In this document: positions 1 through 38,697 of the stretch, piece by piece
Layout: each line of letters starts with the position of its first letter
Numbering within the stretch: position 1 is the stretch's first letter
Source of the DNA: a virus
DNA: 38,697 bases
Strand: one strand, 5' to 3'
Virus record (IMG/VR): IMGVR_UViG_3300010970_000096
Location: 1-38,697 of that record
Made by a program: the position numbers and the translations under genes
Notes under the pieces: generated by a model
The model's input: the letters and a program-made list of their open reading frames with translations, nothing else
Told to the model about the DNA's origin: nothing
The model's database searches: none

Positions 1-392
1 GATCCCTGCGTCGCAGTTTGACAACCAAGGGTTAACACGGGCTTCGATGCCTGACCAATCAGCAACAACAAGTGATCTATCTGCGCCGGGGATAAGCGCT
101 GGTCTGAGCATCCCTTTGAGGACGTCGGTAACTCGTCGTCCAAAGGCAGGGACAATTGAGTGGCCTCTAACCATAGCTTGTCTAACGGCATCAGGATCCT
201 GAGCGCACTTGCGGGTAAAGTTATGGACTTGGGCGCCGTAGGACGAAGCGCGGCCCGTAGCGCTTCCACCTGCAAAGACAAATGCCCCACGAACTCGGTG
301 ATCTTCTTCATCTGCTAAATCCTTTAATCGGTTAAATTTCGCAACACTAGACGCCCATAGGTCGTCCGCACATTGGATAACATCTGCAACTT
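1..392. repeat. Left copy of the diverged terminal overlap
   Basis: This segment aligns without gaps to 38306-38697 at offset 38305. By-eye count gives about 70 mismatches in 392, with the last 112 bases almost identical (2 mismatches) and bases 1-100 and 241-280 the most different. Both copies encode the same part of the DNA polymerase and most changes are silent. The simplest reading is that the contig goes once round a circular or terminally redundant genome and that the two ends come from different alleles. Confidence 0.85.
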
Positions 393-1251
393 CCGGCGGT
401 ATTTGGTCGGGGTTTTCTTCAGCAAAAATAAGTAAGTTAGCTCGAACTGACTTGTCGATCGAATATTTCTTGTCGCCATCTTTATACACTTCCATTAGTT
501 TTTTAGCTTCATCACCGACACGCGCTAAGACCCACTCACGCATCTTAGGGCTGCGAACTGAGGTAATCTCACCCTCAGTCACTTCGGCAACGATCTGCTC
601 AATCTCTTGTGCTTCATCACTAGCATAGCGCACTGCGGCCTCGCACAAGGGCTTATCTAGTAGCACCCCACGATCGTTGATGCGCTCATTGACATGGTAG
701 TCAAGCAACTCATCAGAGGACAGTTGGCGCAAGGCTTGTGAGATGGCTCGCATGGTTCGCACGTCTTGCAGAGCGTAGTTACCCATTTCTGCTAACAAGG
801 TAGGGTCTGTATTAAATGTACCATCCGCCTTGGGAATACACAACAAACGGATCAATTGATTGCCTCGGTGATCCTTACGCATGGAGGTACTAGCAAAGCG
901 TCCAACGTCCTCAAGTGAGCCTGGCGCACAGTTAGCCCGTGCTTGTGCTGCGGTGCAGTACCACTGCTCTAGCTTGGGGGTAGGCACATTGAAGTCTTGG
1001 CACAGAACGAACTCAGTAATGAGGCGGTCAAAGCCTGCGTTATGCGCCCTAATTTGACCCCCTGTAGCGATAAATTTAACAATTTTTTGTGGAAAAGGCT
1101 CGAAGGGCGTCCATAATCGCACGTCCTCATCATCAAAGGCATACGCCATGCAAATGATTTGAGTGCTTGGATCCTGAGCATAGTTATAAGAGCCACGGGT
1201 GCGTAGATCGCATTTACTGCGAGTTTCATAATCCAAGTAAAGTATGCTCAT
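1..1251 (-). CDS. polA: DNA polymerase I family A, N-terminal part (exonuclease and start of polymerase domain), cut by contig edge
   Basis: This is the 5-prime part of a replicative family A DNA polymerase, open to the left contig edge. The 3-5 proofreading domain is complete: Exo I with D7 and E9 in LYLDYETRS, Exo II AHNAGFD, and Exo III YALQDVRTMRAIS. The fragment runs on to polymerase motif A, DWSGIEARVNPW, near base 60. Start ATG at 1251 is chosen because it overlaps the stop of the upstream HNH gene (ATGA). The rest of the gene is at the right end of the window; joining base 393 to base 38697 keeps the frame and gives 658 residues, a normal size for a phage PolA with exonuclease. It belongs to the leftward replication operon with the DUF2800 protein and the primase-helicase. 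Confidence 0.9.
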   Translation of the reverse strand, partial: MSILYLDYETRSKCDLRTRGSYNYAQDPSTQIICMAYAFDDEDVRLWTPFEPFPQKIVKFIATGGQIRAHNAGFDRLITEFVLCQDFNVPTPKLEQWYCTAAQARANCAPGSLEDVGRFASTSMRKDHRGNQLIRLLCIPKADGTFNTDPTLLAEMGNYALQDVRTMRAISQALRQLSSDELLDYHVNERINDRGVLLDKPLCEAAVRYASDEAQEIEQIVAEVTEGEITSVRSPKMREWVLARVGDEAKKLMEVYKDGDKKYSIDKSVRANLLIFAEENPDQIPPEVADVIQCADDLWASSVAKFNRLKDLADEEDHRVRGAFVFAGGSATGRASSYGAQVHNFTRKCAQDPDAVRQAMVRGHSIVPAFGRRVTDVLKGMLRPALIPGADRSLVVADWSGIEARVNPWLSNCDAGI

Positions 1252-1628
1252 TTACCCCACCTTGACGCACGGCCTTTATCGCCTCCAGCCAATCTAGCAG
1301 GCGTCATCCAAGTACCATGCGCTACTGCGTCGAGTATGTTTTCAGACCTTGTACCCCATTTAAGGTTTTCCAATCTGTTATCTGCGGGGTTTCCGTTCAA
1401 ATGACGGCACTCATGTTTAGCTGGCGCTGCCCCAACAAAAGTTAATAAAACTAATTCGTGTACACAACGGCTATTGCCACGTCCTAAAGCAACCGATAGA
1501 TGGCCGCCACTCATACGACCCGGTTTAAGTAATTTAGGGGCAACGCTCCGTCTAAACGATCGAACATTACCAAGCGTACTTACTTGATATTGGCCTTCGT
1601 AGCCAGGTATATCTTTCCAAGTTTCCAT
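1248..1628 (-). CDS. Free-standing HNH endonuclease with NUMOD4 motif
   Basis: The N-terminus (ETWKDIPGYEGQYQVSTLGN) is a NUMOD4 motif and the middle (HECRHLNGNPADNRLENLKW) is an HNH motif with the usual His and Asn residues, so this is a homing-type nuclease of 126 residues. It sits between the SSB-like gene and the DNA polymerase, and its stop overlaps the polymerase start by 4 bases. The ATG at 1628 is preceded by AAGGA at good spacing. Homing endonucleases often target a neighbouring conserved gene; here polymerase is the obvious candidate, but that is inference. It is separated from the upstream gene by about 100 bases that hold a long inverted repeat, unlike the tight packing of its neighbours, which suggests a later insertion. 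Confidence 0.85.
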   Translation of the reverse strand: METWKDIPGYEGQYQVSTLGNVRSFRRSVAPKLLKPGRMSGGHLSVALGRGNSRCVHELVLLTFVGAAPAKHECRHLNGNPADNRLENLKWGTRSENILDAVAHGTWMTPARLAGGDKGRASRWGK

Positions 1629-1656
1629 TTTTATTGTCCTTTACTGTACTGTGGGT

Positions 1657-1723
1657 GGGGCTAATCAGTCTTTTTAGTCGTTCGTCTGCGACTTGTTGAG
1701 CTGAATAGTGTCAGATTAGCCCC
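1657..1723. repeat. Long inverted repeat between SSB-like gene and HNH gene
   Basis: GGGGCTAATC (1657-1666) pairs with GATTAGCCCC (1714-1723), a perfect 10-bp inverted repeat. Inside it lies a second stem, AGTCG (1676-1680) with CGACT (1689-1693). There is no T tract on the leftward transcript, so it is not a plain terminator. It lies about 20 bases before the ribosome binding site of the HNH gene and could hold back its translation, or be a remnant of the HNH insertion. Confidence 0.6.
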
Positions 1724-1729
1724 TGTTAA

Positions 1730-2386
1730 TTACCCGCGACGACGGCGAGCAGGTGCAGCCGCTTCAGCTTGGGGCGCCTCAATTGCAGGCGCTTCTTCTG
1801 CTTCTGTTTCTACACTGCCATCCATACTTGCCCATTCAAGAACCTTGAAAATAGGAGTAAAGATACGGCCATACGACTTGTGGGTGTAATGCTCTTTGCC
1901 AAGCTCAACAACTGGAACTGGCTTGTCTTGATCCTTCTCTACTTGCGTAGCGATTGCAACTGCTAGGGCTTGGACTGCTTTCTTACCGCCAACGGATGTT
2001 GTGGTGTAGCGTACTTCCATATCCTTGTCAGCGCCATCAAGACACTTCATAGAAAAACCTACTTGAGTTTCCCAACCTTTTTTAGCACCAGGAGGCGCTG
2101 CATCAAGCTCAGGCAATGGTTGGCTAACGCTACCCATCTTCTCAGCCAACACCTCACCATCACCCCATGCAATGTAGCCATGAACGAATGAGAAAGGATT
2201 AACTGCCCAAGTGGAGTCATCTTCGATCTCGGTCTGATCTGCACCGAAAACCCAATGACCTGTTTTGTCCATTTTGATGATAACGGTACCTGCACCGCCA
2301 ACATCAGTTTCAATGGTACGCAACGCTGTTGCTAAGGACTTTACTGAAGGTAAATTTGCACCGGAGAATGTTGTGATATTTGACAT
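1730..2386 (-). CDS. Putative single-strand DNA-binding / replication accessory protein
   Basis: This 218-residue protein has no motif I can name with certainty. It has a mixed beta-rich body (residues about 1-185) followed by an acidic, Ala/Glu-rich tail that ends in a basic RRRRG cluster. Its place, directly downstream of the DUF2800 nuclease-like gene and upstream of the polymerase, is the slot where related replication modules carry an SSB-like protein. The acidic C-terminal region would also fit an SSB-type protein, although the final Arg cluster is unusual for one. Function is inferred from context only. Expressed with the rest of the leftward replication operon; 11 bases separate it from the DUF2800 gene. 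Confidence 0.6.
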   Translation of the reverse strand: MSNITTFSGANLPSVKSLATALRTIETDVGGAGTVIIKMDKTGHWVFGADQTEIEDDSTWAVNPFSFVHGYIAWGDGEVLAEKMGSVSQPLPELDAAPPGAKKGWETQVGFSMKCLDGADKDMEVRYTTTSVGGKKAVQALAVAIATQVEKDQDKPVPVVELGKEHYTHKSYGRIFTPIFKVLEWASMDGSVETEAEEAPAIEAPQAEAAAPARRRRG

Positions 2387-2397
2387 GATTTGATTCC

Positions 2398-3537
2398 TTA
2401 TTGAATTTTAGAGAGGGCTGCGGTGAGTTGCTGCCCGATTTGTAAAACCGCAGGTCTTGGATCTGACTCCTCAACCAACGTACTGCCACTACTTACTGCT
2501 ACTACTTGATTGGCAGGCAATTGCTTGCCGTGCTTTTTCAATACTTTTTCTGCCTGAGCAGGAGATATTACCTTAACTGTGGTCAATTCTTCCTCAGGAA
2601 TACCCTCATTCATCATTGCAACCAAAGCCTGATCTTCATCAGACCATGAGCGAATGGCGCGTTTAGCGACCAATTTAAAGCCTGGCACGGGTTTGCCTGC
2701 GTCTAAGACTTGGTGCGCTAACCCACGTACATCAGCGATCCATTGCTCTAACATATCGGCCTTCTTCAAATACTCAGCGATCTGCGCTACGTTGAGGATG
2801 TCAATCTGAGCGTGTAGGGTACGATCTGCAAGCCCTGTCATCTTAGGGCAAGTAGGCTTGGCGGCGCACCAACGGCAATGTTCACCCGCGTTTAAGGGCG
2901 CGTCAGGCATAGAACTGATCTTGACTGCGGTTGCTAACTCTTGCTCAAACAACTTGATACGCTTGGTTGTTGTAACCCAACGCTTTACAGATGGGGGTTG
3001 CACGATGATGCACTCAACCTCGTCGCACTCGTCAAACACCCATTGCACTTCAGGCGTACGCATGGCGGCTGCGGCGTAGAACATCAGTTGAGGATTATCG
3101 GTAGCATCCACAGCAACACCTGAGCCAAACTTCCAATCCAATATAAAAGCTCTGCGACCAATGCGCCCAAGCAGATCAGTAGAGCCAAATACGCCGGGTA
3201 AGAAGTCGCCAAAGCCAACACGGGTTTCAGTAGCATATTCCATCTCCTTGTTAGGGTCGATTTCGTCTAACGCTTTAAGAGCAGGGTAAACCTTCTCATC
3301 AAGCAATTCTTGGGTTAGGGTAATGTCCTCGTACTGCATACCGATCAATGACTCAGGCGTTACGCCATCAGCAAGGATCTTATCCATCACGCTATGTAAA
3401 AGGGTGCCTTCGTCAGCGTACTTGCTAGAAGGCTTAGGTGGCATCTTGGCGCACAAGGCTACAGAGCCAGGGCAACCGATAACACGTTTAGCGGTAGAAC
3501 CGCCCACTACGTTGGAGTGTTTAGTTAATTCGCTCAT
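2398..3537 (-). CDS. DUF2800 family protein, Cas4/RecB-like PD-(D/E)XK nuclease
   Basis: A 379-residue protein of the DUF2800 type. The N-terminus has CPGSVALC followed by EGTLLHSVMD, the His motif of RecB/Cas4-like nucleases. Then GSTDLLGR and FILDWKFG give the Asp and D-x-K pair of a PD-(D/E)XK active site. A C-terminal cysteine group CRWCAAKPTC (residues about 219-228) together with the N-terminal cysteines suggests a Cas4-like iron-sulphur cluster. It is likely an exonuclease for DNA end processing or recombination. It starts with an ATG overlapping the upstream stop (ATGA) and belongs to a known phage module with an SSB-like protein, PolA, VRR-NUC and an SNF2-type helicase, all of which are present here. 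Confidence 0.82.
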   Translation of the reverse strand: MSELTKHSNVVGGSTAKRVIGCPGSVALCAKMPPKPSSKYADEGTLLHSVMDKILADGVTPESLIGMQYEDITLTQELLDEKVYPALKALDEIDPNKEMEYATETRVGFGDFLPGVFGSTDLLGRIGRRAFILDWKFGSGVAVDATDNPQLMFYAAAAMRTPEVQWVFDECDEVECIIVQPPSVKRWVTTTKRIKLFEQELATAVKISSMPDAPLNAGEHCRWCAAKPTCPKMTGLADRTLHAQIDILNVAQIAEYLKKADMLEQWIADVRGLAHQVLDAGKPVPGFKLVAKRAIRSWSDEDQALVAMMNEGIPEEELTTVKVISPAQAEKVLKKHGKQLPANQVVAVSSGSTLVEESDPRPAVLQIGQQLTAALSKIQ

Positions 3538-3755
3538 TTAGCCACTCCTAAATTTATTTTTAACGCCGCGGACACGGTTTTAGATAAATTTTCACCGCAA
3601 TAATTAATACATTCGTTAACAATTAACGCGACAAATTCTTCTAATTCTTCTGTTAAATCTATATCTTCGTGAAAACTACTTACTAAGTCACCATTAAGGT
3701 CATTTATAGACATTAATTGTGACTTAAGCGCGAGTTGTTTAACTTTTTCGTTCAT
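3534..3755 (-). CDS. Small hypothetical protein, replication operon
   Basis: A 73-residue acidic protein, predicted to be mostly helical, with two cysteines (NECINYCGEN). I cannot name its family; short proteins of this style, with an N-terminal MNE and a C-terminal VNEC segment, occur in many phage early operons. It overlaps both neighbours by 4 bases (ATGA), so it is almost surely translated with them. The DNA here is AT-richer than the DUF2800 gene. Confidence 0.7.
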   Translation of the reverse strand: MNEKVKQLALKSQLMSINDLNGDLVSSFHEDIDLTEELEEFVALIVNECINYCGENLSKTVSAALKINLGVAK

Positions 3756-4051
3756 TTTTTCACCTCAATACTTCCTATATACACACAAAAACGGTCATCA
3801 AGAAAAACTCTATCTGGCGGTTGTTGGCAAACCCAAGAGCATCCTTTTTCATTATCGTTATAGATGTATAAGGTTTGTTTTACTAATTCCGCGTTTGATT
3901 CAGGTTTAATCCGGTATTCGTAATCATCATGCCATTCAAATTTATACGCGCAGTCGTACCACATATTTTGCACCGATTGGCTTTTAAATTGAATTGTTGC
4001 TCCGTTGGCCCATGCTTTAATTAGTTCTGCGTGTTTATGCGGTTTATTCAT
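3752..4051 (-). CDS. Hypothetical protein, first gene of leftward replication operon
   Basis: A 99-residue protein beginning MNKPHKHAELIKAWANGATI and containing EYRIKPES near residue 50. The HKHAELIKAWA and EYRIKP pieces are common to a family of small phage proteins without known function. Start ATG at 4051 has AAAGGAA upstream at good spacing. It is the promoter-proximal gene of the leftward operon, so an early role is likely. Confidence 0.75.
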   Translation of the reverse strand: MNKPHKHAELIKAWANGATIQFKSQSVQNMWYDCAYKFEWHDDYEYRIKPESNAELVKQTLYIYNDNEKGCSWVCQQPPDRVFLDDRFCVYIGSIEVKK

Positions 4052-4084
4052 TTTGATTCCTTTACTTTAGTTGATTGAGATTCC

Positions 4085-4113
4085 ACTGTAGCACAAAAAT
4101 AATTGTTGTGCAA
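4085..4113 (-). promoter_or_regulatory. Sigma70-like promoter for the leftward replication operon
   Basis: On the minus strand: -35 TTGCAC (4113-4108), 17-base spacer, -10 TACAGT (4090-4085). The same element layout (TTGCAT, 17 bases, TACAGT) occurs at 32694-32722 in front of the other early operon, which supports both calls. Confidence 0.5.
4091..4111. promoter_or_regulatory. Candidate operator, inverted repeat between divergent promoters
   Basis: GCACAA (4091-4096) and TTGTGC (4106-4111) form a 6-bp inverted repeat with 9 bases between. It fills the spacer and touches the -35 box of the leftward promoter and overlaps the -35 of the rightward one, so a protein bound here could control both early operons at once. 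Confidence 0.4.
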
Positions 4114-4130
4114 AACTTTTTTACTATGAT
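4103..4130 (+). promoter_or_regulatory. Sigma70-like promoter for the rightward early operon
   Basis: -35 TTGTTG (4103-4108), 16-base spacer, -10 TATGAT (4125-4130). Transcription would start near 4137, only about 5 bases before the ATG at 4142, and no Shine-Dalgarno sequence is visible, so the first gene may be translated from a leaderless transcript. Confidence 0.45.
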
Positions 4131-4141
4131 ATATTTACGAC

Positions 4142-4438
4142 ATGGAAAAGAAAAATAAACCAGAACGCGAAGCTGAAATAGAAAAATATTTCTGTTGGGC
4201 GGTGGCTTCTATTGGTGGCAAGACTTATAAGTTCAAGTCTATCAGCCAGCGTGGGGTTGCTGATCGAATTGCTTGTTTGCCTAACGGCGATACCTGGTTT
4301 GTCGAGATCAAACGCCCTAAAGGGGGTTATTTATCGCCTCTCCAAGAGCTATTTGCAGATGAAATGTCGGCGTTAAAGCAACAGTACGCTTGTTTATGGA
4401 CGAAAGAGGATGTTATGGAATGGTTGTCAAAGCTATGA
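4142..4438 (+). CDS. VRR-NUC domain nuclease
   Basis: A 98-residue stand-alone VRR-NUC nuclease of the PD-(D/E)XK superfamily. D41 in GVADRI, E55-x-K57 in FVEIKRP and Q68 in LSPLQ make the expected active-site set. Stand-alone VRR-NUC proteins in phages usually sit next to an SNF2-type helicase, as here, and are thought to act on branched DNA during replication or recombination. No ribosome binding site is visible before the ATG. Its stop overlaps the helicase start (ATGA at 4435). Confidence 0.88.
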   Translation: MEKKNKPEREAEIEKYFCWAVASIGGKTYKFKSISQRGVADRIACLPNGDTWFVEIKRPKGGYLSPLQELFADEMSALKQQYACLWTKEDVMEWLSKL

Positions 4439-5769
4439 GATTACGTGATTATCAAGAAAAAGCAGCCGACTTCTTGTATGAGAACGATCGTGCCATGATC
4501 CTTGCCCCTGTGGGCGCAGGAAAGACCGCCCTGACGTTGACAGCCATGCAGGATATGCTTCGCTATGGCTTTGTTAAACGGTGGCTTGTGTTGGCTCCTA
4601 AGCGTGTCTGTACTGATGTATGGCCTGTAGAGCAACCGAAGTGGGCTACTGATATGCAATTAGCTGTAGCAGTTGGTACACCTGCACAACGCGCCCATGC
4701 TCTACATTCGGGTTTCCCCGTAGTAGTTACTAACTACGACAACATTCAATGGCTATCTGAACAAGAGCTAGATTTTGATGGCATCGTGTTTGACGAGCTA
4801 ACCAAACTCAAGAACCCATCAGGCAAGCGCTTTAAAGCATTGGCTAAGGTGGTAGACAAGATCAAAATCCGTTGGGGTTTGACAGGTTCGTTTACATCCA
4901 ACGGGCTTGAGGATGTGTTCGGTCAATGCAAGATTATCAATCAAGACCTGCTTGGACGTGCTAAAGGTGCGTTTATGCAACAGTATTTTGTCTTGGTTAA
5001 TAAAGACTTTGGTGAGTGGGAGCCACGCGTAGGGTCATTGGCTCAGGTCATGGCTCGTATCAAGCCTGCTACGTTCTTGCTAGACGCAGGCGAATACGCT
5101 GACAAGCTGCCGCCGTGCCATGTGGTTGAAATGAAATGCGACTTAGTTGACCGCGCCCCATACGAAAAGATGAAAAAAGACTTTGTCATTGAGTTCAAAG
5201 ACGTGCAGATCACCGCCGTCAATGCAGGTGTAGTCACAGGCAAACTTCAGCAAATGGCAGGTGGTTGGGTGTACGAAACGGTTACAACGGCGTCTGACAC
5301 GCCTGGGCGCATGAACGTGAGCAAAACGCCTATTTGGTTTAGCACCCATAAGTTTGATATGTTGGATGAACTGATTGAGGAAAACCAACACGCCAATACC
5401 ATCATTGTTTACAACTACATTGAAGAATTGGCTGAACTTAAGCGTCGGTATCCTAACGCACAGACAATTAATGACTTTAAAGCCATTGAGCGTTGGAATG
5501 AGGGCAAGGTTGAGTTGCTATTGATTCACCCTAAGTCAGCCGGGCATGGCCTCAATCTTCAGCATGGCGGGTGCAAGATGGTCTTTGTATCCTTGCCTTG
5601 GAGCTTAGAGTTGTTTGAACAAACCGTTGGCAGACTGCACCGCAGCGGTCAGAAGCATGATGTATGGGTTTACCTTTTGCTCACCAATAAGACCATTGAC
5701 GAGCGTATTTGGGCGGCGTTAAACGATAAACGCGCAATATCTGACATTGCATTGGAGGAATTGAAATGA
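4435..5769 (+). CDS. SNF2/DEAD-like superfamily 2 helicase
   Basis: A 444-residue SF2 ATPase. Motifs in order: Q-motif-like RDYQ (residues 4-7), Walker A APVGAGKT (24-31), DELT as Walker B (120-123), GLTGSF as motif III, then SAGHGLNL and the C-terminal EQTVGRLHRSGQ, which is motif VI of the SNF2 type. The start at 4435 is chosen over an upstream in-frame ATG at 4390 because it overlaps the VRR-NUC stop (ATGA) and gives the expected MRLRDYQ beginning. It probably remodels or unwinds DNA together with VRR-NUC in replication or recombination. Confidence 0.88.
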   Translation: MRLRDYQEKAADFLYENDRAMILAPVGAGKTALTLTAMQDMLRYGFVKRWLVLAPKRVCTDVWPVEQPKWATDMQLAVAVGTPAQRAHALHSGFPVVVTNYDNIQWLSEQELDFDGIVFDELTKLKNPSGKRFKALAKVVDKIKIRWGLTGSFTSNGLEDVFGQCKIINQDLLGRAKGAFMQQYFVLVNKDFGEWEPRVGSLAQVMARIKPATFLLDAGEYADKLPPCHVVEMKCDLVDRAPYEKMKKDFVIEFKDVQITAVNAGVVTGKLQQMAGGWVYETVTTASDTPGRMNVSKTPIWFSTHKFDMLDELIEENQHANTIIVYNYIEELAELKRRYPNAQTINDFKAIERWNEGKVELLLIHPKSAGHGLNLQHGGCKMVFVSLPWSLELFEQTVGRLHRSGQKHDVWVYLLLTNKTIDERIWAALNDKRAISDIALEELK

Positions 5770-6020
5770 ACAACGAATGTTGCAACGGCGACTGCAATCA
5801 GGGCAGAGATTGTCCATTGCGTAAAATTTGGACTTCTTGCGTTGCTTGCGGTCAAAGAGTTACAGGTGATTCTATTCATACTTGTTCGCCACAGTTAAAG
5901 AAACTAACAGATGAGGAAATAATGGTGTTGTATGAAGAATATATTGAAACTCAATATGCCAGCGAATCAAATGTTCTTGGTTTTGGCAGAGCAATACTAA
6001 GAAAGGCACAAGAGAAATGA
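5766..6020 (+). CDS. Small Cys-rich cassette protein with shared C-terminal tail
   Basis: An 84-residue protein. The first half has eight cysteines (CCNGDCNQGRDCP, then CVACG and HTC), probably binding zinc. The second half has KKLTDEE and ends in AILRKAQEK, shared with three following genes. This looks like a fusion of a metal-binding head to the common tail. Start overlaps the helicase stop and the end overlaps the next start (ATGA). Function unknown. Confidence 0.75.
   Translation: MNNECCNGDCNQGRDCPLRKIWTSCVACGQRVTGDSIHTCSPQLKKLTDEEIMVLYEEYIETQYASESNVLGFGRAILRKAQEK
5991..6020 (+). repeat. Cassette junction repeat, copy 1
   Basis: A 30-base segment that ends in the ATGA stop/start overlap and holds the AGAGAA ribosome-binding-like stretch. 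It is identical to 6795-6824; copy 2 at 6257-6286 has one change, and a shortened copy lies at 6577-6594. Confidence 0.8.
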
Positions 6021-6286
6021 ACAATAAACCTGTAGCGTGGATGGTAAATAACAAGGCTTATGTAGACATATTTGAAGCAGAACATTACTCAAAGTTTGCT
6101 AACAAGCCAATGATTCCACTCTATACCCATTTAGTAAAAGAACTAACAGATGAGGAAATGCTTGAATGTGCCAAAAGTGCTGGGTGTGTTTTTGATTATT
6201 CCTATAAAGGTGAAGTTACTTTTATTTCTAAAGATGCTTTTAAAAGGTTTGTTAAAGCAATACTAAGAAAGGTGCAAGAGAAATGA
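6017..6286 (+). CDS. Cassette protein of the YTHxVKELTDEE type
   Basis: An 89-residue protein beginning MNNKPVAWMVNN, with PLYTHLVKELTDEEM in the middle and AILRKVQEK at the end. The linker plus the following DNA (6113-6166) is nearly the same as 6666-6719 in a later gene (4 mismatches in 54), while the flanking protein differs. Proteins with this PLYTHPVKELTDEE element are common in phage early regions and have no known function; they resemble Ead/Ea22-like accessory proteins. ATGA overlaps on both sides. Confidence 0.72.
   Translation: MNNKPVAWMVNNKAYVDIFEAEHYSKFANKPMIPLYTHLVKELTDEEMLECAKSAGCVFDYSYKGEVTFISKDAFKRFVKAILRKVQEK
6257..6286 (+). repeat. Cassette junction repeat, copy 2
   Basis: Same 30-base junction as 5991-6020 with one substitution; ends in the ATGA that closes one gene and opens the next. 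Confidence 0.8.
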
Positions 6287-6594
6287 ACGCAAATGAACTA
6301 GCTGATGAATTAGAAAAAGTAGTCGATGTTATGCACTACGCTTCTGAAGTCTTGCGCAAGGAAGTTATTACCATGCTACGCCAGCAACAAGCTGAAATCG
6401 AGGCGTTGAAGAAACATAATGCAACATTGATATGGGCATTAGCACAACAAAGCAATGTGCTCGGAAAAAATAAACAAAATGAATTAAGCAATTGGGCTGA
6501 TGCAGAGGAAGAAGCGCAAAAAGATAATGAACAATTCTTTAAAGACTTAAAAGCTGGCAATATTTCACTCAAACCGAAGGCACAAGAGAAATGA
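6283..6594 (+). CDS. Coiled-coil cassette protein
   Basis: A 103-residue, charged, helical protein. MNANELADELEKVVDVMHYA and LRQQQAEIEALKKHNATL (about residues 33-50) look like a coiled coil. It ends in PKAQEK, a shortened form of the tail shared by its neighbours, although the body is unrelated. That suggests a different gene was swapped in between conserved junctions. Function unknown. ATGA overlaps on both sides. Confidence 0.72.
   Translation: MNANELADELEKVVDVMHYASEVLRKEVITMLRQQQAEIEALKKHNATLIWALAQQSNVLGKNKQNELSNWADAEEEAQKDNEQFFKDLKAGNISLKPKAQEK
6577..6594 (+). repeat. Cassette junction repeat, shortened copy 3
   Basis: AAGGCACAAGAGAAATGA matches the last 18 bases of the 30-base junction repeat. 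Confidence 0.75.
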
Positions 6595-6824
6595 ACAATG
6601 AACCAGTAGGATATTTTGGAAAAGACCCTTATGGGAATTGGGAAGAACTAAATGAAAATCACGGTATTCCACTCTATACCCATCCAGTAAAAGAACTAAC
6701 AGATGATGAAATACTTGAAGTAGCGGTAGAAGCGTGGGGTTCAGGACATGAAATCTTTTGGTTTGATGACGATGGAATAAATCTATTTGCTAGAGCAATA
6801 CTAAGAAAGGCACAAGAGAAATGA
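6591..6824 (+). CDS. Cassette protein of the YTHPVKELTDDE type
   Basis: A 77-residue acidic protein: MNNEPVGYFGKDPYG, then PLYTHPVKELTDDEILE, a variable part, and AILRKAQEK. Together with the gene at 6017 it forms a pair that shares middle and tail but has different other parts. Function unknown. Its last 30 bases are identical to those of the gene at 5766. Confidence 0.72.
   Translation: MNNEPVGYFGKDPYGNWEELNENHGIPLYTHPVKELTDDEILEVAVEAWGSGHEIFWFDDDGINLFARAILRKAQEK
6795..6824 (+). repeat. Cassette junction repeat, copy 4
   Basis: Identical over 30 bases to 5991-6020. It marks the end of the cassette run; the next gene starts in its ATGA but encodes a different kind of protein. Confidence 0.8.
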
Positions 6825-7003
6825 GCCACGCTAGTAAAGAATCTATGTTGAATGAGAACTACGAGTATAGCCAAACAGATGTGGCTGCGAAATTGTCTTT
6901 ATCAGTAGGCACAGTTGCATCAGATGAAAAACGCGCTATTGAGAAGTTTAAGCAAGCGTTGGTAAAACGAAACATTAATGTAAAGGATTTATTAAATGAA
7001 TGA
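6821..7003 (+). CDS. Small sigma region 4-like helix-turn-helix protein
   Basis: A 60-residue protein. SQTDVAAKLSLSVGTVASDE followed by KRAIEKFKQAL has the layout of sigma70 region 4: a helix-turn-helix followed by a basic helix that in sigma factors binds the -35 box. No other sigma domain is present. It could be a transcription regulator acting on phage promoters. Start is coupled to the upstream stop (ATGA). Confidence 0.65.
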   Translation: MSHASKESMLNENYEYSQTDVAAKLSLSVGTVASDEKRAIEKFKQALVKRNINVKDLLNE

Positions 7004-7181
7004 ACCAATCCCTTTTGCGGGGTATGTAGACATAGGAGAGGATATGACCTTAATTGAAGAAGCAACAAAATTGGCTGACGATATAGCGGAATACGCGCCA
7101 AATACCAATATTGAAATAATGATCCGTGATTTAGTTAAAGAAATAGAAAGGCTACAAAGTGAAACGATTACTCGCTCTTAA
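6996..7181 (+). CDS. Small acidic hypothetical protein
   Basis: A 61-residue protein. Two starts are possible: ATG 6996 (MNEPIPFAGYV, overlapping the previous gene by 8 bases) or ATG 7044 (MTLIEEATKLADDIAEYAP), which has a strong AGGAGAGGA just upstream. The second would give 45 residues. The C-terminal half is helical with MIRDLVKEIERLQSE. Function unknown. Confidence 0.6.
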   Translation: MNEPIPFAGYVDIGEDMTLIEEATKLADDIAEYAPNTNIEIMIRDLVKEIERLQSETITRS

Positions 7182-7323
7182 GGCAAAATTGAAGGTTAAA
7201 CAGGCTGAGTCAGTCATAAGGGTGCGTAATTACGGTACTGCATCAAGAGCCTTGACTAGAACCATTGAAGAAATACAAGCGATAAAGGAGAAGATCAAAA
7301 GTGAAGAACTTAAATTTAAATGA
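7159..7323 (+). CDS. Small basic hypothetical protein
   Basis: A 54-residue Lys/Arg-rich helical protein starting with GTG (VKRLLALKAKLKVKQAE). It overlaps the gene before by 23 bases and the HNH-AP2 gene after by 23 bases. Similar small basic proteins occur in phage early operons, without known role. The overlap with the endonuclease start suggests that the latter was inserted at the end of this gene. Confidence 0.55.
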   Translation: MKRLLALKAKLKVKQAESVIRVRNYGTASRALTRTIEEIQAIKEKIKSEELKFK

Positions 7324-7786
7324 ATTGTTTGAATATTGTGAAGGTCATCTTTATTGGAAAAGTAAACCTTCTAATCGCGTAAATATTAAAGTGGGTGATT
7401 TAGCTGGGTATAAAAACGCGCAAGACTATATGGCGGTAGGTATACATGGGCGTAAATATAAAAATCATCGAATTATATTTTTTATGCACCATGGGTATAT
7501 ACCTGACGAAATAGATCATATTGATGGCAACACCTTAAACAATAAGATAGAAAATTTAAGAGAAGCTACTCACGCTCAAAATATGGCTAATAAAAAGCAA
7601 TACGTTAACTCGTTATCGGGCGTAAAAGGTGTTAGCTGGCATAAAGCAGCTAAAAAATGGTACGTACAAATTAGATCTAATCAAAAGCATTTGTTTCAAG
7701 GGCTTTTTAATGACCTAGAATTAGCAGAATTAGTAGCTATTGAAGCTAGAAATAAGTACCACGGTCAATTTGCGAGGCATAAATGA
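7301..7786 (+). CDS. HNH endonuclease with AP2 DNA-binding domain
   Basis: A 161-residue homing-type nuclease. The HNH motif is at about residues 60-90 (IDHIDGNTLNNKIENL, with D72, H73, and N77). Residues about 105-155 (GVKGVSWHKAAKKWYVQI and onward) form an AP2-like DNA-binding domain. Start is GTG 7301, preceded by AAAGGAGAAG. The DNA is clearly AT-richer than its neighbours, a sign of transfer. This gene class is often selfish and spreads by cutting alleles that lack it. Confidence 0.85.
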   Translation: MKNLNLNELFEYCEGHLYWKSKPSNRVNIKVGDLAGYKNAQDYMAVGIHGRKYKNHRIIFFMHHGYIPDEIDHIDGNTLNNKIENLREATHAQNMANKKQYVNSLSGVKGVSWHKAAKKWYVQIRSNQKHLFQGLFNDLELAELVAIEARNKYHGQFARHK

Positions 7787-7977
7787 AAAAATTATCTTGG
7801 AGGGCGCTTAATAACGAGCTATCCATGATGAACGAGGAAGAAGTGCTGACAATGCTTCAAGCAGAAAAGCATGGTGAGCGTCGTTCATCGGTATTGCAAC
7901 GCCTGCATCAGCGTTACAACACGCTGCGTGTATCCCGTGAGCGTATTGAGATTCTTAGCCTGGCGGTAAAACCATGA
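7783..7977 (+). CDS. Small helical phage protein
   Basis: A 64-residue protein with SMMNEEEVLTMLQAEKHGER and RYNTLRVSRERIEIL. The last element is frequent in small phage proteins of unknown function. Overlaps both neighbours by 4 bases. Confidence 0.68.
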   Translation: MKKLSWRALNNELSMMNEEEVLTMLQAEKHGERRSSVLQRLHQRYNTLRVSRERIEILSLAVKP

Positions 7978-8126
7978 CCCCGCCTGATTTTAGGTCATGG
8001 AGCCATGAGAACTTGGCTAAATTGGCAGAAGAAATGTATTTTGAAATGCAAGCGTTGCGTCAAGATGTTAAAGACGCAATTAACGCTTACCGTGAAATAA
8101 TTACAAAAGGAGTTAAAGATGAATAA
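7974..8126 (+). CDS. Small helical protein (PDFRSWSHENL type)
   Basis: A 50-residue protein, MTPPDFRSWSHENLAKLAEE then a helix ending in DVKDAINAYREI. This pattern is common among short phage proteins that follow the previous gene. The ATG overlaps the upstream stop (ATGA) and the stop lies 8 bases inside the next gene. Function unknown. Confidence 0.65.
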   Translation: MTPPDFRSWSHENLAKLAEEMYFEMQALRQDVKDAINAYREIITKGVKDE

Positions 8127-8442
8127 GGTAGCTATAGCAATAATTAGTTTTGTTTTAGGGTATTTGCTTGGCGCGGGGGATGTAGAAGCGCAAACAACCT
8201 ACCTTTACGGCGCTCAAGGGCAAAGCTTAGGCACGATCCAGCAGTCAGGCAACACGCAATACTTCTATGGCCCACAAGGTCAATCACAAGGCACTGCAAT
8301 GCAGTCAGGCAATACAACCTACGTCTATGGCCCACAAGGTCAATCTGTAGGCACGATTATGGCGCCTATTCCGCCGATTCCGATGTATGTAACCCCAACA
8401 CAGTCTTTGACGCCTATTTACGACTCTATATTTGGTAGATGA
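8119..8442 (+). CDS. Exported repeat protein with signal peptide
   Basis: A 107-residue protein. The N-terminus (AIAIISFVLGYLLGAGDVEA) is a signal peptide or membrane anchor. Then come three repeats of about 20 residues built on YGPQGQS-x-GT and SGNT-x-YxYG (about residues 28-80), followed by a Pro-rich end. The AAAGGAG upstream gives a strong start. Being early and exported, it may act at the cell envelope, for example in superinfection exclusion, but that is only a suggestion. Confidence 0.7.
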   Translation: MNKVAIAIISFVLGYLLGAGDVEAQTTYLYGAQGQSLGTIQQSGNTQYFYGPQGQSQGTAMQSGNTTYVYGPQGQSVGTIMAPIPPIPMYVTPTQSLTPIYDSIFGR

Positions 8443-8633
8443 TGACTAGAATTTGCAACAATTGCCAGCAACGTAAGAACAACTTTACTGGCAAAGCTGT
8501 AATAAACCCAAGCGGTCTGACCTATAAATGGTTTTGCAAAGACTGCATCACGAAAAGGAATGAAAATGAACGCAGTAAAGAGAGTATGGCAAGCAGTAAC
8601 CCACCCACCAAAAGCGAAGGAACTAGCGGCTAG
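8439..8633 (+). CDS. Small zinc-ribbon-like protein
   Basis: A 64-residue protein with CNNC at residues 6-9 and CKDC at 33-36, a pair of CxxC knuckles as in zinc ribbons. The tail (Ser/Glu-rich) overlaps the next gene by 68 bases in another frame. ATG 8439 or 8442 could be used. Function unknown; a DNA- or protein-binding role is possible. Confidence 0.65.
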   Translation: MMTRICNNCQQRKNNFTGKAVINPSGLTYKWFCKDCITKRNENERSKESMASSNPPTKSEGTSG

Positions 8634-8769
8634 GGAGTTAGAGAACGCCCGTCGTAGCTATCTTGAGCATAAAACGCATCAGGAATACTATTCAAACCTA
8701 TGTACGTTTGAGAATCAACGGATTATGAGGCTTGAGAAGTATCTTGAAGAACCCGTAAAGCTTGATTAG
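8566..8769 (+). CDS. Small coiled-coil protein at the end of the rightward early operon
   Basis: A 67-residue helical protein (MNAVKRVWQAVTHPPKAKEL then a coil to MRLEKYLEEPVKLD). ATG 8566 is chosen over ATG 8560 because AAGGA (8555-8559) lies at correct distance from it. The last 47 bases overlap the endolysin gene on the other strand, so the two operons meet tail to tail with an overlap and no visible terminator between. Confidence 0.68.
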   Translation: MNAVKRVWQAVTHPPKAKELAARELENARRSYLEHKTHQEYYSNLCTFENQRIMRLEKYLEEPVKLD

Positions 8770-9328
8770 TACGCGCCATGCGATCATCCAGACCAAGCGT
8801 ACCGCCATTGATACGCTTGGTCAGGTTGACGACATCGCCGATGTCAGACAGTTGATTTAAGCCTTTTTTATTGAAAAACCAAGCAGCGCTTAAAGTCGCA
8901 TACGTAGGATCAAGCAACCAATCAGGGTTGCCAACAAGATCCACACCCAAACTAGATCCGCAATGGGCATAGTTTTCTTTGCCAGTAAGTTGTATAAGCC
9001 CACGACCATGATAACGCCAGCCATCACCTTCTTCGGTGTTACCCATGCGCCCGGCATAAACTTTGTTCGCTATCTTTTCAGGATTGTTAGCGTATTTTTC
9101 AGCCACGTCTTTGTCTGGGAAACGAGATGGCCAAGTCCGCATAAGCGCGTTTGCGCTGTAGTGTAGATTTTCTTCAAGGGTTCTAAAGTTATTAGACTCA
9201 TGGCCGCATTGACCAATGAAGTTAGCTTGTCTTTTAGGATTTGAAATATCATATTTCTCAAACGCCTTATTTAAAGGTTCTAGCCATTTGGCGTCAATAC
9301 CAAGGGCTTGCAACTGTTCTAATGTCAT
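8723..9328 (-). CDS. Endolysin, GH19 chitinase-like muramidase
   Basis: A 201-residue glycoside hydrolase family 19 endolysin that cuts peptidoglycan glycan strands. E44 in GQCGHESNNF and E53 in TLEENLHYS are the likely catalytic pair, and GDGWRYHGRGLIQLTG (101-116) is the substrate-cleft signature. No signal peptide or binding domain, so release depends on the holin. It is the last gene of the late operon; its start overlaps the spanin stop (ATGA) and its end overlaps the convergent early gene by 47 bases. Confidence 0.92.
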   Translation of the reverse strand: MTLEQLQALGIDAKWLEPLNKAFEKYDISNPKRQANFIGQCGHESNNFRTLEENLHYSANALMRTWPSRFPDKDVAEKYANNPEKIANKVYAGRMGNTEEGDGWRYHGRGLIQLTGKENYAHCGSSLGVDLVGNPDWLLDPTYATLSAAWFFNKKGLNQLSDIGDVVNLTKRINGGTLGLDDRMARTNQALRVLQDTSQAS

Positions 9329-9729
9329 CTCAACGCAGCGCTTTCACGTATCCATTCTTGTAGGGCTATGGTTTGGAGGGTTGTTTCAGCGCAGGATCCA
9401 ACAAGTTGATAGTAGGCGGTGCCTTCATTAGCTCCGCCGGTGGGGTTGGAAAAGGCGGGCAATTTACCGCTACTGGCGTTGAGCATCCCGTTGCCATAAT
9501 AATTACGCACGGCACGAAGCTGACTTTGAAATCCATTGACTACTCCCTTGTTAACTAGCTCTTGTTGCTTTTGAATAGAGATGACTTTCGCTTCTTGTTC
9601 TCTTGCAATTGTTTCAACTTCTGCTTTAAAAACCATAAATCGACTGTGTTCAAAGCTGTACCCAAGGTAAGCAGAACCAAGCAAAGCAACAGCAGCAAGT
9701 CCCAATTTGACATATAGCAGGGGGTTCAT
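9325..9729 (-). CDS. Rz-like inner membrane spanin
   Basis: A 134-residue protein with one N-terminal membrane segment (LGLAAVALLGSAYLGYSF), then a periplasmic helical stretch (VETIAREQEAKVISIQKQQE). This is the shape of an i-spanin, which joins an outer membrane lipoprotein to open the outer membrane at lysis. A complete Rz1-like lipoprotein gene is embedded in another frame (9366-9536), which supports the call strongly. ATGA overlaps with holin and endolysin. Confidence 0.82.
   Translation of the reverse strand: MNPLLYVKLGLAAVALLGSAYLGYSFEHSRFMVFKAEVETIAREQEAKVISIQKQQELVNKGVVNGFQSQLRAVRNYYGNGMLNASSGKLPAFSNPTGGANEGTAYYQLVGSCAETTLQTIALQEWIRESAALR
9366..9536 (-). CDS. Rz1-like outer membrane spanin lipoprotein, embedded in the Rz-like gene
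   Basis: A 56-residue ORF wholly inside the i-spanin gene in another frame. It starts MDFKVSFVPCVIIMATGC: a short basic start, hydrophobic core and a lipobox-like ATGC with Cys18 as lipidation site. The mature part is Pro-rich (NCPPFPTPPAELMKAPP), as is typical of Rz1. GGGAG lies 7 bases before the ATG, an excellent ribosome binding site. Nested Rz/Rz1 pairs are well known in phages of Gram-negative bacteria. The lipobox is not a textbook one (residue -2 is Thr), so lipidation needs checking. Confidence 0.82.
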   Translation of the reverse strand: MDFKVSFVPCVIIMATGCSTPVAVNCPPFPTPPAELMKAPPTINLLDPALKQPSKP

Positions 9730-9929
9730 TTCTTATCTAAAGGCAACGTAGTCACAATCCGCAATATAGCAACAATTACGCTAATACCGATGCTAAAAAA
9801 TCCAAACATTTGTGGGGTCATGTAAACCGAAAACACTTGGACGTTCATTTCAATAACGCCAAATAAAGCTAGAATTAACGCAAACATTAGCGTTTTAGAT
9901 TTAAAAATGATTTTAATCGTATCTATCAT
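9726..9929 (-). CDS. Holin-like two-helix membrane protein
   Basis: A 67-residue protein with two membrane segments, about residues 12-30 (SKTLMFALILALFGVIEM) and 40-60 (MFGFFSIGISVIVAILRIVT), and a charged end (LPLDKK). The size, topology and position just before the spanin and endolysin match a small phage holin. The TLPLDKK ending is common in this holin-like family. ATGA overlaps on both sides. Confidence 0.78.
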   Translation of the reverse strand: MIDTIKIIFKSKTLMFALILALFGVIEMNVQVFSVYMTPQMFGFFSIGISVIVAILRIVTTLPLDKK

Positions 9930-10087
9930 GCTTCTTTTCTCCAGTTACGCCACCCTCGCCCAAATGCATAAGCATAGCTACTTAGACGAATATGCAAACC
10001 TTTTTGGTACCAATTATCAGTTTGCGCGTTATACACCTTACAAAAGCAAACGTAGACTTCAAAATGCGAAAATGATATTTGAATCAT
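9926..10087 (-). CDS. Small hypothetical protein within the lysis cassette
   Basis: A 53-residue ORF with ATGA overlaps at both ends: its ATG (10087) overlaps the stop of the gene above, and its stop overlaps the holin start. The second half is Trp/Tyr/Arg-rich (NWYQKGLHIRLSSYAYAFGR then GWRNWRKEA) and looks amphipathic and basic. An internal GTG at 10036 could give a 36-residue form. I do not recognise it; the double coupling argues that it is real. A role in lysis is plausible from position only. Confidence 0.6.
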   Translation of the reverse strand: MIQISFSHFEVYVCFCKVYNAQTDNWYQKGLHIRLSSYAYAFGRGWRNWRKEA

Positions 10088-10317
10088 TTGTCAGCTTTCT
10101 GTTCAAGTTTTTCGTAAAGCCTATCAAGCAACATTTCAATACGGTCAAAACGCTCTTTGATCTCATCTTTTTTGATGTAATGTGTAGGCAGATCAATTTC
10201 AATCTGCTTTACATCTTCCTTTAATGCTTGAACTGAATCCCATATTTGACGGGCAAACCAACCAAGGCTAGAAAGGGCAGCCGCACCGCCAATGTTAATT
10301 AAAATCTGCCAATCCAT
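10084..10317 (-). CDS. Membrane-anchored coiled-coil protein, lysis cassette (holin/antiholin-like)
   Basis: A 77-residue protein with an N-terminal hydrophobic segment (ILINIGGAAALSSLGWFA) and a long helical tail (IKERFDRIEMLLDRLYEKL) likely to form a coiled coil. It resembles common small phage proteins next to holins with the IEIDLPTHYIKKDE element. It may be a second holin, a holin regulator or a spanin-related protein; the evidence does not decide. Confidence 0.62.
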   Translation of the reverse strand: MDWQILINIGGAAALSSLGWFARQIWDSVQALKEDVKQIEIDLPTHYIKKDEIKERFDRIEMLLDRLYEKLEQKADK

Positions 10318-10320
10318 GTC

Positions 10321-12225
10321 TTACCTCGCAAGGGCGTTTACGTTTTGTTGTTGTTGCCGTGATTGAAGTGCATTGGTCATTTGACCGGCTGCTACCGCAG
10401 GTTGGCTTGAAGTAATATTTGCTGCTGCGGTGCCAATTTCTTTAAAAGGTTTGGCAAGTGCTTTTGTTCGCTTTTGATGCGCTAATGCTTTTTCTAATGA
10501 TTTAGCCGCCATTGCAGGGTCAAGCATTTCTGTTGCCATTTCAATAGCAATCTTTTCGGTAACGCGTCCTTGTAATTTTGCCATGATTAAATTGGCTACA
10601 GAATAAACGCGGTTAAGTAAGTTGACTTTATCTACCTTAGCTACAGGCAAAGATACACCTTCTTTTGCGCCAGCGGCGGCAGCTTCTTCAAATTTAGATT
10701 TACGTTGCAACTCTTTGGTAATACCTTGAAATACTTGTATTTCATCAGGCGTAAACATTTCAGCCAAAGTTTGATAACGGGGTATACCTGTAGAATTTTG
10801 AATGGTTTTTGGTGCGTCTTTTAATGCTGTTGCAAAAGCTTCGGCTTTTAAATTAGCTTTACCCTCAAGCGCCGGAATTAATTTACCTTCTAAATACTGG
10901 CCTACTTGCATTTTGTTAATAGGTTGGCTCATTTCAGCAAACTTAGCATCAGCCGCGGCGTAGCCAGGGATAGCGTTTACAAGTTGTGATTTAACTTGAG
11001 CTAGTTGCCCTTTAATAAACTTATTGTCTTGCTTGGCTAAAGTAGCTTTAAGACCATCTAAAATAGATGATACTTGCCCTGCGTCTGTTCTTAAATTGCC
11101 TGCGTTATCTTCTAACAAATTACTAAGTTTTGAAAATTCTGTAACTAATTCAGTATTACCTGGATTTTTATTGACGGTATCGTTAATAAAAGACTTAATT
11201 GAAGCGATATTTTGCGGGTCAACTACATTACCTGCTGTTTTAATTGCTTCGTACATAGGATCTACGGCTGCGGATCTAGCCGCAGCAGCCGCATCTAGCT
11301 CATCAGCGCCTTTGGCAATTGTGCTTAATTGAGCTTTAATAGCTTCTTTAGCCACGTTTTCACGGGCTAATGCTTTAGATGAAATTCTTTCTGTTACGCT
11401 TTTTTGAAGTGCTGGGTACAAAGTGCTACCAGTTGTAGCCGCTAATTCACCAGCAGTAGGAACAACGCCGGGCACAAATTGTTCTTGAGCGCGTAATGCG
11501 TTAAGAATCTCAGGGCCTTTACCTTCCACGTTTTCAATCAAAGCGTTGGATTTAGGATTTACAACTTTACGAGCGTAGTCTATGCCTTTTGCACCAACTT
11601 TAAACGGCGCCGCAACTACTGGTGTAATTGCGTTCATTGGATTAGTAAACTTGGCGCCTGTTGCTAAAGCATTACTAATAGTAGGTGCTACACGAGCAGC
11701 GGCAGTGCTGCCCCCAGACAAAATAGTAGACAAATCGCCAGCAAATCCAACTGGATCAGTAGCCATTGTCTTTTTAATAGCTTCTTCACTACCATAACGG
11801 TCTTTATAAAACCCACCAAACGCATCTGCGGCTGCAATAGCTCTAGCTTTAGCTTCAGGATCATTCTGAAATTTGTTAATAAAGTTAGCTACAGGCTCAG
11901 GTAATACTTTTTGAATAGCGCCCTTAGCTACATCACGCATACCTTTAAGCGTTTCAATTGGGCTAGATACAGCTTGATAAACACCGCCTGCCATATTGAT
12001 AGCGCTAGGAACTACGTTAGTAAGCGCTTCCGCAGGAATATCAGTCCATTCACGTTGGCGGCCTACAGGAATACCGCTACTAGCACCTGATACTGTTACA
12101 GACGCTTGAGGCGTTGTTTCACTTCGCATACGGCGTATTTCAGACGCAAAAGCTCTTGCATCATCTACGTTACCAGCAGCGTCCGCTTTTACCAATGCTG
12201 AATTTAATTGGTCTAAAGTAGCCAT
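10321..12225 (-). CDS. Ejection (internal virion) protein, P22 gp16-position
   Basis: A 634-residue Ala-rich protein, near the length of P22 gp16 (609). It starts MATLDQLNSALVKADAAGNV, a pattern seen in many podovirus internal proteins, and is predicted mainly helical with stretches such as DELDAAAAARSAAVDP. It lies last in the series of three large proteins that follow the tail genes, the same order as P22 gp7, gp20, gp16. It probably leaves the capsid with the DNA and helps form the channel through the host envelope. No transglycosylase motif is visible. Confidence 0.65.
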   Translation of the reverse strand: MATLDQLNSALVKADAAGNVDDARAFASEIRRMRSETTPQASVTVSGASSGIPVGRQREWTDIPAEALTNVVPSAINMAGGVYQAVSSPIETLKGMRDVAKGAIQKVLPEPVANFINKFQNDPEAKARAIAAADAFGGFYKDRYGSEEAIKKTMATDPVGFAGDLSTILSGGSTAAARVAPTISNALATGAKFTNPMNAITPVVAAPFKVGAKGIDYARKVVNPKSNALIENVEGKGPEILNALRAQEQFVPGVVPTAGELAATTGSTLYPALQKSVTERISSKALARENVAKEAIKAQLSTIAKGADELDAAAAARSAAVDPMYEAIKTAGNVVDPQNIASIKSFINDTVNKNPGNTELVTEFSKLSNLLEDNAGNLRTDAGQVSSILDGLKATLAKQDNKFIKGQLAQVKSQLVNAIPGYAAADAKFAEMSQPINKMQVGQYLEGKLIPALEGKANLKAEAFATALKDAPKTIQNSTGIPRYQTLAEMFTPDEIQVFQGITKELQRKSKFEEAAAAGAKEGVSLPVAKVDKVNLLNRVYSVANLIMAKLQGRVTEKIAIEMATEMLDPAMAAKSLEKALAHQKRTKALAKPFKEIGTAAANITSSQPAVAAGQMTNALQSRQQQQNVNALAR

Positions 12226-12226
12226 A

Positions 12227-13387
12227 TTATTTATACTTTTCTAATAAAGCATCAATATTTGAATTAGTTTTTTGCGGTGCGCCAACGCTTACTTTTTCTT
12301 TTGCTGGCGTTGTAGGCAACTCTACAATATCACCACCAAGGCCAAAACGTTTGTTAATGTTATTAAGTGTCTTAATATTGGTTTCGTAGCCTCTATTTGG
12401 ATCTGTAGCTGCGTCTAATAAGTTTTTCAATTCAACGTTAGAGTTAATTTGCGTTGCAGACATTCCTGTAGCTTTAACAATAGCTTGTACTAAAATTGGA
12501 CGTTGCGACATAATAAGATCGCGGGCGTCTTGTTCTGGCGTACCCATCAAAGACCCTGCAATTTGGCCTGCTTTAGATGATTGCAAAGCCGCAGAAATAT
12601 TCTTTTGCGGGCTATTTTCTTTAGATTTGATACCACCTAGATCTTTTAATGTTCCATAAGCCGCAGCCATATCAGTAGCTACGTCTGCTACTAAGTTTTT
12701 ACCTTTAACAACTACTTGACCTTTAGTTGTGGCTTCTGGGTTAGCTAAAGGAATAACGGTGCTAGACGGATTAGTTGCCGTTGGACGTGTAACAAAACCG
12801 CCAACAGCTTCATTAAATACAGGTTGTGTAGCGGCAGCGTAAGTTAAATCTTGACCACGTTTTGTCATACCTAACTGTGCTTTTTGATTTGCACTTAAAT
12901 CTGTTTGAGCTAAAATTTGATCGCCTGTTAAAGCATGGCCCATAGCCCATTTTTTGATGGCTTCAGGATTATTACCTATTTTTTGTAAAGCATTAAACTC
13001 AGCCGTTACATCGTCGCCTGTAGCTTTTGAAAAACTTTGCAACGCCATAACTGCGCTTTCAATTGTAGGATTTGCTAAAACTGAAGCTGCGGATGTTTTA
13101 AGCAGAGAGCCTATCTTTGCGCGTTGATCAAGTTCAGCCGTACGTGCTTCCGTACGTCCTTTTTGTAATTCCAAAGCCAATTTAGGATTTACTTTACCAA
13201 CTTGGCTAATATAGTCAGGCGATTTAAAATCTAAACCGCGTAACATATTACGATCTTCAATAGCTTGCTGTGCTTCTTGCATTTTAAGAGCGTTAACATT
13301 CATTTCTTGCGCTTGCGCGTATTGCCCCAACATATTTGGGGTTTGCACGGGGCGTACGCCCATAGCAATACTAGGATCAATTGGCAT
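12227..13387 (-). CDS. Ejection (internal virion) protein, P22 gp20-position
   Basis: A 386-residue helical, Gln/Ala-rich protein. The N-terminus (PNMLGQYAQAQEMNVNALKM) and the following QQAIEDRN and LELQKGR segments are typical of phage internal proteins that lack globular motifs. One base separates it from the gp16-like gene. By order it takes the place of P22 gp20 (471 residues). No sequence motif proves the role. Confidence 0.6.
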   Translation of the reverse strand: MPIDPSIAMGVRPVQTPNMLGQYAQAQEMNVNALKMQEAQQAIEDRNMLRGLDFKSPDYISQVGKVNPKLALELQKGRTEARTAELDQRAKIGSLLKTSAASVLANPTIESAVMALQSFSKATGDDVTAEFNALQKIGNNPEAIKKWAMGHALTGDQILAQTDLSANQKAQLGMTKRGQDLTYAAATQPVFNEAVGGFVTRPTATNPSSTVIPLANPEATTKGQVVVKGKNLVADVATDMAAAYGTLKDLGGIKSKENSPQKNISAALQSSKAGQIAGSLMGTPEQDARDLIMSQRPILVQAIVKATGMSATQINSNVELKNLLDAATDPNRGYETNIKTLNNINKRFGLGGDIVELPTTPAKEKVSVGAPQKTNSNIDALLEKYK

Positions 13388-13399
13388 AATTATTTTCCT

Positions 13400-14494
13400 T
13401 TAAGCGCTATACGCTGTGCGATTTTGATTCTGAATAGCGTTTAGCAAACTATTTTGTGAGTATAAATTAGATATTCCGCTAACTCCACCCATAACCGCAT
13501 TTGCAGCGCCTACAGTTCCAGCAGCGCTTGCATTGCCTGCACCTGTAATATTGCTACCTGCGGTATTTGCATAATTAGTACCCATAGCGCCTGTTGTATT
13601 AACAGCGCTTTGACCAATACCAGCCAAACTTTGTAATGGATTTAAACGATTTGCGCGGTTAGTTTGATAGCGATTAAAGGCGTTTTGATATTCTTGTGAC
13701 CCTGCTGCTTGACCATAATCTTGTGCGGCTTTAAGGGCGTTACCAGAAATCAAACCACCTCTAGCTGCTGCGCTTGCGTTAAGCGCTTTATTGCCTTCAG
13801 ATAATCTAAATGCGTAGCCAGGATCCATTCCAGCAGCTAAATCCGCTGGAGTAAAGTTTTTAGTAAACTCGCCACCCGGAGCCGTGCCTGCGGTTAATTG
13901 CTTTAACGCGCCTGTACCCGCTTGCATCCAAGGCATTTGATCGGCACGATTTTGTTGGTACATACCATAAGCAAGTTGGTTAGCTTGTGAAGCCGCATCA
14001 ATTTGCGCTTGAGCAGCGTTCTTTGACGCAGTCGCACCATAGATGCTACCTAATACGTTAGCACCACCTAATAGCGCAGCTGAACTTAAGCCTGACCCAA
14101 GGCTGCCAAGCATACCTCCACCTGTTGCGCCAGCCATGCCAGCCCCCGGTGCAGACATAACTGCGGCAAACTCAGGCCCAGTCATTCCTGACATAGCGCT
14201 AATGGCGCCAATAGGGTCAGCAGAAGCGTTAGCGTACGCGACCATTTCAGGTGTAAAGCTAGATGTAGCGCCTGCCAAAGCAGATTCACCGCCAAATGCG
14301 GCTGCAATTTCTGGAGCAAAATAAAGACCTGTTCCCGCCGCGCCTAGCGCGCCAAGTGTTTTCCAACCGCCGGGGACATTTTGCCCAACAGCTTTATCTA
14401 AATCAGCAAGGCCGCCTAATACACCGCCACCGCCTCCGCTAGTGCCTAGTCCTTTAGATACAGCGTTTGTAACATTACTGACTACTTTGCCCAT
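13400..14494 (-). CDS. Ejection (internal virion) protein, P22 gp7-position
   Basis: A 364-residue Gly/Ala-rich protein. The first half is a low-complexity, membrane-active-looking region (GGGMLGSLGSGLSSAALLGG); the second half has ASAAARGGLISGNALKAAQD and Asn/Gln-rich repeats. This ALNASAAARGG pattern is common in DNA transfer proteins of podoviruses. It overlaps the upstream gene by 13 bases. By order it corresponds to P22 gp7, though it is longer (229 in P22). Confidence 0.65.
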   Translation of the reverse strand: MGKVVSNVTNAVSKGLGTSGGGGGVLGGLADLDKAVGQNVPGGWKTLGALGAAGTGLYFAPEIAAAFGGESALAGATSSFTPEMVAYANASADPIGAISAMSGMTGPEFAAVMSAPGAGMAGATGGGMLGSLGSGLSSAALLGGANVLGSIYGATASKNAAQAQIDAASQANQLAYGMYQQNRADQMPWMQAGTGALKQLTAGTAPGGEFTKNFTPADLAAGMDPGYAFRLSEGNKALNASAAARGGLISGNALKAAQDYGQAAGSQEYQNAFNRYQTNRANRLNPLQSLAGIGQSAVNTTGAMGTNYANTAGSNITGAGNASAAGTVGAANAVMGGVSGISNLYSQNSLLNAIQNQNRTAYSA

Positions 14495-14856
14495 AATTTT
14501 CGCTCCAAAATAATATCGTTACCATCACGATGCACTTCTTTAAAGCCAAAAAAATTGGCTAAACGTAAAGATGTACTATTGTCTTTATTAATACTTGCTT
14601 TTGCTACGTCGTACTTTTGCGCCATAGTATTAAAAAAAGTTTCTAAAGTAGACCGAATACGCCAGTTTCCACGCTTTTTTGGTTCTACAAATAAATCAAA
14701 CTCATTTCCTACATTTATAAAAACACCGCCATCAAAAGGCGTTATTTCCGTATTATCCTCAATATACCTCTTAATGTCATCATTTCCAACAATTCCTTCA
14801 TACTTAAGCAAATGATCGCAAATTACTTGCCAAATTTCGTTGGTTAACTTAGCCAT
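14482..14856 (-). CDS. GNAT-like protein in the P22 gp14 position
   Basis: A 124-residue protein. The second half (RGNWRIRSTLETFFNTMAQK, then NKDNSTSLRLANFFGFKEVH) has the N-x-x-S-x-x-L ... GF-x-E pattern of GNAT acyltransferases. A clear acetyl-CoA loop is not obvious, so it may be a non-catalytic relative. It lies between the needle-position gene and the first ejection gene, the place of P22 gp14, a head assembly protein. Its start overlaps the previous stop by 1 base. Confidence 0.6.
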   Translation of the reverse strand: MAKLTNEIWQVICDHLLKYEGIVGNDDIKRYIEDNTEITPFDGGVFINVGNEFDLFVEPKKRGNWRIRSTLETFFNTMAQKYDVAKASINKDNSTSLRLANFFGFKEVHRDGNDIILERKLWAK

Positions 14857-15566
14857 TATGTTGCTTGCGTTTGTGCAGTTAAGATACCGTTAACAAAGGT
14901 CATACTGCCATTAGCGCCTAATGCGGTTAACTTAGCAGTTGTGATTGTTACTGATAACCCACTACCTAAACCTAAATTAGTTCTAGCTCCTGAATCGGTA
15001 GTTGCGCCTGTACCGCCATTGGCTATGGCTAAAGTGCCTGCAAGCACAACAGCGCCCGTAGTGGGGCTAGAAGGAGTTAAACCTGTAGTTCCACCGCTAA
15101 AAGAAGAAACACCAACGCTTGTGTTAGCTATGGTTACATTTCCTGTGGCGCTAGATACGCTAATACCTGAACCAGCAATGACACTTAATACACCTGTATT
15201 GGCTATGGTTACGCCGCCTGTAGCAGCGCTAACTGATATGCCTGAACCCGCAGCTACCGAAGTAACGCCTGTGTTGGCGATAGCAATCGTGCCGTTACCA
15301 TTAGTTACGCCAATACCAGTACCAGGCGTTAATGTATTTTTGGTAAGGGTATTCCCTACGTTATTACCAATTAGCAATTGTCCATTGGTATAGCTTGTTT
15401 GTCCTGTACCACCACGATTAACTGGTGTACCACCTTCAGTACCACTACCAGTAGAAATAAATAGGTTATATAGAAAACGATACCAAGCAGGAGTTATATC
15501 ACCTGTAATTTCGTCTAGAAACGGCGTTCTAGGCGCTGGTATCTTGGTGATGTCTGTATTAGCCAT
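14856..15566 (-). CDS. Beta-repeat tail protein in the tail-needle (P22 gp26) position
   Basis: A 236-residue protein, nearly the same length as P22 gp26 (233) and in the same place after gp10. The N-terminus (PAPRTPFLDEITGDITPAWY, then RFLYNLF) is probably the virion-binding part. Residues about 80-150 hold three Gly/Ser/Thr repeats of about 25 residues (GSGISVSAATGGVTIANTG type). Residues 45-60 and about 180-200 carry GGTG tail-fibre motifs (NGGTGATTDSGARTNLGL). It lacks the long coiled coil of gp26, so it would be a beta-rich needle or fibre. Role inferred from position. Confidence 0.6.
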   Translation of the reverse strand: MANTDITKIPAPRTPFLDEITGDITPAWYRFLYNLFISTGSGTEGGTPVNRGGTGQTSYTNGQLLIGNNVGNTLTKNTLTPGTGIGVTNGNGTIAIANTGVTSVAAGSGISVSAATGGVTIANTGVLSVIAGSGISVSSATGNVTIANTSVGVSSFSGGTTGLTPSSPTTGAVVLAGTLAIANGGTGATTDSGARTNLGLGSGLSVTITTAKLTALGANGSMTFVNGILTAQTQAT

Positions 15567-17005
15567 TATCTGCTAGTAGGGGTTACTATTAAGTTAGCGC
15601 CTGTAATGACAATCTTTACGGGATCAGTACCAGACACTTCATAGACACGATCACGCAATTTTAGCGTCATGCCAAGACGACGCCAAAAAGCACGGAAGCC
15701 ATACTGACCAATACGCCCCATCTTTGTCCAATGTTCGCTAGACCACGTATGGCCGCCATCGTCAGACCAACGCAACATTACTTCAGGGTCGCTACCTTGA
15801 CCTAAGTTAATGCCTGGGCCTGACTCGCAAAGCAATTGCAAGCCATGTTGAGCCGTACGCAAAGTGTTATTTTCGTTAGCGGGGATAGGACGCCATGAGC
15901 GTAACCATTTCTGAATAACGCCGTTATCTTCATAGACATTAAGATCAAAAGCGTACAAATTGCCGTTTTCATAGTCGCCTACAATAGTTTTGCTATCAAA
16001 GCTCATTTGGCATTGGGCGCGGTGGCGGACAAATTCACCATTTACAAACCCAGCGCGTTCATGCCAAGCACCTGTGGATACGTCGTACGCCCAAGTCTTG
16101 CCAGCAGTCGGAAACGCCAATACGTAAAACGCATGACCTTCTTGCTGATAAGTGTAAGCAACCGCATCAGAAACGTCGCCATAGGCTTGAATAGCATACT
16201 CAATGGCGTGGGTAGAGATACGCTTACCTGTATAGCCTTGGTTGCGATAAACAATGCCATAGCCCCTTGGGTCTTGCCCAAGCCAAAACAAGCTATTGTC
16301 TAGTTTGCAAATAGATGACTTAGCAATACAACCAATCTCGTTATACGCACCTTGAATTGGCGCTAAAGGAAATGGTGTGGTGGCTGCGTCGTACCAAACC
16401 TCAGTTGTGCCTGTACCAAACACCCATACTTCACGGTTATTGGACACTACAGCTACTACGTTGTCAGGCGTACTCTCAGCAGCCGCAAACGCTAATGGAT
16501 CAATTAAAGTGCCATCAAAAATGCCTGTCACCCAAAGGATCTGTGTGCCTGGTTGGTTAAAGCAAAAGTAGCCGTCAATGTAGCAAACGGTGTCCGCACC
16601 AAAAAAGTCAGGGTCAGTAATCTGAACAAAAGTATTGATTGTTTCGGTGTAAACGTACGCATCAGCACCGCAAGCAATGAACAATTGCGTACCATTGTCG
16701 GCGATAGATACTGGGCCTGTACCGCTGATATTGCCTAATTTAGTAGCAGTAAAGTCAGGCAGGATCTTATAAAACTCATTGCCAGAGGCTACATAAGCAT
16801 CAAGACCGTTGCTCAAATGCGTCCAAAGCCCACGAATGGGGCCAGTGCCAATCGTAGCTACCTTACGCAAGCCTGGCGTACGATTAAGAAAACCCCCTGT
16901 GTAGCCACCTTCAGGGATGGCTTCAGGGAACAAATTGATCATGCGGTTATCCGCAGCGTTTACGCTACGGGCAACATACGCTTGGCCTAGAATCGGCGTC
17001 AGCAT
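15566..17005 (-). CDS. Packaged DNA stabilisation protein, P22 gp10-like
   Basis: A 479-residue tail accessory protein (P22 gp10 is 472). The start (MLTPILGQAYVARSVNAADN, RMINLFPE) and the recurring beta segments such as GLWTHLSNGLDAYVASGNEF and REVWVFGTGTTEVWYDA match the gp10 family, whose hexamer closes the portal after packaging and carries the needle and spikes. It overlaps gp4-like and the needle-position gene by 1 base each (TAATG). Confidence 0.85.
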   Translation of the reverse strand: MLTPILGQAYVARSVNAADNRMINLFPEAIPEGGYTGGFLNRTPGLRKVATIGTGPIRGLWTHLSNGLDAYVASGNEFYKILPDFTATKLGNISGTGPVSIADNGTQLFIACGADAYVYTETINTFVQITDPDFFGADTVCYIDGYFCFNQPGTQILWVTGIFDGTLIDPLAFAAAESTPDNVVAVVSNNREVWVFGTGTTEVWYDAATTPFPLAPIQGAYNEIGCIAKSSICKLDNSLFWLGQDPRGYGIVYRNQGYTGKRISTHAIEYAIQAYGDVSDAVAYTYQQEGHAFYVLAFPTAGKTWAYDVSTGAWHERAGFVNGEFVRHRAQCQMSFDSKTIVGDYENGNLYAFDLNVYEDNGVIQKWLRSWRPIPANENNTLRTAQHGLQLLCESGPGINLGQGSDPEVMLRWSDDGGHTWSSEHWTKMGRIGQYGFRAFWRRLGMTLKLRDRVYEVSGTDPVKIVITGANLIVTPTSR

Positions 17006-17721
17006 TAGTAGTTACCGGCAAAGATATTAAAGCGCTGACGAGTCGCCACAATGCTGTAAGGCAAGGACATAATGTCGTCAGGATTATTAATACGCTTGAG
17101 ATTGCGCTTAGAAGTCATCGCAATACGGGCTACGTTAGGTGGTGGCTCAATACCAAACTCATTGGCAAACTCACACGCTAAGTTGTATTTAAACGCCCGT
17201 AGGTAGCCGGGTGGCATATAAATGTCAGTAGACAAGCTTGGAACGCTCATCAATTCAGTAACCGACACAATATGGAATTCCAATACCTTAGTAGGCACTG
17301 GGTATACGGTCATAGTAATATTGGGAAATTCCATGTTTACCCACATCACTTGGGGGTAAGTTGAAGTTACCGTTTTAACAGCAATACCATTGTACTGCTG
17401 TTGGTTAATTAGTTTAATACCAAACGAGATGCCGTTGGACGGGTCACGGAAATAAGTAGAATCGTCAACCAAAATAGGACGATTACCAACAAAATCACCT
17501 GTAGGCCCTAAAGTCTTTGTTCTTGCGTTTGGCGTCCAAGAAAACACTTGATCTTGAGTAGCAAATACAGATAGACGCTCTGTATTCCACGAATCAATCA
17601 TTTGATTGAGAGCAGCTAAAGCGTCTTGAGAAGTAGCAGCAGACGGTGTTTCACCTTCAGCCAAAATACCTAATACGCGCAAAGCGCCATTAATTTGATC
17701 GTTGGCGGTATAGATCGTCAT
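17005..17721 (-). CDS. Tail accessory factor, P22 gp4-like
   Basis: A 238-residue head-to-tail adaptor. DQINGALRVLGILAEGE followed by ALAALNQMIDSWNTERLSVF is the characteristic N-terminal pattern of gp4-type connector proteins, and MPPGYLRAFKYNLACEFANE is the conserved C-terminal helix. It binds under the portal and receives the gp10-like protein. Larger than P22 gp4 (166). Followed directly by the gp10-like gene. Confidence 0.83.
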   Translation of the reverse strand: MTIYTANDQINGALRVLGILAEGETPSAATSQDALAALNQMIDSWNTERLSVFATQDQVFSWTPNARTKTLGPTGDFVGNRPILVDDSTYFRDPSNGISFGIKLINQQQYNGIAVKTVTSTYPQVMWVNMEFPNITMTVYPVPTKVLEFHIVSVTELMSVPSLSTDIYMPPGYLRAFKYNLACEFANEFGIEPPPNVARIAMTSKRNLKRINNPDDIMSLPYSIVATRQRFNIFAGNY

Positions 17722-17734
17722 TGCTACCCCTTAA

Positions 17735-17956
17735 TTAAGCAAGTTTACGTCGTGTCTTTTTTAACGTGTTTGTAATCGGCGCTTCTTCGGCGACCATCTC
17801 AGCTACAGGTTCTTCTGCAACTTCGACCACTTCAGCTTTAGGGGCTGGCGTGTCTACATTATAGCGTTTCCAACCGTTTTGTTCATCATATTCTGCTTCT
17901 TGTTCCATTGTGGCAACTTTGGTGCCATGCTCAGGATGTCTTAAGTAGATTGTCAT
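17735..17956 (-). CDS. Small structural-operon protein
   Basis: A 73-residue protein: a conserved-looking N-terminal part (MTIYLRHPEHGTKVATMEQE, ADYDEQ-like and NGWKRY) followed by an acidic Val/Glu/Ala-rich linker and a basic end (KKTRRKLA). Such MTIYLRHPEHG proteins are common next to head genes in phages, without defined function. Probably head or connector related. Confidence 0.7.
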   Translation of the reverse strand: MTIYLRHPEHGTKVATMEQEAEYDEQNGWKRYNVDTPAPKAEVVEVAEEPVAEMVAEEAPITNTLKKTRRKLA

Positions 17957-17971
17957 ATTTTCTTTAGTTAG

Positions 17972-17994
17972 ATAGGGGGCATAAAGCCCCCTAT
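17972..17994. terminator. Strong hairpin after the 79-residue gene; T tract on the plus-strand side
   Basis: ATAGGGGGC (17972-17980) pairs perfectly with GCCCCCTAT (17986-17994) around a 5-base loop. The T run (17996-18000) is on the plus strand, whereas the surrounding genes read leftward. It may slow or process the late transcript, or stop antisense transcription. Confidence 0.55.
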
Positions 17995-17998
17995 GTTT

Positions 17999-18238
17999 TT
18001 AGCCGATTAGCCAGTTTGTGCCGTTACAGAACACAGGTACAACGGTGCTACCACCAGCGGCCACAGTAGCGCCAATTCCTGCTGTGTATGACGCAGCATT
18101 TGAATCAGTTACTACTACGCGAGTGCCGATTAAAGCGCTCGAAGCTGTTGGCAATTGAGCTACAGTGTAAGTCTTAAATTGAGCGCTATCTAATAGCGGA
18201 TCAGAATAAGCAACACCAATAGGTTTGTTATTTGCCAT
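17999..18238 (-). CDS. Small virion-associated protein (MANxKPIGVAY type)
   Basis: A 79-residue protein beginning MANNKPIGVAYSD, the same start as the 142-residue protein at 29299-29727. The rest (LPTASSALIGTRVVVTDSNA, and VVPVFCNGTNWLIG) is a short beta-type domain widely found at the ends of phage fibre and head proteins. It lies just downstream of the coat gene set. A decoration or minor head role is likely but unproven. Confidence 0.68.
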   Translation of the reverse strand: MANNKPIGVAYSDPLLDSAQFKTYTVAQLPTASSALIGTRVVVTDSNAASYTAGIGATVAAGGSTVVPVFCNGTNWLIG

Positions 18239-18248
18239 GATTTTTCCT

Positions 18249-18273
18249 TAAAAAACCCACCCCGAAGGGTGGG
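18249..18273 (-). terminator. Intrinsic terminator after the 131-residue gene
   Basis: On the minus strand CCCACCC-TTCG-GGGTGGG (18273-18256) is followed by TTTTTT, a textbook intrinsic terminator with a UUCG loop. It probably lowers expression of genes downstream of the coat protein. Confidence 0.85.
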
Positions 18274-18281
18274 ATATTACA

Positions 18282-18677
18282 TTAACCAGCAATACGGTAA
18301 AACACATATGTTGCATCACCAGTCTTACGAACACGCCATGTGCAAGAAGATACGCCTGCAACAGCGGCTACGCCGACCAAAGTACAACCTGTGTTAGCCG
18401 TTACAGTAGCAGCATCAGTTGCGTCTGTATTGATGATAGAAAAGTCAAAAGAACTATCTACTTTCATGCTTGAAAAAGCAGCATCAAGAGCAGCACCAGT
18501 TGGGACGGTCAAAGCAACCGCTGCGCCAGTGTAAGTAATGATGCCTGTTGCTAATTCAGCAGCAGTTAAAGTAGCAGCAGCAGTTTTAGCTGTTGGTGCT
18601 GGTTGAGTTCCTAATACTACTTCTGATAAATTGCCATCGCCTAATTGATAGCCACCTGCGCCGTTTGGAAGTGCCAT
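18282..18677 (-). CDS. Head decoration-like protein
   Basis: A 131-residue beta-rich protein starting MALPNGAGGYQLGDGNLSE, a start seen in many phage head-associated proteins. The body (TLTAAELATGIITYTGAAVA and NTGCTLVG) has low-charge beta strands. It lies directly downstream of the coat gene and is bracketed by two intrinsic terminators, so it is likely to be made in controlled amounts. A capsid decoration role is inferred from position and composition. Confidence 0.65.
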   Translation of the reverse strand: MALPNGAGGYQLGDGNLSEVVLGTQPAPTAKTAAATLTAAELATGIITYTGAAVALTVPTGAALDAAFSSMKVDSSFDFSIINTDATDAATVTANTGCTLVGVAAVAGVSSCTWRVRKTGDATYVFYRIAG

Positions 18678-18703
18678 GATATGTTTCCTTAAAAAATTGA
18701 TTT

Positions 18704-18727
18704 AAAAAACCCCCGCCGAAGCGGAGG
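18704..18727 (-). terminator. Intrinsic terminator after the coat protein gene
   Basis: On the minus strand CCTCCGC-TTCG-GCGGGGG (18727-18710) is followed by TTTTTT. One G-U pair, UUCG loop. It lies 10 bases after the coat gene stop and should let most transcripts end there, keeping coat protein in large excess over tail proteins. Confidence 0.85.
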
Positions 18728-18736
18728 CATTTAGGT

Positions 18737-19951
18737 TTAACCCCAGATACGGCAAGCCATTGCAGGGCGAATGGTGCTGTAACCGTACAGAACGTCGATA
18801 CGGCAAGGTAAACGGTCATTATTAATGTCGTACTGACGTACAACACGCATAGAGATACCGTTGTGAACTTGGCGGGAAGCCATGTCAACACCTTGTGGCA
18901 ACAACAAGTCAGCGGTCGCAAAAGTGATCGCATCTTTGTGGTAAACCAAGTTCTGAGCGTACTGAGTAGAAGCTGCACCAACGAAAGTTACTGCTGCGCC
19001 GTCTTGTGGGAACGCATTGATTGTTGCCAAAGCGTTAGCAGAAGTGTACATAGCAGGAGAAACAGCGATGTTAGTCCAAGCACCACCAGAAGCAGTGTTA
19101 GCCGCAGTTACGGTGAACTGTTGCAAGCTACCTGTTGACTCACGTGTTTGTGGGTTAACAGCGTATACGCCAGCTACAGTAAATACGTCACCAACAGTAA
19201 CAGTTGCAGAACCAGTACCGCCATCAATACTGATAGTTGTTGCACCTTCAGTAGTGATAGTGCCGTTTACAAGGATAGTGTCGCTTGTAGAACGTGTACC
19301 AGTTGTGTGTTGCTTGATAGATTGGCTCATGTTAACTTCGTCGAAGCCCAATACACCCATACCCATCATGCCATTCTTGAACTGACGGCTGATTGTGTCT
19401 GTAGGATTAAACAGACCTTTCATGCCTTCAACCAAGCCAGCGTTAGCAGCAGGATTAACTGTAGCGTAACGTGGGGACATAACAGCAGCGTTTTCGTTCA
19501 GTTTTTGTTGAGCTTGCAACAGAACCAAAGAAGTAGCTGGAGTTGTACCAGGAGTACCAACTGAGCTATAGATAGCTTTGTAGCTGTTAGCTACGTCAGC
19601 ATCAATAGAAGAAGCCAACTGTGAGATACGTGGTTTCAAAACACGCTCTGCAAAGTCATCTAACTGCATTGTCAATTCAGCAGAGGTGAAGTTAACACCA
19701 ATGTGCTTTTGACTAGCAACAGACAAAGTTGTGTACTGTTCGTTGTCGTCTTGAACTTGCAAGGCGGCACCGTCAGTTACCAAAGCGCGGTCTGGCAAAC
19801 GGATACGGAGTGTGGAACCAATTTTGGCGCCTTCAACAGCAAAGGAGTCATCATACTGGCGGTTTACGTTACGGGTTAGAACAAGATTATTCTCAAGGAT
19901 TTCAAGTGCCTTGCGTGTAATCATGTCAATCGTTAAGATCGAGTTAGACAT
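18737..19951 (-). CDS. Major capsid protein, P22 coat family
   Basis: A 404-residue coat protein. MSNSILTIDMITRKALEILE and the following NNLVLTRNVNRQYDD, the segment RLPDRALVTDG and KHIGVNFTSAELTMQLDDFA are typical of the P22 coat (gp5) family; P22 coat has 430 residues. It forms the icosahedral shell with an inserted domain in the middle (residues about 230-300, Thr/Gly-rich). It follows the scaffold gene and precedes an intrinsic terminator, as expected for the most abundant virion protein. Confidence 0.88.
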   Translation of the reverse strand: MSNSILTIDMITRKALEILENNLVLTRNVNRQYDDSFAVEGAKIGSTLRIRLPDRALVTDGAALQVQDDNEQYTTLSVASQKHIGVNFTSAELTMQLDDFAERVLKPRISQLASSIDADVANSYKAIYSSVGTPGTTPATSLVLLQAQQKLNENAAVMSPRYATVNPAANAGLVEGMKGLFNPTDTISRQFKNGMMGMGVLGFDEVNMSQSIKQHTTGTRSTSDTILVNGTITTEGATTISIDGGTGSATVTVGDVFTVAGVYAVNPQTRESTGSLQQFTVTAANTASGGAWTNIAVSPAMYTSANALATINAFPQDGAAVTFVGAASTQYAQNLVYHKDAITFATADLLLPQGVDMASRQVHNGISMRVVRQYDINNDRLPCRIDVLYGYSTIRPAMACRIWG

Positions 19952-19977
19952 TATAGTTTCCTAATAAAAAGTAATAA

Positions 19978-20766
19978 TTAGCGGTTTCTCTGCGCTTCCC
20001 ACTTCTTGATCTGACGTTGGCGGTCTGCTTCAATCCACTCTGAAGTCGTCATGCTTTTAATGGCACGAGGATCCGTTGTGTCTGTTGCAGGCGATCCAGA
20101 GGATCTTGCCGTAATCGGAGCAATTGGTGCTGGGGCGCTCGAAGTCTTTTTTACAACTGGGTTATCAGCTAATTTAGCCTCAATTTTCCCTAATTCTTTT
20201 GCCTGCTGAAGTGGCGATAAACGAGAAATACGGTCAGCTTCTTTCGGATTAGACCCTAGGTAATAAGCCATATCGGGGCCAACTTCTGAAGCTTGAATCG
20301 TTTGAGCCATAGCGTCAGTGATTGGAAGCTTAGGGTTGTAGGCGACTTGTTCAAAGTCATCATACTTATTCCGAGCATCTTCTTCTCTGTCGTGGTAAGA
20401 CTCAATGATCTCAGACTGCATCCTAGCTTGTTCACGCCTAGCAAGTAGTTCTTCTGCCTTACGTTCTGCCAATACCTCGGCATATTCGTCAGGTGAATTA
20501 AACTGCTCAATAGGCGGGATTTCTACTGGGGCTTTTCGAGCTTGTGATTCTGTCGCTCTAGCTGCCTGTTCTCTTTCCCACTTACGTTGTTCTCTAGCAA
20601 GTCTTTTGCCAATAGCGGCGTCTAGTTCTTCTTGTGTGAAGGTCTTGGACTCAACTGTTGACTCTACTGCTTCCGGCGTTGTTACTTCAGTTTCAGGTGC
20701 AGCCGTTGCAACCTGTTCTGGCGCGGTAGTTGTGTCCGCTAAGACTACTTCTTGACTTTCGTCCAT
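19978..20766 (-). CDS. Scaffolding protein
   Basis: A 262-residue, highly charged, helical protein without cysteines. The N-terminal part is acidic and disordered; a coiled-coil region follows (FTQEELDAAIGKRLAREQRK) and the C-terminus is basic (ADRQRQIKKWEAQRNR), as in P22 gp8, whose basic C-terminal helix-loop-helix binds coat. It directly precedes the coat gene and is preceded by the best promoter of the window. It guides shell assembly and leaves before packaging. Confidence 0.85.
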   Translation of the reverse strand: MDESQEVVLADTTTAPEQVATAAPETEVTTPEAVESTVESKTFTQEELDAAIGKRLAREQRKWEREQAARATESQARKAPVEIPPIEQFNSPDEYAEVLAERKAEELLARREQARMQSEIIESYHDREEDARNKYDDFEQVAYNPKLPITDAMAQTIQASEVGPDMAYYLGSNPKEADRISRLSPLQQAKELGKIEAKLADNPVVKKTSSAPAPIAPITARSSGSPATDTTDPRAIKSMTTSEWIEADRQRQIKKWEAQRNR

Positions 20767-20788
20767 TTCGATGTTTCCCTAAGAAACC

Positions 20789-20805
20789 CTGGTGTATCGC
20801 ACCAG
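20789..20805. promoter_or_regulatory. Hairpin in the 5-prime leader of the scaffold-coat transcript
   Basis: CTGGTG (20789-20794) pairs with CACCAG (20800-20805) around 5 bases. It begins about 8 bases after the predicted transcription start, where stem-loops often protect mRNA from decay. It has no good T tract on the leftward strand. Confidence 0.45.
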
Positions 20806-20819
20806 TACGATTAAAGCAA

Positions 20820-20848
20820 AATATATTCTTTAAATTCTAATTCGTCAA
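20820..20848 (-). promoter_or_regulatory. Strong sigma70 promoter for scaffold and coat
   Basis: On the minus strand: -35 TTGACG (20848-20843), 17-base spacer, -10 TATATT (20825-20820). Both boxes are 5 of 6 matches to consensus and the downstream gene is the scaffold start at 20766. Probably a separate capsid promoter inside the late operon, readable by unmodified host RNA polymerase. Confidence 0.7.
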
Positions 20849-20852
20849 GCGG

Positions 20853-22148
20853 TTATGAACCAACAATATAAATAGACCGCATAAATACAAAACCATCGGC
20901 AGCGGCATCAGTAGTGCTTTTTATAATTAAATACCTTGATTTTAAATCAGCGAGTTCAACAATTGTTGAATCGCCTGCGGTGGGGGTAATAGTATCTACT
21001 GTAGTACCAGTGGCAAAAGTTAAATCATCTGGTGTGTAAAACGTAAACCCTAATGGCTGTGCGCCAAATTGATTAAAATATTTTGCTTGTACACGAACGC
21101 TAGATACTTCTTTACCAAAATCAATTACGGCAATTTGTCCATTATTTAGGTACATACCTAAGTTAGCAACGGCGCCGTCATACGAACGCACGGTGCCAGT
21201 TGTTTTTGGGTTATTAAAAGTAGAAATTAGTCCATTTCTTAAGTCGGCTTCTGTATACCCTACGTTAGCTTGAACGGTTGATATTAAAGAAACGTAGGCA
21301 AATTTAGTATTTGCGCCAACATACCCCCGAATAAGTCCTTTTACAGAAGCGTATAAAACATCGCTTTGGCTAATAGTAGTTATGCTACTAGCGGGGAATT
21401 GAGGTACAGGGCCATTGTTCCAAATAAAAAATACACAATTTTTGTTAGGATAAAAATCTAGCTGATTACGCCATACGTTCAAATAAGTTTCAATAGTTTG
21501 AATTGTCCCTGGTGCTTCAACATAAGCGCCCAACGCAGGGAAAATGCGATTCATGGTCTTTTGTGAGGCTAAATAAGGAATAACTTGCGTAGCAATTTCA
21601 AAATCTGTTTCTGGGAACGCTTGACCAGGTGCGGCGTATACATCAGGCAAAATGTAATCATAAAGTGCGCTGACAGGTGAATTAAAATCCACGTTGTCAA
21701 AGGCATTTTCAGCCGTAATACATGGTAAATCTTTTACGGCTTTTATAGCGGTAATAACAGCGTCTTGTTCTGCAATAGTAGCTTCGCCAGCAGGCTCATC
21801 TAAAACATACCAACCAACAATGTTAGGTACATCAACATAATTTGCTGCGTATACCGCTACGTTAGTACCTTTATTGTCAGACCCAAACGGGCAAAACCAT
21901 ACTGAAAGACCAGCTTGGTCAAGGGCGTCTAAAGATACTTTATCAGACGCAATATAAGTAGCATTGCCTTTAGCGCCAGAATAATAAACAACAAAAGTAC
22001 AACCAAGTTTTGCAATTTTTTCTGCTTCAGAGTAAGGGTCTGTTGTACCACTTGGGCCAGTTAAATCACAGCAATAAACACCAAAATTCTTTTGACCAAA
22101 AACAACGCCATTTTGGATCATTGGGTAGGTGACTTTTGTTAATGACAT
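20853..22148 (-). CDS. TIM-barrel glycosidase-like adhesin or receptor-processing enzyme
   Basis: A 431-residue protein. Residues about 1-270 look like a glycoside hydrolase TIM barrel: GWYVLDEPAGEA (about 111-121) has the strand-end Glu of GH barrels, and DYILPDVYAAPGQAFPETD (about 161-180) fits the next strand. The C-terminal 150 residues look like a carbohydrate-binding beta sandwich (NNGQIAVIDFGKEVSSVRVQ). It is the last of three adhesin-type genes before the scaffold gene. It probably acts on host surface glycan. The second catalytic acid is not assigned. Confidence 0.6.
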   Translation of the reverse strand: MSLTKVTYPMIQNGVVFGQKNFGVYCCDLTGPSGTTDPYSEAEKIAKLGCTFVVYYSGAKGNATYIASDKVSLDALDQAGLSVWFCPFGSDNKGTNVAVYAANYVDVPNIVGWYVLDEPAGEATIAEQDAVITAIKAVKDLPCITAENAFDNVDFNSPVSALYDYILPDVYAAPGQAFPETDFEIATQVIPYLASQKTMNRIFPALGAYVEAPGTIQTIETYLNVWRNQLDFYPNKNCVFFIWNNGPVPQFPASSITTISQSDVLYASVKGLIRGYVGANTKFAYVSLISTVQANVGYTEADLRNGLISTFNNPKTTGTVRSYDGAVANLGMYLNNGQIAVIDFGKEVSSVRVQAKYFNQFGAQPLGFTFYTPDDLTFATGTTVDTITPTAGDSTIVELADLKSRYLIIKSTTDAAADGFVFMRSIYIVGS

Positions 22149-22157
22149 AACTTTTCC

Positions 22158-23441
22158 TTACTTCGTAAATGCAGCTAATTCTGCATTAGTTAGTTTTTGA
22201 GGCCAATAAGATACTTTTTGAATATACCCTGACATTGTTAAAACAGCGGGGGCAAGCCCAAATTGCATTTGAGTAGCAGTAGGAATAACAGATTGACTGC
22301 TTATAGAAGAATAAGCGCTTGTTCCTAAATAAGCTGCTTGTGAATTTGCAATATACCCAAAAGCAGTTTTAAATGTAGACGCAGCGGTGAATGAGGGGCT
22401 AACACCAGTAAAGTTACCCGAACTTGAAACATATCTAAAGTTAAGCTGCGTTGTATTTAACGGCTGGATAGTCATTCGATTGTTCGTAGTTCCATCATTA
22501 ATGGAAATAATACCCGCAGAACCCGTAGAAAAATAACTTCCTTGAACAAGCAACGATCCTTGCGATGCGTTATACCAAGAGCTAAAGTTTGTACCCGTCA
22601 TGGTTGCAACATCAGCGTTGCGTAATACCGCCACAGTAGTCGTGGGTATGTAGCTAGTTGAAAAAGCGCCTAATTCAAGTTGAGCATCAACAGCGTAAAA
22701 ATAACTAGACCCATTTCCAGTGTAACTTTGTCTACCGTAGGTGCCTAATGTTGGTGTTCCTGTATCGCAAGGACTAACTAAACAAATAGCTGATGCTGAA
22801 GGTATGTTTCCTGTAACAGAACATCTATACCAATTATTTCCAACCGGAGTAACCGTAGTAGACACTGCTACGCCGCTACCACGTATAGCTAATTGGGATT
22901 GCGCGCCTGTTTGAAGATCAAATGTTCCAACAACAGCGTTTAAGCCTGTTGCGGAATCGGCAATAATTAAAGAAACATATCTTCTTGTGCCACCGTTTAA
23001 ATATACTGGATAGGTATAATTTGCCCCGCTAGTTATAGTAATAGCTGGAACGGTTTGTGTTCCTCTAGTGTTAGTAGCTGAATCTTCTGTAAATTTAGAC
23101 GCATCTGCAGAGCCATTTGGTGAAATAGTAGCGTCTACCGAACGGGTCATTCGTAGTGTATTCCAATAAGACGCGTTGCCAAAATCATTACTACCAGCTA
23201 TTAAATTGGTTCTAGCTTCTTCTATTAACAAACCTTTACAAGCTAAAGTTATTGGGTCATAGTCAAAACGAGGTAAATTGGCGTTAATTGAAGTTATATA
23301 TCCGCTAGAATTAACTACAGTAGCAGTGTTTAACGCCCTAGTAAACGTAATGCGTGGGTCAAGACTTGCAGTTGTAAAGTCTAACGCAAGCTTTGGCAAC
23401 ACACGTTCAGTAGCAGTAAGAGAGAAGCCTGGAGTTATCAT
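22158..23441 (-). CDS. Tail fibre/adhesin with concanavalin-like lectin fold
   Basis: A 427-residue beta-rich protein. ITFTRALNTATVVNSSGYIT with LPRFDYDPITLACKGLLIEE, then EARTNL, is a common motif pair in phage receptor-binding and head-surface proteins that carry LamG/concanavalin-like domains. The C-terminal part (VSYWPQKLTNAELAAFTK) is the typical end of such a domain. It lies between the tailspike and the glycosidase-like gene. Probably binds host surface sugars. Confidence 0.7.
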   Translation of the reverse strand: MITPGFSLTATERVLPKLALDFTTASLDPRITFTRALNTATVVNSSGYITSINANLPRFDYDPITLACKGLLIEEARTNLIAGSNDFGNASYWNTLRMTRSVDATISPNGSADASKFTEDSATNTRGTQTVPAITITSGANYTYPVYLNGGTRRYVSLIIADSATGLNAVVGTFDLQTGAQSQLAIRGSGVAVSTTVTPVGNNWYRCSVTGNIPSASAICLVSPCDTGTPTLGTYGRQSYTGNGSSYFYAVDAQLELGAFSTSYIPTTTVAVLRNADVATMTGTNFSSWYNASQGSLLVQGSYFSTGSAGIISINDGTTNNRMTIQPLNTTQLNFRYVSSSGNFTGVSPSFTAASTFKTAFGYIANSQAAYLGTSAYSSISSQSVIPTATQMQFGLAPAVLTMSGYIQKVSYWPQKLTNAELAAFTK

Positions 23442-23453
23442 ATTTTTAACTTT

Positions 23454-25388
23454 TTATTGAAGATAAACACCAGCTACACCTGAGTCTGTAGCAACAATAT
23501 CTAATTCAGCATATAAAGGGAAAGGTTGCCCTGTTCCTAAAACGCCGCCAGTAACCGCGGTTGCTTGTATAGTTGTGTAGCCATTTCCTGCGTCAGGAAC
23601 AAGAGTAAGCGTTAACGCTACAGTCCAATTAACTACAGATGTGTTAAGAATTGTAGTGTTAGCCACAGTTGATGTTGTACTACCAGGATTTACAATAATA
23701 AATTGATATTCTTCTATTACATAAGCAAGGCCTAAGTAGCCGTGAAAAGTTAACTTACATTTACAATAATTATTAAAATTTCTTAACTGAAAAATATTTG
23801 TCGCTGCACCGCTAGTTAAAGTTTTTGTTGATTGAAAACTTCTTCTAAAATAGTCAAGAATTGGCGCAGGGGAAGGATTTAATGTTAAATAATTTACTAA
23901 CGTATTATCAAGAAACCCTGTTTGAGTAATTCTAGGTACATTACTTACCGAAACATTAGGAAACGCTGTAGTTGATTGGGCTACAATACCTGCGCCTCCT
24001 CTAACAGCCCCTTGATATGGGTCAATATCTGTACCATTTATGGTTAAGTTTGGCCCTGCAATATTTAAACCATATCCATTAACAGTAGATATAAGCCCAC
24101 CATAAATATTAGCTTGACCATCGGTGATTCCGTGATCGTAACCTACAACACAGCGCTCAATGTAAGGTGAAAATACATCTAAAACTACGCTTCCAATTGT
24201 TTTTATGGCTCGGTTACAAGTTTCAATATCTGGGCTGTAAAGTTTTACACTAACGCCGCCAATAGCAGAACCATCAATGTAAAAACCGTAATAGCCAGGT
24301 GAATTATATCCATATACTATTACATCTCTAAAAACAAGGTCATTACACCCAGACATATAGACGTTTGTATTTATAGCTGAAGGTGTGCCGTAAATAAAAA
24401 CATTTTCAATATTAATGTTGTACGCGCTTGTTATTGAAATTAAATTTGTTCCTGACGCGTTTGTAGCATCAATAAGCATATCTTTAATAGCGCATCTAAA
24501 AACAAAACCACCGCCATAAAGACTACCGTCAAAAATAAATGCAACGCACCCAGTAGGCAGTAAAGTCGTGCCAAAATTTCTTCCTTCACCTTGCAAAGTA
24601 ACATTTGAAGGTACGGTAATAGGCGAAGTTATTTTATAAGAGCCTGTTGGAAAATGAACAGTAGCCCCATTTTTATTGTCGTTAATAGCTGCGTTAATAG
24701 CAATTGTATCGTCAGTAGTTCCATCGCCAATTGCTCCAAAATCTTTAACGCTAACAATTTCAGATAGTTTAGTTTCTACTGTTGTAGCTACGCTGCTAGT
24801 AAATGGAGGATCGTATGTAACTAAAGCGGCGTTAGTAGACCCAGCGCTTACGCTGACGGCAGTAGTAAATTTAACTAAAGCACCTACATGAAGCCCTGCG
24901 GTAAAAGTTACCGTTGTAGCATCCGTTTCAATATAAGCATAAGAAGCGCCATCATATTGGTTAACACCATCAACAAATACTTGTAAACTATTTGTGCCTG
25001 GTACATAAGTTACAGTAGACAAGTTAAATACAGTTTGACCTGCTGTAGCAACAATAATTTCTTCTTGTGAAGTGTAATTAACAAAGTTGGAGTTAATACC
25101 AACCAAGTTATCCCAAGTGCCAATTAATACATCATTTGCGTCTTTAAGAACAAATTTGTATTGAACATTATTTGACAGCCAAATTTCACCGCCTGAAGAT
25201 ACGCGGCCTGCGGCGTCTAAAATAATAGGGTTACTATGAAATGTAAGCCCTGTAGAGCTAGTATAGGTAGATACAGGTGTAGTTGTACCAGCCAAATAAG
25301 TGTATAACTTACCGCCGGTCAAAACATTGCCGCTGTTATCTAAAAACTGTGCGGCTGCGCCTGCAACTGGCGATAAGGTAACTGACAT
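23454..25388 (-). CDS. Tailspike with head-binding domain and pectate-lyase-like beta helix
   Basis: A 644-residue tailspike. Residues 1-100 form a virion-binding domain (SGNVLTGGKLYTYLAGTTTP, ILDAAGRVSSGGEIWL), followed by a beta linker domain. VKDFGAIGDGTTDDTIAINA (about 212-231) marks the start of a pectate-lyase-3 type right-handed beta helix, which runs to about residue 500. The last 130 residues form a separate C-terminal domain. As trimers such spikes bind and often cut surface polysaccharide. Confidence 0.83.
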   Translation of the reverse strand: MSVTLSPVAGAAAQFLDNSGNVLTGGKLYTYLAGTTTPVSTYTSSTGLTFHSNPIILDAAGRVSSGGEIWLSNNVQYKFVLKDANDVLIGTWDNLVGINSNFVNYTSQEEIIVATAGQTVFNLSTVTYVPGTNSLQVFVDGVNQYDGASYAYIETDATTVTFTAGLHVGALVKFTTAVSVSAGSTNAALVTYDPPFTSSVATTVETKLSEIVSVKDFGAIGDGTTDDTIAINAAINDNKNGATVHFPTGSYKITSPITVPSNVTLQGEGRNFGTTLLPTGCVAFIFDGSLYGGGFVFRCAIKDMLIDATNASGTNLISITSAYNINIENVFIYGTPSAINTNVYMSGCNDLVFRDVIVYGYNSPGYYGFYIDGSAIGGVSVKLYSPDIETCNRAIKTIGSVVLDVFSPYIERCVVGYDHGITDGQANIYGGLISTVNGYGLNIAGPNLTINGTDIDPYQGAVRGGAGIVAQSTTAFPNVSVSNVPRITQTGFLDNTLVNYLTLNPSPAPILDYFRRSFQSTKTLTSGAATNIFQLRNFNNYCKCKLTFHGYLGLAYVIEEYQFIIVNPGSTTSTVANTTILNTSVVNWTVALTLTLVPDAGNGYTTIQATAVTGGVLGTGQPFPLYAELDIVATDSGVAGVYLQ

Positions 25389-25389
25389 A

Positions 25390-25803
25390 TTAAACTCCTA
25401 GGTTGCCAGCAGCGATAAATGTATTTGCTACGGGTGCGATCAGTGAAATCACTGCATATTGACCCATTGTACTAAATAGACTTGAATAAGATACTAATGT
25501 TTGACCGCCAGCAGCTACGGTAACTTTACCAGCGCCGCCTTGAATGATTGTTACGTTAAACCCAGCACCTAAACCTGCCGCGCAAGTAATTGTGGTCGCT
25601 GAACCGCTTGTGCAATAAATAATTTTGCCGTTATCGGTAGCACTGATCGTACGAGCCGTAGTCGCTTCAGTAACAATCACACCAGTCAACATTTGTTGAA
25701 CAGTAACTTTTTTAGTTGTGCTGCTTTGAACCGCAGGTAATTCCTCAGTTAACGCTAAGGGAGTGCTAACTGCGGGTAAACCTGAGATTTTAACGTCAGC
25801 CAT
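25390..25803 (-). CDS. Small fibre-type structural protein (KISGLPA)
   Basis: A 137-residue beta-rich protein starting MADVKISGLPAVSTPLALTE, a start seen in many phage fibre N-terminal segments, followed by VTEATTARTISATDNGKIIY. It immediately precedes the tailspike (1 base gap). Likely a minor tail or decoration protein. Confidence 0.65.
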   Translation of the reverse strand: MADVKISGLPAVSTPLALTEELPAVQSSTTKKVTVQQMLTGVIVTEATTARTISATDNGKIIYCTSGSATTITCAAGLGAGFNVTIIQGGAGKVTVAAGGQTLVSYSSLFSTMGQYAVISLIAPVANTFIAAGNLGV

Positions 25804-25812
25804 GATAATTCC

Positions 25813-25971
25813 TTAAACTAAAATAAATGATCCATCTTCTTGGACTAAATTGTCGCCAGCTTCGGTAATCAAGTTGTTTTCAGCTTGATCTCTGCCATAG
25901 CCCGAAAAGAACGTGGCAAGACTGCCAATTCCTATGGCTACGCCAACGCGAAGTCCAACGCCCCAACTCAT
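25813..25971 (-). CDS. Small hypothetical structural-operon protein
   Basis: A 52-residue ORF: MSWGVGLRVGVAIGIGSLAT (a possible membrane segment) then QAENNLITEAGDNLVQEDGS. The LITEAGD-xLxxEDG element is a common short tag in phage structural proteins. Its ATG overlaps the stop of the 101-residue gene (ATGA), supporting translation. Confidence 0.65.
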   Translation of the reverse strand: MSWGVGLRVGVAIGIGSLATFFSGYGRDQAENNLITEAGDNLVQEDGSFILV

Positions 25972-26273
25972 CTAATATTGACAGGTTTAGCGTACACAGT
26001 ACCAGCCGTAGACACTTGCAACACGCTCACACGCCAAGGGGCGCCTGAACCTGTTTGTGGTGCAAAAAACGGGATTGGTGTGTAAGCTGGGATTGGAGTG
26101 CTTGCAGTTGTAGCTGTTGCGTCGACACCGACAGCAACATAAACGTCTTGAGTAGACCAAACTAATACGCCTTGTGGCCCTGGGTTCCATGTGCCAACAG
26201 TAGCCGCAGTGCCGCTACTTGCAACAGAACTAGCGGGGTATTCAGCGTCGGCTAGAGGGTGTAAAAGTTCCAT
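25968..26273 (-). CDS. Hypothetical structural-operon protein
   Basis: A 101-residue beta-type protein (MELLHPLADAEYPASSVASS, then GVLVWSTQDVYVAVGVDATA). It begins with no membrane segment and has few charges. It resembles small beta-sandwich proteins found near portal genes. Function unknown; the position argues for a minor virion protein. Confidence 0.62.
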   Translation of the reverse strand: MELLHPLADAEYPASSVASSGTAATVGTWNPGPQGVLVWSTQDVYVAVGVDATATTASTPIPAYTPIPFFAPQTGSGAPWRVSVLQVSTAGTVYAKPVNIR

Positions 26274-26283
26274 GTTGGGTTCC

Positions 26284-26646
26284 TTATGCTAAAAAGCGTA
26301 ACTTGTACAGAGTGCTGAGATATAACTCTACGATACCATCAATTAGGTTTTGCAAAGGTGTATCTGTCTTGTCGCATACATCGTAACGCACAGACTCAAT
26401 TTCAGCAAGCTGAGATTCTAAAAATTCAATAATATTTGATGTCTTTTTTGCGGACATCAAGCTAATTGGGCCAATCAAACCATGCCGACCTTGGTAAGCT
26501 TCCGCAAACGAGTCAGCTAGATCAATAATCCCTTCGTAAAACTTTTGCAAAGCCTTATGTTTTGCATAGCTACGGGTGTTGAGATGAACGCTATGGGTTA
26601 CATCACGGGCTAGAAAGAATAAACCTACGAAATCACACGCTTTCAT
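26284..26646 (-). CDS. DUF5856-like helical-bundle protein
   Basis: A 120-residue protein. DFVGLFFLARDVTHSVHLNT and YEGIIDLADSFAEAYQGR, then LQNLIDGIVELYLSTLYKL, describe a ferritin- or Dps-like four-helix bundle, and I recognise it as a DUF5856-type phage protein. The His/Asp/Glu pattern would allow metal binding, but this is not proven. It starts within the end of the portal gene (ATGA). Its role in phages is unknown. Confidence 0.65.
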   Translation of the reverse strand: MKACDFVGLFFLARDVTHSVHLNTRSYAKHKALQKFYEGIIDLADSFAEAYQGRHGLIGPISLMSAKKTSNIIEFLESQLAEIESVRYDVCDKTDTPLQNLIDGIVELYLSTLYKLRFLA

Positions 26647-28889
26647 TGTGGCATCCCTTGTGGTGGCATTTGTTCAGGCATTGGTTGACCTTGAGGCTGC
26701 ATTGGTTGTGCCATCTGCTGCTCCATTTGATCTTCCTCTTGCATATCCATAGCGGTATCGCGTTGCATCTCGTTGACTAGATCGCCGTTTGTCATCATGC
26801 CATGTACGGTACCCAACACAATGTCTTGGATCTGCTCTGGTGACATAGACGCTTGAACCGCAGATAAACGCTTGGTTTCAGCATCAAACATCTTGATTTG
26901 CGCTTCAAAATCTTTACGCTCCAAGTCCTGCATTTCAATGGATTTGCCCACATTTTGCAACATTTGGTGCATTTGTTCCATCTCTTGACCCATTGCTTGC
27001 ATTTGTTGCTGTGCAGCTTGCAAAGCTGGATCTTCGTCAGTTTCAGACATTAACTTAGGATCAATCGTCTTAGCCAAGCGTTTAGCCATCTCTTGAGCGC
27101 CAGGCCAATCCATATTCTTAACAAATAAATCGCCAGCCACTTTCCATAGCTCAGGATTGCCTTGCAAAATCTGTGCCATAGCTTCAAGGGCTTCTTGACG
27201 CTTAGTCATGTAGCTTGGGCCAGTAGTAGCAACCACATCGTACACACCGACGCTAGGGTTGTAGACTTTTTCAATCACAATGCCTTGTTGGTCAACGATC
27301 TTCTTAACTGGCTCAGGCTGATCAGGGTTTAACTTGACCATAGACACTTCGCCATCTATACCAACAATACGAGCAATACGCTCTGTATCGTAAATTTTAG
27401 GGATAAGGTCAATTAATTGACGAGTAGCGTAGCGAATTGCTTTGTTCAGGTTGTCGCCATAGTGGTATGTACCTACATCGCCTTGACGCTCACGCGCAAG
27501 GATAGCCTTACCAGAACGCTCGTTGCTAGTCGCGCCAAGGCTTGAGTCATATTGCCCTGTTGTAGACTTAATATCGTCACTAGCGCCCATTTTGGCTTGA
27601 ATCAAGCCAGTTTGAGCTAGTGGAGGTGGGGCGCGCTGCGGTAATGGCAAAGTAGCGCCCATACCATCGGTTACATCAGGGTTTACCTCTAAATACGGCC
27701 AATTGGTCGTGTTAGCGGTTTTCCATTGCTGTTCATAGCCTTCAAATTGACCGCCATAACCGATAAATGGTGCTTTTGGTGCCAAAGCAAGCATTTCTGC
27801 CTCTTGAGATACCCAGTAGTTGTACATACGTTGTGCATCTTTGGCGTTACGAACCAAGCCAGATACATAAATACGACCATCTACCTCAAATTCGTTGCCG
27901 ATTACACGAATCACAGGGATCCATTTGCCTGCCCATTCCTGTTCTTCAAGCACTTCATAGCCATTGGTTTTCATCCACATGACTTTTTTGACATCAACTG
28001 TGCGAGATTTAATGGGTTTTAAGCCCATTTCTTTCATTTGCTTATCTTCAGGGCTACCGTTGTAAAACGATTGGTTGCCAGGATACAAATTAAGCTTAGT
28101 TGGGGTATGCGTATAGTAGAAATACTCAACAATACGGATTGTGTTCTCGTTTAACCATTGGGATAGGGAATCATCACCTACACCTTGGGACATAATCGAA
28201 GTAATTGGGGCTGCGTTTGGAAATTGACGCTCATATTCGTCTTTTTCCATGTCTTGGCTAATAAAACACCATTCAGCATCAGCGCCAGCAGGATCTTGAA
28301 TCATTGGATCCATATAAACGCTAAATGCGTTACGAATACGACCTAAACGAATGTCCTGGTCAAACGAATCATCGTAGCAAAACTCAGTCAGAATACGGAA
28401 GTAGCCTTCGCCGTACGTTACTTGGTTTTCGCAAGCGGTGTCGTACACCACATCGGCGTCAGACATATACTCGATATGGCGAACCATACCTTCAAAGATC
28501 TCAGCCACTTCTATGTCGCCTTTGTCGTCCGCTGGTATGACTTTTCCAGAGGGTCGATTCTGACGCTGTTCGTTTGTTACTTGTTTGACGTGCTGCGGTA
28601 GTTTGTTAATTGTCAGGCAAGGTCTTGCGTTGATAGTCTGTCCTTGAACAGAGCCACGCGTTGCCAATACGTCAGCAGGCCACTGCCATTGGTTGTCTGG
28701 TGAGCCAGCCATGAACCGAAGGTCATCTAGCTCATCTTCACGGGATTCAGAGTACGCAGACATCGCCATCTGAAAGCGATGACGCATGGTTGCAAGAGCG
28801 TCTGATTTATCTTCAGGCGTAGTTGTAGGGTTACCACCTACGTCGGCTACTTTGCCGACGATATTCATCGAAGTTTGGTCATACGCCAT
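26643..28889 (-). CDS. Portal protein, P22-like
   Basis: A 748-residue portal (P22 portal is 725). NARPCLTINKLPQHVKQVTN with EQRQNRPSGKVIPAD is the hallmark of this family, followed by VYDTACENQVTYGEGYFRIL and the clip/stem region. The C-terminal 150 residues are a Gln/Met-rich helical barrel (ALQAAQQQMQAMGQEMEQMH) that ends in MPEQMPPQGMPQ, like the long barrel that P22 uses for packaging. It is the twelve-subunit ring at one vertex for packaging and ejection. It overlaps the GroES gene by 11 bases. Confidence 0.88.
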   Translation of the reverse strand: MAYDQTSMNIVGKVADVGGNPTTTPEDKSDALATMRHRFQMAMSAYSESREDELDDLRFMAGSPDNQWQWPADVLATRGSVQGQTINARPCLTINKLPQHVKQVTNEQRQNRPSGKVIPADDKGDIEVAEIFEGMVRHIEYMSDADVVYDTACENQVTYGEGYFRILTEFCYDDSFDQDIRLGRIRNAFSVYMDPMIQDPAGADAEWCFISQDMEKDEYERQFPNAAPITSIMSQGVGDDSLSQWLNENTIRIVEYFYYTHTPTKLNLYPGNQSFYNGSPEDKQMKEMGLKPIKSRTVDVKKVMWMKTNGYEVLEEQEWAGKWIPVIRVIGNEFEVDGRIYVSGLVRNAKDAQRMYNYWVSQEAEMLALAPKAPFIGYGGQFEGYEQQWKTANTTNWPYLEVNPDVTDGMGATLPLPQRAPPPLAQTGLIQAKMGASDDIKSTTGQYDSSLGATSNERSGKAILARERQGDVGTYHYGDNLNKAIRYATRQLIDLIPKIYDTERIARIVGIDGEVSMVKLNPDQPEPVKKIVDQQGIVIEKVYNPSVGVYDVVATTGPSYMTKRQEALEAMAQILQGNPELWKVAGDLFVKNMDWPGAQEMAKRLAKTIDPKLMSETDEDPALQAAQQQMQAMGQEMEQMHQMLQNVGKSIEMQDLERKDFEAQIKMFDAETKRLSAVQASMSPEQIQDIVLGTVHGMMTNGDLVNEMQRDTAMDMQEEDQMEQQMAQPMQPQGQPMPEQMPPQGMPQ

Positions 28890-29157
28890 TTAGTATCCCT
28901 ATCACATCAGGCTCACGCATCATAAGCAGTTCTTCGCCATCGATTGTGACCTTTTGCCCGGAAAACTCACCGAATAGCACATGGTCGCCTTCTTTGACGT
29001 TCATAGGCTCAATATGTCCTTTCGGACTTTTCTTGCCTTCACCAATTGCCACTATGATACCGCTAAATAATTTGTTTTGGGGTAAAACTATTAAATCAGA
29101 TAACTTTTCTGTGTCTTGACGAATTAAAACACAATTACTCAGAGGTTTTAAGCTCAT
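28879..29157 (-). CDS. groS: GroES-like co-chaperonin
   Basis: A 92-residue Cpn10. [46 protein letters not shown] and [16 protein letters not shown] are the family core. The mobile loop reads [11 protein letters not shown] in place of the usual GGIVIP, keeping the Ile-Val-Leu tripeptide that binds GroEL. It lies between terminase and portal genes, so it probably replaces host GroES to fold the coat or another virion protein, as T4 gp31 does. Confidence 0.9.
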
Positions 29158-29297
29158 TTTTTCATTTTACCTTTAGATGCTTCACGTTTAACTGAATACG
29201 CAATTGCCACGGCTTGTTTGACTGGTTTGCCACTTTTGACTTCGGCAGACACATTCTTGCGAAAAGCCTCTTTGCTTGTTGATTTTTTCAATGGCAT
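29154..29297 (-). CDS. Small basic phage protein ([12 protein letters not shown] type)
   Basis: A 47-residue Lys-rich [23 protein letters not shown] then [15 protein letters not shown]. Proteins of this exact pattern occur in very many phages close to terminase and portal genes; function unknown, perhaps nucleic acid binding. Stop overlaps the GroES start (ATGA). Confidence 0.78.
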
Positions 29298-29298
29298 A

Positions 29299-29727
29299 TT
29301 AGCTTTCAGTATGAATAATGATGTAATTTAGCTTAATAGCTTCACTATACGCATTGTTAGTTACATTCTTAAGCTCTAATGTAAACGATCCGTCTGCTAT
29401 TGCAGCAACAAACACGTTATATGCACCTAATGTACCGCCAGACGCTACGTTAGCTACAACGGCGTCCCTAGCGCTTACGGCGCTGCAAGTGACCACAAAC
29501 ACGGCATTAGCGCTAGGCGCCATTTGAGCGTTAGCGGTAGTAATCTGACCTGAAGGGGTATTAATTGTTACCCCTGTAGTTTTGTTGTTTGTTTGCGTTA
29601 CGGTACCAAACTGAGCAGAAGAATAGCCTAATGTCCCGTTACTAACAATGTCAGTAGCCTTAACAATATCTGCATTAATGATGTTTTGATCTTCGTACGC
29701 TACGCCAATCGGTTTAGTATTTGCCAT
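29299..29727 (-). CDS. Beta-sandwich head-associated protein ([11 protein letters not shown])
   Basis: A 142-residue protein. ATG 29727 is chosen because it overlaps the terminase stop by 1 base (TAATG); an ATG 15 bases upstream also exists. After [14 protein letters not shown] comes [28 protein letters not shown] and [20 protein letters not shown], a beta-sandwich domain common in phage head and fibre proteins. The start is shared with the 79-residue protein at 17999-18238. Confidence 0.68.
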
Positions 29728-31256
29728 TATGATCCCATCCAAGAGTTCAAGGCTGCGCCTTGTGATTGATATGTTGATTTGCGGATTATATTCTTACTTT
29801 CCCGATGTGCAACAGGAAATGCAAAAGTTAATGCTATAGCGTCCGCACTGTCTGGTGACGCTAATCCTCTAGCCTTCATGTCTTTCTTGCTTTCCAAGTA
29901 GATGGCGCCTTTACTGTCCGGTTTCATCAATGGGCTAATCAAGTCAGTCTTGAGCGTTTTTTCTTTAGGGACGCTTGCTGTGCGTAACCATTCCTTCATC
30001 TGCCCCCATATCTGCGCTCTCATGTTGCCATACATCATAGGGTTCTTCGACCGGTTAGCGAAGTTTACACCCCTGATCTTGTAGCGTTGTTCCTTGAGCC
30101 TATCCACCACACCAGCGCCTAGCCCACCCTCGTCGATGGCTACTACCGCGGGTTCATACTGCTCGATGGCCTCAATCACATGACCAACGACTGTCATGGT
30201 GTCATCCCCTTTGAACTTGCGTATCTCTACGATGTCCCGTCCTTGACGCACTGCAATAACTGTTGAGTCAGAGCCAAAGCGAGCAGGGTCTACCCCGATG
30301 ACGATGGGCGCGGAGTCATCCTTGTGCTTCTCTCGGCGCATGGCTTCGTCCACTAGGCTTGATGGGATGAACTGATCGTCGCCTTCCGATGGGAACGAAC
30401 CGTACACCTCAACGTGCGCCTGGTAGGAGTCAGGGCCGTATTCTTCAATGATCTGGTTGTACACGTTCTTGTCGGTGCCTTCTACATCTCTAGCGTCTAC
30501 CTGCCTAGATTGCCAAAAGTCCCGTTTGCTACCCTCGATGGCTTCATAGAAGTAGCCTGTATTGCGCCGCGGGTTACTAAAGCAACACCAAAAGCGGTTA
30601 GGCGTGTTCTCTGTAAAGAAGCCGCTAGTCACCGCCCAGATGGAGTCGTCAATACCTGACGCCTCGTCAAACACGACCATTACCCCATCGTAGTTATGCA
30701 CACCCGCAAAAGCGTCAGGGTTCTCAGCAGACCACAATCTGCCTTCTAAGTTCCAATAGCGTGTGCCTTTCTTTAGGTCACGCTCGACCAACTCGGTCAG
30801 CCATTTGGCAGGCATCACACGCGTTGCTGAGATCTCCCACCAGTAAGTGTTCACTGACATGGACGACCACTTAGTAATCTCAGCCCATGTTACCGAGCGT
30901 AGCTGGCTCTCGCTGTTAGCGGACACGATGACAGTAGCCCCGATGCGGGTGGTCATCATCCATAGGACTAGCCAACTGACGAGGGCTGACTTACCAATAC
31001 CACGACCAGAGGCGATCGCTAGACGTAGTACGTCAAAGTCAAGCTTGCCGTCGTTGCGTTTGATGTGGTCGGCGATGTCGGACAACACTTGACGCTGCCA
31101 CTTGCGTGGGCCAGTGAAGTGTTCAAGTGGTGTACCGGCTTCGCCCCACGGGAAGGCAAACATAACAAACGCCAGTGGGTTGTCTTTGATGGCGGGTGAC
31201 CATAACCGCGCCATGAGTTCCATTTCATCTTGCGCTGAGTAACGTGGTTCTTGCAT
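29727..31256 (-). CDS. terL: Terminase large subunit
   Basis: A 509-residue packaging motor. Walker A ASGRGIGKS (82-90), Walker B MVVFDEA (193-199), and an RNase H-type nuclease domain starting at VIGVDPARFGSDSTVIAVRQ (about residue 320) with a second acidic site in VVAIDEGG. The gene follows the terminase small subunit and a 151-residue gene, with 1-base overlaps on both sides. Confidence 0.92.
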   Translation of the reverse strand: MQEPRYSAQDEMELMARLWSPAIKDNPLAFVMFAFPWGEAGTPLEHFTGPRKWQRQVLSDIADHIKRNDGKLDFDVLRLAIASGRGIGKSALVSWLVLWMMTTRIGATVIVSANSESQLRSVTWAEITKWSSMSVNTYWWEISATRVMPAKWLTELVERDLKKGTRYWNLEGRLWSAENPDAFAGVHNYDGVMVVFDEASGIDDSIWAVTSGFFTENTPNRFWCCFSNPRRNTGYFYEAIEGSKRDFWQSRQVDARDVEGTDKNVYNQIIEEYGPDSYQAHVEVYGSFPSEGDDQFIPSSLVDEAMRREKHKDDSAPIVIGVDPARFGSDSTVIAVRQGRDIVEIRKFKGDDTMTVVGHVIEAIEQYEPAVVAIDEGGLGAGVVDRLKEQRYKIRGVNFANRSKNPMMYGNMRAQIWGQMKEWLRTASVPKEKTLKTDLISPLMKPDSKGAIYLESKKDMKARGLASPDSADAIALTFAFPVAHRESKNIIRKSTYQSQGAALNSWMGS

Positions 31257-31711
31257 TATTTGGTTAGACCAAAGATGTCTTTGTCTTTAAGTCCTAAGTC
31301 CCTAGCGGATTCAATAATTTGTAAATATTTATGCGCGCCGATGTCGGCAGGGCGCTCAGTCATTAACCCACGAACAACATCAAGAGCCAACGGGTTATCT
31401 TTCCAACCACGCGTTTTATCGCCAACGGCGTCGTTATACGCTGACACCAAAGAAAACCCTGCTTTTGGATCGGGGTTAAAACCTTCGTCTAAGCCCTGAT
31501 GCGTAACTCTAAAAGCGCCTGCTTTTAAAAGTTTGTCAAAGTTTAGCGGTCTAAAGTCGGCAGACAGTTTGGCGTTGTCGCTAGTAAGCGCAGCGTATTT
31601 ATCAAAGTCAGTTATTGCTTCGTAGGGTAAACGGGCGCGTTGCTCAGGTGCCGAAGCCAATACATTAAGAGCGTTTACAGGCATTGGCGCCAATGCGTTA
31701 AGAGTAGCCAT
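31256..31711 (-). CDS. Hypothetical protein between the terminase subunits
   Basis: A 151-residue protein. ATG 31711 is chosen since it overlaps the small terminase stop (TGATG); a GTG one codon upstream is the other option. DFDKYAALTSDNAKLSADFR, FRVTHQGLDEGFNPDPKAGF and IIESARDLGLKDKDIFGLTK are visible but no family is recognised. Placement suggests a packaging or head function. Confidence 0.65.
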   Translation of the reverse strand: MATLNALAPMPVNALNVLASAPEQRARLPYEAITDFDKYAALTSDNAKLSADFRPLNFDKLLKAGAFRVTHQGLDEGFNPDPKAGFSLVSAYNDAVGDKTRGWKDNPLALDVVRGLMTERPADIGAHKYLQIIESARDLGLKDKDIFGLTK

Positions 31712-32154
31712 CACGCAACCTTTTGCTTTTGTGGAAGTTCTTTGAATTGTACATCTTCAACTTCTTCTTGTGCAATCGTTTGTACGCGGGCTTGCGCCAT
31801 TTCTAACGCCTGGTTGATTGAGATGCGTTGGTCGATCTCGACGTTGATCTGTTGCTTGGCTACCCAATCGTGTTGGTTTTGCAAGATGGTTGTGGCCGCC
31901 TTGATGTCGCCCTCTAAAGCGGCGGCGTGTAGCACCTCGCTCATTTGCATCTCGGACTCGGTACGCGCCTTGAGTTCAGCGAACTCTACGATGGGGTCGA
32001 ACTGTGCAAGTTGGCGGTATTCGCTAGGGAGCATCCCCGCAGCGATGGCAAGACGATCACCTTTCAAGCCAAGACGCGCGGCTTTCATTATGGCTTCGAG
32101 CCGTGCTTCGGTGGCTTCGAGCTTTCGAGGTTCGTAGGGAAAGCTTTGGAACAT
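31711..32154 (-). CDS. terS: Terminase small subunit (putative)
   Basis: A 147-residue helical protein. KAARLGLKGDRLAIAAGMLP, then SEYRQL, looks like a helix-turn-helix DNA-binding region; VLHAAALEGDIKAATTILQN with HDW is a pattern widely seen in small terminases. It is the first gene of the late operon, directly ahead of terL with one gene between. It would recognise the packaging start site on phage DNA. Confidence 0.75.
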   Translation of the reverse strand: MFQSFPYEPRKLEATEARLEAIMKAARLGLKGDRLAIAAGMLPSEYRQLAQFDPIVEFAELKARTESEMQMSEVLHAAALEGDIKAATTILQNQHDWVAKQQINVEIDQRISINQALEMAQARVQTIAQEEVEDVQFKELPQKQKVA

Positions 32155-32326
32155 GACTCGGATGTTATCACTTTTTAATAAAAAATAAAAATTAAAAAAT
32201 AATAGATATAGGGCGCGGGGCTATGTTGCTATAAAAATAAAAATTGTTCGTGATACCTCCCGCAGCTACACCTTCAATCGCAAGGCCCTACCCCCCACCC
32301 TCTAGCCGGCAGCCGGATTCTATTAG

Positions 32327-32342
32327 GTTAGTAGCTACTAAC
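32327..32342. promoter_or_regulatory. Perfect 16-bp palindrome at the origin edge
   Basis: GTTAGTAGCTACTAAC reads the same on both strands. It lies next to the first DnaA-box-like repeat and upstream of the leftward late operon, so it may be an operator or an origin binding site. Confidence 0.5.
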
Positions 32343-32356
32343 TTTTAGCTGGCAAA

Positions 32357-32673
32357 TTGTGGACATTGTGGACATTATGGGTATAGGGTTTTAAGTTTGT
32401 CCAAACTGTCCACAAAATACAGGGAATTTTTGCGGGGGAGGAAAAGGCTGGCGAAAAGGCAGGGCGATTGTGGACAACATGGGCACTTTGGACAACCACT
32501 TTTCAAGAGCTGGCTTATAACATCTGTTGCGTAAATACAACAAATATACAACCTATTAAGATAAAGGGAATTAAAACTATCCACAATATCCACAAGCCTG
32601 ATTCTATATAGCTCCCCGCCCCGTTTTTGATTGTCCACAACACTATCCACAAACTACCCCCGCATTGTCCACA
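32357..32673. repeat. Cluster of DnaA-box-like / iteron nonamers (likely origin)
   Basis: Copies of TTGTCCACA or near variants. Right-hand orientation: 32397 (TTGTCCAAA), 32406 (CTGTCCACA), 32577 and 32643 (CTATCCACA), 32586 (ATATCCACA), 32631 and 32665 (TTGTCCACA). Opposite orientation: 32357-32365 and 32366-32374 (tandem TTGTGGACA), 32469-32477 (TGTGGACAA), 32487-32495 (TTTGGACAA). Most copies left of the AT-rich centre point one way and those to the right point the other. Confidence 0.7.
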
Positions 32674-32693
32674 AATATATTTTGTGAAAAGTG

Positions 32694-32722
32694 TTGCATT
32701 GTGTAAAAGAATCGTTTACAGT
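32694..32722 (+). promoter_or_regulatory. Sigma70-like promoter for the rightward small-gene operon
   Basis: -35 TTGCAT (32694-32699), 17-base spacer, -10 TACAGT (32717-32722). Same boxes and spacing as the leftward early promoter at 4085-4113, so the two early units are likely to be switched on together. A hairpin (32730-32749) follows at about the start of the transcript. Confidence 0.55.
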
Positions 32723-32777
32723 TCTAAGTAACGGCAGCGTACCGCCGTTTTAATCCACTAAATTAAGGTAAAACAAA

Positions 32778-32897
32778 ATGATCTACACAACAAAAACCCC
32801 CCAAATTAAAACCCCGCCGACAATTTGGGAATGTTTAGGCGCTTGCACTTTAGGCGCTACTCTCGGTGTAATGTTCGCTTATGGCTTACTAATGTAA
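32778..32897 (+). CDS. Very small membrane protein
   Basis: A 39-residue ORF with a hydrophobic end (LGACTLGATLGVMFAYGLLM) after a Thr/Pro-rich start. First gene after the origin promoter; preceded by the repeated leader and AAGGTAAAA. Function unknown. Confidence 0.55.
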   Translation: MIYTTKTPQIKTPPTIWECLGACTLGATLGVMFAYGLLM

Positions 32898-32935
32898 CGC
32901 CAACAATCCACTAAATTAAACGAAAAGGCCACAAA

Positions 32936-33076
32936 ATGACACAAAACCAATTCAATACTTTATGCGCGGCGTATCTAATTGACCCCGCTATCGCGTTAGA
33001 AAATGACAACGTAATCGCCGCTATCCGCACCGGCGACATCGCCGGTTTGACCGCTATCCTACAAAACGAATTCTAA
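32936..33076 (+). CDS. Very small hypothetical protein
   Basis: A 46-residue ORF (MTQNQFNTLCAAYLIDPAIA, then NDNVIAAIRTGDIAGLTAIL). Helical, acidic, preceded by the repeated leader. I do not recognise it. Its regular codon use and leader argue that it is real. Confidence 0.55.
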   Translation: MTQNQFNTLCAAYLIDPAIALENDNVIAAIRTGDIAGLTAILQNEF

Positions 33077-33105
33077 TCAACTCACTAAATTAAGGTAAAA
33101 ACATC

Positions 33106-33756
33106 ATGCAAAATCAATTCACTATTTCCATCAACGCGCTAAAAGGCCTCGATTTATTAGCCGCTAAGGGTGATATTCGCTATTATTTGAATGGCGTAAA
33201 TGTAGAGTTTAGCGAAACAACAACCCGCCTAGTAGCAACTAACGGGCATATTTTAGGAATCGAAAACCTCACTCAAAACTTAGTAAACATCGGCGCGGGT
33301 TCTCTTATTATTCCTAGCGACATCATCAAGGCCTTGAAACCCGTAAACAAGCGCGCCGATATTGTGCAAATTAAACAGATAGACGCCGCCCATTGGGAAA
33401 TTGACAACTACGGCACAAAAATAACTTTTTGCGCTATTGAGGGCAAATTCCCTGATTATGCCCGCGTAGTAAGTGGCGCGATGACTAACGGCGCGGCGGC
33501 ACAATACAACGCCGATTACTTAGCGACATTTTTAAAAGCGGCCAAACTATTGACCGGCGCAAAAACGCCGGATATTGAGATTATGCAAAACGGGCATAGC
33601 GCGGCCTTAATCAATATCACCGGCCTTGCTAGTTTTATTGGCGTAATCATGCCAACTAAAGGCAAAACAGGCGACGAGCAAGCCGGCGGCATAGCTAACC
33701 CTAGCCTATACGCGCCACTAACAGCAGCCGAACAACAGCAACCCGTAGCAGCCTAA
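33106..33756 (+). CDS. Shortened sliding clamp, DnaN (beta subunit) homologue
   Basis: A 216-residue protein clearly related to the beta clamp. DIRYYLNG (23-30) matches VRYYLNG of E. coli domain II; VATNGH (43-48) matches VATDGH; SLIIPSDIIKAL (66-77) matches SVIVPRKGVIEL; EGKFPDYARV (112-121) matches DGRFPDYRRV; VIMP (180-183) matches the last strand VVMP. Domain I and the first half of domain III are absent: the link between FPDYARV and YNADYLATFLKAA is about 12 residues instead of about 70. That leaves three of the usual six beta-alpha-beta modules. Residues 188-216 are a loose tail. Start ATG 33106 has the repeated leader. It may make a ring of another stoichiometry or imitate the clamp pocket. 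Confidence 0.82.
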   Translation: MQNQFTISINALKGLDLLAAKGDIRYYLNGVNVEFSETTTRLVATNGHILGIENLTQNLVNIGAGSLIIPSDIIKALKPVNKRADIVQIKQIDAAHWEIDNYGTKITFCAIEGKFPDYARVVSGAMTNGAAAQYNADYLATFLKAAKLLTGAKTPDIEIMQNGHSAALINITGLASFIGVIMPTKGKTGDEQAGGIANPSLYAPLTAAEQQQPVAA

Positions 33757-33773
33757 TTTGTAGTGGATCGCCA

Positions 33774-33795
33774 GCCGGCGGGCGTTATCGCCGGC
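33774..33795. other. Hairpin after the clamp gene
   Basis: GCCGGCG (33774-33780) pairs with CGCCGGC (33789-33795) around 8 bases. No T tract follows, so it is more likely an mRNA-protecting or weak attenuating stem than a terminator. Confidence 0.5.
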
Positions 33796-33829
33796 GCTTA
33801 ATAAACTAAATTAAACGAAAGTGAACAAA

Positions 33830-34108
33830 ATGATTGCAATTCACACTAAATATATTAGCCCAACCAATACACGCGGCTCACGCATTAAAGCCTATGTAGC
33901 AAGCTACGGCGGCAAAAAAGGGTTCGAGACTACTATTCCCTATGATTATTCACTCGACGGCGTGGCCTTGCATTTTAAGGCCGTCAAATCATTAGTAGAA
34001 AAACATTCCCTTAATTGGGACTTGTCAAATATGCGTTACGGCGACAGCGCCGACGCTAAAGGGTTCTCGTTTTGCTTTGATTGTTCCCGCGTTGAGGTGA
34101 ACGCATGA
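33830..34108 (+). CDS. Hypothetical protein, MIAIHTKYISPTNTRGSRIK type
   Basis: A 92-residue protein of a type that recurs in many proteobacterial phages and prophages, unknown function. ATG 33830 is chosen over GTG 33821 because its distance from the repeated leader matches the other three genes. Basic start with NTRGSRIKAY, then AVKSLVEKH and an end with two cysteines. Confidence 0.7.
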   Translation: MIAIHTKYISPTNTRGSRIKAYVASYGGKKGFETTIPYDYSLDGVALHFKAVKSLVEKHSLNWDLSNMRYGDSADAKGFSFCFDCSRVEVNA

Positions 34109-34218
34109 ATAAGCAGCCACAACCATCAAAACTTGAGATATTGGCCGCCGGCATTTTGGGCGCAATATTGTGCGGCGGCATGATCGCCTTATATTTTTAC
34201 CTACATGGGGGGTTTTAA
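34105..34218 (+). CDS. Very small membrane protein
   Basis: A 37-residue ORF with one membrane segment (ILAAGILGAILCGGMIALYF). ATGA overlap with the gene before and 1-base overlap (TAATG) with the one after. Unknown function. Confidence 0.55.
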   Translation: MNKQPQPSKLEILAAGILGAILCGGMIALYFYLHGGF

Positions 34219-34343
34219 TGTTTACAGTAACTTATAAAACCTATATTGGCGGCGTTGAATCATACGCTTATCGCCGTTTTACTAATCGCGCCAATGCGAC
34301 AACCTTTGCCCGCAAAACGGGCGGCACAATAGAAAAGGCATAA
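34218..34343 (+). CDS. Very small basic protein
   Basis: A 41-residue ORF, MFTVTYKTYIGGVESYAYRR then FTNRANATTFARKTGG. Beta-rich and basic. Coupled to the gene before by TAATG. Unknown function. Confidence 0.55.
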   Translation: MFTVTYKTYIGGVESYAYRRFTNRANATTFARKTGGTIEKA

Positions 34344-34345
34344 AA

Positions 34346-34546
34346 ATGAGAACTTACACAATAGACGATCTACAAGGCGGCAATTTTTGCGATTGGTCGC
34401 ATGACGAACCGGCAACCCGCGCCCAAATAATCGCCCATTTTAACTGTTTACGGGAAACTGAAGGGCTGGAATTCCCTAAACGCGCGCTATCTTTGCGCTT
34501 TATCTCTAATGTTTGGGAAGTTAGCATACAAAAGGCGGCAGCGTGA
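34346..34546 (+). CDS. Small hypothetical protein
   Basis: A 66-residue protein (MRTYTIDDLQGGNFCDWSHD, later FPKRALSLRFISNVWEVS). No family recognised. Its stop overlaps the next GTG start (GTGA). Confidence 0.62.
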   Translation: MRTYTIDDLQGGNFCDWSHDEPATRAQIIAHFNCLRETEGLEFPKRALSLRFISNVWEVSIQKAAA

Positions 34547-34719
34547 AAACTTATAAATTTACTTATGTTGCAAAAGAATATTTTGATGTAGAAATTGAGG
34601 CCGTTGATTCTGATGAGGCACGCGCTAAGTTTGAGAACCTATTAGCCGATGACAAATTAGACTGGCAAAACCCTGATTATCTTGATTCAGATAGCTACTA
34701 TGAGGAGATCACAGAATGA
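34543..34719 (+). CDS. Small DpnD/PcfM-like protein
   Basis: A 58-residue protein starting with GTG: VKTYKFTYVAKEYFDVEIEA then VDSDEARAKFENLL. This YxFxxxxxEYFDVEIEA-xS-xDEA pattern recalls short DpnD/PcfM-like and similar domains found on plasmids and phages, function unknown. ATGA overlap with the following gene. Confidence 0.6.
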   Translation: MKTYKFTYVAKEYFDVEIEAVDSDEARAKFENLLADDKLDWQNPDYLDSDSYYEEITE

Positions 34720-34982
34720 ATATCACTATCACGCTAGAACAATACGAAAAGCTACGCCGATTGTCCGATTTTGCCGATTGGTGGCTTGACGACAACGAAC
34801 CAAGCAGCGCATTTTATGAAGATCAATACGCCAGCGATAGGGAAGAAATAACGCAGGCGCAAGAGGTTATCCAAGACCTTGACGCGCTTATCTATTCACA
34901 AACAACGCAGGCCGCACGAGCAGCATTGACAGACGCATGGCTTAAACAGGCCAACCAAGACATGAGAGAGGGCAAAGCATGA
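34716..34982 (+). CDS. Small acidic helical protein
   Basis: An 88-residue protein (MNITITLEQYEKLRRLSDFA, ADWWLDDNEP, then helix to WLKQANQDMREGKA). Acidic and Gln-rich. Such size and charge would suit a host-takeover or DNA-mimic protein, but there is no direct evidence. ATGA overlaps on both sides. Confidence 0.6.
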   Translation: MNITITLEQYEKLRRLSDFADWWLDDNEPSSAFYEDQYASDREEITQAQEVIQDLDALIYSQTTQAARAALTDAWLKQANQDMREGKA

Positions 34983-35116
34983 CCCTATACCGCGTTTACG
35001 CCCAAAATAATGCCCTTATTAGCACGCACAGCAGCGCAGCCGACGCGCTTAAGCAAGCATTGATCTACCAACACTATAACGGCGTGCCGGCCTATGTAGA
35101 AAGCGAGGTAATGTAA
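34979..35116 (+). CDS. Very small hypothetical protein
   Basis: A 45-residue ORF (MTLYRVYAQNNALISTHSSA, then ALKQALIYQHYNGVPAYVES). Coupled by ATGA to the gene before and by TAATG to the next. Unknown function. Confidence 0.55.
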   Translation: MTLYRVYAQNNALISTHSSAADALKQALIYQHYNGVPAYVESEVM

Positions 35117-35178
35117 TGCTTACAGTTTTGATTGTGGCAGGCGTTACGGCCTTGCTTGTCCTTGTATTTGATCTATAA
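35116..35178 (+). CDS. 20-residue membrane peptide
   Basis: MLTVLIVAGVTALLVLVFDL, a single membrane segment. It starts within the previous stop (TAATG) and ends 20 bases before the terminator. Short, so it could be a chance ORF, but the coupling and the strongly hydrophobic content support it. Confidence 0.4.
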   Translation: MLTVLIVAGVTALLVLVFDL

Positions 35179-35198
35179 ATTAGCAGCACTAATTAAAA

Positions 35199-35217
35199 AG
35201 CCGGCTATATGCCGGCT
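35199..35217. terminator. Bidirectional intrinsic terminator
   Basis: AGCCGGC (35199-35205), loop TATAT, GCCGGCT (35211-35217), with T tracts on both sides (CTTTTATT to the right on plus; TTTTTAATT on minus). It closes both the rightward small-gene operon and the leftward replication operon. Confidence 0.9.
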
Positions 35218-35223
35218 CTTTTA

Positions 35224-37524
35224 TTACTTAACTAGCACCATCTTAGGCGGGGGGTTCTCCTCTACCATACGGCGCAAATCAGACTTTGCAAACTCCGCAA
35301 GATCAGGCGCACAGAATATATGTTTTTTAGTATCGTACTCCCTAGACTTTAGCCGCCCGCGATCTATCCAACCCGCTTCTTTTAAGGCGTGTAAGAGTGC
35401 AGCCTGTGGCACTTTAACGCCTGACGGCGCGCTACCTGCAAGGCGATCACAAAGCGCGTGGAAGGGTGAACCAATAACACCACGCGAAAACTCCCCTGTG
35501 CGGTTTCTGAGCATTTCTACTAGGTAACTTTCCGCCATACTCATGCCATGCTCTATTAAATTGGCCTTAAATTCAGTCATCATCGGCGGGGCTGATGGAT
35601 TAAACCGGCTAACATCGCGCGCCATGAACCAATTAGCGATAGCAGCGAACCCGCCGGCTCTATACCATTCCCAAATCTTACGGGCGCGATCTGAGTTCAT
35701 ACGCGGGGCAGTTGACCACACACAGAACCAACGGCGATCTTGCGACGCAAGCGAGATAGGCACAGGGTCGTTTGAAAATGCCAGAACGAAAAGGCGGTTA
35801 GCCATCTGATAGGGGTGTAAGCCCTTGCGATTGATTGGGAGCATTTCAGGCGGCGCAGCAATAATTGGCTTTAATTGATTAGCTAATTGTCTGCGCGTTG
35901 CAGCGTCAGGCTCTTTTAACTCGTTAATAATCAAAATTTCTGATTCAAGCTGATAGCCCCATTGACTGTTTACGGAATTGTTATCCATGATGCCGCGATT
36001 TTTGAGGTGATCACCACAGACAGCCCAAATAAAGGGCGCCCAAAATGTATCTTTTCCGCTACCCTCATCGCCAGCGTGCAGAATAGCGTGATTGACCTTG
36101 ATACGGGGGTTTTGCACTTTAAAGGCCATTACATCAAAAATATGATCTAGCTCGGCTTGCTCAGGCACAAGTTCTTGGCAATGATCAAGCCAAAGGGATA
36201 TATCCATACTGGGGGCATTTGAAATCTCAGGACGGGCATCACGCCAGCGATTGCCGTATAGATCACCATCGCGGGAAACAATCACATCATCGCCAGCAGC
36301 GTAAGTAACCCCAACCAACGCCTTTGCGCCCATCGCTTGACGATTCTCATCAAAGCAGATTGACGCTTCGATCTTGCGCCCTGTGTGTAAGGATTTGCAA
36401 GGCACATGGCGGAACAAGGCGTTGAATGTTTGACGGCTGATCTCGCGCCTGTCTTGCATATCAAAGTAGGACTCATCGTCTTGTATGTATGCGAAGCGTT
36501 CATACCAGCTAGACTTTTCAATCCGTCCCAATTCTTTGCGCTCGACCTCAGCGATAAGCTCGGCTGCGGTATCACGATAAACATCATTTGGGGTTAATTT
36601 GGACAATGCCATATTCATCTTCTCAGCAAGCAATTCATCACGCAAACCATGATCTACTTCAGGGCCACCATTGTCAGCAACCCAATCAAGGAACATCTGT
36701 GAGCTAAAGTCCACGCAATGACCATGCAGGCAGCAGAATGAACGATCAAGGGGTTTGTAGCGCCCTTCGATGTTGCCATCGGTATGCTCGGCATTGTTAG
36801 GACAGACGATCCCCATCCAACCCTCACCATTGGCAGCAGACAGGATCATGCCCTGCTCATTAAGCCAAGTCACTACTGAATCTTTGCCGGTGTCAGCAAG
36901 GCGAATGGCTACGTTAGTAGCCGTGTCAGCAGGGTCAGGCACGACACCCAACGCATCGCATATCTCAGGCAAAGTGTATTCACGCTCAGGATGGAACTCA
37001 ACTAGCTTAGACGCAAAGTTATTGCGCCCTGGCTTAAAATTGATTGATCCTGGCAAACGGAAATTCCGGACGGCATTAGTAGCGCCTGGGTCGGTGTAGC
37101 CTGCCTTAGCAATTGCTTTGATGGCTGCGGTGAAGTCGCCCTTACTTGGCTGATCGCTAAATGCGTAGCCCCATTGATAAGACCCTTCGGATGTTTCCAT
37201 GATCCAAGTAGGCGCAAGTGGTGGCTCTTTGGACTTGGTACCGATGTCATCTAACATCATTACAAGGACGTATTCGCAGTTGGCGGCAGACGCAGACACC
37301 TTGCCATCGGCAAAGCGATCAAGGATGAATGAGCCTGTATTGCCGTAGATCGCCCAATCTTTCTTGATCTTGGCAGTCGGCAGAAACGCAGGCCAAGTGC
37401 ATTTAATCGTGCCATCGGCATGGGTTTGCATCATGCCGTTGCCATCCAATTGTGGTTTTTGACGCACTACAAGAGCAGTTTCACCCTCTGGTGCTAAGTT
37501 CGTGATATATTCTAAGAAGTTCAT
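35224..37524 (-). CDS. Primase-helicase: RepB-type AEP primase with SF3-like ATPase
   Basis: A 766-residue replication protein. The N-terminal part looks like an archaeo-eukaryotic primase: MMLDDIG near residue 90 with an Asp pair, APTWIMETSEGSYQWGYAF, and NFRLPGSINFKPG. A zinc-binding block follows (CPNNAEH and CCLHGHC, about 240-272). The C-terminal half is a DUF5906/VapE-like helicase with Walker A HAGDEGSGKDT (about 488) and Walker B ILIINEL (about 531), then FSNDPVPI as sensor. It primes and opens the fork for the adjacent DNA polymerase. Last gene of the leftward replication operon. Confidence 0.83.
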   Translation of the reverse strand: MNFLEYITNLAPEGETALVVRQKPQLDGNGMMQTHADGTIKCTWPAFLPTAKIKKDWAIYGNTGSFILDRFADGKVSASAANCEYVLVMMLDDIGTKSKEPPLAPTWIMETSEGSYQWGYAFSDQPSKGDFTAAIKAIAKAGYTDPGATNAVRNFRLPGSINFKPGRNNFASKLVEFHPEREYTLPEICDALGVVPDPADTATNVAIRLADTGKDSVVTWLNEQGMILSAANGEGWMGIVCPNNAEHTDGNIEGRYKPLDRSFCCLHGHCVDFSSQMFLDWVADNGGPEVDHGLRDELLAEKMNMALSKLTPNDVYRDTAAELIAEVERKELGRIEKSSWYERFAYIQDDESYFDMQDRREISRQTFNALFRHVPCKSLHTGRKIEASICFDENRQAMGAKALVGVTYAAGDDVIVSRDGDLYGNRWRDARPEISNAPSMDISLWLDHCQELVPEQAELDHIFDVMAFKVQNPRIKVNHAILHAGDEGSGKDTFWAPFIWAVCGDHLKNRGIMDNNSVNSQWGYQLESEILIINELKEPDAATRRQLANQLKPIIAAPPEMLPINRKGLHPYQMANRLFVLAFSNDPVPISLASQDRRWFCVWSTAPRMNSDRARKIWEWYRAGGFAAIANWFMARDVSRFNPSAPPMMTEFKANLIEHGMSMAESYLVEMLRNRTGEFSRGVIGSPFHALCDRLAGSAPSGVKVPQAALLHALKEAGWIDRGRLKSREYDTKKHIFCAPDLAEFAKSDLRRMVEENPPPKMVLVK

Positions 37525-37548
37525 TTGTAATACCTTTCGTGAGGTTTG

Positions 37549-37576
37549 CCCCCTAGCTCATCACTAGGGGGTTTTT
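37549..37576. terminator. Hairpin between polymerase and primase-helicase genes, T tract on plus side
   Basis: CCCCCTAG (37549-37556), loop CTCATCA, CTAGGGGG (37564-37571), then TTTTTCTTTT on the plus strand. Genes here read leftward and that strand has no T tract after the stem. It would stop antisense transcription, or act as a processing or pausing stem after the polymerase stop codon (37580). Confidence 0.55.
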
Positions 37577-37579
37577 CTT

Positions 37580-38697
37580 TTATTTGCCGTATCGTTGCAT
37601 TGCATGAATCTCTACACCCAAGGGTATCCCCTTAGCCCAATCAGGCGGTGTACACATGATGTATTCCATCTTTTCCATTATTACGTCTACTTCATAAACG
37701 CTACACTCGACCACAATTTCATCGTGGACATGGAGAATAACATCATCCAACTGGCGTAAAGAATGACGCAGTAAATCATTAGCAACAGCTTGGGTAATAT
37801 TCTCACACGCCAATCCTTTCCATAATCTTGCTCTAGGCCATTCTTTTGCATCGGCTGCGGGTTTCCATGCTGCTTTAGCGTAGGTAACACCATCGGCTTC
37901 TAATTTAGCGTATGGATAACAAAGAACGCGCCCAGAAGGTAAAGCATACCAAAGATGCTGACCATCGTACAGGTAAGTTACCCTACCCGCGCTGAACTCA
38001 TGCCCTTTGTTACGCATCGCTCTTGTGTACGCTTCTTCTAGGTCTTGCCAATATGGGGTAGCCCAAGGATTTGCCATGCGCCACCCTGCAACCATACGCT
38101 TGGCTTGTGGTTCGGGTAGCAAGATGCCATAGGCTCTGCCCATCGCAGCGAACGCGCCCACACCGCCTGCGAATCCACAGGCTAACTCTTGGACTTTACC
38201 GATTTGCCTTTGATCCGATGTAACATCCGAAACTTGGACGTGGAAGGTAGCGGCTGCGTTGACTTTGTAGACATCTTCACCACGTGCAAAGAGCGAAAGC
38301 TTTTCGATCCCAGCCACGCTGTCGGAGAGCCAAGGATTGACTCTAGCTTCGATTCCTGACCAGTCTGCCACAACCAGACTAGCTCCGCTACGGGGGATGA
38401 TTGCGGGTCGTAACATACCTTTGAGGACATCAGTGACTCGGCGTCCAAAGGTAGGGACAATTGCGTGGCCTCTAACCATAGCTTGTCTAACGGCATCAGG
38501 ATCCTTAGCGCACTTTCGGGTGAAGTTGTGGACTTGGGCGCCATAGCTACTTGCCCGACCTGTGGCTGACCCACCAGCGAACACAAATGCGCCACGAACT
38601 CGGTGATCTTCTTCATCTGCTAAATCCTTTAATCGGTTGAACTTCGCAACACTAGACGCCCATAGGTCGTCCGCACATTGGATAACATCTGCAACTT
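37580..38697 (-). CDS. polA: DNA polymerase I family A, C-terminal part (palm, fingers, thumb), cut by contig edge
   Basis: This is the 3-prime part of the polymerase gene that begins at 1251. It is open to the right contig edge; the frame continues beyond the internal Met at 38584. Motif A ADWSGIEARVNPWL is encoded near 38360, motif B RQIGKVQELACGFAGGVGAF near 38180, and motif C LHVHDEIVVE near 37720. The catalytic Asp of A and the HDE of C are intact. The part 38306-38697 duplicates 1-392 as a different allele. Joined to base 393, the whole protein has 658 residues. Confidence 0.92.
   Translation of the reverse strand, partial: VADVIQCADDLWASSVAKFNRLKDLADEEDHRVRGAFVFAGGSATGRASSYGAQVHNFTRKCAKDPDAVRQAMVRGHAIVPTFGRRVTDVLKGMLRPAIIPRSGASLVVADWSGIEARVNPWLSDSVAGIEKLSLFARGEDVYKVNAAATFHVQVSDVTSDQRQIGKVQELACGFAGGVGAFAAMGRAYGILLPEPQAKRMVAGWRMANPWATPYWQDLEEAYTRAMRNKGHEFSAGRVTYLYDGQHLWYALPSGRVLCYPYAKLEADGVTYAKAAWKPAADAKEWPRARLWKGLACENITQAVANDLLRHSLRQLDDVILHVHDEIVVECSVYEVDVIMEKMEYIMCTPPDWAKGIPLGVEIHAMQRYGK
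38306..38697. repeat. Right copy of the diverged terminal overlap
   Basis: Ungapped match to 1-392 with about 82 percent identity. It encodes the same polymerase segment with few amino acid changes (for example, PRSGAS here against PGADRS at the left end). It supports a circular map with two alleles. Confidence 0.85.

Follow-up and report, generated by a model that had tools for sequence, protein, structure and literature searches.

An array of 9-mer repeats in a freshwater phage, a probable replication origin, changes its word together with the wing hairpin of the phage's primase-helicase

Introduction

SaPI Rep and SCCmec Cch2 are self-loading helicases in which a C-terminal domain recognises the short iterons that serve as the origin, and in SaPI5 the primase and the helicase are fused (PMC7581432). 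For P4 alpha, PMC4234260, citing Yeo et al. 2002, describes one protein that primes, unwinds and binds the repeats of the origin by means of a C-terminal winged helix; its primase is of the TOPRIM type (PMC4234260). In the ICP1 system, the DNA-binding domain of the initiator RepA of the PLE satellite covaries with the iterons of the origin, and the modules swap (PMC8263062). Here we describe a dense array of 9-mer repeats in a freshwater phage, which is present in the relatives of this phage under changing words, the word changing together with a short stretch near the C-terminus of the phage's own primase-helicase.

Results

The stretch of DNA analysed here (referred to as the window) is the whole 38,697 bp record of a complete-looking virus. 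Its ends, 1-392 and 38306-38697, share a 392-bp overlap of about 82% identity, 55 bp of it exact, and the junction between them falls inside the DNA polymerase A gene, which indicates that the genome closes on itself, though imperfectly, perhaps reflecting two strain variants in one assembly. The array lies in an intergenic region (32155-32780) from which transcription diverges, with a leftward block of the TerS-like gene, the large terminase and the structural genes on one side and a rightward block including a beta-clamp-like gene on the other. It is located about 0.2 kb upstream of the TerS-like gene, 1.1 kb from the large terminase and about 2.5 kb 3' of the primase-helicase gene, with other genes between. 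On the plus strand, 33106-33756 encodes a 216-aa protein in which, of the DNA polymerase III beta clamp, the central domain alone is present (Pfam DNA_pol3_beta_2, E 8e-11); PHROG adds the labels 'RusA-like' and processivity factor. The polymerase of the phage belongs to family A. A relative of the 216-aa protein is present in 20 of the 139 compared loci. Around the array no DNA similarity to GenBank phages was found. In genome collections the relatives occur as contigs binned into MAGs, two of them in one Rhodoferax MAG, which is too weak for naming a host.

Eleven nonamers make up the array, starting at 32358, 32367, 32469 and 32487 on the minus strand and at 32397, 32406, 32577, 32586, 32631, 32643 and 32665 on the plus strand; nine of them contain TRTCCACA and two are TTGTCCAAA. 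Across the whole record TRTCCACA occurs 10 times compared to 2.0 expected, and all copies except the one at 16073 fall inside the array. The largest TRTCCACA cluster in 100 shuffles of the whole record held two copies, compared to the nine observed, and 2,000 local shuffles gave a mean of 0.03 and again a largest value of 2. Four of the six words to the left of the centre lie on the minus strand and all five to its right on the plus strand, and most words stand in tandem 9-mers on both sides (Table 1). These observations bear out the preliminary description in its count of about 11 nonamers in some 320 bases, a cluster that the shuffles never approach, and in its statement that most left copies are inverted relative to the right ones. 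The two direct tandem 9-bp copies it placed on the left are real, with the amendment that there are several such sets, one of them with a degenerate middle copy. The AT-rich centre is likewise present, but only moderately AT-rich (75% in the best 60 bp). The switch in cumulative GC skew it predicted for this place does not occur: the extremes of the detrended cumulative skew lie at about 3.97 and 9.48 kb, where they coincide with changes of gene direction, and not at 32.5 kb. A second short element, similar to GCCTTATTCTATA, is found at 32311-32323 and 32595-32607 in the window and near the array in 23 of 139 loci, with none in control stretches 3 kb away; it may be a promoter or another site.

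Table 1. Positions of the array, its parts and the genes considered as its readers.
Feature	Position	Strand	Basis
Iteron array (probable replication origin): 11 TTGTCCACA-type words, as tandem 9-mers of opposed orientation	32357..32673	.	word scan, shuffles, same place in relatives
Tandem pair ATGTCCACA / ATGTCCACA	32358..32375	-	
Tandem pair TTGTCCAAA / CTGTCCACA	32397..32414	+	
Three tandem 9-mers TTGTCCACA / GTGCCCATG (degenerate) / TTGTCCAAA	32469..32495	-	
AT-rich centre between the arms, proposed unwinding element	32496..32576	.	72% AT in 32520-32559
Tandem pair CTATCCACA / ATATCCACA	32577..32594	+	
Three right-arm words at 32631, 32643, 32665	32631..32673	+	
TerS-like gene, adjoins the array	31711..32154	-	tested, rejected as repeat reader
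Primase-helicase gene, 766 aa; proposed array-binding initiator	35224..37524	-	
C-terminal winged-helix domain, residues 683-738	35311..35478	-	AlphaFold2 models
Wing hairpin, residues 722-736 (RGRLKSREYDTKKHI); telling positions Lys726, Arg728, Asp731	35317..35361	-	covariation with array word

For comparison, 80 loci with a related large terminase were fetched, and nearly all that reach far enough carry a dense array of repeats, which lies upstream of the start of the terminase at a distance of about 0.9-1.7 kb. The words of these arrays are TGTCCACA; TGACCCAA or TGACCCAT; TGACTCAC mixed with TGACCCAC; TGACAATT; and TGACTAAC or TGACTGAC. Overall, the words of relatives' arrays in the same place as that of the window include TGACCCAA, TGACAATTT, TGACTCACA, TGACTAACA and TGACTACA, among others; of these and further words, later scans contributed TGACTACA, TACCCACA, CTTGTCCA and GGTCCACA as well as, outside the class list, TGACGTGCA, TGACTATG, TTGCCAAT, TGACCTA and TACCCCAC. 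Different words stand beside terminases that are 92-98% identical; the terminase, TerS and most of the primase-helicase hardly change while the array word does. Taken as a whole, the primase-helicase is 63-92% identical across the long relatives. The layout is that of the window, with a median array span of 348 bp and a median of 77% AT in the best 60 bp inside the array, 81% of the words left of the AT-rich stretch lying on one strand and 80% of those right of it on the other. Neighbours on the same strand are spaced by exactly 9 bp in 493 of 740 cases, the exceptions including TGACAATT, for which 8 bp is usual, and TGACYCAC with 10 bp.

Some arrays, amongst them those of loci L008 and L205, mix two words (for example TGTCCACA ten times with TGACCCAC seven to eight times) and may be intermediate states in a change of specificity. 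Metagenome 3300017754 holds three types, namely TGTCCACA (L205), TGACCCAT (L241) and TGACYCAC (L410). In several relatives the stretch directly after the primase stop codon carries 27-bp units (AATCGAAAA..GCGTCT; 2352-2800 in L209, similar in L204 and L260) together with microsatellite-like tandem repeats such as CTGGTCTGGTGT x17. A GenBank relative at the protein level, MW202483.1 (L277) from Manatee Spring, is 55% identical and pairs the word GTTTACATAAAC with the wing CFAPELSTKRH; this pair lies outside our code table and is in line with a wing that matches its word. Between its primase and its array (L277, 7083-7379) lies the gene of a 98-aa protein whose annotation reads 'dnaa protein helix-turn-helix'; despite this neighbouring annotation the array word of the relative is not a DnaA box.

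A first comparison within bins of matched identity pointed to one place near the C-terminus of the primase-helicase as following the word. A window scan used 139 distinct primase-helicase/array pairs; for each 15-residue window, the difference in sequence was correlated with the difference in word, corrected for the divergence in the remainder of the protein. Residues 722-736 track the array word with a partial r of 0.686, while the next best window of the protein reaches 0.23. The rival determinants covered by the scan, a part of the phage's genes, gave best values of 0.12 for TerS (136 loci), 0.13 for TerL, 0.20 for PolA and 0.29 for the clamp (n=20), and for 1.2 kb of DNA flanking the primase gene the value was 0.12. 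Hitch-hiking by linkage was rejected on these grounds, since the word is followed far less by the primase stretch 742-766, which is nearer to the array than the wing, by the neighbouring 1.2 kb of DNA and by TerS, which lies on the far side of the array.

The position of the array close to the terminase genes also raises the possibility that it is the packaging site (pac or cos) and is recognised by the small terminase subunit, whose gene adjoins it, as pac sites often carry repeats near terS. TerS is, however, almost the same in a locus with TGTCCACA (L047) and one with TGACCCAC (L038), and none of its 15-residue windows follows the word, so that TerS was rejected as the reader of the repeats and we consider a packaging site extremely improbable.

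In order to see how far the wing alone foretells the word, we took the 41 loci from the terminase scan, the window among them, as the training set and predicted the word class of 97 loci found later. The wing gave the correct class in 87 of 97 (89.7%) and the rest of the protein in 58 of 97 (59.8%), the misses of the wing being mostly new or neighbouring sub-types. Two more scans supplied a further 49 typed loci, for which the wing was right in 48 cases and the rest of the protein in 36; 31 additional new loci went unscored, their words being outside the class list or present in too few copies. At the level of single residues, Arg728 goes with words ending in -ACA in 137 of 137 pairs, a count that leaves out two TTGTCCAW loci as ambiguous. 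The same 139 loci had served to frame this rule, and its subsequent test consists of the 49 typed loci, all of which obey it. Lys726 together with Asp731 occurs with 56 of 56 TGTCCACA arrays and with 5 of 83 others, mostly of neighbouring words. A tree from which the wing columns were excluded shows at least 27 changes of word. Relatives do not count as independent observations, and with only 13-14 switches scored as independent, the agreement between Arg728 and -ACA holds in 14 of 14 (sign test, p 1.2e-4). A natural pair illustrates the point: L260 and L261 are 96.8% identical outside the wing and differ in 6 of 17 wing residues, and their arrays consist of TGTCCACA and TGACAATT, respectively.

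The likeness of TTGTCCACA and TATCCACA to the DnaA box, in a dense array flanking an AT-rich centre, would suit a reading in which host DnaA binds these words as true DnaA boxes and loads the host helicase for phage replication; recruitment of host DnaA was one of two options in the preliminary description. Against this stand the words TGACCCAA, TGACAATT or TGACTCAC, found instead beside near-identical terminases or primases, the absence of any exact TTATCCACA, the matches being TTGTCCACA or one-off words, and the prediction of the word from the primase wing, which recruitment of DnaA would not explain. We regard host DnaA recruitment as very improbable: the words in close relatives are no DnaA boxes, and it is a loop of the phage primase-helicase that the word follows. 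This favours the other option then put forward, that a phage protein uses the repeats as iterons. The DnaA-box likeness is a coincidence of one specificity class, the one in which Lys726, Arg728 and Asp731 occur with TGTCCACA. Loss of the repeats in close relatives, which had been named as speaking against an origin, is seen in form only, as the array stays and its word is replaced.

The helicase part of the primase-helicase is SF3-like, with a match to DUF5906 and a Walker A motif (GGDxGSGKDT) visible in the alignment, and the N-terminal part has a weak match to the Pfam family RepB_primase. Structure searches with the full-length model returned the C-terminal region of NrS-1 PrimPol as the best match (E 1.1e-6), the AEP primases RepB' (E about 4e-5) and S-2L (E about 5e-5) and, as a weak match, the SaPI5 primase-helicase (E 0.04), and NrS-1 was also matched by sequence in the helicase part (E 1.5e-4). 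The protein is accordingly a fusion of an AEP-type primase and an SF3-like helicase, followed by a predicted C-terminal winged helix. AlphaFold gives this winged helix both for residues 641-766 alone (mean pLDDT 78) and within the whole protein (pLDDT 67 overall, about 82-88 for residues 711-750). The predicted strands 720-725 and 734-738 frame the wing hairpin containing the specificity stretch, and helix 707-717, which precedes the wing, is much alike in all word types. A Foldseek search with the winged-helix domain gave no significant match (best E 0.1); most of its top matches are winged-helix proteins, the P4 domain not being among them. By sequence, the C-terminal domain has no match among solved structures (best E 0.37, a lysozyme).

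Discussion

Judged from the sequence comparisons, the array is very likely an iteron-type origin, or at least a loading site, of the phage's own primase-helicase, the wing hairpin reading the variable bases. The C-terminal winged helix would bind the tandem 9-mers in both arms around the AT-rich centre, with the wing hairpin (722-736) contacting the bases that vary between words; the bound copies would assemble as helicase rings, the rings would open the AT-rich centre, and both strands would be primed for the phage polymerase. The origin proposed in the preliminary description is well supported as an origin-like iteron array. The sequences show the array, its kept layout in relatives under changing words, and the joint change of word and wing; a start of replication at the array, with direct binding, ring loading and unwinding, is what we infer from them, the GC skew running without a switch. 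The absence of a skew switch, together with the position between divergently transcribed genes, would also suit an operator to which the primase-helicase binds via its wing for regulation and not to start replication. We think this unlikely, as origins usually consist of such components, with a helicase-primase that binds, opposed arms of iterons and an AT-rich centre, and as the iteron arrays to which the SaPI Rep and Cch2 helicases bind are described as origins (PMC7581432).

Beyond a probable origin bound by the primase-helicase, the data raise a wider proposal, whose chances we judge to be about even. The wing, and not the recognition helix, would carry a code of nearly one residue to one base for the iterons of a large family of freshwater phages, Arg728 being paired with the C of -ACA, and Lys726 and Asp731 with TGTCC. 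Code and array would have switched jointly dozens of times, leaving many mutually incompatible origin types side by side in the same waters, and a likely driver would be interference from co-infecting phages or satellites which make use of the origin or attack it. Several types occur in one water body (metagenome 3300017754); this would agree with selection for being different from relatives or satellites in the same cell, though such a driver is conjecture.

Joint changes of initiator and origin are usually too rare for a recognition code to be read from sequence. Here there are hundreds of natural matched pairs, many near-identical elsewhere, which makes a DNA-recognition code of a winged helix readable and testable. 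It also means that the primase alone suffices to locate and type phage origins in metagenomes, that the reason why phages keep switching origin specificity becomes testable, and that clusters resembling DnaA boxes in phages need not imply host DnaA.

The locus differs from a bacterial oriC: several consensus boxes (TTATNCACA) would be expected there, and the exact TTATCCACA is absent here; a box would stay constant among close relatives because host DnaA is constant, whereas the word differs between near-identical phages; and a GC-skew switch would be expected at the origin, whereas the skew extremes lie elsewhere. The covariation recalls PLE RepA, which, however, belongs to the RepA_N family and has two module types exchanged as whole domains, while here a 15-residue wing within a winged helix accompanies at least 9 words and at least 27 changes. 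NrS-1 PrimPol-helicase supplies the best structural match with its C-terminal region 305-718, in addition to the sequence match in the helicase; none of the matches obtained is known to extend over the winged helix with its wing code.

With SaPI Rep, SaPI5 and Cch2 the phage protein shares an SF3/D5-like helicase (DUF5906, Walker A, match to the NrS-1 region) and, as the covariation suggests, a C-terminal domain that sets iteron specificity. It differs in that the SaPI origin lies directly downstream of the helicase gene, in a helicase part nearer to the C-terminal region of NrS-1, and in a replicon that is a whole 38-kb phage. A C-terminal winged helix such as that of P4 alpha is predicted here by the AlphaFold models, and the top Foldseek matches are mainly winged-helix proteins, at E-values of 0.1 or worse and without the P4 domain. 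P4 has a second repeat cluster (crr), and there is no such cluster here, where a single TRTCCACA stands outside the array; the primase, moreover, is of the AEP type (matches to RepB' and S-2L PrimPol, weak RepB_primase) and not TOPRIM. Membership in the P4 alpha family fails because of this primase type and the missing second cluster. The array with its primase-helicase probably works in the manner of P4 alpha or SaPI Rep, by analogy and not as a demonstrated member of either group.
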